Under the pieces are notes generated by a model that had not been told where the DNA came from, did not search any database, and saw only the letters and a list, made by a program, of their open reading frames with translations. 47,073 nucleotides of DNA from Lachnospiraceae bacterium (GTDB lineage: Bacteria; Bacillota; Clostridia; Lachnospirales; Lachnospiraceae), in NCBI GenBank assembly GCA_024695225.1, contig JAILIO010000030.1, positions 1-47,073 on the forward strand, in the 5' to 3' direction. The first letter of the stretch is position 1; every line of letters begins with the position of its first letter. The translations under genes and the position numbers were made by a program. Positions 1 to 47,073 of this stretch are shown piece by piece.

Positions 1-244
1 AGTCGTCACCATCATAATCTTCGTCATCGTAGTCTTCGTCATCTTCATCATAGTCTTCATCGTATTCGTCATCGTCGTCGTAATCTTCATCATCATCGTC
101 GTCATCGTCGAAGTCGGAGCCCATTCTCGATCCGGAACCCGCAAGCCAGCCCCGGATATAATCCGGATCGTTGGAACGCATTCCCGAACCCAGTTTACCG
201 TCAAGATAACCATCATTTTCATCGAGAAGATCAAATGGATCCAT
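1..244 (-). CDS. Acidic Asp/Tyr-rich hypothetical protein (truncated at window edge)
   Basis: Reverse-strand reading from ATG at 244: MDPFDLLDENDGYLDGKLGSGMRSNDPDYIRGWLAGSGSRMGSDFDDDDDDDEDYDDDDEYDEDYDE...; open to the window edge. Confidence 0.7.
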   Translation of the reverse strand, partial: MDPFDLLDENDGYLDGKLGSGMRSNDPDYIRGWLAGSGSRMGSDFDDDDDDDEDYDDDDEYDEDYDEDDEDYDDEDYDGDD

Positions 245-314
245 AACTTTCTCCTTTCACATATTTAAATATTTCCGTTGATTATACAGTGTGCTTATGG
301 ATTTGGCAAAGTTT

Positions 315-701
315 TCATTCGTCGGCGTCTTTATTTATCTCATAGATCATTTTCATGTAGTCCTTCCTCCTGTCAGAAGGCAGTTTGGAATAATGATAAT
401 AAAACAATTTGTGCTTGATCTCACTGGAACTTTTCTGCCCCAGGTTTCGTATCCGCGTAAGGCCGTCCTCCTCGGCAAGGATCTTCGTAAGTTCTTCTAT
501 ATTGGACACACCGGCCCTTTTCAGGCAGTTGAAAGACCTGACGGAGAGATCAAGATCCTCTATCTGTGTATTTTTTAATTCCTCCGACATTATCAGCCTG
601 AATTTAAACGGTTTTCCGTTCTGTTCATAAAGCCAGTCCCCCGCCTGTTCAGGCATATTGCTGTTCATATTTTCAATTATCGCCGTCTGATCCATTTTCA
701 T
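315..701 (-). CDS. Free-standing RNA polymerase alpha C-terminal-domain-like protein
   Basis: [28 protein letters not shown]...[19 protein letters not shown] matches the alpha-CTD motif; ATG at 701 has an AAAGGAGG Shine-Dalgarno (the longer ORF to 764 overlaps the upstream gene). Confidence 0.8.
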
Positions 702-1212
702 CGTATTTTCCTCCTTTGGTTTCCCGGTTTCCGGAGTCCGGCAGAACTGCCCTGTCTGCGCCACGGGGAGATCTCTCGTCCCTGAGCACCGTGAGCACCG
801 TGTTGCTGTTCAGCCTCCGTATCCCCTTCGTGCTGTTGTACAGTTCCCTCATGCATCTGTACATTTCCTCCTGATCTTTTGTAAATCCGATGGCATGGAT
901 GCGGCATTCTCCTGTGGTCACATACACCCTTTTCAGCATTTCTATCCCGAGGACCCTCTCCTTCACCGTATCAAACTCTTCGGGAACAGCTTCAATATCT
1001 AAAAAGAACTGTCTGTATTCACTGTTCTTAGCCATATCGATCTCTGTCCTGTATCCTGCTATCACGCCGGATCTTTCCATGGCGTCCATCCGGTTTTTTA
1101 CCGTTACCCGGGACAGTCCCACTTTTTCACCTATCTCTGAATAAGTGAGCCTGGCGTTTTCCCTTATCAGGTCCAGGATCTTTTCGTCAACAGAGTCAAC
1201 ACTCCCTGCCAT
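673..1212 (-). CDS. Lrp/AsnC family transcriptional regulator
   Basis: N-terminal [54 protein letters not shown] is typical of AsnC/Lrp. Confidence 0.88.
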
Positions 1213-1565
1213 ATTCCTCTTCCTCCAAAAGATCTTTTGCCGTCTGAGTTACTGTATTTTCCGGAAAATACAATAAGATGATAACAAGCATCCAAAGCTC
1301 TGACAACCCGTGTTCTTACATAAATAAACACAAATCATTCATATTGTTCAAATATTATGTAAAGTTGTTACGATATGAAATATATGATTTAACGAATTGC
1401 AATCAGCAAGTGGCAGGAAGCCCCGGAATCCAGAAAATGACATACCGGTTCAAAGCCCAAAAGAGTCGGGCTGCCCCAATGTCCAAAAGGGGCAGGCCGG
1501 TTCTAAACGCAAAAAAATCAGGGCCCGGACGTCCCAAAGAGGATCCTCCGAAACCCTTTATCTTA

Positions 1566-1637
1566 GCTGGCGACCAGAATCGAACTGGTGACCTCCGCAC
1601 TACCAATGCGACGCACTACCGACTGTGCTACGCCAGC
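1566..1637 (-). tRNA. tRNA-Thr (anticodon GGT)
   Basis: Reverse complement GCTGGCGTAGCACAGTCGGTAGTGCGTCGCATTGGTAGTGCGGAGGTCACCAGTTCGATTCTGGTCGCCAGC folds as a cloverleaf: 7-bp acceptor stem, anticodon loop TTGGTAG, T arm ACCAG-TTCGATT-CTGGT; CCA not encoded. Confidence 0.93.
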
Positions 1638-1673
1638 GAACTTAGATACAATATCACAACACGGTCCCCATTG

Positions 1674-2648
1674 TCAATAATGATCCGACAAAAACCTGAG
1701 TATCCTCCCGTTCACTTCGTCATCCTTTTTCACATCGCTGTCATCTGCATAACGGTCCGGGCCGCCGCATATATCTATCCCCCTGACCTCGCATTTATCA
1801 AGCAGTATGCTCAGGTGTAAAAGGAACTCGTCAAGACTCATATGCCCCTGATCCCAGTTGGTCCTGACCTCATCCTCAGACAGCACATCCTTGTCCACAG
1901 ATATATACACAGGGGTGTTATGTAAACTATTTTCCACCGCAGCTTCAAATTCATTTATCGGCAATCTAAATGAGTTATGTAAATCATATGCCGCTGCGTC
2001 CTCGGATTTATTTGCCTGAGATTTTGCAAGATTATGTAAACTGTAATCGTTTGTATCTCCGCATTTGTTCGACAAGTTTATTTGAGAGTTATGTAAACCG
2101 GTTCCCGCAGTGCCCTCAAGCCTGCACCCCCGGGCAATTGACGGATTATGTAAACCGTGTCCCATCTCATCCCCGGTTTCGTTCACAGAGTGTGAAAATG
2201 CATTATGTAAATCATTACTCTCCACTTCCCCCGAGATCACAACCTCATCCGAGTTAACCCAGATAGTCTTATGTAAACCGCTTAACCTGTCTTCCGCTTC
2301 CTTCACCCAGGATCCGCAGGACAAGAGACCTCCGAAAGCGGCATCCTGACGGTCGCTGTGATTGTCAAAGTAAATAAGGGCATAGTCCATGCCCTTCTCC
2401 ATAACAGCCTCCATCCATAAAAGGCTCATATAATGATAGTTTCCGTTGTCTATAAAATGGATACGGGATGACAGGTTACCTTCCATCAGTTCTTGAAACC
2501 GGGTCTCCGAATCCTCCGAGCAATACCCGTTTGCCCCGGAAACCCCTGTCAGATCATGAAATACCGCAATGTTGTCTTCCAGATATCTGTGATAAAAGTT
2601 TTCCCTGTCATATATACCTGACAGGCTCATCACTGCAATATCAGCCAT
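1674..2648 (-). CDS. Arginase-fold-like protein with internal 19-aa repeat insertion
   Basis: ALIYFDNHSDRQDAAFGG...SCGSWVKEA and VYISVDKDVLSEDE...GIDICGGPDRY resemble arginase/histone-deacetylase-fold metal motifs; six xLHN repeats lie between them. Confidence 0.6.
   Translation of the reverse strand: MADIAVMSLSGIYDRENFYHRYLEDNIAVFHDLTGVSGANGYCSEDSETRFQELMEGNLSSRIHFIDNGNYHYMSLLWMEAVMEKGMDYALIYFDNHSDRQDAAFGGLLSCGSWVKEAEDRLSGLHKTIWVNSDEVVISGEVESNDLHNAFSHSVNETGDEMGHGLHNPSIARGCRLEGTAGTGLHNSQINLSNKCGDTNDYSLHNLAKSQANKSEDAAAYDLHNSFRLPINEFEAAVENSLHNTPVYISVDKDVLSEDEVRTNWDQGHMSLDEFLLHLSILLDKCEVRGIDICGGPDRYADDSDVKKDDEVNGRILRFLSDHY
1918..2277. repeat. Periodic array of TTATGTAAA (coding strand TTTACATAA = LHN) with 57-bp spacing
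   Basis: TTATGTAAA starts at 1918, 1975, 2032, 2089, 2146 and 2203 (all exactly 57 bp apart) and at 2269 (66 bp). Confidence 0.95.
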
Positions 2649-3231
2649 CTTCCATGGCGCTCCTGAGCTTGTGCCTAACCCGCTGCATGGCGTTGTCCAC
2701 GCTTTTCCCCGTGGTTCCCACCACCGCGGCGGCCTCTTCTCCTCTTATACCCACGATATAGAGGTCACACACCCTGCGTTCCATAGGTGTCAGTTTGCTG
2801 TCCAGGGCGGAAAGGATCTCCTGCATCTGTTCCCTCTCTATCACGGCCATCTCGGGACTGTCCTGCAGTTTCTGGGATATCACGTCCAGCAGGAACTGGT
2901 CCCCATCATCATCTGTCTGATAAATAGGGACGTAATCGTTAAGGGGAGCATTCTTGTATCTTCTGGAACTCTGAACTGCCTTGTACATCTGCCTCGACAC
3001 ACAGAGTGCGGCAAATGTGGCAAAAGACGCGCCCCTGGAGGGGTCATAATCCCTTGTGGCGCTGAAGAGCCCTATCATGCCTTCCTGGATAAGGTCTTCC
3101 CTGTCGCCGCCCAGGATATACATTTTCATAGCCCTGCTACGGACAAGCCCCTTATATCTGTCCATCAGGATATCTATGGCAGTATTGTCTCCCAGTCTCA
3201 GATCGCTTATGAGTTCTTCGTCACTCTTCAT
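2641..3231 (-). CDS. sigH: RNA polymerase sigma-70 family factor, SigH-like
   Basis: DRYKGLVRSRAMKMYILGGDREDLIQEGMIGLFSATRDYDPSRGASFATFAALCVSRQMYKAVQSSRRYKNAPLNDYV is SigH-like. Confidence 0.9.
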   Translation of the reverse strand: MKSDEELISDLRLGDNTAIDILMDRYKGLVRSRAMKMYILGGDREDLIQEGMIGLFSATRDYDPSRGASFATFAALCVSRQMYKAVQSSRRYKNAPLNDYVPIYQTDDDGDQFLLDVISQKLQDSPEMAVIEREQMQEILSALDSKLTPMERRVCDLYIVGIRGEEAAAVVGTTGKSVDNAMQRVRHKLRSAMEDG

Positions 3232-4280
3232 TTGCCGGCCCTTCTCTGCCTGACTATCTCATAGGAGAGGACCCCGCATGCCACGGATGCATTCAGGGAT
3301 TCAGTCCTGCCGAGAAGAGGCACAGAAGCCTTCATATCGCACTTCTCAGACACCAGTCTGGACACGCCTTTACCTTCATTGCCGATCACGAGAGCTATCT
3401 TTCCCGTAAGGTTCAGATCGTACATGGGTGTTCCGTCCATATCCGCGCACACCGCCCACAAACCGTGTTTCTTTAACTTTTCGATGGTCTGGGATAGATT
3501 TGTGACCTTGCACACGGGGATGTGGTTCACAGCCCCTGCAGAAGCCCTGCCCACGGTGGATGTCAGGGGTACTGCCCTGTCCTTTGGTATGACGACCGCG
3601 TCGGCTCCGCAGCAGTCCGCAGTCCTTATTATCGCTCCGAGATTATGAGGATCGACGATCCCATCCAGGATGATGATGAAGGCCTCCTTGTCTTCCCTGT
3701 CAAGCCTGATCATCACATCATCCAGATCTGCGTATGAATACTCGGACACGATGGCGATAACCCCCTGGTGATCCCCCTGTCCGCCGTGCTTTACGGATAT
3801 CCCGTCCAGCACCTGCCTGGGAACGGTCCTGAAGGGGATGCCCCTTTTCACCGTCCTCTCCCTGATGGAAGATATGGTCTCATCCCTGAGGCCTTCCTGG
3901 AAATAAACCCTCTCCACGGTACGGCCGGAATTGATGGCTTCCCTCACAGGATTTCTGCCTTCCGCAAGACACTCATCGCGTACCGCTTCCGCTTCGCTGT
4001 CTGCGGATGAGCGCAGATCTTTCAAAGCAAAGCCCGCACTATTCAGGTCTTTATTTCCCTGTTCAGGGCGGGGCGCATTTCGCAGCCGTTCTTTGCCCTT
4101 TATCCCCGATCCATCCCGGCTTTTTTCACCGCGTTTCTGAAAAGATCCATGAACCTGCCCGCTTTTCCCGTGAGATACAGATACCCCGCCAGAGCTTCCA
4201 GCCCCGTGGCCTTTCTGTAATCCGTCACGCTTGCGTTCTTTGACCTGGTGTTTGACTTCGCGTTTCTTCCTCTCCGGCAT
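3228..4280 (-). CDS. rlmB: 23S rRNA 2'-O-methyltransferase, TrmH/SpoU family (RlmB-like), with basic N-terminal extension
   Basis: AEGRNPVREAINSG, IILDGIVDPHNLGAIIRTADCCGADAVVIP, ALVIGNEGKGVSRLV, LNASVACGVLSYEIVRQR; true start uncertain because the ORF overlaps mrnC by about 180 nt. Confidence 0.88.
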   Translation of the reverse strand: MPERKKREVKHQVKERKRDGLQKGHGAGSSGGVSVSHGKSGQVHGSFQKRGEKSRDGSGIKGKERLRNAPRPEQGNKDLNSAGFALKDLRSSADSEAEAVRDECLAEGRNPVREAINSGRTVERVYFQEGLRDETISSIRERTVKRGIPFRTVPRQVLDGISVKHGGQGDHQGVIAIVSEYSYADLDDVMIRLDREDKEAFIIILDGIVDPHNLGAIIRTADCCGADAVVIPKDRAVPLTSTVGRASAGAVNHIPVCKVTNLSQTIEKLKKHGLWAVCADMDGTPMYDLNLTGKIALVIGNEGKGVSRLVSEKCDMKASVPLLGRTESLNASVACGVLSYEIVRQRRAGK

Positions 4281-4546
4281 ACTTCCTTTTCCTCATCGGT
4301 GAGTTCATCATACATGACCCGAAGCAGTTCAGCCTGGGACTGCGCATTTACAAATGAAACCGTCTTTTTGTGCAGTTTTGACGCCGGCAGTTTCTGCGAC
4401 ATTGTGACATAGCTTCTCACATACAGTTCAATAAAGGCGTCGCCCACATAGGCAAGGGCAAGGGGCGAGTACTCACCGATGTTTCGCTCCCCGATCCCAA
4501 AAGCCTCCGAAGCGCCTTTCCTTATGTCGCCCTGGCTCTCTTCCAT
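4100..4546 (-). CDS. mrnC: Mini-ribonuclease 3
   Basis: LALAYVGDAFIELYVRSYVTM...LHKKTVSFVNAQSQAELL...RRGRNAKSNTRSKNASVTDYRKATGLEALAGYLYLTG. Confidence 0.9.
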   Translation of the reverse strand: MEESQGDIRKGASEAFGIGERNIGEYSPLALAYVGDAFIELYVRSYVTMSQKLPASKLHKKTVSFVNAQSQAELLRVMYDELTDEEKEVCRRGRNAKSNTRSKNASVTDYRKATGLEALAGYLYLTGKAGRFMDLFRNAVKKAGMDRG

Positions 4547-5946
4547 TTAACTCCGTCCTTTGTATCCTCCAGGATGATACCCATCTCCTTGAGAGTATCC
4601 CTAATCTCATCCGCCCTGGCAAAATTTTTGTCTTTCCTGGCCTGCTGCCTCTCTTCTATCAGGCTTTCTATGCCGGAATCGCTGAGTTCCTCTTTCTCCC
4701 TGAACACGATGAGCCCCAGCACATCCGTAAGCTCTTTCAGCAGGTCCTTAAGTTTCCCCAGATATTCTGCAGACGCGCCTTCGTGCATATTGGAATTTAT
4801 GAACCTCACCAGATCAAATACGGCTGCAATGGCATCCGCCGTGTTCAGATCGTCATCCATCACTTCGATAAAGGACTCCCTGAACCTGCCTGCCTCCTCC
4901 AGAAGCTTTTCTTCGTCAGGAGTGACCCCGGTCTTGTCAGCCTTTTCCATTCTGAAGGAAATATCCTCTGCGCAGTTTACTATCCTCGTATAGCCGTTTT
5001 CCGCATTCTGCATAAGCTCGGCTGAAAAATTTAAGGGGTTTCTGTAATGAGCGCTGAGCATAAAGAACCTGAGCACCTGTGGATCATACTTTTTAAGGAT
5101 ATCCCTGACGGTGAAAAAATTCCCCGCAGACTTTGACATCTTATGGCTGTCGATGTTCAGGAAGGCGTTGTGCATCCAGTACTTTGCAAAAGGTTCGTTG
5201 CCTGTGGCGGCTTCCGACTGGGCGATCTCATTTTCATGGTGGGGGAACACCAGATCCTCCCCGCCTCCGTGGATATCCATGCTGTCGCCGAGATATTTGC
5301 GGCTCATGACAGAACACTCTATATGCCATCCGGGGCGTCCCTGGCACCAGGGGCTCTCCCAGTAGGGTTCCCCCTCCTTCTTGGGTTTCCAGAGGACAAA
5401 GTCAAGGGGATCCTCCTTCTGATCCTCACCTGTGACCAGCAGGGCTCTCTCTCCGCTCCTCAGATCGTCGATGTCCTTATGGGAGAGTTTCCCGTAATCC
5501 CGGAACTTCCTGGTCCTGTAGTACACCGTTCCATCCTCGGCCCTGTAGGCAAAGCCCTTGTCGATCAGAGTGCTGATCATATCTATCATCCCGTCTATCT
5601 CTTCAGTCGCCTTGGGATGAACCGTGGCGGGAAGTATATTGAGAGATGCCATGTCCTTTTTGCATTCAGCTATATATCTCTCCGAGATCACAGAAGGATC
5701 CACTCCCTCTTCATTTGCAGCCTTTATTATCTTGTCGTCCACATCGGTGAAATTTGAAACATAGTTCACCTTGTAACCGCGATACTCAAAATATCTCCTG
5801 ACTGTGTCGAAGAATATCATGGGCCTTGCGTTTCCTATGTGAATGAGGTTGTATACCGTGGGACCGCAGACATACATCCTGACGACCCCCGGTTCAATGG
5901 TCTCAAACTCCTCTTTCTGTTTGGACATGGTGTTGTAAACTTTCAT
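4522..5946 (-). CDS. cysS: Cysteinyl-tRNA synthetase
   Basis: YVCGPTVYNLIHIGNARPMIFFDTVRRYF; PGWHIECSVMSRKYLG; GGGEDLVFPHHENEIAQSEA; HKMSKSAGNFFTVRD. Confidence 0.97.
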   Translation of the reverse strand: MKVYNTMSKQKEEFETIEPGVVRMYVCGPTVYNLIHIGNARPMIFFDTVRRYFEYRGYKVNYVSNFTDVDDKIIKAANEEGVDPSVISERYIAECKKDMASLNILPATVHPKATEEIDGMIDMISTLIDKGFAYRAEDGTVYYRTRKFRDYGKLSHKDIDDLRSGERALLVTGEDQKEDPLDFVLWKPKKEGEPYWESPWCQGRPGWHIECSVMSRKYLGDSMDIHGGGEDLVFPHHENEIAQSEAATGNEPFAKYWMHNAFLNIDSHKMSKSAGNFFTVRDILKKYDPQVLRFFMLSAHYRNPLNFSAELMQNAENGYTRIVNCAEDISFRMEKADKTGVTPDEEKLLEEAGRFRESFIEVMDDDLNTADAIAAVFDLVRFINSNMHEGASAEYLGKLKDLLKELTDVLGLIVFREKEELSDSGIESLIEERQQARKDKNFARADEIRDTLKEMGIILEDTKDGVKWKRARAT

Positions 5947-6019
5947 AGTGATATATCTCCTTTTTCAGATCATTCACCGGTATCTGAAAAGCGCCACCGG
6001 TGTTTTCAAAAATCCGCGT

Positions 6020-6694
6020 TCATTTCCCTTTGGAGGCCTGTAGGTCCTTAAGCATCTCCTCCATATCCAGGATCTTCTGGGTAAGCTCTTCGTTTTCTCT
6101 CTTGATCCTGGCTATGTCATCCATGACAGGGTCGGGAAGATGCACCTGGTCCAGTTCATCCTGGGGCAGGGCCTTGTTGTTTCGTCTGACCACACGGCCG
6201 GGAACTCCTACCACAGTGGAATTTTCGGGAACCTCCTCCAGCACCACGGAGCCCGCGCCGATCTTTGAATTGTCCCCTATCTTAAAAGACCCCAGAACCT
6301 TGGCCCCTGCGCTGATCATAACATTATTTCCGATGGTGGGATGCCGCTTCCCGTGCTCCTTGCCGGTACCCCCCAGGGTCACTCCCTGGTAAAGAGTCAC
6401 ATTATCTCCGATTATGGTGGTCTCTCCGATGATAACGCCGTTTCCGTGGTCTATGAAAAAGCCCCTGCCGATCCGGGCTCCCGGATGTATCTCTATACCT
6501 GTGGCTCTGGCAGCCCTCTGGGAGATCAGCCTGGCCCAGAAATAATGACCCTTGAGGTAGAGTTTGTGCGCCCTCCTGTAGCTTCTTATGACCCTGTAAC
6601 TGGGGTACAGAAACACCTCCATGATGGAGTGGATAGCCGGATCCCGCTCCTTTATTACCTCATACTCTTCTTTCAGTTCCTTGAAAAAACCCAT
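6020..6694 (-). CDS. cysE: Serine O-acetyltransferase
   Basis: Hexapeptide-repeat acyltransferase: GIEIHPGARIGRGFFIDHGNGVIIGETTIIGDNVTLYQGVTLGGTGKEHGKRHPTIGNNVMI. Confidence 0.95.
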   Translation of the reverse strand: MGFFKELKEEYEVIKERDPAIHSIMEVFLYPSYRVIRSYRRAHKLYLKGHYFWARLISQRAARATGIEIHPGARIGRGFFIDHGNGVIIGETTIIGDNVTLYQGVTLGGTGKEHGKRHPTIGNNVMISAGAKVLGSFKIGDNSKIGAGSVVLEEVPENSTVVGVPGRVVRRNNKALPQDELDQVHLPDPVMDDIARIKRENEELTQKILDMEEMLKDLQASKGK

Positions 6695-6713
6695 TTCATT
6701 CCCTTCAGTCTGA

Positions 6714-6793
6714 ATTCAGTCCGGATTCAGTTTGCATTCAATTTTTTACTCACTCCGAATTCAGTTTGGATTCAGTCACTTCAGTCCGGATTC
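6714..6793. repeat. About 11-bp degenerate minisatellite (minus-strand unit CTGAATYCRRA) spanning the ispF 3' end
   Basis: Minus strand: CTGAATCCAAA CTGAATTCGGA ... TTGAATGCAAA CTGAATCCGGA CTGAATTCAGA CTGAA. Confidence 0.8.
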
Positions 6794-7328
6794 TGTTAGG
6801 ACAGCCGGGACACCCCGGGCACCCTGCAGCGGAAGGATCAAAAGACATTCCATCCTGTACTGCGCTCAGCAGACACACTGCAGAAGCCGCGATCCCCTCG
6901 CCTCTGCCTGTAAACCCAAGCCCTTCCTCTGTGGTGGCTTTTACGCTCACCTGGGATACATCTATATCCAGGGCATCAGCCATATTTTTCCGCATTTCGT
7001 CTATATAGGGTCTGAGCTTAGGCCGTTCACACATTATAACCGAATCGATATTCTCTATAAGCATGCCTTCCCGGCGGACCATATTTCCCACTTCTTTTAA
7101 CAGACTTACGGAATCGGCATCCTTATATCTGCTGTCGGTATCCGGGAAATGAAGGCCGATATCTCCCATAGCCATGGCCCCCAGCAGAGCATCCATAACA
7201 GCGTGGACCAGGACATCCGCGTCCGAATGCCCTATAAGGCCTTTTTCAAAGGGGATGTCTACTCCTCCTATGATCAGTTTCCTGCCTTCTCCCAGCTTAT
7301 GAACATCGTATCCGTTTCCGATCCTCAT
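6750..7328 (-). CDS. ispF: 2-C-methyl-D-erythritol 2,4-cyclodiphosphate synthase with repeat-derived C-terminal tail
   Basis: [65 protein letters not shown]; tail [36 protein letters not shown]. Confidence 0.96.
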
Positions 7329-7399
7329 ATCACTTAAGTTCCTTCTTTATATGTTTTTGACATTTTCCGGTGACGATATCTCTTCTATCATAACATAAA

Positions 7400-7445
7400 G
7401 TAGGTGAGACCATCTGACCATAGAATCTCACCTACCGTTTTGACA
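7400..7445 (-). terminator. Stem-loop terminator candidate downstream of the trigger-factor-like gene
   Basis: Perfect 10-bp stem GTAGGTGAGA...TCTCACCTAC; followed on the minus strand by TTTATGTT, a weak U-tract. Confidence 0.6.
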
Positions 7446-7516
7446 CAACTTTTCTGCACAGTATTCAACAACCTGTCTTCCATCCCGTTTCACGGGTGAA
7501 AGATATCAAGGCTTCA

Positions 7517-8869
7517 TCATTTTATGGTCGCATTATCCTGAATGTGGCTAACCACTTTCTTCTTCAGCATCTCCCTGGCAGCGCCCCCGTTTCCGTAGCT
7601 TTCCACGGCCTGTTTTGCAGTGTCCTCATCATCTTCCTCTTCATCTATGAGATACTGCTTGTATTCATCGGCGCTTGCGGTGATCCCGGCCTTTTCGGCA
7701 ACCGCCTGATAAGCCAGATCTTTCTTTGCCCTTTCCTGAGCTCTCTTTTCCAGATATTTCTCATAATCCTTCCAGGAGAACTTGGGTTCCTCTTCAGTCT
7801 CCTCATCGCTGTCAGCTTCTTCTGTGCTCTCCGCAGCCTCCGTGCTCTCCGCTGCCTCCGTGCTCTCCGCAGCAGCGCTCTCAGCCTCAGCCTCTTCCTC
7901 ATCCTTGTCATTCTGTATCATCTCAGCCAAGTACGCTTCAAGATCAGCATAAGGATTGTCCATGCCATAGCTTGTGTACATCTGGACCATGTAATCATAA
8001 TTCATCTTATCCTCATTTTTTATGATACCCTTGAGGGTCTTTACATATTTCTGAGGGTAGGATGTTACTGTAGTGTTTTCCTCAAGATAGTCGGTGATCC
8101 AGTTTTTCGCATTCTCCTTTTCATTGGTCTCCTTCAGGTACTGCCTGTAGCCCTCGGCACTGTCTGCCTTGTCTGAAAGATGCTCTTTAACAAACTCGTC
8201 ATTGAACTCGGGCTGAGTGTATATGCCCTTTACAGTCACTGCGAATTCCGCATCCTTGCCCTGGAGATCTTCCTTTGAATAGTCATCGGGGAAGGTCACG
8301 TTCACTGTCACATTCTCTCCCACACCATGTCCTATGAGCTGCTCCTCAAAATCATCGATAAATGAACCGGAACCAATGGTGAGATCGTAATCATCCGCCG
8401 AACCGCCGTCGAACTCTTCACCGTCGATGGTTCCCACATAATCGATGCTCACTTCATCACCGTCCTCGATCAGGTCCTCTGTGGTGGTGGACAGTTCCTT
8501 GTTATTGTCGAGCTCTGTCTGGATATCCGAATCAATACTCTCTTCCGTATATTCAACCTCGCTTAAGGGGATAGTCACATTTTCAATATCCGCAGGGACG
8601 GTCACAAAGTCAGACGCCTTGACCCCTGTCACATAACCGTTGTCGTCAAGACCTGCGCTCATATCGTCAATGGCCTTGGTCTCACTGAGGCTTCTGTATA
8701 TCTTTCCCCCTCCCCAAACTACCAGGAGACAAACGATAACCGCTAATATACAACCCGGGATCAGACGCGAAAGGAACCTGTTCCTTCTATCCCTTGCCAC
8801 CTCTTTGGCCCTTGCTTCTCTTTTCTGTTTGCTGGCAGACTTTTCGTTCTTTTCATTTGTACCGGACAT
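7517..8869 (-). CDS. Membrane-anchored trigger-factor/FKBP-type peptidyl-prolyl isomerase-like protein
   Basis: GDEVSIDYVGTIDGEEFDGGSADDYDLTIGSGSFIDDFEEQLIGHGVGENVTVNVTFPDDY (FKBP-like domain as in trigger factor); N-terminal TM LIPGCILAVIVCLLVVWGGG; ATG at 8869 with AGGAG. Confidence 0.85.
   Translation of the reverse strand: MSGTNEKNEKSASKQKREARAKEVARDRRNRFLSRLIPGCILAVIVCLLVVWGGGKIYRSLSETKAIDDMSAGLDDNGYVTGVKASDFVTVPADIENVTIPLSEVEYTEESIDSDIQTELDNNKELSTTTEDLIEDGDEVSIDYVGTIDGEEFDGGSADDYDLTIGSGSFIDDFEEQLIGHGVGENVTVNVTFPDDYSKEDLQGKDAEFAVTVKGIYTQPEFNDEFVKEHLSDKADSAEGYRQYLKETNEKENAKNWITDYLEENTTVTSYPQKYVKTLKGIIKNEDKMNYDYMVQMYTSYGMDNPYADLEAYLAEMIQNDKDEEEAEAESAAAESTEAAESTEAAESTEEADSDEETEEEPKFSWKDYEKYLEKRAQERAKKDLAYQAVAEKAGITASADEYKQYLIDEEEDDEDTAKQAVESYGNGGAAREMLKKKVVSHIQDNATIK
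7824..7875. repeat. 18-bp in-frame tandem repeat encoding STEAAE
   Basis: GTGCTCTCCGC recurs at 7824, 7842 and 7860; protein ESTEAAESTEAAESTEEA. Confidence 0.85.
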
Positions 8870-9067
8870 TTCCATCACTCCTGTATATATGCGGACCGGG
8901 GGCTTCCCGCCGCTCTTCCAAATTAAACACAATCTTACATATCATACTACAATTTCAACGATATGCAAGGGTAAACCTTATGTAAATTAATACATGTAGT
9001 ACTTGAAACCTTAATAAGTTTTCATTATAATCGCCTTTGCAACAAAAACCATTTTTTTAATCCAGGA

Positions 9068-10057
9068 GTGAAAGGAAGTAAAATGAGAAAAAATCTACTT
9101 AAAAGAGCTGCTGCAGTTCTTGCAGCCGCAGCACTGCTGGTGAGCGCATCTCCTGCCACGCTTAATGCCGCAGGTATAAGTGAGACCAGCGGAAGACCTA
9201 CGCTTACCCCCAACCAGAGACCCATCGCCGTGATGGTGGACAATGAAAAGACCGCCCTCAAGCACTATGGCGTGGGAGAGGCTGATGTTGTTTATGAACT
9301 CATGAACAGCACCGCAAACGGCAGGATCACCCGTCTCATGTGCGTGTACAAGGACTGGGCAGCGATCCCCAGGATCGGAAGCATCCGCAGCACACGTCCC
9401 ACGAACATGCTGCTGGCAGCCGAATGGAACGCTGTACTGCTCCACGACGGAGGTCCTTTCTACAACAATGCTTACTATGGTCTTGTTAACCACATTTCAG
9501 GCGGCTTTGCCAGGATCGCCAACGGGAAGCCCCGTGAATTCACAGAGTATGTCACAGCAGGACAGCCTGCAGCCCGTATGGCAGCAGCCGGCATTCCCGC
9601 AACCGGCGGACAGGTAAACCACTTCAATTTCGGAGCAGTCACTCTGGCCGGACAGCCCGGGGCAAGATCCGCCACCACAGTGGGACTTCCCTTCCCCCAC
9701 AATGCATCAAGGCTCGTATACAATGCGGCAACTATGACTTATGATTACTATGAATACGGTTCCATCCACACAGACGCTGAGGACGGCCAGGTTGCAACCT
9801 TTGACAATGTGCTGATCCAGAACTGCGCATTCACCCTCTTTGATGCCAACGGCTACATGATGTACAACTGCGTAGGATCGGGCTCAGGCTACTACCTCAC
9901 AAGAGGGATGGCCATACCTGTCACCTGGACAAAGAGTTCAAACACCGATGTGACCAGGTTCTACAACACATCAGGCAGCCAGATCACGCTGAACGCAGGA
10001 AAGACCTACATAACCCTGGTTCCTTCGGACTCCTGGGCAGCTCTTGCAATAGGTTAA
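9068..10057 (+). CDS. DUF3048 (YerB-like) secreted protein
   Basis: Signal peptide, then RPTLTPNQRPIAVMVDNEKTALKHYGVGEADVVYELMNSTANGRITRLMCVYKDW...RIGSIRSTRP. Confidence 0.85.
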   Translation: MKGSKMRKNLLKRAAAVLAAAALLVSASPATLNAAGISETSGRPTLTPNQRPIAVMVDNEKTALKHYGVGEADVVYELMNSTANGRITRLMCVYKDWAAIPRIGSIRSTRPTNMLLAAEWNAVLLHDGGPFYNNAYYGLVNHISGGFARIANGKPREFTEYVTAGQPAARMAAAGIPATGGQVNHFNFGAVTLAGQPGARSATTVGLPFPHNASRLVYNAATMTYDYYEYGSIHTDAEDGQVATFDNVLIQNCAFTLFDANGYMMYNCVGSGSGYYLTRGMAIPVTWTKSSNTDVTRFYNTSGSQITLNAGKTYITLVPSDSWAALAIG

Positions 10058-11301
10058 CTCCTGTAATCACCGTTTATCTTTACATAATCATACGAAAGGT
10101 CGCAGCCGTAGGCGCGGCCTTTCTCTTTGCCCGAATTAAGCTCCACATCCACAAGGATCTCATCGGAAGACAGGATCTCTGCAGCAGTGTCTTCTGAAAA
10201 GGGAACCCCGGCTCCGTCCCTGCAGACTGCTATCCTGCCCTTGTCGGAGGCCAGATCCACATCAACCTTCTCTATATCCACGTCCGTTTCAGCGTAACCG
10301 ATGGCGCAGAGTATCCGTCCCCAGTTTGCATCCTCGCCGAACATGGCGCATTTCACCAGGTTTGATGAGATTACGCTCTTTGCGATAACAGAAGCCTGTT
10401 CAGGGCTGACTCCCCCGGACACATGGCATTCTATGAGTTTCGTTGCGCCTTCCCCGTCCCTGGCCAGCATCTTCACAAGACCTTCCATGACCAGATACAG
10501 GGCGTTCTCCAATGCTTTATAACCTTCAGAGCCGGCGTCATCAACCCTGTTGCCACCTGCTGCCCCGTTTGCCATGAGGACTATCATGTCGTTGGTGGAC
10601 ATATCCCCGTCCACAGACAGGCAGTTGTATGTTTTTTTCACATTCACGTTGAGAGCCCTCTGCAGCAATTCCGGAGCCACATCCATATCTGTTGTTATAA
10701 ATGAAAGGGTTGTGGCCATATCCGGGCGGATCATACCGCTTCCCTTCGCCATGCCACCCAGGCTGTACGTCACATCTTCCACCTGAAAACGGACAGCCAC
10801 TTCTTTCGGAACTGTATCCGTGGTCATCACAGCCTTTTCAGCTTCGATATGGTTTTCAGGGGACAGACCGGATACCAGTTCTTTCATGGAATTCTCCACC
10901 GGTGTGACATCAAAAGGCTGTCCTATGACGCCGGTGGACGCCACAAGCACCTGTTCTTCAGGGATATCGAGAGCAGAGGCAGCCGCCCTGCACATGCGCT
11001 CTGCCTTCTCCTCCCCGTCGGACAGGCAGGTGTTTGCATTCTTTGAATTCATCACAACCGCCCTGGCCCTGCCGCCGGATACCTTTAGATGATCTGCAGT
11101 GACCTTTAACGGCGCTCCCTTCACCTTGTTTGTGGTGTAGACCGCGGCTGCAAAAGCCTCCCTGTCGGAAAATACAATACCCAGATCGTTTTTTCCGGGG
11201 GTGTCATTTATCCCGCATCTCAGGCCGTTTGCGCTGAATCCTTTGGCAGCGCAGGCCCCCATTTCCACGTATTTAAAACCTTCCATTTCAGTGAAATTCA
11301 T
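10054..11301 (-). CDS. argJ: Glutamate N-acetyltransferase/amino-acid N-acetyltransferase (ornithine acetyltransferase)
   Basis: GIVFSDREAFAAAVYTTNKVKGAPL; VVMNSKNANTC; GMAKGSGMIRPDMATTLSFITTD; KLIECHVSGG; FGEDANWGRILCAIGYAETD. Confidence 0.96.
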   Translation of the reverse strand: MNFTEMEGFKYVEMGACAAKGFSANGLRCGINDTPGKNDLGIVFSDREAFAAAVYTTNKVKGAPLKVTADHLKVSGGRARAVVMNSKNANTCLSDGEEKAERMCRAAASALDIPEEQVLVASTGVIGQPFDVTPVENSMKELVSGLSPENHIEAEKAVMTTDTVPKEVAVRFQVEDVTYSLGGMAKGSGMIRPDMATTLSFITTDMDVAPELLQRALNVNVKKTYNCLSVDGDMSTNDMIVLMANGAAGGNRVDDAGSEGYKALENALYLVMEGLVKMLARDGEGATKLIECHVSGGVSPEQASVIAKSVISSNLVKCAMFGEDANWGRILCAIGYAETDVDIEKVDVDLASDKGRIAVCRDGAGVPFSEDTAAEILSSDEILVDVELNSGKEKGRAYGCDLSYDYVKINGDYRS

Positions 11302-11315
11302 TTATCCTCTCCCCT

Positions 11316-11383
11316 TGTCAGCCCTTGAGACCTCCGGTCTGTCTGTCACTGTCAGCCCTTGAGACCTCTGGTCTGTCTGTCCA
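11316..11383. repeat. 34-bp tandem duplication spanning the stop codon of the adjacent minus-strand gene
   Basis: tgtcagcccttgagacctc(c/t)ggtctgtctgtc at 11316 and 11350. Confidence 0.92.
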
Positions 11384-11621
11384 TATCTTCAACGACGATA
11401 TCATAGATCTCACCCAGAGTTGCGGCATAGCGCAGCACATCCCAGGGTTCATTGGTATGAAAATGGATCTTTACCGTATCCTCATCTCCCGCGGCGATCA
11501 GACTGTCTCCCTTAAAATTGTCCGTGATATAGTCCCTGATCTCATCCTCGTCCAGATCCTCATCTCTCCTGTCGATCAAAAGCTGTGTGTCATAACGAAA
11601 TTCAATGCTCTGTTCAGCCAT
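11352..11621 (-). CDS. Small stand-alone protein resembling a C-terminal domain of FakA/YloV (DAK kinase-like family)
   Basis: EFRYDTQLLI...ITDNFKGDSLIAAGDEDTVKIHFHTNEPWDVLRYAATLGEIYDIVVEDMDRQ resembles the FakA (GDSLVVVGDDDLVKVHVHTNNPG...LGEL.DIKIDNM) segment. Confidence 0.75.
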   Translation of the reverse strand: MAEQSIEFRYDTQLLIDRRDEDLDEDEIRDYITDNFKGDSLIAAGDEDTVKIHFHTNEPWDVLRYAATLGEIYDIVVEDMDRQTRGLKG

Positions 11622-12951
11622 CTTCTGCGTCCTCCCTGTGTTTTCTTTTCCATTCTTTTATCTTTTCAAGCCTTTCGGCAAGTTCTCTCTCCTTCCCCTC
11701 TCCGGTGGGCTCGTAATATGTCCTTCCGGCAAGGGAGTCGGGCAGACATTCCATGGCGGTCAGCCTGTCCTCGTAATCGTGGGCGTACATATAACCCTTT
11801 CCGTATCCCACTTCCTTCATAAGCCCGGTGGGAGCGTTCCTGATGATCAGGGGCACCGGTTCATCCGGCAGTTCCTCCACATCCCTTTTTGCATTGTTAT
11901 AGGCAGTCTCCATGGAATTGGACCTGGGAGCCAGTGAAAGATAGACCACAGCCTCCGTCAGATGGACCGAGCACTCCGGCATCCCGATAAAATGACAGGC
12001 CTGGTACGCCGACACCGCAAGGGTCATGGCGTAAGGGTCTGCAAGTCCCACATCCTCAGCGGAAAATCTCAACACTCTGCGGGCGATGTAAAGGGGGTCC
12101 TCCCCTGCTTCCAGCATTCGGGAAAGCCAGTAAACCGCCGCATCCGGGTCTGAATTTCTCATGGATTTGTGCAGGGCGGAAATGAGATTGTAATGTTCTT
12201 CTCCCTGCCTGTCATACAAAAGGGACTTTCTTGTAACACACTGTTTTAAGATCTCATCCGTAACGGTGGTAACGCCCAACCCGTCCATATCGCCGTTCAG
12301 CACCGCCATCTCCAGAGTGGACAGCGCCCTCCTGGCATCTCCGTTTGAAAAGGCGGCGATGGCGGACAGGGCATCATCGGAAATCACCACCTGCTGTCCC
12401 CCAAATCCCCGTTTATCTGTCAGTGCCCTCTTCAGCACCTTCACGATATCCTGTTCGGAAAGGGCCTTCAGCACAAACACCCTGCACCTGGACAGAAGAG
12501 CCCCGTTGATCTCAAAAGAGGGATTTTCGGTGGTGGCGCCGATGAGAATTATGGCGCCCTTTTCCACAAAGGGCAGAAAAGCGTCCTGCTGGGCTTTATT
12601 GAAACGGTGTATCTCATCCACAAAGACAATGGTGCGCTGCCCCATGGAGCGGTTGTCGTCCGCCTGTTTCATCAGATCTCTTATCTCTTTTATGCCGCTG
12701 GTAACAGCAGAAAAATCCGCGAAGACCGCCCTGGTCTTTCGGGCGATCATACGCGCAAGAGTGGTCTTCCCCACGCCGGGGGGACCCCAGAATATCATAG
12801 ATGTGATGCTGTCATTCTCTATAAGCCGCCGCAACACCATCCCTTCCCCCAGCAGGTGCTCCTGACCTGCAAACTCGGAGAGATCGGTGGGTCTCAGACG
12901 GTCGGCGAGAGGTTTTGGCATCTCTCTGTCAAATAAAGACATCTGTTCCAT
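11614..12951 (-). CDS. rarA: Replication-associated recombination protein A (AAA ATPase, MgsA/RarA)
   Basis: MEQMSLFDREMPKPLADRLRPTDLSEFAGQEHLLGEGMVLRRLIE...FWGPPGVGKTTLARMIA; FVDEIHRFNKAQQDAFLPFVE. Confidence 0.95.
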   Translation of the reverse strand: MEQMSLFDREMPKPLADRLRPTDLSEFAGQEHLLGEGMVLRRLIENDSITSMIFWGPPGVGKTTLARMIARKTRAVFADFSAVTSGIKEIRDLMKQADDNRSMGQRTIVFVDEIHRFNKAQQDAFLPFVEKGAIILIGATTENPSFEINGALLSRCRVFVLKALSEQDIVKVLKRALTDKRGFGGQQVVISDDALSAIAAFSNGDARRALSTLEMAVLNGDMDGLGVTTVTDEILKQCVTRKSLLYDRQGEEHYNLISALHKSMRNSDPDAAVYWLSRMLEAGEDPLYIARRVLRFSAEDVGLADPYAMTLAVSAYQACHFIGMPECSVHLTEAVVYLSLAPRSNSMETAYNNAKRDVEELPDEPVPLIIRNAPTGLMKEVGYGKGYMYAHDYEDRLTAMECLPDSLAGRTYYEPTGEGKERELAERLEKIKEWKRKHREDAEDG

Positions 12952-13117
12952 GTGTGCTATTATATGATACAGATGGAAAATGTCAAAACAGCACTGTCTG
13001 CTTACGCCCCTTGCCCGCCGGCTCCCCATTGTATATAATATCCTTTGGAAATCAGTACAGGACAGCATTTAAAGTCCTCACTCATGATCGCTATCAGATC
13101 GGAAAGGCAGAAAATTT

Positions 13118-13720
13118 ATGGATATAGTTTGTCTCGATATGGAAGGGGTCCTGGTCCCCGAAATCTGGATAGCTTTTGCGGAAGCCACAAATATACCGGA
13201 GCTCAGGCGCACCACAAGGGATGAACCGGATTACGGGAAACTCATGAACTACCGCATAGGCATACTCAGAGAGCACGGACTGGGACTTAAAGAGATACAG
13301 GATGTAATAGGGACCATCGATCCCCTCCCGGGGGCAAAGGAATTTCTCGACGAACTGAGGGATCTGGTGCCTGTGATAATCATAAGCGATACATTTACCC
13401 AGTTTGCGGGGCCCCTTATAAAGAAGCTGGGAAACCCCACACTGTTCTGCAACACCCTGGAGATCTCTGACGATGGCTTCGTCACCGGATTTAAGATGAG
13501 AGTGCAAAATTCCAAGCTGACCACTGTGAAAGCCTTGGAATCCATCGGCTACGATGTCATATCCTCCGGGGACAGTTTCAACGATCTGGCCATGATAAAG
13601 GAGAGCAAAAAAGGTTTTCTCTTCAAGAGCACGGAAGCCATAATAAAAGATAATCCGGACCTCAGTCATTTCGACGAGTATCCGGATCTCCTGAAAGCCA
13701 TTAAAGATTCACTCTCATAA
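13118..13720 (+). CDS. thrH: Phosphoserine phosphatase/homoserine phosphotransferase (ThrH-like)
   Basis: MDIVCLDMEGVLVPEIWIAFAEATNIPELRRTTRDEPDYGKLMNYRIGIL; ISSGDSFNDLAMIKES. Confidence 0.92.
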   Translation: MDIVCLDMEGVLVPEIWIAFAEATNIPELRRTTRDEPDYGKLMNYRIGILREHGLGLKEIQDVIGTIDPLPGAKEFLDELRDLVPVIIISDTFTQFAGPLIKKLGNPTLFCNTLEISDDGFVTGFKMRVQNSKLTTVKALESIGYDVISSGDSFNDLAMIKESKKGFLFKSTEAIIKDNPDLSHFDEYPDLLKAIKDSLS

Positions 13721-13734
13721 CACAAATTAAAATT

Positions 13735-14412
13735 TCAGTTTTCCATGAGCCCTGACCTGTTCAGGGCTCTTTTCAGCGCCCGGGATGCCATATAAGCCAG
13801 GACGACGCTCAGGATATCCTTTGGGATATATGGGGCCGAGACCAGCGCAAAAGCCTTTGCCATGCCTGCCGCCACAAAGCCTTCAGACCCTGCGTTCATT
13901 GAATTGTACACCAGCATGAACTGAAAGACCCCTGTCAGATGACATACAGCGAGTCCTGTAATCCCCAGTCCCACCGCCGGGAATACTTTCATCCACTTGT
14001 CTGACATCCTGACCCTGCTGCCATAGCCGCACAGAAAAGCCATGGGGATGAATCCGAAGATAAAACCGCCTGCAAGTCCGAACAATACGCCGGGACCGGC
14101 CTGAGCGCCGTTGTACACAGGCACTCCAAGGAGTCCGAGCAAGAGGTAGATAAGTGCCGTAACAGCACCGGGCACTGCCCCGATCGTATATCCAACAAGC
14201 GCCACAGCGAAAGTCTGCAGTGTCATCGGCACACCAAAGACCGAAAAAGGGATGGGTATGACTGACAATACCGACAGTATGGCCGCCATCATCCCTATTG
14301 TCACAATCTGTCTGGTATCGGGCCTGACTCCGGTTTTTCCTGCGGCAGCTTTATCAGTACTGTTATTGTCGAACTTATCTTTTTCCAATGTCTTTACGCT
14401 TGCTTCCTTCAT
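13735..14412 (-). CDS. bioY: Biotin transporter BioY
   Basis: IPFSVFGVPMTLQTFAVALVGYTIGAVPGAVTALIYLLLGLLGVPVYNGAQAGPGVLFGLAGGFIFGFIPMAFLCG. Confidence 0.95.
   Translation of the reverse strand: MKEASVKTLEKDKFDNNSTDKAAAGKTGVRPDTRQIVTIGMMAAILSVLSVIPIPFSVFGVPMTLQTFAVALVGYTIGAVPGAVTALIYLLLGLLGVPVYNGAQAGPGVLFGLAGGFIFGFIPMAFLCGYGSRVRMSDKWMKVFPAVGLGITGLAVCHLTGVFQFMLVYNSMNAGSEGFVAAGMAKAFALVSAPYIPKDILSVVLAYMASRALKRALNRSGLMEN
13747..13769 (+). terminator. Rho-independent terminator candidate for thrH, inside the bioY 3' coding end
   Basis: GAGCCCTGA-cctgt-TCAGGGCTC followed by TTT; 9-bp perfect stem. Confidence 0.75.
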
Positions 14413-14468
14413 TTGTCACACTCTCCTGTCTTTCTTTGATTTAGTTTTTCATATGGCTAAGATTTTTC

Positions 14469-14548
14469 ATGGGCTCAGCTTTGCCCGGCCTCAGTTTTAC
14501 ATGGGCTCAGCTTTGCACAGTCTCAATTTTGCATGGGCTCAATTTTGC
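14469..14548. repeat. 16-bp tandem repeat, 5 copies, in the bioY leader
   Basis: Minus-strand unit GCAAARYTGAGCCCAT at exact 16-bp period. Confidence 0.9.
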
Positions 14549-14598
14549 ATGGGGCTTGGTTTTTTCACAGCATATCGGGCGCAATCATCACCATGCTG

Positions 14599-14630
14599 CT
14601 GTTAACCATATTGTGTATTAGGGTTAACAG
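14599..14630. promoter_or_regulatory. BirA-type biotin operator upstream of bioY
   Basis: CTGTTAACC-N14-GGTTAACAG, a 9-bp perfect palindrome matching the known BirA operator architecture. Confidence 0.85.
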
Positions 14631-14706
14631 CCTGTTCAGTATAAATCCCGGCCCCCTGTATGTCAAGACCGGGATCTGAATCTTTCGCACAATTCTTAAA
14701 TCTGTT

Positions 14707-16485
14707 TCACATCCTTTCGGGGATGCTGAATCCCAAAAGCTCTGCGCAGGTTTCCAAAAGCCTGCCTGTAAGTCCTATCAAAGCTATCATATCCTTCTGA
14801 TGATCCTTGTCATCTATGCCCAGTATCCTGTTTCCGTGATAAAAAGAATTCATTGCATCGGAAAGATCGTGGGCGTATCCGCATATCCTGTGGGGAGCGC
14901 ATTCGTTAAACGCAGATCTCACCGCCTCGTGGAACCCTGCGATCTCCTTCATAAGGCTCTTCTCCGCAGGGGTGGGTTCACCCTTAAATATGCAGGGACA
15001 TTTATCCCCTGTCTCCTCCTCATATTTTCTCATGATGGACCTGATCCTGACTGCGGTATACAGGATATAAGGGCCTGTATCCCCTTCGAAGGACGTGAAT
15101 TTATCCGTGTCAAAAATATAGTCTTTTGAAGCCTGATTCGACAGATCCCCATACTTTATGGCGGCGAGGGCCACTGTCTTTGATGTCTCCCTCTCTTCCT
15201 CCGGGGATATGTCCCTTCCCTTTTCACGGTTGCTTTCGCTGATCTTTCTGAGCATCTCGTCATCGATCTCCTTTATCAGCGATTCGAGCCTGGGCACACC
15301 GCCTTCTCTGGTCTTGTAAGGTCCGCCGTCCTTGCCGTTCACGGTGCCGAATCCGATATGGACCAGTTCGGTGGTATCCGGCGTGATCCCGGTCTTCACT
15401 GCGCATCTGAATATCTGCTCAAAATACATGTTCTGCCGCTTGTCAGTGAGATAAATGATCCTGTCCGGCTTGTAATTCTCTTCCCTGTCCATGAGGGTTG
15501 CCAGATCCGTGGTATTGTAAAGAGACGCCCCATCGGACTTTAATATCATGCAGGGGGGAAGCTTCTTTTTGTCGGACTCCCTGGCCACATCCACCACCAA
15601 GGCCCCTTCGCTCATATAAGCCCAGCCCCCGTCTTTAAGATACTGCACCATTCCGGGGATCCTGTCCTGCACAGTGGACTCTCCGTTCCAAAGTTCGAAA
15701 TGAACATCCAGGGCATCGTATATCTTTTTCATATCCGTCACGGATACGTTCATTATATGATCCCAGAGAGCTCTGTACCCTCGCCTGCCCTCCTGAAGTT
15801 CCAGGGTAGCCTTCATGGCTTCCTCCCTGTACGCCTCGTCTTCCTTGGACTTTTTGCTGGCGCTGGGATATATCTCCTCCAGTTCGCCTATGGTGAAGGG
15901 CGCTTCCTTCGGGTATTCCCCTTTAAAAGACTCGTCAAAGTACGGAAGCTCCGGCTTTCTCAGGGAGACCTCGTGTATTATGAGCCCCATCTGAAGGCCC
16001 CAGTCCCCCATATGTATATCCCCTATGGTATTGCAGCCCATAAAACGGCATATCCTCTTTACGGACTCCCCGATGACCGCGCTTCTCAGATGTCCCACAT
16101 GCAGGGGTTTGGCAACATTGGGTCCGCCGTAATCCACTATGACCGTGCTGTCGCTCTGTTTATCCACGCCGAAGCTGTCATCCCCGGCCATCTCATTTAT
16201 ATGGTCGCAGATCCATCTTCCCGAGGCATCCAGATTGATGAATCCCGGTTTCACCGCCTCCACTCTGGAAAAAGCGGGACTTTCGGAGAGGATCCCGGCG
16301 ACCTCCTCTGCGATCACAAGAGGCGCCTTCTTATACTTTCCCGCAAGAGGCATGGCCGCATTGCATTGATACTCGCAGAGATCCGGTCTCGCGGAAATAT
16401 TGACCCTTATGTCCTGCCCCTCGTAACCTGCTTTGTCAAAGGCTTTCTTTGCCTCTTCACTCAACAATTCTATCAGACTTTTCAT
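14707..16485 (-). CDS. argS: Arginyl-tRNA synthetase
   Basis: VIVDYGGPNVAKPLHVGHLRSAVIGESVKRICRFMG; YLTDKRQNMYFEQIFRCA; GDTGPYILYTAVRIRSI. Confidence 0.97.
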   Translation of the reverse strand: MKSLIELLSEEAKKAFDKAGYEGQDIRVNISARPDLCEYQCNAAMPLAGKYKKAPLVIAEEVAGILSESPAFSRVEAVKPGFINLDASGRWICDHINEMAGDDSFGVDKQSDSTVIVDYGGPNVAKPLHVGHLRSAVIGESVKRICRFMGCNTIGDIHMGDWGLQMGLIIHEVSLRKPELPYFDESFKGEYPKEAPFTIGELEEIYPSASKKSKEDEAYREEAMKATLELQEGRRGYRALWDHIMNVSVTDMKKIYDALDVHFELWNGESTVQDRIPGMVQYLKDGGWAYMSEGALVVDVARESDKKKLPPCMILKSDGASLYNTTDLATLMDREENYKPDRIIYLTDKRQNMYFEQIFRCAVKTGITPDTTELVHIGFGTVNGKDGGPYKTREGGVPRLESLIKEIDDEMLRKISESNREKGRDISPEEERETSKTVALAAIKYGDLSNQASKDYIFDTDKFTSFEGDTGPYILYTAVRIRSIMRKYEEETGDKCPCIFKGEPTPAEKSLMKEIAGFHEAVRSAFNECAPHRICGYAHDLSDAMNSFYHGNRILGIDDKDHQKDMIALIGLTGRLLETCAELLGFSIPERM

Positions 16486-17107
16486 TTCTCTCCCTCTTTG
16501 AAAACTCGCAGCCGCAGAAATCCTGCCTGTAGAGTCCGTATTTTTCCGACAGTCTCACAGACTTCAGAAATCCATCCCTCTTTTTAAAATCCGAGGGCAG
16601 CCAGTGCACATTGTACTTTTCGGACAATTCAGTCCCTATGCGGTTTATCAGGTTCGCATCCTTAAGAGGACTGAGGGTCAGCGTGGTAGTGACGCAGTCA
16701 TAGCCTTTAGACGCAGCCTCCATAAAGGTCTTTTCCAGTCTCATCCTGAAACACGCTTCACACCTTCTGCCTCTCTCAGGTTCATTTTCCAGGCCTTTCA
16801 CAGCAAGGAGCCATTCCCCGTGATCATACCCCGGGTCGGTAAGGGACAGCTCCTCTGCCCCTTCTTCTCCATTCTCCTTCAGTATCTCCAGAAATCTTTC
16901 CTCTTCCCTGTATCTTCTTTCATACTCTTCAAGGCTTGAGATATTTGGATTGAAGAAATAAATGCTCACATGAAAATGAGGACATATTGCGCTGAGACAC
17001 CCCGAAGAGCAGGGGGCGCAGCAGGCGTGTAAAAGGAGTTTTCTCCTGATCCCCTGCCTTCTGTCTTCCTCTATCTCCTTTTCCATTTCCTTCATGTGAT
17101 CAGCCAT
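16457..17107 (-). CDS. queH: Epoxyqueuosine reductase QueH
   Basis: LLLHACCAPCSSGCLSAICPHFHVSIYFFNPNISSLEEYERRYREEERFL; RRCEACFRMRLEKTF; DFCGCEFSKRE. Confidence 0.95.
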   Translation of the reverse strand: MADHMKEMEKEIEEDRRQGIRRKLLLHACCAPCSSGCLSAICPHFHVSIYFFNPNISSLEEYERRYREEERFLEILKENGEEGAEELSLTDPGYDHGEWLLAVKGLENEPERGRRCEACFRMRLEKTFMEAASKGYDCVTTTLTLSPLKDANLINRIGTELSEKYNVHWLPSDFKKRDGFLKSVRLSEKYGLYRQDFCGCEFSKRERNEKSDRIVE

Positions 17108-17314
17108 AGATTAAAGGATATTACATAAAAGAAAGTATTTCAAGGAACATTTCTCTCATCTTTCTCCCCTGTGGATGCACTTTCTCCCCGAAGGATGTTA
17201 TAATTATCTTCGCAAATGAAAGCAAGACGGTTTGGAAAGCCCGGAGCAGTCTGAAACGCTGTGCCCCGGATGCTTTATCACATATAAACCGGGCATCAAA
17301 AGCGGAGGTGCAGA

Positions 17315-18382
17315 TTGGGAGAACTGAAGACAGATGAACTCACGGCAATGATAAAGTCCGGTGATCTGAAAGGCTCTTTCCTGCTCTACGGGGAGGAACA
17401 GTTCCTTGTGAGCAGATACGGAAGAAATATCCGGAAGACCGTTGCATCGTCAAACGAGGTCATGAACGCCACCAGACTGTTTGGCAGTTTTCAGGATAAC
17501 GGAAAAGCTGTCACAGACATCGTGGAAACCGCCCGGACCATGCCCTTTTTTGCGGACAGGAGAGTTGTGGAAGTCAGCAACTCCGGTTTTTTTAATGTCA
17601 GGGGAGGAAAAAAGAAAGATTCAAAGGATGACGGATCTGAAGGGGATAACGCCCCTGCAGCCACCGGTGTCACAGGCCCCCTGAACACCCTTGTATCCGG
17701 TCTCCCGGAAACCTGTGTGCTCCTGTTTGAAGAGACAGAGATCGACAAGCGCTCTTCCCTCTACAAGCAGATATTAAAGTCGGGACATGTGATCGAATTT
17801 CCACGGCTGAAAGGAAAAGCGCTTTTTGACAAAGCTGCGGTAGAAGCAAAGAGGATCGGCCTGAATATAGAAGCTTCGGCTCTCAGAGAACTGATCTCCT
17901 ACACAGGGAACGACCTTTGGACCATAGTCAGGGAGTTTGAAAAACTTAAAGGCTACTGTGCAGATTCCGGCAGCGCAACAGTTTCGGATGTGAGAGATAT
18001 CTGCACCAGGAAACCCGAAGACAAGGTATTTGACATGATAGAATATATGTCATCAGGCAGGAAAATGGAAGCCATGACCATTTACCGTGACCTGGCGGCT
18101 CTTGGACAGAATGGCTATTCCCTGCTGTCTCTCATAGCTCGTGATTACAACCTGCTGCTGTCCGCCAGGGATGCCATAGACAGGAACCTGAACAAGGTGG
18201 AAACAGAAAGGCATGTAAACTGTATGAAATTTCTGGTGGGAAAATACGTGAGCAGAGCACGACACGGCACCAGAGCTGAGTTCATACAGGGGCTGGAGAG
18301 ATGTGTGCAGATGCAACAGGATATAAATACCGGCCGCATGATAGAAGATATCGGTGTTGAGATACTGATAATGGAAGCCTGA
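17315..18382 (+). CDS. holA: DNA polymerase III delta subunit (TTG start)
   Basis: GELKTDELTAMIKSGDLKGSFLLYGEEQFLVSRYGRNIRK; GNDLWTIVREFEKL; preceded by GCGGAGGTGCAGA. Confidence 0.92.
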   Translation: MGELKTDELTAMIKSGDLKGSFLLYGEEQFLVSRYGRNIRKTVASSNEVMNATRLFGSFQDNGKAVTDIVETARTMPFFADRRVVEVSNSGFFNVRGGKKKDSKDDGSEGDNAPAATGVTGPLNTLVSGLPETCVLLFEETEIDKRSSLYKQILKSGHVIEFPRLKGKALFDKAAVEAKRIGLNIEASALRELISYTGNDLWTIVREFEKLKGYCADSGSATVSDVRDICTRKPEDKVFDMIEYMSSGRKMEAMTIYRDLAALGQNGYSLLSLIARDYNLLLSARDAIDRNLNKVETERHVNCMKFLVGKYVSRARHGTRAEFIQGLERCVQMQQDINTGRMIEDIGVEILIMEA

Positions 18383-18460
18383 CTCTCACTTCCCGGGATC
18401 CACACCAGAAGATCAGATCTTCTCCCTGCCTGTTTCCATCCGGAAAACCCGCTTTCATCC

Positions 18461-18645
18461 TGCAGGCTTTGTGTCCGAAGATCCGGTTTTCACCCTGCAG
18501 GCTTTGTGTCCGAAGATCCCCGCTTTCACCCTGCAGGCTTTGTGTCCGAAGATCCCCGCTTTCGCCCTGCAGGCTTTGTATCCGAAGATACCCGCTTTCG
18601 CCCTGCAGGCTTTGTATCCGAAGATCCTTGTTTTCACCCTGCAGG
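18461..18645. repeat. 36-bp tandem repeat, about 5 copies, between convergent holA and GerMN genes
   Basis: TGCAGGCTTTGTRTCCGAAGATCC..GCTTTCRCCC with TGCAG at 18461, 18496, 18532, 18568, 18604 and 18640. Confidence 0.95.
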
Positions 18646-18667
18646 TCTGTAGCGATCGGCCTGCAGT

Positions 18668-19597
18668 TCATTCTGCCAGTTTTGTATTTCTCTCGTATAT
18701 CTCAGAGAGGGATGTGGTGTTCATATACAGCATGTCATTTTCCCCGTCAACCGCTATCTGCACCCTTCTCACACTGTTCAGTTCAGTCAGGGAATTCACA
18801 ATGGAATATATGGCCACTTCGGTGGATACATTGTAGGGCTGGGTCAGGAAACTGGAACTGAAATTGACATAGCATGTGCCGTCCCGCACTATGACTCCCA
18901 GTATGGTGGTCTGTGGATTTATCACAGGGTACAGCCCTTTGGTTTCCGGTCCTGATATCAGCTGTTCCACCACCAGCTTTTCTATGGATATGTTGGTATT
19001 GTAAACGACTGTCCTCTCCGCCGCCAGCAGCTTATCCCCCGACTTGTCGGCAAAATACAGTTTCAGCACCGTTCTCTCATAATTGTTTATCTCTGTGCCG
19101 GAGTTGTCCACAAACATCTCCGCATTCATTGGTCCGTAGGCTTCACCGTCACTGTTTAAAAGCGCTTCTCCGTTCACTGTGAAAGTCACGGACGACACAC
19201 CGTCAGCCTGGGTCAGAGTCCTGACTATGGCAGCCCTGGTCAGCACCTCGGTTATGGTGTCCAAAAGCAGATATCTGCTGTCAAGATCAATGGTGACGCC
19301 GTCATAATTCAGGAAATAGGAGTTGATGGAAAAACTTCCGTTCAGCACCGGCAAAAGATCCACGTCATCCGGCTGCTGTTCCATCTCATCCAGCATTTCT
19401 TCCACAAGGTCGCTGCCGCCCCTGGCCGCAGGTTCATAATCCACATATGATATCTTCCTGTTCCCGGCGTTCATATAATAGATATGGATCATAAGGGTAT
19501 CGCCGTCACCTCCGGCAGGGACTGTACACCCTGAAAGAGCCACAGATACAGAAAGCAATATAACGATCAACAGATCTTTTAAACGTCTTGTACTCAT
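18668..19597 (-). CDS. GerMN-domain lipoprotein
   Basis: Lipobox SVALSGC; tandem GerMN-like segments (AAIVRTLTQADGVSSVTFTVNGE; VVEQLISGPETKGLYPVINPQTTILGVIVRDGTCYVNFSSSF). Confidence 0.85.
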   Translation of the reverse strand: MSTRRLKDLLIVILLSVSVALSGCTVPAGGDGDTLMIHIYYMNAGNRKISYVDYEPAARGGSDLVEEMLDEMEQQPDDVDLLPVLNGSFSINSYFLNYDGVTIDLDSRYLLLDTITEVLTRAAIVRTLTQADGVSSVTFTVNGEALLNSDGEAYGPMNAEMFVDNSGTEINNYERTVLKLYFADKSGDKLLAAERTVVYNTNISIEKLVVEQLISGPETKGLYPVINPQTTILGVIVRDGTCYVNFSSSFLTQPYNVSTEVAIYSIVNSLTELNSVRRVQIAVDGENDMLYMNTTSLSEIYERNTKLAE

Positions 19598-21117
19598 ATC
19601 TTCCTGTAAATAAGGGGGATGGTAACGGTAAAGGTAGTGCCCTCCCCGGGTTTGCTGGAACATTCTATGATGCCGTGATGCATGATGACCGCGCTCCTGG
19701 TCAAAGCCAGACCAAGCCCTGTCCCTCCTATCTCTCTGGAATGGGACTTGTCAACCCTGTAAAATCTCTCGTAAATATGGGCCAGGCTTTCCTCAGGTAT
19801 GCCTACCCCGCTGTCGCTGACACTCAGAAAAAAATTCTGATGATCCGCGTCCAGAACGACCCTCACCCAGCCGTGATCCTTGTTATACTTTATGGCATTT
19901 TCCACCAGATTTGTTATCATCTGGGTTATCTTGACCTCATCCACAGATGCGGAAACACTTCTGACACTTTCAAAGATCAGTTCCACATCCTTTTTGACAG
20001 CGATGGGTTTCAGACGCTTCAGAACAGTTTCCGTGAGTTTATTTATATCCGTTTCCCTGACTTCCAGTTCCGTACCTGCCTGTCTGTCGGCCCTGACCAG
20101 AGTGAGCAGGTCGTTTATGATCCTGTTCTCCCTTTCGATCTCACCGGCTATATCACCCATAAATTCCCTGTACATCTCCACAGGAGCATCCTCCTGGGCC
20201 AGAAGGGAATCGGCCAGCACCTTCATGGATGTTATGGGAGTCTTTAACTCATGGGAAACATTTGCCACAAACTCTTCCCTGGAATCGTCAAGCACCTTTT
20301 CCCTCTCCAGCACAGTGTTGAAGGAATCACATATCTGCTGGGTTTCAAGGGTGTTGTTTATATGGATCGGCTCATTGGAGTAACCTGCTCTCACATTCAG
20401 CATCTCCCCCGCAAGGCGGCGGAAGGGCTCAGTGGAAGCGCCTGACAGGAAGATCGCAAGGCTCAGCACTATGACGATGGTAAGGGCCTCCACGATTATT
20501 CCCTGGGTATTCAGTCTGTCCCTTGTGGCTACGATGGTATCGGTGGAAACGGAGGTGAGCATAACGCCGTTAACGGTGACGCCGGTCTGCTCACCGGATT
20601 CCGTCACAGTACTCCCGGTGGGCTGGCTCTTTATGGGAGTCACTATCTCGATATATCCGTTATTGGCATCGTATTGTGAAAAACCTGTCCCCTCGGTGAG
20701 TCCCCTTATGACCTCTTCCGATATCATGGTCTTCCCGGTGGAGATATCATAGGTATCCCTTAAGATCGTAAGCTCCGGATCAACTATTATGATCCTGCCG
20801 TCGTAAAGGGAACTGATCTGAGCCAGTTCAGCGTCTATGACCTCGCTGGCCCCTTCTTCCAGATAATTATATGTGATCAGATGGGCCGCAATTGTCTCCA
20901 TCTGGTTGGTGACGGTGGATTTTCTGACAGAAACTGCCTGTTCTATATAGTTGGATGTGAGAGCGTGCCTCATTATGACACATGGGATCAGTGCCACGAA
21001 AAAAATGACAAAGAACAGTCTGAGCCTCAGACTGCGGGTTCGGCGCAGAGCTTTTCTCCAGATAGTCCTGAGATTTTCAGGCAAAGTAATATCCAACCCC
21101 CCACTTTGTCCGGACAT
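19594..21117 (-). CDS. Two-component sensor histidine kinase
   Basis: TM segments; FVANVSHELKTPITSMKVLADSLL (H box); NLVENAIKYN (N box); VGIPEESLAHIYERFYRVDKSHSREIGGTGLGLAL. Confidence 0.93.
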   Translation of the reverse strand: MSGQSGGLDITLPENLRTIWRKALRRTRSLRLRLFFVIFFVALIPCVIMRHALTSNYIEQAVSVRKSTVTNQMETIAAHLITYNYLEEGASEVIDAELAQISSLYDGRIIIVDPELTILRDTYDISTGKTMISEEVIRGLTEGTGFSQYDANNGYIEIVTPIKSQPTGSTVTESGEQTGVTVNGVMLTSVSTDTIVATRDRLNTQGIIVEALTIVIVLSLAIFLSGASTEPFRRLAGEMLNVRAGYSNEPIHINNTLETQQICDSFNTVLEREKVLDDSREEFVANVSHELKTPITSMKVLADSLLAQEDAPVEMYREFMGDIAGEIERENRIINDLLTLVRADRQAGTELEVRETDINKLTETVLKRLKPIAVKKDVELIFESVRSVSASVDEVKITQMITNLVENAIKYNKDHGWVRVVLDADHQNFFLSVSDSGVGIPEESLAHIYERFYRVDKSHSREIGGTGLGLALTRSAVIMHHGIIECSSKPGEGTTFTVTIPLIYRKI

Positions 21118-21757
21118 ATCTGGGTTCCGAAGGAGATTCCTCTATCTTTTCCCTGAGCCTCCTGATATGGACATCCACTGTCCTCTCGTCACCGGGGTAA
21201 TCTTTGCCCCACACCGTGTGAAGAAGATCCACCCTGCTGTAGACCTTGCCGGGATTTGACACCAGAAGTTCCAGTACATCAAATTCTTTCGCCGTCAGAC
21301 TGATCTCCTTGCCCTTGACAAAGATCCTGCGGCTCTCCGGGTCTATCTTCAGATCTCCGGCTGTTATGGAGCCGTTTGTCCTGTGATCCGTTGAATCTGA
21401 AGTTCGTCTTAAGATCGCTTTTATCCTGGCTTTCACTTCCAGAACGTTAAAGGGCTTTGTTATGTAATCATCCGCCCCGTTGTCAAGTCCCAGGATCTTG
21501 TCCATGTCATCGCCTTTGGCGGTGAGCATTATGATGGGCATCCTGGACTCCTCCCTTATCCGCTGGCACACGGCAAACCCGTCCAGTTTCGGCAGCATAA
21601 CATCCAAAAGCATAAGATCGTAGTCTCCGGATGAGAACTTCTCTAAGGCTTCCTCCCCGTCAAAGGCTGTATCCACCTGCATACCATCCTGCTCAAGGCT
21701 GTACTTGAGGCCCTTCACTATCAGTTTTTCATCATCCACCACCAGTATCCTGCTCAT
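21077..21757 (-). CDS. OmpR/PhoB family response regulator
   Basis: ILVVDDEKLIVKGLKYSLEQDG...LLDVMLPKLDG...DYITKPFNVLEVKARIKAILRR; C-terminal winged helix RTVDVHIRRLREKIE...VRTKWGVGYYF. Confidence 0.95.
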   Translation of the reverse strand: MSRILVVDDEKLIVKGLKYSLEQDGMQVDTAFDGEEALEKFSSGDYDLMLLDVMLPKLDGFAVCQRIREESRMPIIMLTAKGDDMDKILGLDNGADDYITKPFNVLEVKARIKAILRRTSDSTDHRTNGSITAGDLKIDPESRRIFVKGKEISLTAKEFDVLELLVSNPGKVYSRVDLLHTVWGKDYPGDERTVDVHIRRLREKIEESPSEPRYVRTKWGVGYYFA

Positions 21758-21766
21758 ATAAACCCC

Positions 21767-22468
21767 TTATACCGTTATCCTGTCCTTTATTTTCTCATAT
21801 GTTGATGTTCCGATGCCGCTTACGTTCATTATCTCTGAGGTATCTGTAAAGGGTCCGTGTTCTTCCCTGTATCTGACCACGGCTTCAGCCTTTGAAGGAC
21901 CGATACCGCTTATAGACTGCAGTTCCTCAGCCCCTGCGGTGTTCAGGTTTACCGGTGCCTGCCCGTTGTCCGGGGTCACGATGCCGATCCCTGCGGATTC
22001 CGATCCGAATGCTCCGGCGATATCCCCGGAGGAAGATGACATACTCTGCTTAAGCATCTCACTGCTCTCTTCCTCTGTGGGTATATCCAGTTTCACCCCA
22101 TCAGCCAGCACAGCAGCCAGGTTTATATAATCCCTGTCCGCATCCCGGGCGAAGCCCCCTGCCGCCTCAACAGCGGCCGACACACGGCTGCCCGCCGGCA
22201 ATTCATAAAGCCCGGGTCTCGAAACAGCGCCGCACACATGGACAAACACACTGCCCGGCTCTGCAGTTTCTTCTTTTTCATCCGTCTCCTCCGTGGATAC
22301 TTCAGTACAAGTCTCGTCCAATATGACGGTCCCCGAAGACGCCTCAGATACCAGTTCAGCCTTTGATGTGCAGCCCGAAAGTCCGAAACCTTCAAAAGCC
22401 ATACATAAACAGATAATATAAACACCCGCATTCCGAAATCTCATTTCCTTCTCCGATCTCCGGACCAC
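21767..22468 (-). CDS. comEA: ComEA-like SLBB/helix-hairpin-helix lipoprotein
   Basis: Lipobox LSGC; VFVHVCGAVSRPGLYELPAGSRVSAAVEAAGGF; VNLNTAGAEELQSISGIGPSKAEAVVRYREEHGPF. Confidence 0.92.
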   Translation of the reverse strand: MVRRSEKEMRFRNAGVYIICLCMAFEGFGLSGCTSKAELVSEASSGTVILDETCTEVSTEETDEKEETAEPGSVFVHVCGAVSRPGLYELPAGSRVSAAVEAAGGFARDADRDYINLAAVLADGVKLDIPTEEESSEMLKQSMSSSSGDIAGAFGSESAGIGIVTPDNGQAPVNLNTAGAEELQSISGIGPSKAEAVVRYREEHGPFTDTSEIMNVSGIGTSTYEKIKDRITV

Positions 22469-22518
22469 GGGAACCCCACTTGAAATACTATTTTAACCCA
22501 GGAAATGCTTTAAGGCAA

Positions 22519-23985
22519 CTAGTCACTTTCTCCTATGCCGATAGTCTCCTCTTCCACCTCAAGCCTTTCGGGTTCCTCAAAGGATGCTCCGGTCTGCCTG
22601 TTCATGTCGGTGGACAATTCCATGAGAACGCTGTTTGGATCCTCACCGTCCCAGATCCTCATCATGGCAGCCTCCATCCTGAGCCTGAAATTCCCTGTCT
22701 GGGCGATCTTTGTAACAGGGACAGAGGCCACATAGCTTGTCCTGAAACCATCCATTGCGGAATCGGAAAAGGTGGCAGATATGGAGGCCGATGCCTTGCC
22801 GCTGTCGCGGTACATATCATCCGCAGAAAGACCGGTGAGATATTCTATAACATTTTTCGCATTTTCGGTTTTTTCGCTGTAGCCGTTTATCACCAGAGCA
22901 TTGGTGACTGACAGGGGTCTGGCCTTTATTTCCGCGGTAATGTCAGGAAGGGCGGAGGACCCGAAATCATACTCACAGGTACCGGCCTTCTTTGCATCGG
23001 TTATGGCTTTCACCGCATCAGTAGTGCAGACTGTGAACAGGATCTTTCCGGAAATAAAATCCTCCAGGATCTGATCGTAACTCACGTCCCTGGAATCAAA
23101 GGAGAAGAACTGATTCAGCCTCTGAAATCTGTTGAGGGAACGGATGGCGTTTTCATTGTATATGTCCATGACCGAAGGGTCATCTCCGGTCTCACCGCCT
23201 ACGTTGAGGGATGCCCCTGCGAAAAAATAGGTGTAGAAAATATCATTTACATCCCACTTAAAAACTGCATCCAGAGAATCCGGAGCGTTATAGATATTTG
23301 AAAAATAAAGCAGTTCTTCTATGGATGAGGGAAGATTTTGCCTGAGATATGTCTCTGCCTCACCTTCAGAAACCTCTGTAGCTTCGTTCAGTTCCTCGGC
23401 AGTTCCCGACTCCTCCTCAGTTTCCGAAGTGCTCTCCATAAGTATCCGGTCCTCGGCCCAGTCCATGAGAAATGTCCGGTTGTACATAAAGGCTGCAGTC
23501 TCATAATACCAGGGATATCCCAGTATCCTGTCCCTGTAGGTCACTGCATTCACAGCGCTTGAGGGGTATCTGGCCATGAAACTGTCGGTCTCTTCAACAG
23601 GTATCTCCCATGCAAGTCCCGAAAGATAAGCTTTTTCAAAGGAATCATTGCTGAGCACAAAGACATCCGGAAAATCCTTGCCTTCCACAGAGGCATCGTA
23701 GACAGCCTTTACAAAATCGCTCTCCTCAGACAGCACCGGCACTATCCTCTCCTGTCTGCCGCTTTCAGAATTGTACTTTACGGCCGCGCTCTCCAGGAGA
23801 TTTGTAAGGTCACTGTCCGTATACCAGAGCTTTACATTCTCCTTGAGGACTATGTGGGATGCTTTGTTGTCGCTTACCGTATCTGCGTGTGAAGGCATCA
23901 ACCCCTTTGCCCCTGCAAATGTCAGCGCCCCTATGCACAAAGCCGCGATCAGGACCCATATTAAAAGGCCTGAGGATCTCTTCAC
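22519..23985 (-). CDS. Extracellular solute-binding protein-like, with N-terminal TM/signal
   Basis: VKLWYTDSDLTNLLESAAVKYN...FPDVFVLSNDSFEKAYLSGL...GYPWYYETAAFMYNRTFL resembles sugar ABC substrate-binding proteins. Confidence 0.75.
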   Translation of the reverse strand: MKRSSGLLIWVLIAALCIGALTFAGAKGLMPSHADTVSDNKASHIVLKENVKLWYTDSDLTNLLESAAVKYNSESGRQERIVPVLSEESDFVKAVYDASVEGKDFPDVFVLSNDSFEKAYLSGLAWEIPVEETDSFMARYPSSAVNAVTYRDRILGYPWYYETAAFMYNRTFLMDWAEDRILMESTSETEEESGTAEELNEATEVSEGEAETYLRQNLPSSIEELLYFSNIYNAPDSLDAVFKWDVNDIFYTYFFAGASLNVGGETGDDPSVMDIYNENAIRSLNRFQRLNQFFSFDSRDVSYDQILEDFISGKILFTVCTTDAVKAITDAKKAGTCEYDFGSSALPDITAEIKARPLSVTNALVINGYSEKTENAKNVIEYLTGLSADDMYRDSGKASASISATFSDSAMDGFRTSYVASVPVTKIAQTGNFRLRMEAAMMRIWDGEDPNSVLMELSTDMNRQTGASFEEPERLEVEEETIGIGESD

Positions 23986-25205
23986 AGCGTCTCCTGTATG
24001 CTCTCGATCAATATATCTGCCATCTCATCAATATGTGACTTTTCAACTACGAGAGGAGGAACAAATCTCAGAACGTTCTTTCCCGCATTTATCACTATAA
24101 GGCCTTTCGATATGGACTTCTCGATGACAGGCCCCACAGGTCTGTCAAATTCAAGCCCCTGCATAAGCCCGGAACCTCTGCGTTCTTTTATGAAATCAAA
24201 CCTGTCCTTTATACCCTCAAGCTTTTCTTCAAGGTAAGGGGTCACCTCCCTCACATGGTTTAAGAGGTCTTTCTGTTCAAACAGTTCGAGCACTTTGCAT
24301 ACGGCTGCGCAGGCAAGGGGATTTCCGCCGTAGGTTGTGCCATGGTCACCGGCCTTGAGGGAATTGGCCCCTGTCTTCTCATTCATTAGGAAAGCACCCA
24401 CCGGGACTCCGCAGCCAAGGGCCTTTGCGACAGCCATGGCGTCAGGTTTTACGCCAAATTTCTGCCAGGCAAACATATAGCCGGTCCTGCCCATGCCGCA
24501 CTGTATCTCATCCAGCATCATAAGCATGTTATTCTCATCGCAGAGTTCTCTCACGCCCTTTATGAATTCCTCGTTTGCAGGCCTTATCCCGCCTTCCCCC
24601 TGTACCGTCTCGAACAGCACAGCGATGGTCCTGTCATTTACAAGGGCCTTTACGCTGTCCAGATCGTTCATATCCGCAAACCGGATGTTTCCGATCATGG
24701 GGGCGAAGGCTGCCCTGTATGCTGCATTTCCGGTGACGGAAAGCGCACCGTAGGTGCGGCCATGGAATGATGAATTCAAAGCAATGATCTCGTGATCGGT
24801 TTTCCCGTCCCTCAGATAGCCGTATTTGCGGGCGGTCTTCAAAAGTCCCTCTATAGCTTCGGCACCGCTGTTTGTAAAGAACACCCTGTCCATGCCGCTC
24901 ACTTCCTTCAGGGCTTTTGCGGCTCTGATGGCAGGCACATTGTAGTAGTAGTTTGATGTGTGTATAACCTTATCTATCTGCTCTTTCAGGGCGTCATTGT
25001 ACTCTTTCACCCCGTAGCCCAGGGCGAAAACCGCTATTCCTGCCACAAAATCCAGATATCGCTTTCCTTCGATATCGTAGAGGTTCATTCCCTCCCCACG
25101 GTCTATCACCAGATGATAGCGGTTGTATGTGTGCAGCAGATCCCGTTCTGCTTCGTCGATATATTCCTGTATCTCCATAACCATCTCCTGTTCTGCGTCC
25201 GACAC
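23982..25205 (-). CDS. argD: Acetylornithine aminotransferase
   Basis: GMNLYDIEGKRYLDFVAGIAVFALGY; FTNSGAEAIEGLLKTARKYG; MMLDEIQCGMGRTGYMFAWQKFGVKPDAMAVAKALG; GDHGTTYGGNPLACAA. Confidence 0.96.
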   Translation of the reverse strand: MSDAEQEMVMEIQEYIDEAERDLLHTYNRYHLVIDRGEGMNLYDIEGKRYLDFVAGIAVFALGYGVKEYNDALKEQIDKVIHTSNYYYNVPAIRAAKALKEVSGMDRVFFTNSGAEAIEGLLKTARKYGYLRDGKTDHEIIALNSSFHGRTYGALSVTGNAAYRAAFAPMIGNIRFADMNDLDSVKALVNDRTIAVLFETVQGEGGIRPANEEFIKGVRELCDENNMLMMLDEIQCGMGRTGYMFAWQKFGVKPDAMAVAKALGCGVPVGAFLMNEKTGANSLKAGDHGTTYGGNPLACAAVCKVLELFEQKDLLNHVREVTPYLEEKLEGIKDRFDFIKERRGSGLMQGLEFDRPVGPVIEKSISKGLIVINAGKNVLRFVPPLVVEKSHIDEMADILIESIQETL

Positions 25206-25327
25206 ACTCTTTTATAAATAACAGCGTATCAAATTGTGTGTTTTGGCCCTGACAGCGCATCGATCATGCGCCTTGGCCCTGTGTGATCCGGATTTCCGCC
25301 TGTTAAACATTTTTTACGGAAAAGGTC

Positions 25328-26236
25328 TCATCCCTCCTGATTGTTAAACTGGTCTGCGTCCTCATCCCTGAAAAACATGGTTCCGATACCCTGATCCGTA
25401 AAGATCTCCAAAAGAATGCTGTGAGGGATCCTGCCGTCCAGTATGTGGACCCTGTTGACGCCGGCTCTCACGGCGGAAGTGCAGTTTGATATCTTAGGGA
25501 GCATTCCTCCCCCCACTATCCCGCTGTCTATCAGTTCTTCAGCTTCTGAAACAGTGAGTCTGGATATCTTCGTGTCTTCATCGTTCAGATCCCTGTAGAG
25601 ACCGCCTATGTCCGTGAGGAATACAAGCTTGTCCGCCCCCACAGCGGTTGCTATGGCGCAGGCTGCGTCGTCGGCATTTATATTGTAGGTTTCATAATTG
25701 TCATCAAAGCCTATGGGGCATACCACCGGAAGAAAATCTTTTTCCAGAAGGTCGAAAAGGATCTCCGGATCCACTAATTTGATATCTCCCACATAGCCTA
25801 TGTCCTGACCGTCGGGCATCTTCTTCTGTACCCTCAGGAGCCCGCCGTCCTTGCCGCTTATACCGGCGGCCTTGACCTCCTGGGATTCGATCTTTGTGAC
25901 CAGTTCCTTATTTACACGGTTCAGCACCATCTCCGCTATTGTCATGGTATCGCTGTCCGTAACCCTGAATCCGTTTACGAAGGTACTCTTTCCTCCGGTC
26001 TTCTCGACCCACTGACTTATCTCCTTGCCTCCGCCGTGGACGATTATAGGCTTAAAACCCACCAGTTTAAGGAGTATCGCGTCTTCTATAACGCTGTTCT
26101 TTAAGTCGTCTGTCTTCATGGCAGACCCGCCGTACTTTATGACTACGATCTTTCTGTTGAATTTGCGGATGTAGGGAAGGGCCTCCACAAGTGTCTTTGC
26201 CTTCTCCAACGCTGTATCCATTTCTTTCTGATTCAT
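25328..26236 (-). CDS. argB: Acetylglutamate kinase
   Basis: IVVIKYGGSAMKTDDLKNSVIEDAILLKLVGFKPIIVHGGGKEIS; NINADDAACAIATAVGADKLVFLTDIGGLY; GGGMLPKISNCTSAV. Confidence 0.97.
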   Translation of the reverse strand: MNQKEMDTALEKAKTLVEALPYIRKFNRKIVVIKYGGSAMKTDDLKNSVIEDAILLKLVGFKPIIVHGGGKEISQWVEKTGGKSTFVNGFRVTDSDTMTIAEMVLNRVNKELVTKIESQEVKAAGISGKDGGLLRVQKKMPDGQDIGYVGDIKLVDPEILFDLLEKDFLPVVCPIGFDDNYETYNINADDAACAIATAVGADKLVFLTDIGGLYRDLNDEDTKISRLTVSEAEELIDSGIVGGGMLPKISNCTSAVRAGVNRVHILDGRIPHSILLEIFTDQGIGTMFFRDEDADQFNNQEG

Positions 26237-26284
26237 CTTTCACTCCATCCCGGACCGGTGCGCCTGTACCCGCACTAAAGCCCT

Positions 26285-26758
26285 TTATTCTCGGTTCATC
26301 CTGATCAGGTTATTTTCATTCAGCACCAGATCGTAACAGTTACAGTCCCCCCTGTCTCTCCAGCCCGTGTCATGCCAGAACTCATTTCCCACATTGTTGT
26401 CGGAAAATGCCACAAGAGAGATCTTATTTACCTTAAGTTTCTTGAGTTTATCCGCGCACTCCGTCACCATCTGCCGGCCTATGCCCTGCCTTCTGTATGC
26501 TTCGGCGACGCAGACATGGTAGAGTCTTCCCTCCCGTCCGTCATTTCCGCAGAGGATGGCTCCCACTATCATATCGTCCTTTTTTTGATCCACTGCCACC
26601 ACGGATGTGCCGGGGTTTCTCTCAAGAAACCGCTTTACGCCCTCCTCGGAATCATCCATGCTCCTGATGGCCATGCCCTTTATGCTTTCCCAGAGAGCCC
26701 TGACCCCGGGGTAATCCCCCAATGTCATCTCCCTTATTTTCACACTACCTTCCATCAC
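26285..26758 (-). CDS. GNAT-family N-acetyltransferase
   Basis: LYHVCVAEAYRRQGIGRQMVTECADKLKKL (acetyl-CoA binding motif A); start overlaps the argC stop (26755-26758). Confidence 0.9.
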   Translation of the reverse strand: MMEGSVKIREMTLGDYPGVRALWESIKGMAIRSMDDSEEGVKRFLERNPGTSVVAVDQKKDDMIVGAILCGNDGREGRLYHVCVAEAYRRQGIGRQMVTECADKLKKLKVNKISLVAFSDNNVGNEFWHDTGWRDRGDCNCYDLVLNENNLIRMNRE

Positions 26759-27810
26759 GGGAACAGCGGAGCTGCCTCAAGGGCGGTATTTTCGGGAAGG
26801 CCGAACATGATATTCATGTTCTGGACTGCCTGCCCGGCGGCCCCCTTCACCAGATTGTCCAGGGCTCCCATCATGATGGCGCGACCGGTCCTCTTGTCCA
26901 CTGCGATGCCTATATCCGTGTAATTGCTGCCCTCGACCCATCTGGTCTCGGGGCAGACCCCCTTGGGCAGGACCCTGATAAACTGTTCATCCCCGTAATA
27001 CTTTTCATATACACTTATAAGCTCATCCGCATCGGGCACATTGCCGTTACTGTCCTTTTTAAGGCTTGCGTAGGCAGTCACCAGTATCCCCCGGTTCATG
27101 GGGACCAGGTGAGGTGTAAAATTGATCATTATACTGCGCCCGGCGGCGTACGAAAGCTGCTCCTCTATCTCCGGAGTATGCCTGTGTGTGGTCACACCGT
27201 AGGCTTTTATGTTCTCATTTACCTCGCAGAACAGATTCCCTTCCTTCAGCCCCCGGCCTGCCCCGGAAGTCCCGCTTTTCGCATCTATTATCAATGTGTC
27301 GGGGTCGATCAGTCCCTCTTTCACAAGAGGATAACAGGAAAGGATGGAACAAGTTGTATAACACCCGGGGTTTGCCAGTATCCTGGCGTCTTTCACCTTT
27401 TCCCTGTAAAGTTCACAGAGACCGTAAACCGACTCCGAAAGATACTTTGGAGATTTATGTTCTATCTTGTACCACTTTTCGTAGACATCCACATCCTTAA
27501 GCCGGAAGTCTGCGGAGAGATCTATTATCCTGACATTCTTAAGCAATTCGTCATTCACCACGGATGCAGCATAACCCTGGGGCGTGGCTGTGAAAATGAC
27601 ATCCGTATCCTTGGAAAGCTCCTGCAGTTCACTTCCTGTGAACTCCAGATCCACTATCCGGTATATGTTTCCGTATATTTTATGGAAAGGTTCCCCCTCT
27701 CTCGTCCTGGATCCTATCCATCTGATCTCTGCTTTCGGGTGTCCGGACAAAAGCCTTATAAGCTCCGAACCCGCATATCCGGCGGCTCCCATTATGCCGA
27801 CTCTGATCAT
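26755..27810 (-). CDS. argC: N-acetyl-gamma-glutamyl-phosphate reductase
   Basis: MIRVGIMGAAGYAGSELIRLLSGHP; LANPGCYTTCSILSCYPLVKEGLI; IIDAKSGTSGAGRGLKEGNLFCEVNENIKAYGVTTHRHTPEIEEQL. Confidence 0.97.
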   Translation of the reverse strand: MIRVGIMGAAGYAGSELIRLLSGHPKAEIRWIGSRTREGEPFHKIYGNIYRIVDLEFTGSELQELSKDTDVIFTATPQGYAASVVNDELLKNVRIIDLSADFRLKDVDVYEKWYKIEHKSPKYLSESVYGLCELYREKVKDARILANPGCYTTCSILSCYPLVKEGLIDPDTLIIDAKSGTSGAGRGLKEGNLFCEVNENIKAYGVTTHRHTPEIEEQLSYAAGRSIMINFTPHLVPMNRGILVTAYASLKKDSNGNVPDADELISVYEKYYGDEQFIRVLPKGVCPETRWVEGSNYTDIGIAVDKRTGRAIMMGALDNLVKGAAGQAVQNMNIMFGLPENTALEAAPLFP

Positions 27811-28029
27811 CTCTTCCTCCGTATCCTGATTCGTACCCTGATTCGTACCCTTATCTCTGTCTTTTCTGTATCTTATGCTGCTGTACTCAGATCGTACCGC
27901 CTTGCAAACGGATATCCCACTGTTCATGTGGTCAGCCCGATGTATCTGATGATATTTTGCTGCACATATGGTCAGCCCACAGCACAAATTAACTTTTCCA
28001 TTGTACTACTTTAGTGATTCAAAGGGAAG

Positions 28030-28992
28030 TCATGCATCCAGAAAACTGAACAGCTCCCTGTAAAAGATCTCAAGGGTATCTGATCTGCTGTTAAATATCT
28101 CATGCTTGGCATTCTTGAACATCACATCCCGTATATCCGGACACAGGGAAGAAAAGTCGTCAAATCCCGAGCTGTCCACCACATCTTCCAATCCGGCTCT
28201 GCACAGAAGAACCGGGATCTTGATCTTTTTCACATTTTCGGGCTTTACAACATCCGCCATGGCTTTTACTGCGGCTCTTCCCCATCTGAAATTTCCGCCG
28301 GACAAATGAAAATGTTTATCATTTATCCTGAGTGTCAGATCATATTTATAACGTTCTTCCGATGTATCACAGGAGTTTTCAAAGTCATACCCCATTTCCG
28401 AAAATCTCTTTTGTCCCGGCAGCAGCCTGTTTTCCAGTTTCATGAATTCAGCCATGGAAAAAAGGGCTTTCACCTGGCATCCGCCGGCATCTCCAAATCT
28501 TATCCTGAACATGGGGGAGATCAGGATTGCTTTTTTGAAATAGTCCCCATATTTTTCCAAAAACAGGGTTCCCACAGTACCACCCATGGAGTGGCATAAC
28601 ACATGTTTCAAAGAATCCGGGTATTCCTTTTCGACCACTGTATCCATAAAGCACTTGACATCGGCCACATATGTATCAAAGGTATCTATATCCACGCGGT
28701 CGATCTCAGGGACGCTCCTCCAGGAATAGCCGTGGCCCCTGAGTTCCAGGAGGTACACCGTGTAACCGTGTTCCCACATATCATATATGACCTCATGGTA
28801 TTTATCCGCATATTCCACGAAACCGTGCAGGATCACCAGGACCTTATTTCCGTCACCTCCTGCAGCTTTCACATACCCCTGGGGCCTGCCGTCAAAGGAA
28901 TCAAATGAGGACCTGACAACGTGTTCCTTCCACCACCGGGCTCCCTCGCCCCTCATATACTCCTTAAAACCTTCTTCATCAAATGGAACCAT
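28030..28992 (-). CDS. Alpha/beta hydrolase, lysophospholipase-like
   Basis: VILHGFVEYADKYHEVIYDMWEHGYTVYLLELRGHGYSWRS; CHSMGGTVGTLFLEKY. Confidence 0.9.
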   Translation of the reverse strand: MVPFDEEGFKEYMRGEGARWWKEHVVRSSFDSFDGRPQGYVKAAGGDGNKVLVILHGFVEYADKYHEVIYDMWEHGYTVYLLELRGHGYSWRSVPEIDRVDIDTFDTYVADVKCFMDTVVEKEYPDSLKHVLCHSMGGTVGTLFLEKYGDYFKKAILISPMFRIRFGDAGGCQVKALFSMAEFMKLENRLLPGQKRFSEMGYDFENSCDTSEERYKYDLTLRINDKHFHLSGGNFRWGRAAVKAMADVVKPENVKKIKIPVLLCRAGLEDVVDSSGFDDFSSLCPDIRDVMFKNAKHEIFNSRSDTLEIFYRELFSFLDA

Positions 28993-29241
28993 TGTAATCC
29001 TCGCTCATCTGTGATCATCTGTTACTTAAGACCGGTAAAGGCGCAGAATCGTAATAAGAGATCGGTCATATCGGTATATTGTACCAAAAACATCACCGGT
29101 ATGAAAGCCGAAGGTTGTTATGTTTTTTTAAGAGTGCTAATATTTTTACCTGAGATCGTTTTCAGATGCGTCCTGATCCCACATGAAAAGCCCCGGGCTG
29201 AAACCGGGGAATAACACCGGGCTCAAAAAACAGGTGCTGTA

Positions 29242-29370
29242 ACAGGAAATGGCAGCAGGCTTGAAAACACAGCCTGTAAACAGGAAATGAAAACCCAACC
29301 GAAAGCAGAGTCTGAAAACAGGGAATGGCAGCATATCCCGAAAGCAGAGTCTGAAAACAGGGAGCGAAGA
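29242..29370. repeat. 38-39-bp degenerate tandem repeat upstream of the zinc-ribbon gene
   Basis: ACAGGRAATGgcag...gaaagcagagtctgaaa; unit starts at 29242, 29280, 29318 and 29357. Confidence 0.85.
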
Positions 29371-29395
29371 TAACAGCTGAACACAGGAGACCACC

Positions 29396-30316
29396 ATGGA
29401 AATAAAATGCGACTTTTGTGACAATATCATAAAAGATACCGATGAAAAATGTCCCTTTTGCGGAGCCCCCAACGCCCACGTAAACCGCACGGCAAACCGT
29501 GAGCCCAAAACGATCGAAGAACTCAGGGCTTACTGCAGAGCCAGAAATATGCCCCTCGAAAAAATGAGATTCTTTATAGGCGAAGACTACAAGGGTCCGA
29601 AAGCCTTCGGTCTCTTCAAGGATGACGAGGGCATGTATGTTGTCTACAAAAATAAAGCCGATGGCAACCGTGCTGTCCGTTACCGCGGCAAGGACGAAGC
29701 CTATGCCGTAAATGAGATCTATCAGAAGCTTAAAACCGAGATCTCCCAACAGATAGCGGGAGGCCACGTAAAGAAAAAAGGAAGCAAACCCTCTTCCTCA
29801 AAAGGAGGTGGAGGACAGAAGAGATCCGGCATAGATCCTGACGACATAAAATCTTTTATTTACAAGAGGCTTACCTCCTTAAGCACGTATGTGGTGCTGA
29901 TCTTTGTGCTGATACTGGTTGCCATTATCCTGGACCCCTCCCCTGTTTCCGGCTATTACAATGCCGATGACTCATACTACTATTACGACAGCACAAACGG
30001 ATGGTATGGCTATAACGACTACGATGACTACTGGTATAAAACAGATGCCCCGGAGATCTCCGAGGATTCAAAATGGTCCGATTACAGCGCCGATGAAGAA
30101 GAGTTTGAATTCACCTACGGGGATCAGGTATATACATTTGGGGATTACAGGGCGGACAACAGCGAAGACTTTACCACAAAAAGCTACAGCAGCGATGACG
30201 ATGATGACGACTATGATTACGACAATGGTTTTTGGGACGACTGGGATGACGACTACGATGATTACGACTGGGGTGGCTGGGACAGCAACGACACCGACTG
30301 GGATTCAGACTGGTGA
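29396..30316 (+). CDS. Zinc-ribbon membrane protein with D/Y/W-rich C-terminal tail
   Basis: MEIKCDFCDNIIKDTDEKCPFCGAPN zinc ribbon; TM TYVVLIFVLILVAIILD; tail DDDDDDYDYDNGFWDDWDDDYDDYDWGGWDSND. Confidence 0.85.
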   Translation: MEIKCDFCDNIIKDTDEKCPFCGAPNAHVNRTANREPKTIEELRAYCRARNMPLEKMRFFIGEDYKGPKAFGLFKDDEGMYVVYKNKADGNRAVRYRGKDEAYAVNEIYQKLKTEISQQIAGGHVKKKGSKPSSSKGGGGQKRSGIDPDDIKSFIYKRLTSLSTYVVLIFVLILVAIILDPSPVSGYYNADDSYYYYDSTNGWYGYNDYDDYWYKTDAPEISEDSKWSDYSADEEEFEFTYGDQVYTFGDYRADNSEDFTTKSYSSDDDDDDYDYDNGFWDDWDDDYDDYDWGGWDSNDTDWDSDW

Positions 30317-30350
30317 CCTCATATTTAATTTAGACAATTAAAAACCCTTG

Positions 30351-30392
30351 AGAGTGGTACCACGGAAATAAATTGCGGGGTGCCACTTTTTT
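30351..30392 (+). terminator. Rho-independent terminator containing a T-box-like motif
   Basis: AGTGGTACC...GGTGCCACTTTTTT stem; 5' arm GAGAGTGGTACCACGG closely resembles the T-box consensus AGGGUGGNACCGCG. Confidence 0.75.
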
Positions 30393-30609
30393 CATCTCTT
30401 CAAATATTTCATCCACAACATCAGGTCAAATTCGGCGTTTTTATAAAAATCTGTAAATAAAACGATAAAAACAGTACGAAAAAAAGCAACATCAACTAAA
30501 TATGTCCTTTACTTGTATTTTTACAAAATGATATGATGCCCTTGTAATCAGCCATGTTCAGTCTTCAGAAGATTTTGTCTTCTGACGCCGATGAAAGGAG
30601 ATCCCTCAT

Positions 30610-32694
30610 ATGAAATCCGGAAAAAAAGGGTTGTCGCTACAGGTAAAGATGCTGTTGGTGATCCTGCCCATTGTGATCATCGTGGCAAATGTGATCGCTC
30701 TTGTAAGCGGACTGCTCGCCCAGAATGCCATACTGGAGCAGACATCCCGGTATATGAACGCCGAACTGGCCAAAAATGCCAATGACGTGGATGCGAAACT
30801 TGAATCTGTCCGCATGACCGCAGAAGAGTTGTCAATCTTTGTGGGAAACACCTACAAGACCACCGATATGGCATCCTATGCCAAACTCTTCGGAGATACC
30901 GTAAGATCAAATGACCTGATACTGGGTTCAGGAATCTGGTTTGAACCGTCCGTTTACACAGGTGACAAAAAATATGCCGGTGAAAAATACGTAGGTCCCT
31001 ACTGGTACAGGGACGGCGATAACATCGTGGAAGACTGGGAATATTCAAACGCGGAATACGATTATTTCTCCCAGGAGTATTACACCAATGCCGCCAAGAT
31101 CACAACCCTGAATGCCACCATAACGGATCCCTATTACGATCCCGCCAGCGACTCTGTCATGGCCTCATGTTCTGCCCCGATATTTAACGAAGAAGGCTCC
31201 TACATCGGATGCATAACCGTCGATATGAGCCTGGGAACCATAAGTGACATCATCGGATCCATAAAAGTGGGAACAAACGACAACGCCATCTTATTGACCT
31301 CAGGCGGAGCCTATATATATACGAAGGATCAGGAAAAGGTGGAATCCGGCATGGATATCGCGTCGGACAAAGACAGCATTTCCCAGATCGCCTCCACTGT
31401 ACTGTCCGGTGAAAAGGGCGAGACCTCATACAAGGGTTCTCAGGGACAGATGAATGTATATTACACCACCATCCCGGAAGTTAACTGGAAGCTCATAATA
31501 GAGATGCCTCTTTCGGAAATAAAGGCTCCCGCCATGAATATGACCCGTACCACGGTGCCCATCTGTATCATCGGAGTCATAGTCAGCGTCATCCTGGTCT
31601 TCCTCTTTGCCAGGTCCATCGCAAATCCGGTCAAGAAGGTGGACGAATTCGCAGTTGAGCTTTCAAAGGGCAATTTCTCCGTCGCTCCTCTGGACATCAG
31701 CAGGAACGATGAGATCGGAGAGATGAGCGAATCCTTAAATGAGATGTACGGCAACAACAGCGGTATAATAAAGAAGATCTCAACGGAAGCCACAAATATC
31801 AGCGATGCTTCCTCCACTTTAGGCGCCATGAGCGAAGAACTGGCGGCAGAGTTCTCCAGGATACAGAGCAATGTATCCGCAGTCAACGAGGCAATGATGA
31901 ATTCCAGCGCCGCCACCGAGGAAGTTTCCGCTTCAGTCACTGAGGTAAACACCTCCGTGCAGCAGCTGGCAAGCAGCAGTTCAGAGATAAAGAAAGAAGC
32001 AAAGGAGATCTCATCCAGGGCACGCCAGGTCCAGGAGGACAGCAGGAAAGCCTATGAAAGCGCGATCTCCATAGCAAAAGAGAGAGAGACCGAGATAAAA
32101 GCGGCCACTGCCAAAGCAGAGGTCGTAAATGAGATCAAAAACATGGCCGATGCCATCTCGAATATCGCAAGCGAGATCGATCTCCTTTCACTCAACGCTT
32201 CGATAGAAGCGGCAAGGGCCGGGGAAGCGGGAAGAGGCTTTGCCGTGGTGGCTCAGCAGATAAACAAGCTGGCCACGGATACCGCAGCGGCTGTCAAGCA
32301 GATACAGGACACCGTATCGGACATACAGGGCGCCTTCTCAGACCTTTCCGAGGGTTCAAACAAGCTTCTCAGCTTTGTGACAGACACGGTTACCCCGGAT
32401 TACGACAAATTCACCGGCATCGGAAAGCAGTACGGGGACGATGCAAATCTCTTCGATGACTTTTCCGCCCGCATCCTTGAGATGGCCAATTCCATAAAGA
32501 GCACTATGGACGAGGTCAACTATGCAGTCCAGAACATCGCAGAGAGCACCCAGGATACCGCAGCCCACAGCAGCGATGTAAATGATTCCATTGGCAGCGT
32601 TTCAAACGCCATAGAATCTGTGGCCCAGCTGGCTACAGACCAGCAGTCTACCGCAAGAGAGCTGGCAGAGATCGTGGACAATTTTAAATTCTGA
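30610..32694 (+). CDS. Methyl-accepting chemotaxis protein, Cache-type sensor
   Basis: N-terminal TM; extracellular [29 protein letters not shown]...[15 protein letters not shown]; signalling hairpin [44 protein letters not shown]. Confidence 0.95.
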
Positions 32695-32794
32695 GGCACC
32701 TCCTGAAGCTTGCTCCGGGCCGGCAACTCTCCTGAAGACCGGAACAGGCAGATAAGATCAGGCAAAGGGACGCAGATAAATAAGGACATAATGA

Positions 32795-32826
32795 TATCCC
32801 CCGGATTTGATGATCTCCGGGGGATA
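32795..32826 (+). terminator. Rho-independent terminator of the chemotaxis gene
   Basis: TATCCCCCGGA-N10-TCCGGGGGATA, 11-bp perfect stem; then actgttttt. Confidence 0.85.
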
Positions 32827-32846
32827 ACTGTTTTTCCCTATTTTAA

Positions 32847-32911
32847 TTCCTTATTTGAATTCCTTACTTGAATTCCTTATTTGAATTCCTTATTTGAATT
32901 CCAATTTGTAT
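32847..32911. repeat. 13-bp tandem repeat, 5 copies (TTCCTTATTTGAA)
   Basis: TTCC at 32847, 32860, 32873, 32886 and 32899. Confidence 0.93.
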
Positions 32912-32964
32912 TCCATGCTTGTATGTCTATATCGATCATGAGAGGATCTGAGGTTTCTCTCTGA

Positions 32965-33276
32965 TCAAAGGAGATATGTGGGTATATCGCAGATAAGATT
33001 TGACATGACCCTTACAGTCTCAGGCATGGGGATCATAACGCCGGTATTTACAACAGGCTGCTCCTCTGAAACGGGAGCTTTTTTAGCCTTTCCTGCGGTA
33101 TCTGCCGCCGTCTTTTTAACTGCTGCCTTCCCGGATGCTTTTGCGGAAGCCCCGGCTGCAGGCTTTGACGCTGCCTTTGCTGCAACCGCCTTTGCAGCAG
33201 GCTTTGCGCTCTCTGATGCGGTCTTTTTGCTTTTGGATCCCGAAACCCTCTTTATGCTTTCCTTTCCTACTGACAT
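32965..33276 (-). CDS. Small Ala/Lys-rich, histone H1-like basic protein; candidate ParA partner
   Basis: MSVGKESIKRVSGSKSKKTASESAKPAAKAVAAKAASKPAAGASAKASGKAAVKKTAADTAGKAKKAPVSEEQPVVNTGVMIPMPETVRVMSNLICDIPTYLL; ATG overlaps the parA stop; SD AAGGAGG. Confidence 0.75.
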   Translation of the reverse strand: MSVGKESIKRVSGSKSKKTASESAKPAAKAVAAKAASKPAAGASAKASGKAAVKKTAADTAGKAKKAPVSEEQPVVNTGVMIPMPETVRVMSNLICDIPTYLL

Positions 33277-34052
33277 AATCCATCTACCTCCTTTGCAAGC
33301 TGCATGTATTCCTTTGCGCTTCTTGATGATCTTTTGTATTTTACAACAGTGCTGCTGGCGTCCTGCGCCCACTCCACAGAACTGTCCACATGGATCACAC
33401 TTTCAAACACATGGATCTCATCCAGTTCTGAAAGAGTCTCGCGCATCTGTTTGTAATAATTTTTTCTCTCATCCGCCTTTGTGACCACGATGCCCAGTAT
33501 ATCCAGTCCGGGAGCGATCTCCTGCACTCTTCCTATGAAATCGGTCATATTCGCCAGCCCGAAAAGTCCCCAGGGCGTGGCTTCCACCGGGATCATCACC
33601 CGGTCTGACGCAATGAGTATGTTCATCACCCAATTCCCCAAAGTGGGTGGCGCATCTATCAGTATATAATCGTAATCGCCGCTGTCCTTCACTTTCTTAA
33701 GCAGCCTTGAGAGCAAAAATTCCCGTCTGATCTTCGTAAAAAGATCCATTTCTATGGATGTCAAAAGAGTGGATGCAGGGATCACGTCTATATTTTCGTC
33801 ATCTGTCTTTCTTATGTATGAGGAAAGATCCTCTTCTTTTACGATTGCTTCGTAAACTGTCCTTCCGCTCTCTGCAAACTCAAGCACATCGTCCTCACCG
33901 AAGAAAGAAAGCGTGAGGTTCATCTGCATATCCCCGTCTATCAGCAGGACTTTTCTGCCCATAAGCGACAGAGCGGAGCCTGTGTTTGCGCAGGTTGTGG
34001 TCTTTCCGCTGCCCCCTTTATTGTTGGCAAAACAGATAACGCAGGTTCCCAT
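33267..34052 (-). CDS. ParA/MinD-family ATPase
   Basis: CFANNKGGSGKTTTCANTGSALSLMGRKVLLIDGDMQMNLT (deviant Walker A); YDYILIDAPPTLGNWVMNILIASDRVMIPVEATPWGLFGLANM. Confidence 0.92.
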   Translation of the reverse strand: MGTCVICFANNKGGSGKTTTCANTGSALSLMGRKVLLIDGDMQMNLTLSFFGEDDVLEFAESGRTVYEAIVKEEDLSSYIRKTDDENIDVIPASTLLTSIEMDLFTKIRREFLLSRLLKKVKDSGDYDYILIDAPPTLGNWVMNILIASDRVMIPVEATPWGLFGLANMTDFIGRVQEIAPGLDILGIVVTKADERKNYYKQMRETLSELDEIHVFESVIHVDSSVEWAQDASSTVVKYKRSSRSAKEYMQLAKEVDGLCQ

Positions 34053-34053
34053 A

Positions 34054-34833
34054 TCACTTAACCTCCGGACAGACAACCCTGATCCTGTATCTGTCAAAGA
34101 GTTCCATCCACATATCGCCGGGCTTCTGATCGGTCACAATAGTGTCCAGTTCTTTCAGATCGCACACCTTTGAAAAACCGATGCTGTTAAATTTTGAGGA
34201 ATCCGCAGTGAGTATCCTGGTCCTGGAGGAATACATCATTGCCAGTTTTGTCTCGGCAAAAAATGCATTGCCCTCCGTGATACCACGTTTGGGATCTATT
34301 CCTTTACAGGAAAAAAATGACTTCTCCACGTTGTAGGAGGAAATGCCGTCTATGGACTGGGGCCCCACCAGAGCAAGATACCCCCCTTTAAGTGTGCCTC
34401 CGGAGGAGATCACATTCCAGCCCTCTATATCCGAGAGTTCAAGCAGTATCTCTATGGAGTTTGTCACGATCGTCAGGTCTTTCTTTTTATTTTTAAGCGC
34501 CTTTGCGATGAATACCGCTGTGGAACTGGCATCCAGCATGAGGAAGTCTCCGTCTTCAACCATGTCTGCCACCAGGCGCGCTATGATCTGTTTTCCGGGA
34601 ATATTTCTCTTCCTTCTGACATTAAAAGGAAGATCGAGATCTATGTTCAATCCTTCATTGACAATAGCGCCGCCATAGCTCTTCTTTGCAATGCCGTCTT
34701 TGTCCAGACGCTCCAGGTCTCTTCTGATGGTCTCTTCAGAGACCTTAAAGGTGGTGGCCAGATCGCTGACGACCACCCGCCTGTCTTCCTGGAGCTTTTC
34801 AATGATCCGGTTTCTGCGTTCTATCGCAAGCAT
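34054..34833 (-). CDS. DeoR-family transcriptional regulator
   Basis: MLAIERRNRIIEKLQEDRRVVVSDLATTFKVSEETIRRDLERLDKDGIAKKSYGGAIVN; ATG at 34833 preceded by AAGGAGAAGGAG. Confidence 0.93.
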   Translation of the reverse strand: MLAIERRNRIIEKLQEDRRVVVSDLATTFKVSEETIRRDLERLDKDGIAKKSYGGAIVNEGLNIDLDLPFNVRRKRNIPGKQIIARLVADMVEDGDFLMLDASSTAVFIAKALKNKKKDLTIVTNSIEILLELSDIEGWNVISSGGTLKGGYLALVGPQSIDGISSYNVEKSFFSCKGIDPKRGITEGNAFFAETKLAMMYSSRTRILTADSSKFNSIGFSKVCDLKELDTIVTDQKPGDMWMELFDRYRIRVVCPEVK

Positions 34834-34874
34834 CCGGTCGCTGCTCCTTCTCCTTATACGTCCTGCGCTCTGTA

Positions 34875-35423
34875 TCAAAGCACCGACCTTATTATCTGAG
34901 GATCAGGGTTTGGTATGACGGTGCTGTCCAAGTACATCCCCCCGTCCTGGATCTGGGTTTTGGCCTTATTTATGGCTTCCGTACAGGCCGCTACCTCACC
35001 GGTTATCACAAAAAATGATTTTCCGCACATGCCCTTTGCGATCCTGAGTTCGATCAGATCCACAATTGCAGTCTTTGCAGCCATATCAGCCGCCACGATG
35101 GCAGAAGCCGCATCGTATGTCTCGAATATTCCGAGAGCATTCACTTCCTTTACGTCAGATGAGCCATATATGGCAGGGAATATGGATTCGTGGGGATTCC
35201 CAAGCACAAAACTGTCTATGCAGTGTCCTCCCGGATCCCTTACAGCGCTTTCCACCGCAGTGTTTACGGCGCTGAGATTTCCTGCGATAAGGGCAATGTA
35301 TTTGCCCGGGCACACGGTCTGGGCCTCCAAAAGCTGTACCTCCGCAGTCTTCACCATCCTGTCCGCGGCCAGGATCCCCGAGGGTGTGGTATTAAATTCT
35401 ATGAGACCAATGGCTCTGTTCAT
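34875..35423 (-). CDS. pduT: BMC shell protein with two BMC domains (PduT-like BMC-T)
   Basis: AIGLIEFNTTPSGILAADRMVKTAEVQLLEAQTVCPGKYIALIAGNLSAV...ALGIFETYDAASAIVAADMAAKTAIVDLIELRIAKGMCGKSFFVITGEVAACTEAI. Confidence 0.92.
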   Translation of the reverse strand: MNRAIGLIEFNTTPSGILAADRMVKTAEVQLLEAQTVCPGKYIALIAGNLSAVNTAVESAVRDPGGHCIDSFVLGNPHESIFPAIYGSSDVKEVNALGIFETYDAASAIVAADMAAKTAIVDLIELRIAKGMCGKSFFVITGEVAACTEAINKAKTQIQDGGMYLDSTVIPNPDPQIIRSVL

Positions 35424-35597
35424 CTCTTTTTCCCTTTATAAATTCGAAGTCTGTATTTTCGGATCTTCTGTTTTTAAACTATTCTTTCGAACTATATATT
35501 ATCAAAACGTATTCCAAACCTTTTGTTGTCATACTTTGTAATTTCACACTTATGGATTTTCATATTTATGGCTCTTGGCCTGATCACTTTCCAGCTG

Positions 35598-36926
35598 TCA
35601 TCTGTCCTCGATCACCACATGGGACTGTGTCACTTCAGAGACCACCCCGTCAATGGAAGCGTGAATGGGAACGGAAAGACCCTGTCCGGGTTCCGCCACC
35701 TTCTGTCCTCTCCTGACTCTGTCTCCTGTCTTCACACAGGCAACCGCCGGCGCGCCTATATGCTGGCTCAGTCTGATCACCACCCGGCCTGACTTCTGAA
35801 CACTTTCATCCATGGGGGCAGGGAGATCGTAATCCGTGAGCCCCAGTCTTGCAGTCAGCCTTCCTTCCTGAGCTCTCCTGTATTCCCTGTCCTGATTTAC
35901 GGGGCGGGGTTTGATGCCTTTCTCGGGTTTGATCCCGTTGCTCCTGAGCCCGTTCTTGCAGGCAGCTATCAGTGTCCTGGGGGAAAGCCCCTGGGGACAG
36001 GCATACAATTCGCAGGTCCCACAGGATGAGCAGAAAAATGTGTCCATAAACACGCTGGTATCCTGAACATCCATATTGGCTGCGCTTCTCATAAATTTGT
36101 GAGGTTCTATGGGATGTCCCAGCAGATAACGGGGACACATATCCGTACAGGTCCTGCACTGACAGCACACGGACGCGGCCCTCTTCATATCTATGGCCAC
36201 CCCCGCAGTCATCTTAAGGATAAGCTTGTGATCCGAAGGCAGGATAAGTAAAGCATTGGTGGTCTTTGTCACAGGATCCTCCGGTTTTCCGATCCGTCCC
36301 ATCATGGGACCGCCAACCAGATACACCGGATCTTTGGTGGTGATGTTTCCTGCCCTGGACACCACATCGGAAAGCTTCATGCCAAGGGGAACTCTCACCG
36401 TCACCGGGTGTTCCACCTCGCCCACCACAGTCACCAGTTTGTCTACAACCGGCGTCTTTTCCTGCATGGCCCTGTATACGTTGTAGACCGTTTCCACGTT
36501 GAATACCACAACGCCCTGCTCAATGGGGAGACCTCCGGGGTTTACCACCCTTCCGGTGGTCTCGTAAATAAGGACCACCTCGTCACCCTGAGGATAAGCT
36601 CCGGGAAGCTTGTGTACGGACAATTTGGGATACCGGCCTATGCATCCCTCCACACATCTGAGGGTCTCTTTGTAATCAGCCTTTATCCCTATTATGCCCC
36701 GCTCAGCCCCGAGAGTATCGGCAATGAGACTGAAGGTGCCCAGTATCTCATCTGCGTGAACTGCCAAAAGCTGCCTGTGGAGTTTGAGCAGAGGCTCGCA
36801 CTCCGCGCAGTTCAGCAAAATCGTGTCAGCACGGCTGTCCAGTTTGGCATATGTGGGGAATCCGGCTCCGCCGGCGCCCACTACGCCATTCTCTTTGATT
36901 ATATTTGTCAGTTCTTTTATATCCAT
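35598..36926 (-). CDS. pduS: PduS-like RnfC-related Fe-S/flavin oxidoreductase
   Basis: NGVVGAGGAGFPTYAKLDSRADTILLNCAECEPLL; CCQCRTCTDMCPRYLLGHPIEPH; CSSCGTCELYACPQGLSP. Confidence 0.92.
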   Translation of the reverse strand: MDIKELTNIIKENGVVGAGGAGFPTYAKLDSRADTILLNCAECEPLLKLHRQLLAVHADEILGTFSLIADTLGAERGIIGIKADYKETLRCVEGCIGRYPKLSVHKLPGAYPQGDEVVLIYETTGRVVNPGGLPIEQGVVVFNVETVYNVYRAMQEKTPVVDKLVTVVGEVEHPVTVRVPLGMKLSDVVSRAGNITTKDPVYLVGGPMMGRIGKPEDPVTKTTNALLILPSDHKLILKMTAGVAIDMKRAASVCCQCRTCTDMCPRYLLGHPIEPHKFMRSAANMDVQDTSVFMDTFFCSSCGTCELYACPQGLSPRTLIAACKNGLRSNGIKPEKGIKPRPVNQDREYRRAQEGRLTARLGLTDYDLPAPMDESVQKSGRVVIRLSQHIGAPAVACVKTGDRVRRGQKVAEPGQGLSVPIHASIDGVVSEVTQSHVVIEDR

Positions 36927-37204
36927 TATTTAAGCCTTGTCAGGAATTCGTTTTCTTCATCAACGATTCCCACTATTGCCGCATCCACCGGCGAATCGCC
37001 GGAGCCGGACCCGATCCTGGCTGAGCTGCCTGTTGCCACCAGCACAGTCTCTCCTATTCCGGCTCCTATATTATCGATCGCAACCAGACATCCCGAGTTC
37101 ATCTTCATGATGGGAAGTGGTTCCACGATCATGAATTTATTACCCACAAGGTTCTGGCTCTTTCTGGTTGATATAAGGCTTCCTATAACTTTTCCGACGA
37201 TCAT
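36926..37204 (-). CDS. BMC vertex protein, EutN/CcmL family (BMC-P)
   Basis: MIVGKVIGSLISTRKSQNLVGNKFMIVEPL...LVAIDNIGAGIGETVLVATGSSAR. Confidence 0.95.
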   Translation of the reverse strand: MIVGKVIGSLISTRKSQNLVGNKFMIVEPLPIMKMNSGCLVAIDNIGAGIGETVLVATGSSARIGSGSGDSPVDAAIVGIVDEENEFLTRLK

Positions 37205-37223
37205 TTAAGATTTCTCCTGAAAC

Positions 37224-37883
37224 TCAGCCGCAGATACTGTTATTTACGATCACACAGGTATCACCCTGCTTTATGCCTGCCGCATTGGCTTCGTCCGTGT
37301 CTATATGCATCTCCAGAGTAAACTCCGGGCTGACACGGATCTTGCATTTGTTGAACACTGTGCCTCGTTCGTTTTCAACTCTCACCGAAACATAGTCGCC
37401 ATCGTGGACGCCTGCCGCCTGAGCGTCTGCAGGAGACATGTGTATGTGACGCGCAGCCACGATACAGCCTTCCTTCAGATAAAGCGCTCCCTTAGGTCCA
37501 ACAAGTGCTATAGGGGCTGACCCTGCAGTATCTCCCGACTCCCGCAGCGGCGCTTTGACCCCGAGTTTTATGGCATCTGTTGCCGAGATCTCCACCTGGG
37601 AAGTTTTTCTCACAGGTCCCAGGATCCTGACATTCTCTATGGCTCTCAGTTTCAGGCCTACGATGGTGACCATTTCGTTTGACGCGAACTGACCACCCAT
37701 CAGGTCTTTTTTCTTGGTGAGCTGATAACCCGGGCCATAAAGCACTTCCAGATCACTCTGGGTCAGATGGATATGCCTTGCCGATACACCGATCGGCACG
37801 ACATATCCGCTGCTCTGCTCAGATGCCTCCGATATCGTCTCCGCGACGAGCCTTGTAATAAGTTCTATCTCATCTCTGTTCAA
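37224..37883 (-). CDS. pduL: Phosphate propanoyltransferase PduL with N-terminal encapsulation-peptide-like helix
   Basis: MNRDEIELITRLVAETISEASEQ; VPIGVSARHIHLTQSDLEVLYGPGYQLTKKKDLMGGQFASNE; VAARHIHMSPADA. Confidence 0.95.
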   Translation of the reverse strand: MNRDEIELITRLVAETISEASEQSSGYVVPIGVSARHIHLTQSDLEVLYGPGYQLTKKKDLMGGQFASNEMVTIVGLKLRAIENVRILGPVRKTSQVEISATDAIKLGVKAPLRESGDTAGSAPIALVGPKGALYLKEGCIVAARHIHMSPADAQAAGVHDGDYVSVRVENERGTVFNKCKIRVSPEFTLEMHIDTDEANAAGIKQGDTCVIVNNSICG

Positions 37884-37898
37884 GACTTATGCCCCTTT

Positions 37899-38177
37899 TT
37901 ATTTTACCTTCGGAAGGATCATTTCCACATCATTGTGAGGACGAGGAATAACGTGCTGTGCCACCAGCTCTCCAAGCCTTCCTGCTGCCTCTCCGCCTGC
38001 CTCAACTGCTGACTTGACTGCGCCCACATCTCCGCGGACCATAACGGTCACCAGTCCGGAACCGATCTTCTCTGAGCCGATGAGCGTGACATTAGCTGCC
38101 TTGCACATCTGGTCAGCCGCCTCGATAGATGCGACAAGTCCTCTGGTCTCAACCAATCCTAAAGCTTCCTGTGTCAT
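37899..38177 (-). CDS. BMC-H shell protein (PduA/CcmK-like)
   Basis: [61 protein letters not shown]. Confidence 0.96.
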
Positions 38178-38306
38178 AGTTTTTTCCTCCTTAAACTAAA
38201 TCTGATCGTTCATGAATGTCTCTATATCTCTCACGGTCATTCCGTGTCCAGATATCACTGTGTGTCCTGACCCTGTCCTCACCGGAGCAGGATCCCTTTC
38301 CCAGAA

Positions 38307-38687
38307 CTATACTGTGTACAGATAGCTCTGATCCTGATCGCCATCGGACTCTTCTCCTGAACTTCCCTTGTTCCCGGAATCTGCCAGGTATTCCTTCCAC
38401 TGTTTTTCCCAGCGGCTGCGGCTGACCTTCACAAGCTTTGCGATCTCATCGTGGGGATTTGCCATAACTCCGGTGGATACCGGCTTCTTCACCGCCTTTG
38501 ACGCCGCATTTTCGATGGCCTCAGTACAGGCCGCCACCTCACCGCTTATGATAATAGTCACAAGCCTGCCGCCCAGTTTCCGTTCCCAGCTTTCAAAACT
38601 GACCCCGGCTGTTTTCAGCATTATATCCAATGCATCAACGGCGGCTGTCACACCCGTTATTTCCAGAAATCCGTATGCTCTGTCCAT
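38307..38687 (-). CDS. BMC-H-domain shell protein with C-terminal extension
   Basis: MDRAYGFLEITGVTAAVDALDIMLKTAGVSFESWERKLGGRLVTIIISGEVAACTEAIENA plus tail SRSRWEKQWKEYLADSGNKGSSGEESDGDQDQSYLYTV. Confidence 0.9.
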   Translation of the reverse strand: MDRAYGFLEITGVTAAVDALDIMLKTAGVSFESWERKLGGRLVTIIISGEVAACTEAIENAASKAVKKPVSTGVMANPHDEIAKLVKVSRSRWEKQWKEYLADSGNKGSSGEESDGDQDQSYLYTV

Positions 38688-38716
38688 TTAAAAGTCCCTG
38701 TTCCTTATCAATTTAC

Positions 38717-38992
38717 TTATACTGTGGGAAGTATCTTTTCAACGTCTTCATGAGGCCTGGGTATCACATGGGATGCCACCAGCTCTCCCAGCCTGGATGC
38801 ATTGGATGCCCCTGCTTCAACAGAAGCCTTGACAGCTCCCACATCGCCTCTCACCATGACAGTCACCAGTCCGGAACCTATCTTCTCGGTTCCGATGAGT
38901 CTGACCTCTGCGGCCTTTGTCATGGCATCGGCTGCCTCAACTGCTGCAGTCAATCCCCTGGTTTCGATCAAACCTAAAGCTTCGTATGACAT
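38717..38992 (-). CDS. BMC-H shell protein, close paralogue of 37899-38177
   Basis: [61 protein letters not shown]. Confidence 0.96.
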
Positions 38993-39009
38993 AATTTTCC
39001 TCCGTTTCC

Positions 39010-39327
39010 TCACCGCTTATCAAAAGCGGAGATCTTCAACATCTTCACTGTATCATCCGTCGGGCTCGGGATAATGAACTTCTGTACCCAGCCCGTCATG
39101 GCTTCCGCTTTCCTGACTGCAGCATCCATGGCCTCTGTCACATCCGCCACACTTCCCCTGAATTTCACCATCACCAGAAGGGGAACGGGAAGTTCGTCAG
39201 GATTCTTGGGTTTATTTTTGTCGAAGGGTTCAAGCCATACATTCCCTGCTTTGCAGCCTGCATCAGCACACATAAAGGCAGTCACAAGGCCGTAAACCTC
39301 CAACATTCCAACCGCTTCGTTGTTCAT
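39010..39327 (-). CDS. Divergent BMC-H-domain shell protein
   Basis: [74 protein letters not shown]. Confidence 0.88.
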
Positions 39328-39328
39328 A

Positions 39329-40549
39329 TCAGTTTCCGTTTGCCATCACGGCTATCTTAAGGCCCTTCTGAGAAAGGTTCATCTCCAGAGCCTCATTTAT
39401 CTGTTCAAGGGGATACTTGTGGGTGATGAGCTCAGTCACCGGAAGCCCTATGGCCTTTGCTCTCTTCAGGAACTCAAAGGTGTTCACATAATCTCTCAGC
39501 GTGTATACCCATGAGCCCACAAGGGTTATCTCCTTGGAGCACATATCAAAATGAGGGTTGATGGTGGCATCTCCGCCGTTTACGAAGAATCCAAGTTCGC
39601 AAAGCCCGCCGCCGTTCCTTATGAACTTGTAGATATTGCTGTGGGCCTTGGGATTGCCGGTACACTGGAATGCGAAGTCTGCCAGATGTCCGCCGAATGC
39701 GTTCTTCACCCCGGCAGTCAGTTCTTCGATGCCGTTGGGATAATCCGCAAAGTTAACTGTGTTGTCTGCTCCGAGCCTCTTTGCAAAATCAAGTCTTGCG
39801 GGATTTCCGTCCACAGCCACTATGTTGTTCACGCCCATGGTGCGGAGAACAGCTATGCACAGGAGGCCTATGGGGCCGCAGCCCTGCACGCACACGCGGC
39901 TGGCAAATCTCAGGATGCCTGTGGATTTTGCTCTCTCAACAGCGTGAATGAGAACTGCTGCGGGTTCGATCAGTATCCTGGAATCCAGATCCATGTCGCT
40001 TACGTTAAATATGGTGGATCCCTTTCTCACGAAGATGTAATCCGAGAACCATCCGTTCAGATGATTGTCATCGTCAGGCAAAAGCCCGTATACATCTGCA
40101 TCGCCGACATTCTGTTTGTTGAGATCATAAACCGTTATCTCCGGATCGTCGTGGAAGATCATGCAAGTGACAACCTTATCGCCTATATGCAGATCTTTTC
40201 CGGCGCTGTCCTTTTTAACATCCTTTCCCATGGCCACTATGGTTCCCGTGCCCTCATGTCCGAGAGCCACGGGGATGAGTCCGAAGGGATCTCTGGAATA
40301 CTCATGGGCATCCGTTCCGCAGACCCCGCAGCCTTCAACCTTAACCAGGATATCTCCATCTCCAACGGGAGGTATGGGATACTCCTTTACATCGAAGTGC
40401 TTAAGGGATGTAAGGAAAGCAACATGAGCGGTTTTCGGTATGCTTCCGGCTGTGGGAGCTGCGGCAGGTTGTGAATATGAACCCACACTGCCGTCAGACA
40501 TTGCCGACAATACCTGTTTTACGATTTCTTCAATATTTGACTGATCCAT
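39329..40549 (-). CDS. Zinc-type alcohol dehydrogenase with N-terminal encapsulation peptide
   Basis: N-terminal MDQSNIEEIVKQVLSAMSDG plus linker; GCGVCGTDAHEYSRDPFGLIPVALGHEGTG; CVQGCGPIGLLCI. Confidence 0.93.
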   Translation of the reverse strand: MDQSNIEEIVKQVLSAMSDGSVGSYSQPAAAPTAGSIPKTAHVAFLTSLKHFDVKEYPIPPVGDGDILVKVEGCGVCGTDAHEYSRDPFGLIPVALGHEGTGTIVAMGKDVKKDSAGKDLHIGDKVVTCMIFHDDPEITVYDLNKQNVGDADVYGLLPDDDNHLNGWFSDYIFVRKGSTIFNVSDMDLDSRILIEPAAVLIHAVERAKSTGILRFASRVCVQGCGPIGLLCIAVLRTMGVNNIVAVDGNPARLDFAKRLGADNTVNFADYPNGIEELTAGVKNAFGGHLADFAFQCTGNPKAHSNIYKFIRNGGGLCELGFFVNGGDATINPHFDMCSKEITLVGSWVYTLRDYVNTFEFLKRAKAIGLPVTELITHKYPLEQINEALEMNLSQKGLKIAVMANGN

Positions 40550-40634
40550 TTATTTTTCCTTTCTGCAGTTTTGCCTTTCGGTGATCTTCTCCCGTTTCAG
40601 GTCCGGGATCCAACCGCCTCAGCAGGAAAACATA

Positions 40635-42026
40635 TCATCTGATACAGAGATAATCCTGCATTACGCATCTTCTCTTCTTTGTAAATGTCTTGGCGCTGGT
40701 CAGGCCTTCGCCCGTCCTGCTGGCTATGGTGAAGGTGCAGATGCTCTCGCCTCCAAAACCAAGGGCTGCATAACTGGGGCCGTTCTTAACGATTATGGCT
40801 GTGTCTATGGCTCTGGCATATCTTGTGATATGATCCACATTTTTTGAGTGGATGTGGGCACTGTGCCTGTTTCCATGCTCAAGCCACACGGCAGTCTTCA
40901 GCCCCTCTTCGAAGTCCCTGACTCTCACAAGCCCCAGGATAGGCATCATCAGTTCCGTGGTGATGAGGGGATGTTCCTTCTCGCCCTCAAAAACTATGCA
41001 GCGGATATTGTCCGGTACATCCACGCCAACCATGGAGAGAAGTTTCTTTGCGCTTCTTCCGACACACTTGCGGTTAAGCCTTCCCTTTTCATCCATGACC
41101 GTAGCAGAAAGCTTGTCCTGGACTTCCTTGGGCGCCAGGTAACAGTTCTGTTCCGCTATCATGTGATGCATAAGTTCATCCGCAACACTGTCCACACACA
41201 CGATCTCTTTTTCCGCTATGCAGGGCAGATTGTTGTCAAAGGTACAGCCGTTTACGATATCCTGGGCGGCCTTGGCAATGTCTGCAGTCTCATCGACAAG
41301 CGCGGGCGGATTTCCTGCTCCTGCGCCGATGGCTCTCTTACCGGATGAAAGGACGGCGGTCACAACTCCGGGTCCTCCTGTAGCCACCAGTAACTGAATA
41401 TCAGGCGACTTCATCATCACCGAGCTGGTGTCAAGGGTGGGCACTTCCACGGTACAGGCTATATTGTCAGGTCCCCCTGCCTCAAGTGAGCACTTATTTA
41501 CCATATCGATGGTGAATATGGTGGTCTTGACTGCGTTGGGGTGGGGGTTGAACACCACCGAATTCCCTCCGGCCAGCATTCCCATGGTATTGCAAAGCAC
41601 TGTTTCACTGGGATTTGTGGCGGGGGTTATGGCGCCGATAACGCCAAAGGGTCCCATCTCCACCAGGGTGAGTCCTCTGTCACCTGAAACCGCCTCTGTT
41701 GTAATGTCTTCGGTGCCGGGAACTTTATCCGCCACCAGGAGATGCTTCAGGATCTTGTCCCCCACATTCCCCATTCCTGTCTCATCAACTCCCATGCGGG
41801 CTATGATCTCCGCATTTTCACGGGTGGCTTTTCTTATGTTTGAAATGATCTTTTCCCTCTGATCCAGGGTCATATCGCGGATCACTTTCTGGGCTTTTTT
41901 TGAAGCAGCGATGGCTTCCTCCATGGTCCCAAACACACCATGCATACCCTGGGAAGCTCCGTCTATCTGCATTCTGGCCATGACCTCCTGAACCACGTTC
42001 CGGACCATGCTCTCATTTAACTCCAT
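40635..42026 (-). CDS. pduP: CoA-acylating propionaldehyde dehydrogenase (PduP-like) with N-terminal encapsulation peptide
   Basis: MELNESMVRNVVQEVMARMQIDG; VIGAITPATNPSETVLCNTMGMLAGGNSVVFNPHP; DNNLPCIAEKEIVCVD; TIASRTGEGLTSAKTFT. Confidence 0.95.
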   Translation of the reverse strand: MELNESMVRNVVQEVMARMQIDGASQGMHGVFGTMEEAIAASKKAQKVIRDMTLDQREKIISNIRKATRENAEIIARMGVDETGMGNVGDKILKHLLVADKVPGTEDITTEAVSGDRGLTLVEMGPFGVIGAITPATNPSETVLCNTMGMLAGGNSVVFNPHPNAVKTTIFTIDMVNKCSLEAGGPDNIACTVEVPTLDTSSVMMKSPDIQLLVATGGPGVVTAVLSSGKRAIGAGAGNPPALVDETADIAKAAQDIVNGCTFDNNLPCIAEKEIVCVDSVADELMHHMIAEQNCYLAPKEVQDKLSATVMDEKGRLNRKCVGRSAKKLLSMVGVDVPDNIRCIVFEGEKEHPLITTELMMPILGLVRVRDFEEGLKTAVWLEHGNRHSAHIHSKNVDHITRYARAIDTAIIVKNGPSYAALGFGGESICTFTIASRTGEGLTSAKTFTKKRRCVMQDYLCIR

Positions 42027-42120
42027 ACGTTTCCTCTCTTTTCAGTCTCTGAGCTTATGCTCTTCCGGCGAATCCGGGCTGCAGTCCGGATACCTTGCCG
42101 GAGGATCATCTCACCTTTTA

Positions 42121-42975
42121 TTATTTGCCAAGTCTCTCAAGAACCTTCTTTGTGATCTCTGCGATCACCTCAGGGCTCTGGGCTCTGTTGTCCACTGTCA
42201 TATCGGTGCTGCCGTGAACGCTGAGGCTGTTCTCGGGCATTCCCGGGATATGTGAAGAACATGCGCCTCCGCAGTTATGGCAATTGAGTCCGTCCTTGTT
42301 AAGGCACAGATTTGCGGGATGTTTGCCGGCAAGTCCCATCTTCCTTCTGATCTCGTACAGCTTTTCAACAGTGGCCTTGTCAAATTCCTTGGGGCCGCCC
42401 AGCTGCTTTGACTGATACAGAAGCTGTGCATAGAATTCCACGGATTCCATCTTCATATATGCGGCGAGAAGGTCTGTAGACCAGGTCAGAGCGCCATGGC
42501 TCTCCAGAAGAACTGCGTCATAGTAGGGCAGGTATTTTTCAAGCCTGTCAGGTATCTCGTTTGTGGAAGGTGTGCCGTACTCGGCGATGGGCACACAGCC
42601 GAGGGCTATGACTGCTTCAGGCATAATGGGCTGTGTGAGAGGGATACCCGCTATGGCAAAGCTGGTGGCATAAACGGGATGCGCATGGACCACAGAGCCG
42701 ACATCGGGTCTCTTCTGATACACTCTCATATGCATCTTTATCTCAGATGAGGGCTTGAAGCCTTTGTTAGCCTGGATCACGTTTCCGTTCTCATCAACCT
42801 TGCAGATGTAATCAGGGGTCATGAAGCCCTTGGATACGCCTGTGGGTGTGCAGAGGAACTCGTGATCGTTAAGCTTTACGGAAATGTTTCCATCGTTTGC
42901 CGCGACCATGTTCCTGTTGTAGATCCTCTTTCCGATGTCGCAGATCTGTTTTTTGATCTCATACTCGTTTACCAT
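42121..42975 (-). CDS. fucA: Class II aldolase (fuculose/rhamnulose-phosphate type) with Cys-rich segment and C-terminal encapsulation-peptide-like helix
   Basis: KQICDIGKRIYNRNMVAANDGNISVKLNDHEFLCTPTGVSKGFM; VVHAHPVYATSFAIAG; LLESHGAL; tail CLNKDGLNCHNCGGAC...SPEVIAEITKKVLERLGK. Confidence 0.93.
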   Translation of the reverse strand: MVNEYEIKKQICDIGKRIYNRNMVAANDGNISVKLNDHEFLCTPTGVSKGFMTPDYICKVDENGNVIQANKGFKPSSEIKMHMRVYQKRPDVGSVVHAHPVYATSFAIAGIPLTQPIMPEAVIALGCVPIAEYGTPSTNEIPDRLEKYLPYYDAVLLESHGALTWSTDLLAAYMKMESVEFYAQLLYQSKQLGGPKEFDKATVEKLYEIRRKMGLAGKHPANLCLNKDGLNCHNCGGACSSHIPGMPENSLSVHGSTDMTVDNRAQSPEVIAEITKKVLERLGK

Positions 42976-43096
42976 TTTTCAGTATCCTCCTTAAATTATG
43001 TTTACACTCTTGTTTTGAACTTATTTATCCCCGGCTGTAAAGCCCGCCTGCGCCGGATATGTTTCTATCCAGGCAGGATGAATAACTGTTTTTGTC

Positions 43097-43927
43097 TCAG
43101 CCTCCCAGAACACATTCCAGGCCGGATGCTTCCTCGGCCACTTTTCTCAGCATCCTCATCTGCTCTCCGTCCGGAAGTTCTGTATCTCCCATGGGGTAAG
43201 CCCTGTTGAGCCCGGTGTATTTGTCACTGCCGAGTCTGTGATATGGAAGAAGATGAATCCTCTTCACATGACTGAGGCTCCCTGCGAATTCAGCGATATC
43301 CCTTATCTCTTCAGGGGTAGCGTTGAAGGTCGGTATGGTGGGCACCCTTACGCTGAGTTCAACCCCCGGGTAGTCTGCTATCTTCCTCGCGTTCTCAAGG
43401 ACCAGTTCGTTGCCCGCCCCGATAAACTCTTTGTGCTTCCCGGAGTTTATGTGTTTTATATCCATAAGGAACTGATCGATATAGGGAAGCAGGCTCTCCA
43501 CCGTCTCCCATTTGGCAAACCCGGTGCTCTCCACCGCAGTGGTTATACCCGCATCCTTGGCAGCCATCAGAAGGCATCTTGCAAAGTCAGGCTGGAAAAG
43601 CATTTCTCCCCCCGAAAGAGTGAGACCGCCGCCGGATCTGCGGTAGTAATCCCTGTCTTTCTCCACAGTCTCCATCACTTCCCTGACCGTCACATCCTGT
43701 CCCATGATCTTAGGTTTACCTGCAACCATAAGCGTCTCTATCTCATGGCTCTGGGATTCGGGATTGCAACACCAGCGGCATCTGAAAAAGCAGCCCTTCA
43801 GAAACACTATGGTCCTTATGCCGGCGCCGTCATGGATGGAATAGCGCTGTATATCAAATATCCGTCCGGTTTTGTTCAGGCATTCCTCAGATAGCACTTG
43901 TCTGCTCCGTTCTGGATATGATGTCAT
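43097..43927 (-). CDS. Glycyl radical enzyme activating enzyme (radical SAM); start may be GTG at 43897
   Basis: DIQRYSIHDGAGIRTIVFLKGCFFRCRWCCNPESQSHE; GGGLTLSGGEMLFQPDFA; VPTIPTFN. Confidence 0.94.
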   Translation of the reverse strand: MTSYPERSRQVLSEECLNKTGRIFDIQRYSIHDGAGIRTIVFLKGCFFRCRWCCNPESQSHEIETLMVAGKPKIMGQDVTVREVMETVEKDRDYYRRSGGGLTLSGGEMLFQPDFARCLLMAAKDAGITTAVESTGFAKWETVESLLPYIDQFLMDIKHINSGKHKEFIGAGNELVLENARKIADYPGVELSVRVPTIPTFNATPEEIRDIAEFAGSLSHVKRIHLLPYHRLGSDKYTGLNRAYPMGDTELPDGEQMRMLRKVAEEASGLECVLGG

Positions 43928-46418
43928 CCTGCAGCGATCTTGAAAGTGTTGTAAAAAGCGCGCTGTATCCGGCGACCCTCACCACCAGATGCTGGTAGTT
44001 TTCAGGATGTTTCTGGGCATCCAGAAGAGTTTCCCTGGACACGACGTTGAACTGCATATGCATGCCCTTCTGATCAAAATAAGAACGGATAAGAGCCACG
44101 AAATCATCCAGAGCCTTGGTGCCGGAAAGAGCCGAAGGATGGAATTTCTGATTGAACAGGGTTCCGTTGGAGCAGATCCCGTGGTCCAGCTTCGCCACCG
44201 AGTTGCAGGCAGCGGTGGGACCGTGAGTGTCAGTGCCCACATAGGGCGAAACTCCATCCGCCACAGGGGTATGGGCAAGTCTTCCGTCCGGAGTCGCCCC
44301 TGTCTGGGCTCCAAGAGGAACATTTGCAGATACGGGATACATACCCGCCTGGAAGATACCGCCTCTGGGATTCCTGTAATTCTGTACAGGTTTTGAATAT
44401 GTGTAGGCGGCTTCTCTTGCAAATTCATCCACTTCATCGATGTCATTTCCAAACTTGGGAAGATCCAGGATCATCTGCCGGATCTCTTTATACCTGTTTC
44501 TCACATCTTCAGGCAATTCCATGGACGCCACTGTGGCGATGACCTGAGGCAGATCCTTTTCGCTCACCTCTCTCCCCTGTGCCTTCATCTCTGCGATGGA
44601 TTCTATTGCCAGATCCGTGATACTCTGCTCGTCAAGAGGTTCTCCGAAGTTCATCTTGAGAGCATTTTTAAGTTCTCTCATGGTGACCTTCTTTTCGTCA
44701 AATACAAGTTTTTTCACGGCGTAAAGGGCATTTCCCACATTTGCTATGCCAAAACCCTGAGGCCCCGTGAAGTTGTAATGAGCGCCTCCCTGTTCGATGG
44801 CTTTGCCGTTCTTCATACAGTCAGACACCATGCCCGAAGCATAGGGGTCGGGATTTAACTTTCCATGGGCCACATCTATGGAGTTATCTGCGTTGACCAG
44901 AAGGGTTATCATATAATCCATCTGCTTTTTGTAGGCCTCAAAGAATTCTTCGTAGGTCTGCATGTTTTCAACTTCTCCGGTCTGTATGGATATGCGCTCA
45001 CCAAGGTCGTAGCCGTTTGAGAACACAAGTTCAAGAGGTCTGCACATGTTAAAGAAGGCCGCGTCATGCCACCCGAAGGTCTTTCCGGGCACAGAGGGCT
45101 CCACGCATCCGATTATGCTGTAATCCCTCGCGTCCTCAAGAGTCACTCCCCTGTTCATCATAGCGGGGATAATAACCTCATCGTTATACCAGGCAGGAAG
45201 TCCGATACCTGTGCGAGTCAGATCCGCAGCCCTGACCAGAAGGTCATGGGGAGATCCGTTCCACACCCTTATGGAAAGCGAAGGCATGGGAAGGAAAACA
45301 TGCTTGCTTGCAGTTATGCACATGAAAGAGATATCGTTTGTCACATCTCTGCCTTCCTTGTCCTGGCCGCCCACTATCAGGTTCTGGAAGAGGGAATATC
45401 CCGCAAATCCCTTTGCCGACTGCTCATCCCTGCATTTGTTTAAGTCGTTCAACTTCACCCAGATGCAGTCGATAAGTTCCTGGGCAAAATCCCGGGTGAT
45501 GGCATTGTCATCCATGTCTTTTTTGTAGAAAGGATACATATACTGATCAAATCTTCCGGGTGATATGCTGTGTCCACTGGATTCAAGCTGCAGCAGCTGC
45601 TGTATGAACCAGAAGCACTGGCATGCTTCCCAGAAATTCTTCGCCCCTTTTGCCGGAGCAGTCCTGCAGTTTGAGGCTATCCTTTGCAGTTCTTCTTTTC
45701 TCTTGGGATCGCTTTCTTTTCCGGCCTCCTGCTCCGCCAGATCAGCATATCTTCCGGCATAGTCGATGGCAGCCTGATAATCGATGATCATGGCTTTCAA
45801 AAGGGCGCTCTTCTCAGCGCAGTCAGAATCACCGGCATTGCATTTTGAAAGTTCCTCTGCCGCCTCTCTGATAAGCCCTTCGTATCCACAGGTGATCACA
45901 CGGCCGTAATCCACGGTATAATGGCCTATGCCGTTGAAATAATAATTTCCCGCAGTGAATATATTGTGCTCCTGAGCCTTTCTGGTTTCGGGAGTCATAT
46001 AGTTTTCGGCCAGTTCGCTGGAGGTCCTTCCCTTCCAGTATTTATCTGCTTCTTTTATCTCTTCAGCAGTCTTTTTTGAGATATAAAAAGGATCCGCCTC
46101 ACGTTTTTCAACTGTGTCGAATTCTTTTTCCAGCCATTCATAAGAGAATTCCGGATAGGTCTGGCATCCTCTGGGGGCTATGGTGGTGGAACCCACTATA
46201 AGCTCCTCAGGTCTTATGATTATGGGGATGTTTTTAAGGATATGGGAAAAAGCCAGAGCCCTTCTGATGGTCTGAGGCTGACCTTCCGATGCCTTGTAGG
46301 ATTCGGTGATGAGTTTTGCCCTGGCAGATTCTATCTCGGGCATTTTAGCAAAAAGATGTTTGACCATGCGTGGTATACGCTCTGATCTGGGTATCTCGGG
46401 CACGTAATAATCAGCCAT
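43887..46418 (-). CDS. Glycyl radical propanediol/glycerol dehydratase
   Basis: DYSIIGCVEPSVPGKTFGWHDAAFFN (active-site Cys region); RVAGYSALFTTLSRSLQDDII (glycyl radical loop); ATG at 46418 with GGAGGAG SD. Confidence 0.94.
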   Translation of the reverse strand: MADYYVPEIPRSERIPRMVKHLFAKMPEIESARAKLITESYKASEGQPQTIRRALAFSHILKNIPIIIRPEELIVGSTTIAPRGCQTYPEFSYEWLEKEFDTVEKREADPFYISKKTAEEIKEADKYWKGRTSSELAENYMTPETRKAQEHNIFTAGNYYFNGIGHYTVDYGRVITCGYEGLIREAAEELSKCNAGDSDCAEKSALLKAMIIDYQAAIDYAGRYADLAEQEAGKESDPKRKEELQRIASNCRTAPAKGAKNFWEACQCFWFIQQLLQLESSGHSISPGRFDQYMYPFYKKDMDDNAITRDFAQELIDCIWVKLNDLNKCRDEQSAKGFAGYSLFQNLIVGGQDKEGRDVTNDISFMCITASKHVFLPMPSLSIRVWNGSPHDLLVRAADLTRTGIGLPAWYNDEVIIPAMMNRGVTLEDARDYSIIGCVEPSVPGKTFGWHDAAFFNMCRPLELVFSNGYDLGERISIQTGEVENMQTYEEFFEAYKKQMDYMITLLVNADNSIDVAHGKLNPDPYASGMVSDCMKNGKAIEQGGAHYNFTGPQGFGIANVGNALYAVKKLVFDEKKVTMRELKNALKMNFGEPLDEQSITDLAIESIAEMKAQGREVSEKDLPQVIATVASMELPEDVRNRYKEIRQMILDLPKFGNDIDEVDEFAREAAYTYSKPVQNYRNPRGGIFQAGMYPVSANVPLGAQTGATPDGRLAHTPVADGVSPYVGTDTHGPTAACNSVAKLDHGICSNGTLFNQKFHPSALSGTKALDDFVALIRSYFDQKGMHMQFNVVSRETLLDAQKHPENYQHLVVRVAGYSALFTTLSRSLQDDIISRTEQTSAI

Positions 46419-46458
46419 GATCTCCTCCAAACTGGAAATAATTGTTGTTTCTTGCACG

Positions 46459-46487
46459 ATTCTATGTCTTTTGGCCCCTTTTGTCAA
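46459..46487 (-). promoter_or_regulatory. Sigma70-type promoter of the BMC operon
   Basis: Minus strand TTGACA-N17-TAGAAT, 41 nt upstream of the GRE ATG. Confidence 0.85.
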
Positions 46488-46594
46488 GCATAAAACAAGT
46501 ATTTTTGTGGTTTATTTTTGTTTTTTGGGAAATTTTTGTTGTTTTTTGTTTGTTTTCCTTGACACATCTTATCAGAGAAGGGATAATCTATCTC

Positions 46595-47073
46595 ATGACG
46601 ACATTTGACATCCACACCCACTCCGTTTCCAGCGGACACGGGACAAAAGATACGGTTTCCGACATGTTGAGAGAAGCTTCGCGAAGGGGCTTGCACACTC
46701 TCGGCATTTCCGAGCATGGGCCGGCCATTCTGAACGCTCCAAAGCCGTCCTATTTCAGGAGTCTGTCCTTTGCTCCGCGCAAACGCTTCGGAATCCGGGT
46801 GCTGTACGGAGCAGAAGTTAATATACTGGACGGAGGCAAACTTGATCTCGAAGATGATATCCTTTCCGGGCTCGACTATGTGATAGCCTCCATGCATCAT
46901 CCCTCTCACAGATACGGCGACAGGGTTTCAAACACCGATGATTACATCAAAGCTATGAGCGACGATAATGTCAGAATACTTGGGCATTGCGACAATACAC
47001 AGTTTCCTGTGGATTATGACGCGATCGTCAGTTCTGCGAAACAATATTCCGTGATAGTTGAGATAAACGAAAG
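46595..47073 (+). CDS. PHP-domain phosphatase/hydrolase (truncated at window edge)
   Basis: MTTFDIHTHSVSSGHGTKDTVSDMLREASRRGLHTLGISEHGP...YGAEVNILDGG...VIASMHHPSH; upstream AGAAGGGA. Confidence 0.88.
   Translation, partial: MTTFDIHTHSVSSGHGTKDTVSDMLREASRRGLHTLGISEHGPAILNAPKPSYFRSLSFAPRKRFGIRVLYGAEVNILDGGKLDLEDDILSGLDYVIASMHHPSHRYGDRVSNTDDYIKAMSDDNVRILGHCDNTQFPVDYDAIVSSAKQYSVIVEINE

Follow-up and report, generated by a model that had tools for sequence, protein, structure and literature searches.

A ParA gene and a small basic gene at the end of a GRM5-type operon

The window, i.e., the whole stretch of 47,073 nucleotides analyzed, is contig C22 of a Lachnospiraceae assembly in 300 contigs, and carries an operon for a sugar-fermenting bacterial microcompartment (BMC) on its minus strand. 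In order of transcription, this operon encodes a glycyl radical enzyme of the diol/glycerol dehydratase family (43887–46487), a glycyl radical enzyme activase (43097–43927), a class II aldolase with the GRM5 signature (42121–42975), a CoA-acylating aldehyde dehydrogenase (40635–42026), a Zn-type alcohol dehydrogenase (39329–40549), a 105-residue BMC-domain shell protein (39010–39327), a BMC-H shell protein (38717–39013), a 126-residue BMC-domain shell protein (38307–38687), a further BMC-H protein (37899–38177), a PduL-type phosphotransacylase (37224–37883), a BMC-P vertex protein of the EutN/CcmL type (36926–37204), a PduS-like flavin/Fe-S oxidoreductase (35598–36926), a PduT-like BMC-T shell protein with two BMC domains (34875–35423) and a DeoR-family regulator (34054–34833). 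With five BMC-domain proteins, the operon contains all that defines a GRM5 locus (PMC4207490), i.e., glycyl radical enzyme, class II aldolase, shell, aldehyde and alcohol dehydrogenases, PduL, PduS and DeoR. An ORF of 141 residues (46484–46909), which immediately precedes the glycyl radical enzyme gene, has no NCBIfam or significant Pfam match. Elsewhere in the window, a 36-base unit is repeated in tandem 5.5 times at positions 18448–18645, with 91% matches.

Two further minus-strand genes close the operon, as a sequence-only reading of this DNA had proposed with correct coordinates: parA (33267–34052, 261 residues) and a K/A-rich gene of 103 residues (32965–33276), hereafter the adaptor gene. 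The parA start codon (ATG, 34052) lies 1 nt from the deoR stop (34054–34056), the parA stop (33267–33269) lies within the adaptor gene, which starts with ATG at 33276 and overlaps parA by 10 nt, and the adaptor gene has a Shine-Dalgarno sequence, AAGGAGG, at 33287–33293 on the same strand, all in agreement with that reading. The overlap of pduT with deoR that it had also described is true only of the longest deoR ORF, which begins at an unlikely TTG; from the likely ATG at 34833, the two genes are separated by a gap of about 40 nt.

The ParA matches Pfam AAA_31 (E = 5e-51), contains the deviant Walker A motif that had been claimed for it (NNKGGSGKT) and carries the PWGLFGL and VDSSxEWAQD signatures of a BMC-associated ParA clade. 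Searches of the 103-residue adaptor against Pfam and NCBIfam gave no match. In the Pfam searches overall, hits to HC2 and Big_3_2 fell below the cut-off and were disregarded. The adaptor consists of a basic head, MSVGKESIKRVS (33241–33276, minus strand), corresponding to the family consensus MxVGKGSIxRA and a candidate for ParA binding, a K/A/S-rich disordered linker, and a hydrophobic C-terminal block, PMPETVRVMSNLICDIPTYLL (32968–33033, minus strand), a candidate for binding the shell as cargo, of which the last six residues match [LIM]PxYLL. A predicted model of this protein, of low confidence, is unstructured except for a short helix at residues 86–95. Because the pair with its conserved ends recurs in other genera, it represents more than a chance arrangement. 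The host genus has just one other genome, and comparison of the 22 tail codons between the window and this congener gave dN 0.06 and dS 0.70; both the adaptor tail and the ParA are under purifying selection. Past the adaptor gene lies a GC-rich hairpin that is a possible terminator (32778–32843, strand unassigned). A tandem array of the 13-base unit TTCCTTATTTGAA (32834–32914, 6.3 copies) is located between the adaptor gene and a methyl-accepting chemotaxis receptor gene (30610–32694), which is convergent with the BMC operon.

Phylogeny, distribution and genomic placement of the ParA

The survey for relatives of the ParA covered 249 genomes of Lachnospiraceae, at approximately one genome for each genus, and counted as members those with E <= 1e-40. 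The clade was found in 28 genomes at identities of 55–74%, the weakest match having 55–56% identity and 290 bits. A class-level search of 338 genomes added two members (57–58% identity), both from one other family, and beyond the clade the class-level matches dropped to 34–39% identity and 155 bits; a phylum-wide sample yielded zero extra members, and a scan of the genome contigs with the ParA returned one relative only. In a maximum-likelihood tree, the 30 clade ParAs stood apart from a Soj-type ParA of the host genome and from other class-level ParAs with support of 100/100, i.e., Soj lies outside the clade. At about 38 positions, the clade has a fixed residue that differs from the Soj-type set, e.g., NNKGGSGK vs NQKGGVGK, PWGLFGL vs YYALEGL, and VDSSxEWAQ vs IPRNVRLAEAP. 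The Walker A motif NNKGGSGK[ST]T with K12 and K17, including the signature lysine, and the Walker B residue D133 are conserved across all 30 members. Compared to solved structures, the ParA scored 81–117 bits against ParA/Soj and 49 bits against McdA other than the alpha type. A fold search with the predicted ParA, an AlphaFold model (two sequences, modest pLDDT of 65) used for fold class only, placed Soj/ParA at the top and McdA at rank 23. By sequence and predicted fold, the clade ParA is nearer to Soj-type ParA than to solved McdA; it may work like McdA, which does not imply identity as McdA.

BMC-domain proteins are encoded in 74 of the 249 Lachnospiraceae genomes and EutN/CcmL in 73. Every ParA-positive genome was BMC-positive (28/28; hypergeometric p = 2.3e-17, calculated with no species tree, so that shared ancestry could inflate the significance), and both ParA-positive genomes outside Lachnospiraceae encode BMC proteins too. 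In the samples searched, the clade is restricted to BMC genomes, and the prediction that the ParA would accompany BMC loci and be absent from BMC-less relatives was upheld. Its expected tie to GRM5 stood in part. The ParA is commoner with GRM5, being present in 24 of 48 GRM5-positive genomes vs 4 of 26 other BMC-positive genomes (p = 0.003, which shared ancestry could likewise inflate in significance), and three of the four GRM5-negative ParA genomes could be GRM5 genomes fragmented across contigs; however, the tie is not exclusive, one copy lying beside an ethanolamine (EUT) operon. Twelve genomes match the GRM5 aldolase but are BMC-negative, and none of these carried the ParA. A BMC can do without the ParA, which is missing from half of the GRM5-positive genomes.

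Linkage of the ParA to BMC operons is recurrent. It lies 3′ of the GRM5 operon, after deoR, in the window and at four other loci (L044, L045, L046, and L052), and on the 5′ side of the operon, i.e., that of the glycyl radical enzyme, at L039, L042, L063, and L065, with L060 at a distance of 6 kb. In the EUT case (L050:9275-18583), the ParA-adaptor pair is divergent from an operon with eutA, eutB, and eutL, not GRM5. Overall, 12 of the 28 ParAs either have shell genes within 20 kb or form a contiguous stretch with genes of a BMC operon; for the remaining 16, no shell genes were detected within 20 kb, though BMCs are present in those genomes. The ParA is in or beside the rhamnose genes rhaA, rhaB, and rhaM at L043, L058, and L060, and an AraC-type gene adjoins it in four or five relatives. 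At 10 loci outside the GRM5 operon (L047, L048, L053, L056, and L057 among them), a lactaldehyde-reductase-like Fe-type alcohol dehydrogenase was seen near the ParA-adaptor genes.

Adaptor ends, ParB-like adaptors and a partner-less subclade

An adaptor gene overlaps or abuts the parA stop at 21 of the 28 loci in the family, and at one of the two outside it. The adaptors range from 76 to 198 residues, a more than twofold spread, and share a head (MxVGKGSIxRA), a K/A/P/E-rich middle that varies freely and a tail ([LIM]Px[YHF]L[LFM]). Alignment showed a conserved basic head at the N-terminus; positions covered by the regular expressions are conserved in part by construction, from which the partner list, being defined by adjacency, is free. 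The head and tail motifs were confined, in 528 neighbouring genes, to the gene adjoining the clade ParA, and when the 249 genomes were scanned for the head with a degenerate DNA pattern, 16 genuine genes were recovered, each beside a clade ParA. Seven genomes had head-motif matches at a distance from ParA, which were rejected: two are GlgC-type fragments by appearance, one is another protein and the rest are chance matches. In the 21 aligned tails (20 family members and L081), position –3 is Y or F in 18 and His in three, position –7 is D or E in 14, and none has a Trp in the last six residues.

Three partners contain a ParB_N domain by Pfam (E = 1e-13, 6e-10, and 6e-9): those at L051:10336-10866 (L016:2276-2806) and L061:10418-10963 (L026:2270-2815) in the family, and at L081:10392-11015 in the other family. 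These adaptor orthologues retain the GxxRxxA box and end where the ENIQR motif, helix-turn-helix (HTH), and C-terminal domain of Spo0J start; in all three, the ENIQR P-motif, the HTH, and the C-terminal dimerisation domain are absent. The earlier statement that no ParB is visible holds for the window, where the partner is without ParB domains and no complete parB is adjacent, but not for these three orthologous partners. In BLAST, the L051 and L061 partners are mutual best matches and the L081 partner matches those two best, scores to which the shared heads and tails add. The three are dispersed over different branches of the ParA tree, a pattern compatible with ancestral presence and several losses of ParB_N, though the domain may instead have been gained repeatedly. 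The Spo0J proteins of these genomes start with MAVKRNGLGKGL, resembling the adaptor head, and the ParB_N adaptors may represent a stage between ParB and the BMC adaptors. We tentatively suggest, as a scenario somewhat short of even odds, that the BMC adaptors arose from ParB by keeping the ParA-binding head, losing the parS-binding HTH and the dimer domain and gaining a shell-binding tail, and that most later lost ParB_N, yielding a portable cassette for GRM5 and EUT loci.

No partner was detectable for seven ParAs in the family and one outside. The seven (L039, L043, L058, L059, L060, L062, and L065) form one subclade (support 86/94), and the ParA of G323 likewise has no adjacent adaptor. A tailed ParB was sought elsewhere in the partner-less genomes and not found. 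That subclade at least, therefore, uses another adaptor or works differently. Several of its members have genes for rhamnose catabolism and an AraC-type regulator as neighbours.

A positioning model, its alternatives and known systems

We consider it likely that ParA and adaptor together position bacterial microcompartments in an ATP-driven manner. In such a system, ParA-ATP dimers would coat the nucleoid, the basic head of the adaptor (MxVGKGSIxRA) would bind ParA and trigger ATP hydrolysis and release, and the tail ([LIM]PxYLL) would dock onto the BMC shell, with the K/A-rich disordered linker joining the two and perhaps contacting DNA itself. Shells would then track the ParA gradient, and so would be spaced on the nucleoid and shared among daughter cells through a diffusion ratchet, as in McdAB. 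The anatomy of the adaptor, i.e., a basic N-terminus and a C-terminal aromatic residue, matches that of McdB, which we count in favour of positioning. The sequence-only reading had proposed an McdAB-like service to the microcompartment; the survey strengthens this through a BMC-only clade that is separate from Soj in the tree and has no complete parB or parS adjacent, and qualifies it in that the ParA is nearer to Soj than to McdA, is not confined to GRM5 and includes a subclade without partners.

The position of the clade ParA nearest to Soj-type proteins, together with ParB_N in three partners, would also suit a remnant of a plasmid or chromosomal ParABS system left beside BMC genes by accident, its ParB having degenerated from a parS-binding protein. 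We judge this quite improbable: no parS-like 16-mer is present in the window, as had been noted before (searched with TGTTTCACGTGAAACA, <=3 mismatches, and thus for that parS type only), the ParB_N partners are devoid of the ENIQR P-motif, HTH, and C-terminal dimer domain, another ParA/ParB pair is encoded at C255 of the host genome, the best match in a plasmid collection is just 42% identical, the clade is limited to BMC-positive genomes, and tail and ParA are under purifying selection.

Several copies in rhamnose operons or by an Fe-type alcohol dehydrogenase, not shell genes, raise the question of whether the pair positions or scaffolds a non-shell cargo, such as a pathway enzyme cluster or a precursor condensate in rhamnose/fucose metabolism, in cells that make BMCs. 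The one copy in an EUT setting comes with different enzymes, which leaves the shell as the common denominator, and the ParA occurs in none of the 12 BMC-negative genomes with an aldolase homologue; a non-shell cargo is accordingly unlikely. Co-option of the ParA as a transcription regulator, acting with DeoR or AraC while the small gene encodes a nucleoid-associated basic protein, appears very improbable. It is favoured by the adjacent deoR in the window and the AraC-type gene adjacent in four or five relatives, but the neighbouring regulator changes between loci, many loci have none adjacent, the conserved tail would be left without a role, and the anatomy of the partner is like that of ParB/McdB adaptors. 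Under the positioning reading, the clade and the two short conserved adaptor ends make the placement and inheritance of metabolosomes directly testable in gut anaerobes, the short ends offer peptide tags for shell anchoring, and the ParB_N adaptors suggest a route from DNA-segregation parts to organelle-segregation parts.

McdAB (maintenance of carboxysome distribution), known from S. elongatus and H. neapolitanus, consists of a ParA-type ATPase and a small adaptor linked to BMC operons (PMC6328274, PMC12204374, PMC11321042); McdB binds McdA through its N-terminal 20 residues, with Lys7 (PMC12204374), and the carboxysome through an aromatic motif at the C-terminus (PMC11321042). The pair described here resembles it in the ParA-type ATPase, the small adaptor directly after it, the basic N-terminus, the C-terminal aromatic residue and the BMC link, and differs in not being linked to carboxysomes, in a ParA closer to Soj and in the ParB_N of some adaptors. 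Carboxysome McdB has an invariant C-terminal Trp motif, whereas the adaptor has [LIM]PxYLL instead. With Soj/Spo0J, the system shares the ParA fold, an adaptor head similar to the N-terminal GLGKGL box of Spo0J and ParB_N in three partners, and differs from it in being without HTH, parS, and dimer domain and in the approximately 38 clade-specific ParA positions. PduV/EutP, a Ras-like GTPase of PDU, EUT, and GRM1 loci with a proposed positioning role (PMC4207490, PMC8262871), is likewise an NTPase of BMC loci but belongs to an unrelated family; a P-loop protein similar to PduV/EutP is present in some ParA loci, so both can coexist.

Linkage of ParA domains to BMCs was pointed out in 2014 (PMC4207490) and taken up again in 2021 (PMC8262871), and ParA is not among the GRM5 ancillary genes in the 2014 text (PMC4207490). 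For Salmonella Pdu compartments, neither ParA nor MinD has an effect (PMC12866334). Putative McdB-like proteins that have Y or F among their final five residues are described near GRM and PDU loci (PMC11321042, Fig. 4, referring to MacCready et al. 2020). Compared with the parts of that description available to us, the adaptor is alike in its Y/F within the last five residues, a nearby acidic residue and its proximity to GRM loci, and is probably of the same kind; those parts make no mention of ParB_N versions, the head motif, co-occurrence statistics or EUT linkage. McdB-like proteins by GRM and PDU loci had been reported before, and the strict co-occurrence, the modular adaptor, its ParB-containing versions and the EUT-linked case are new.
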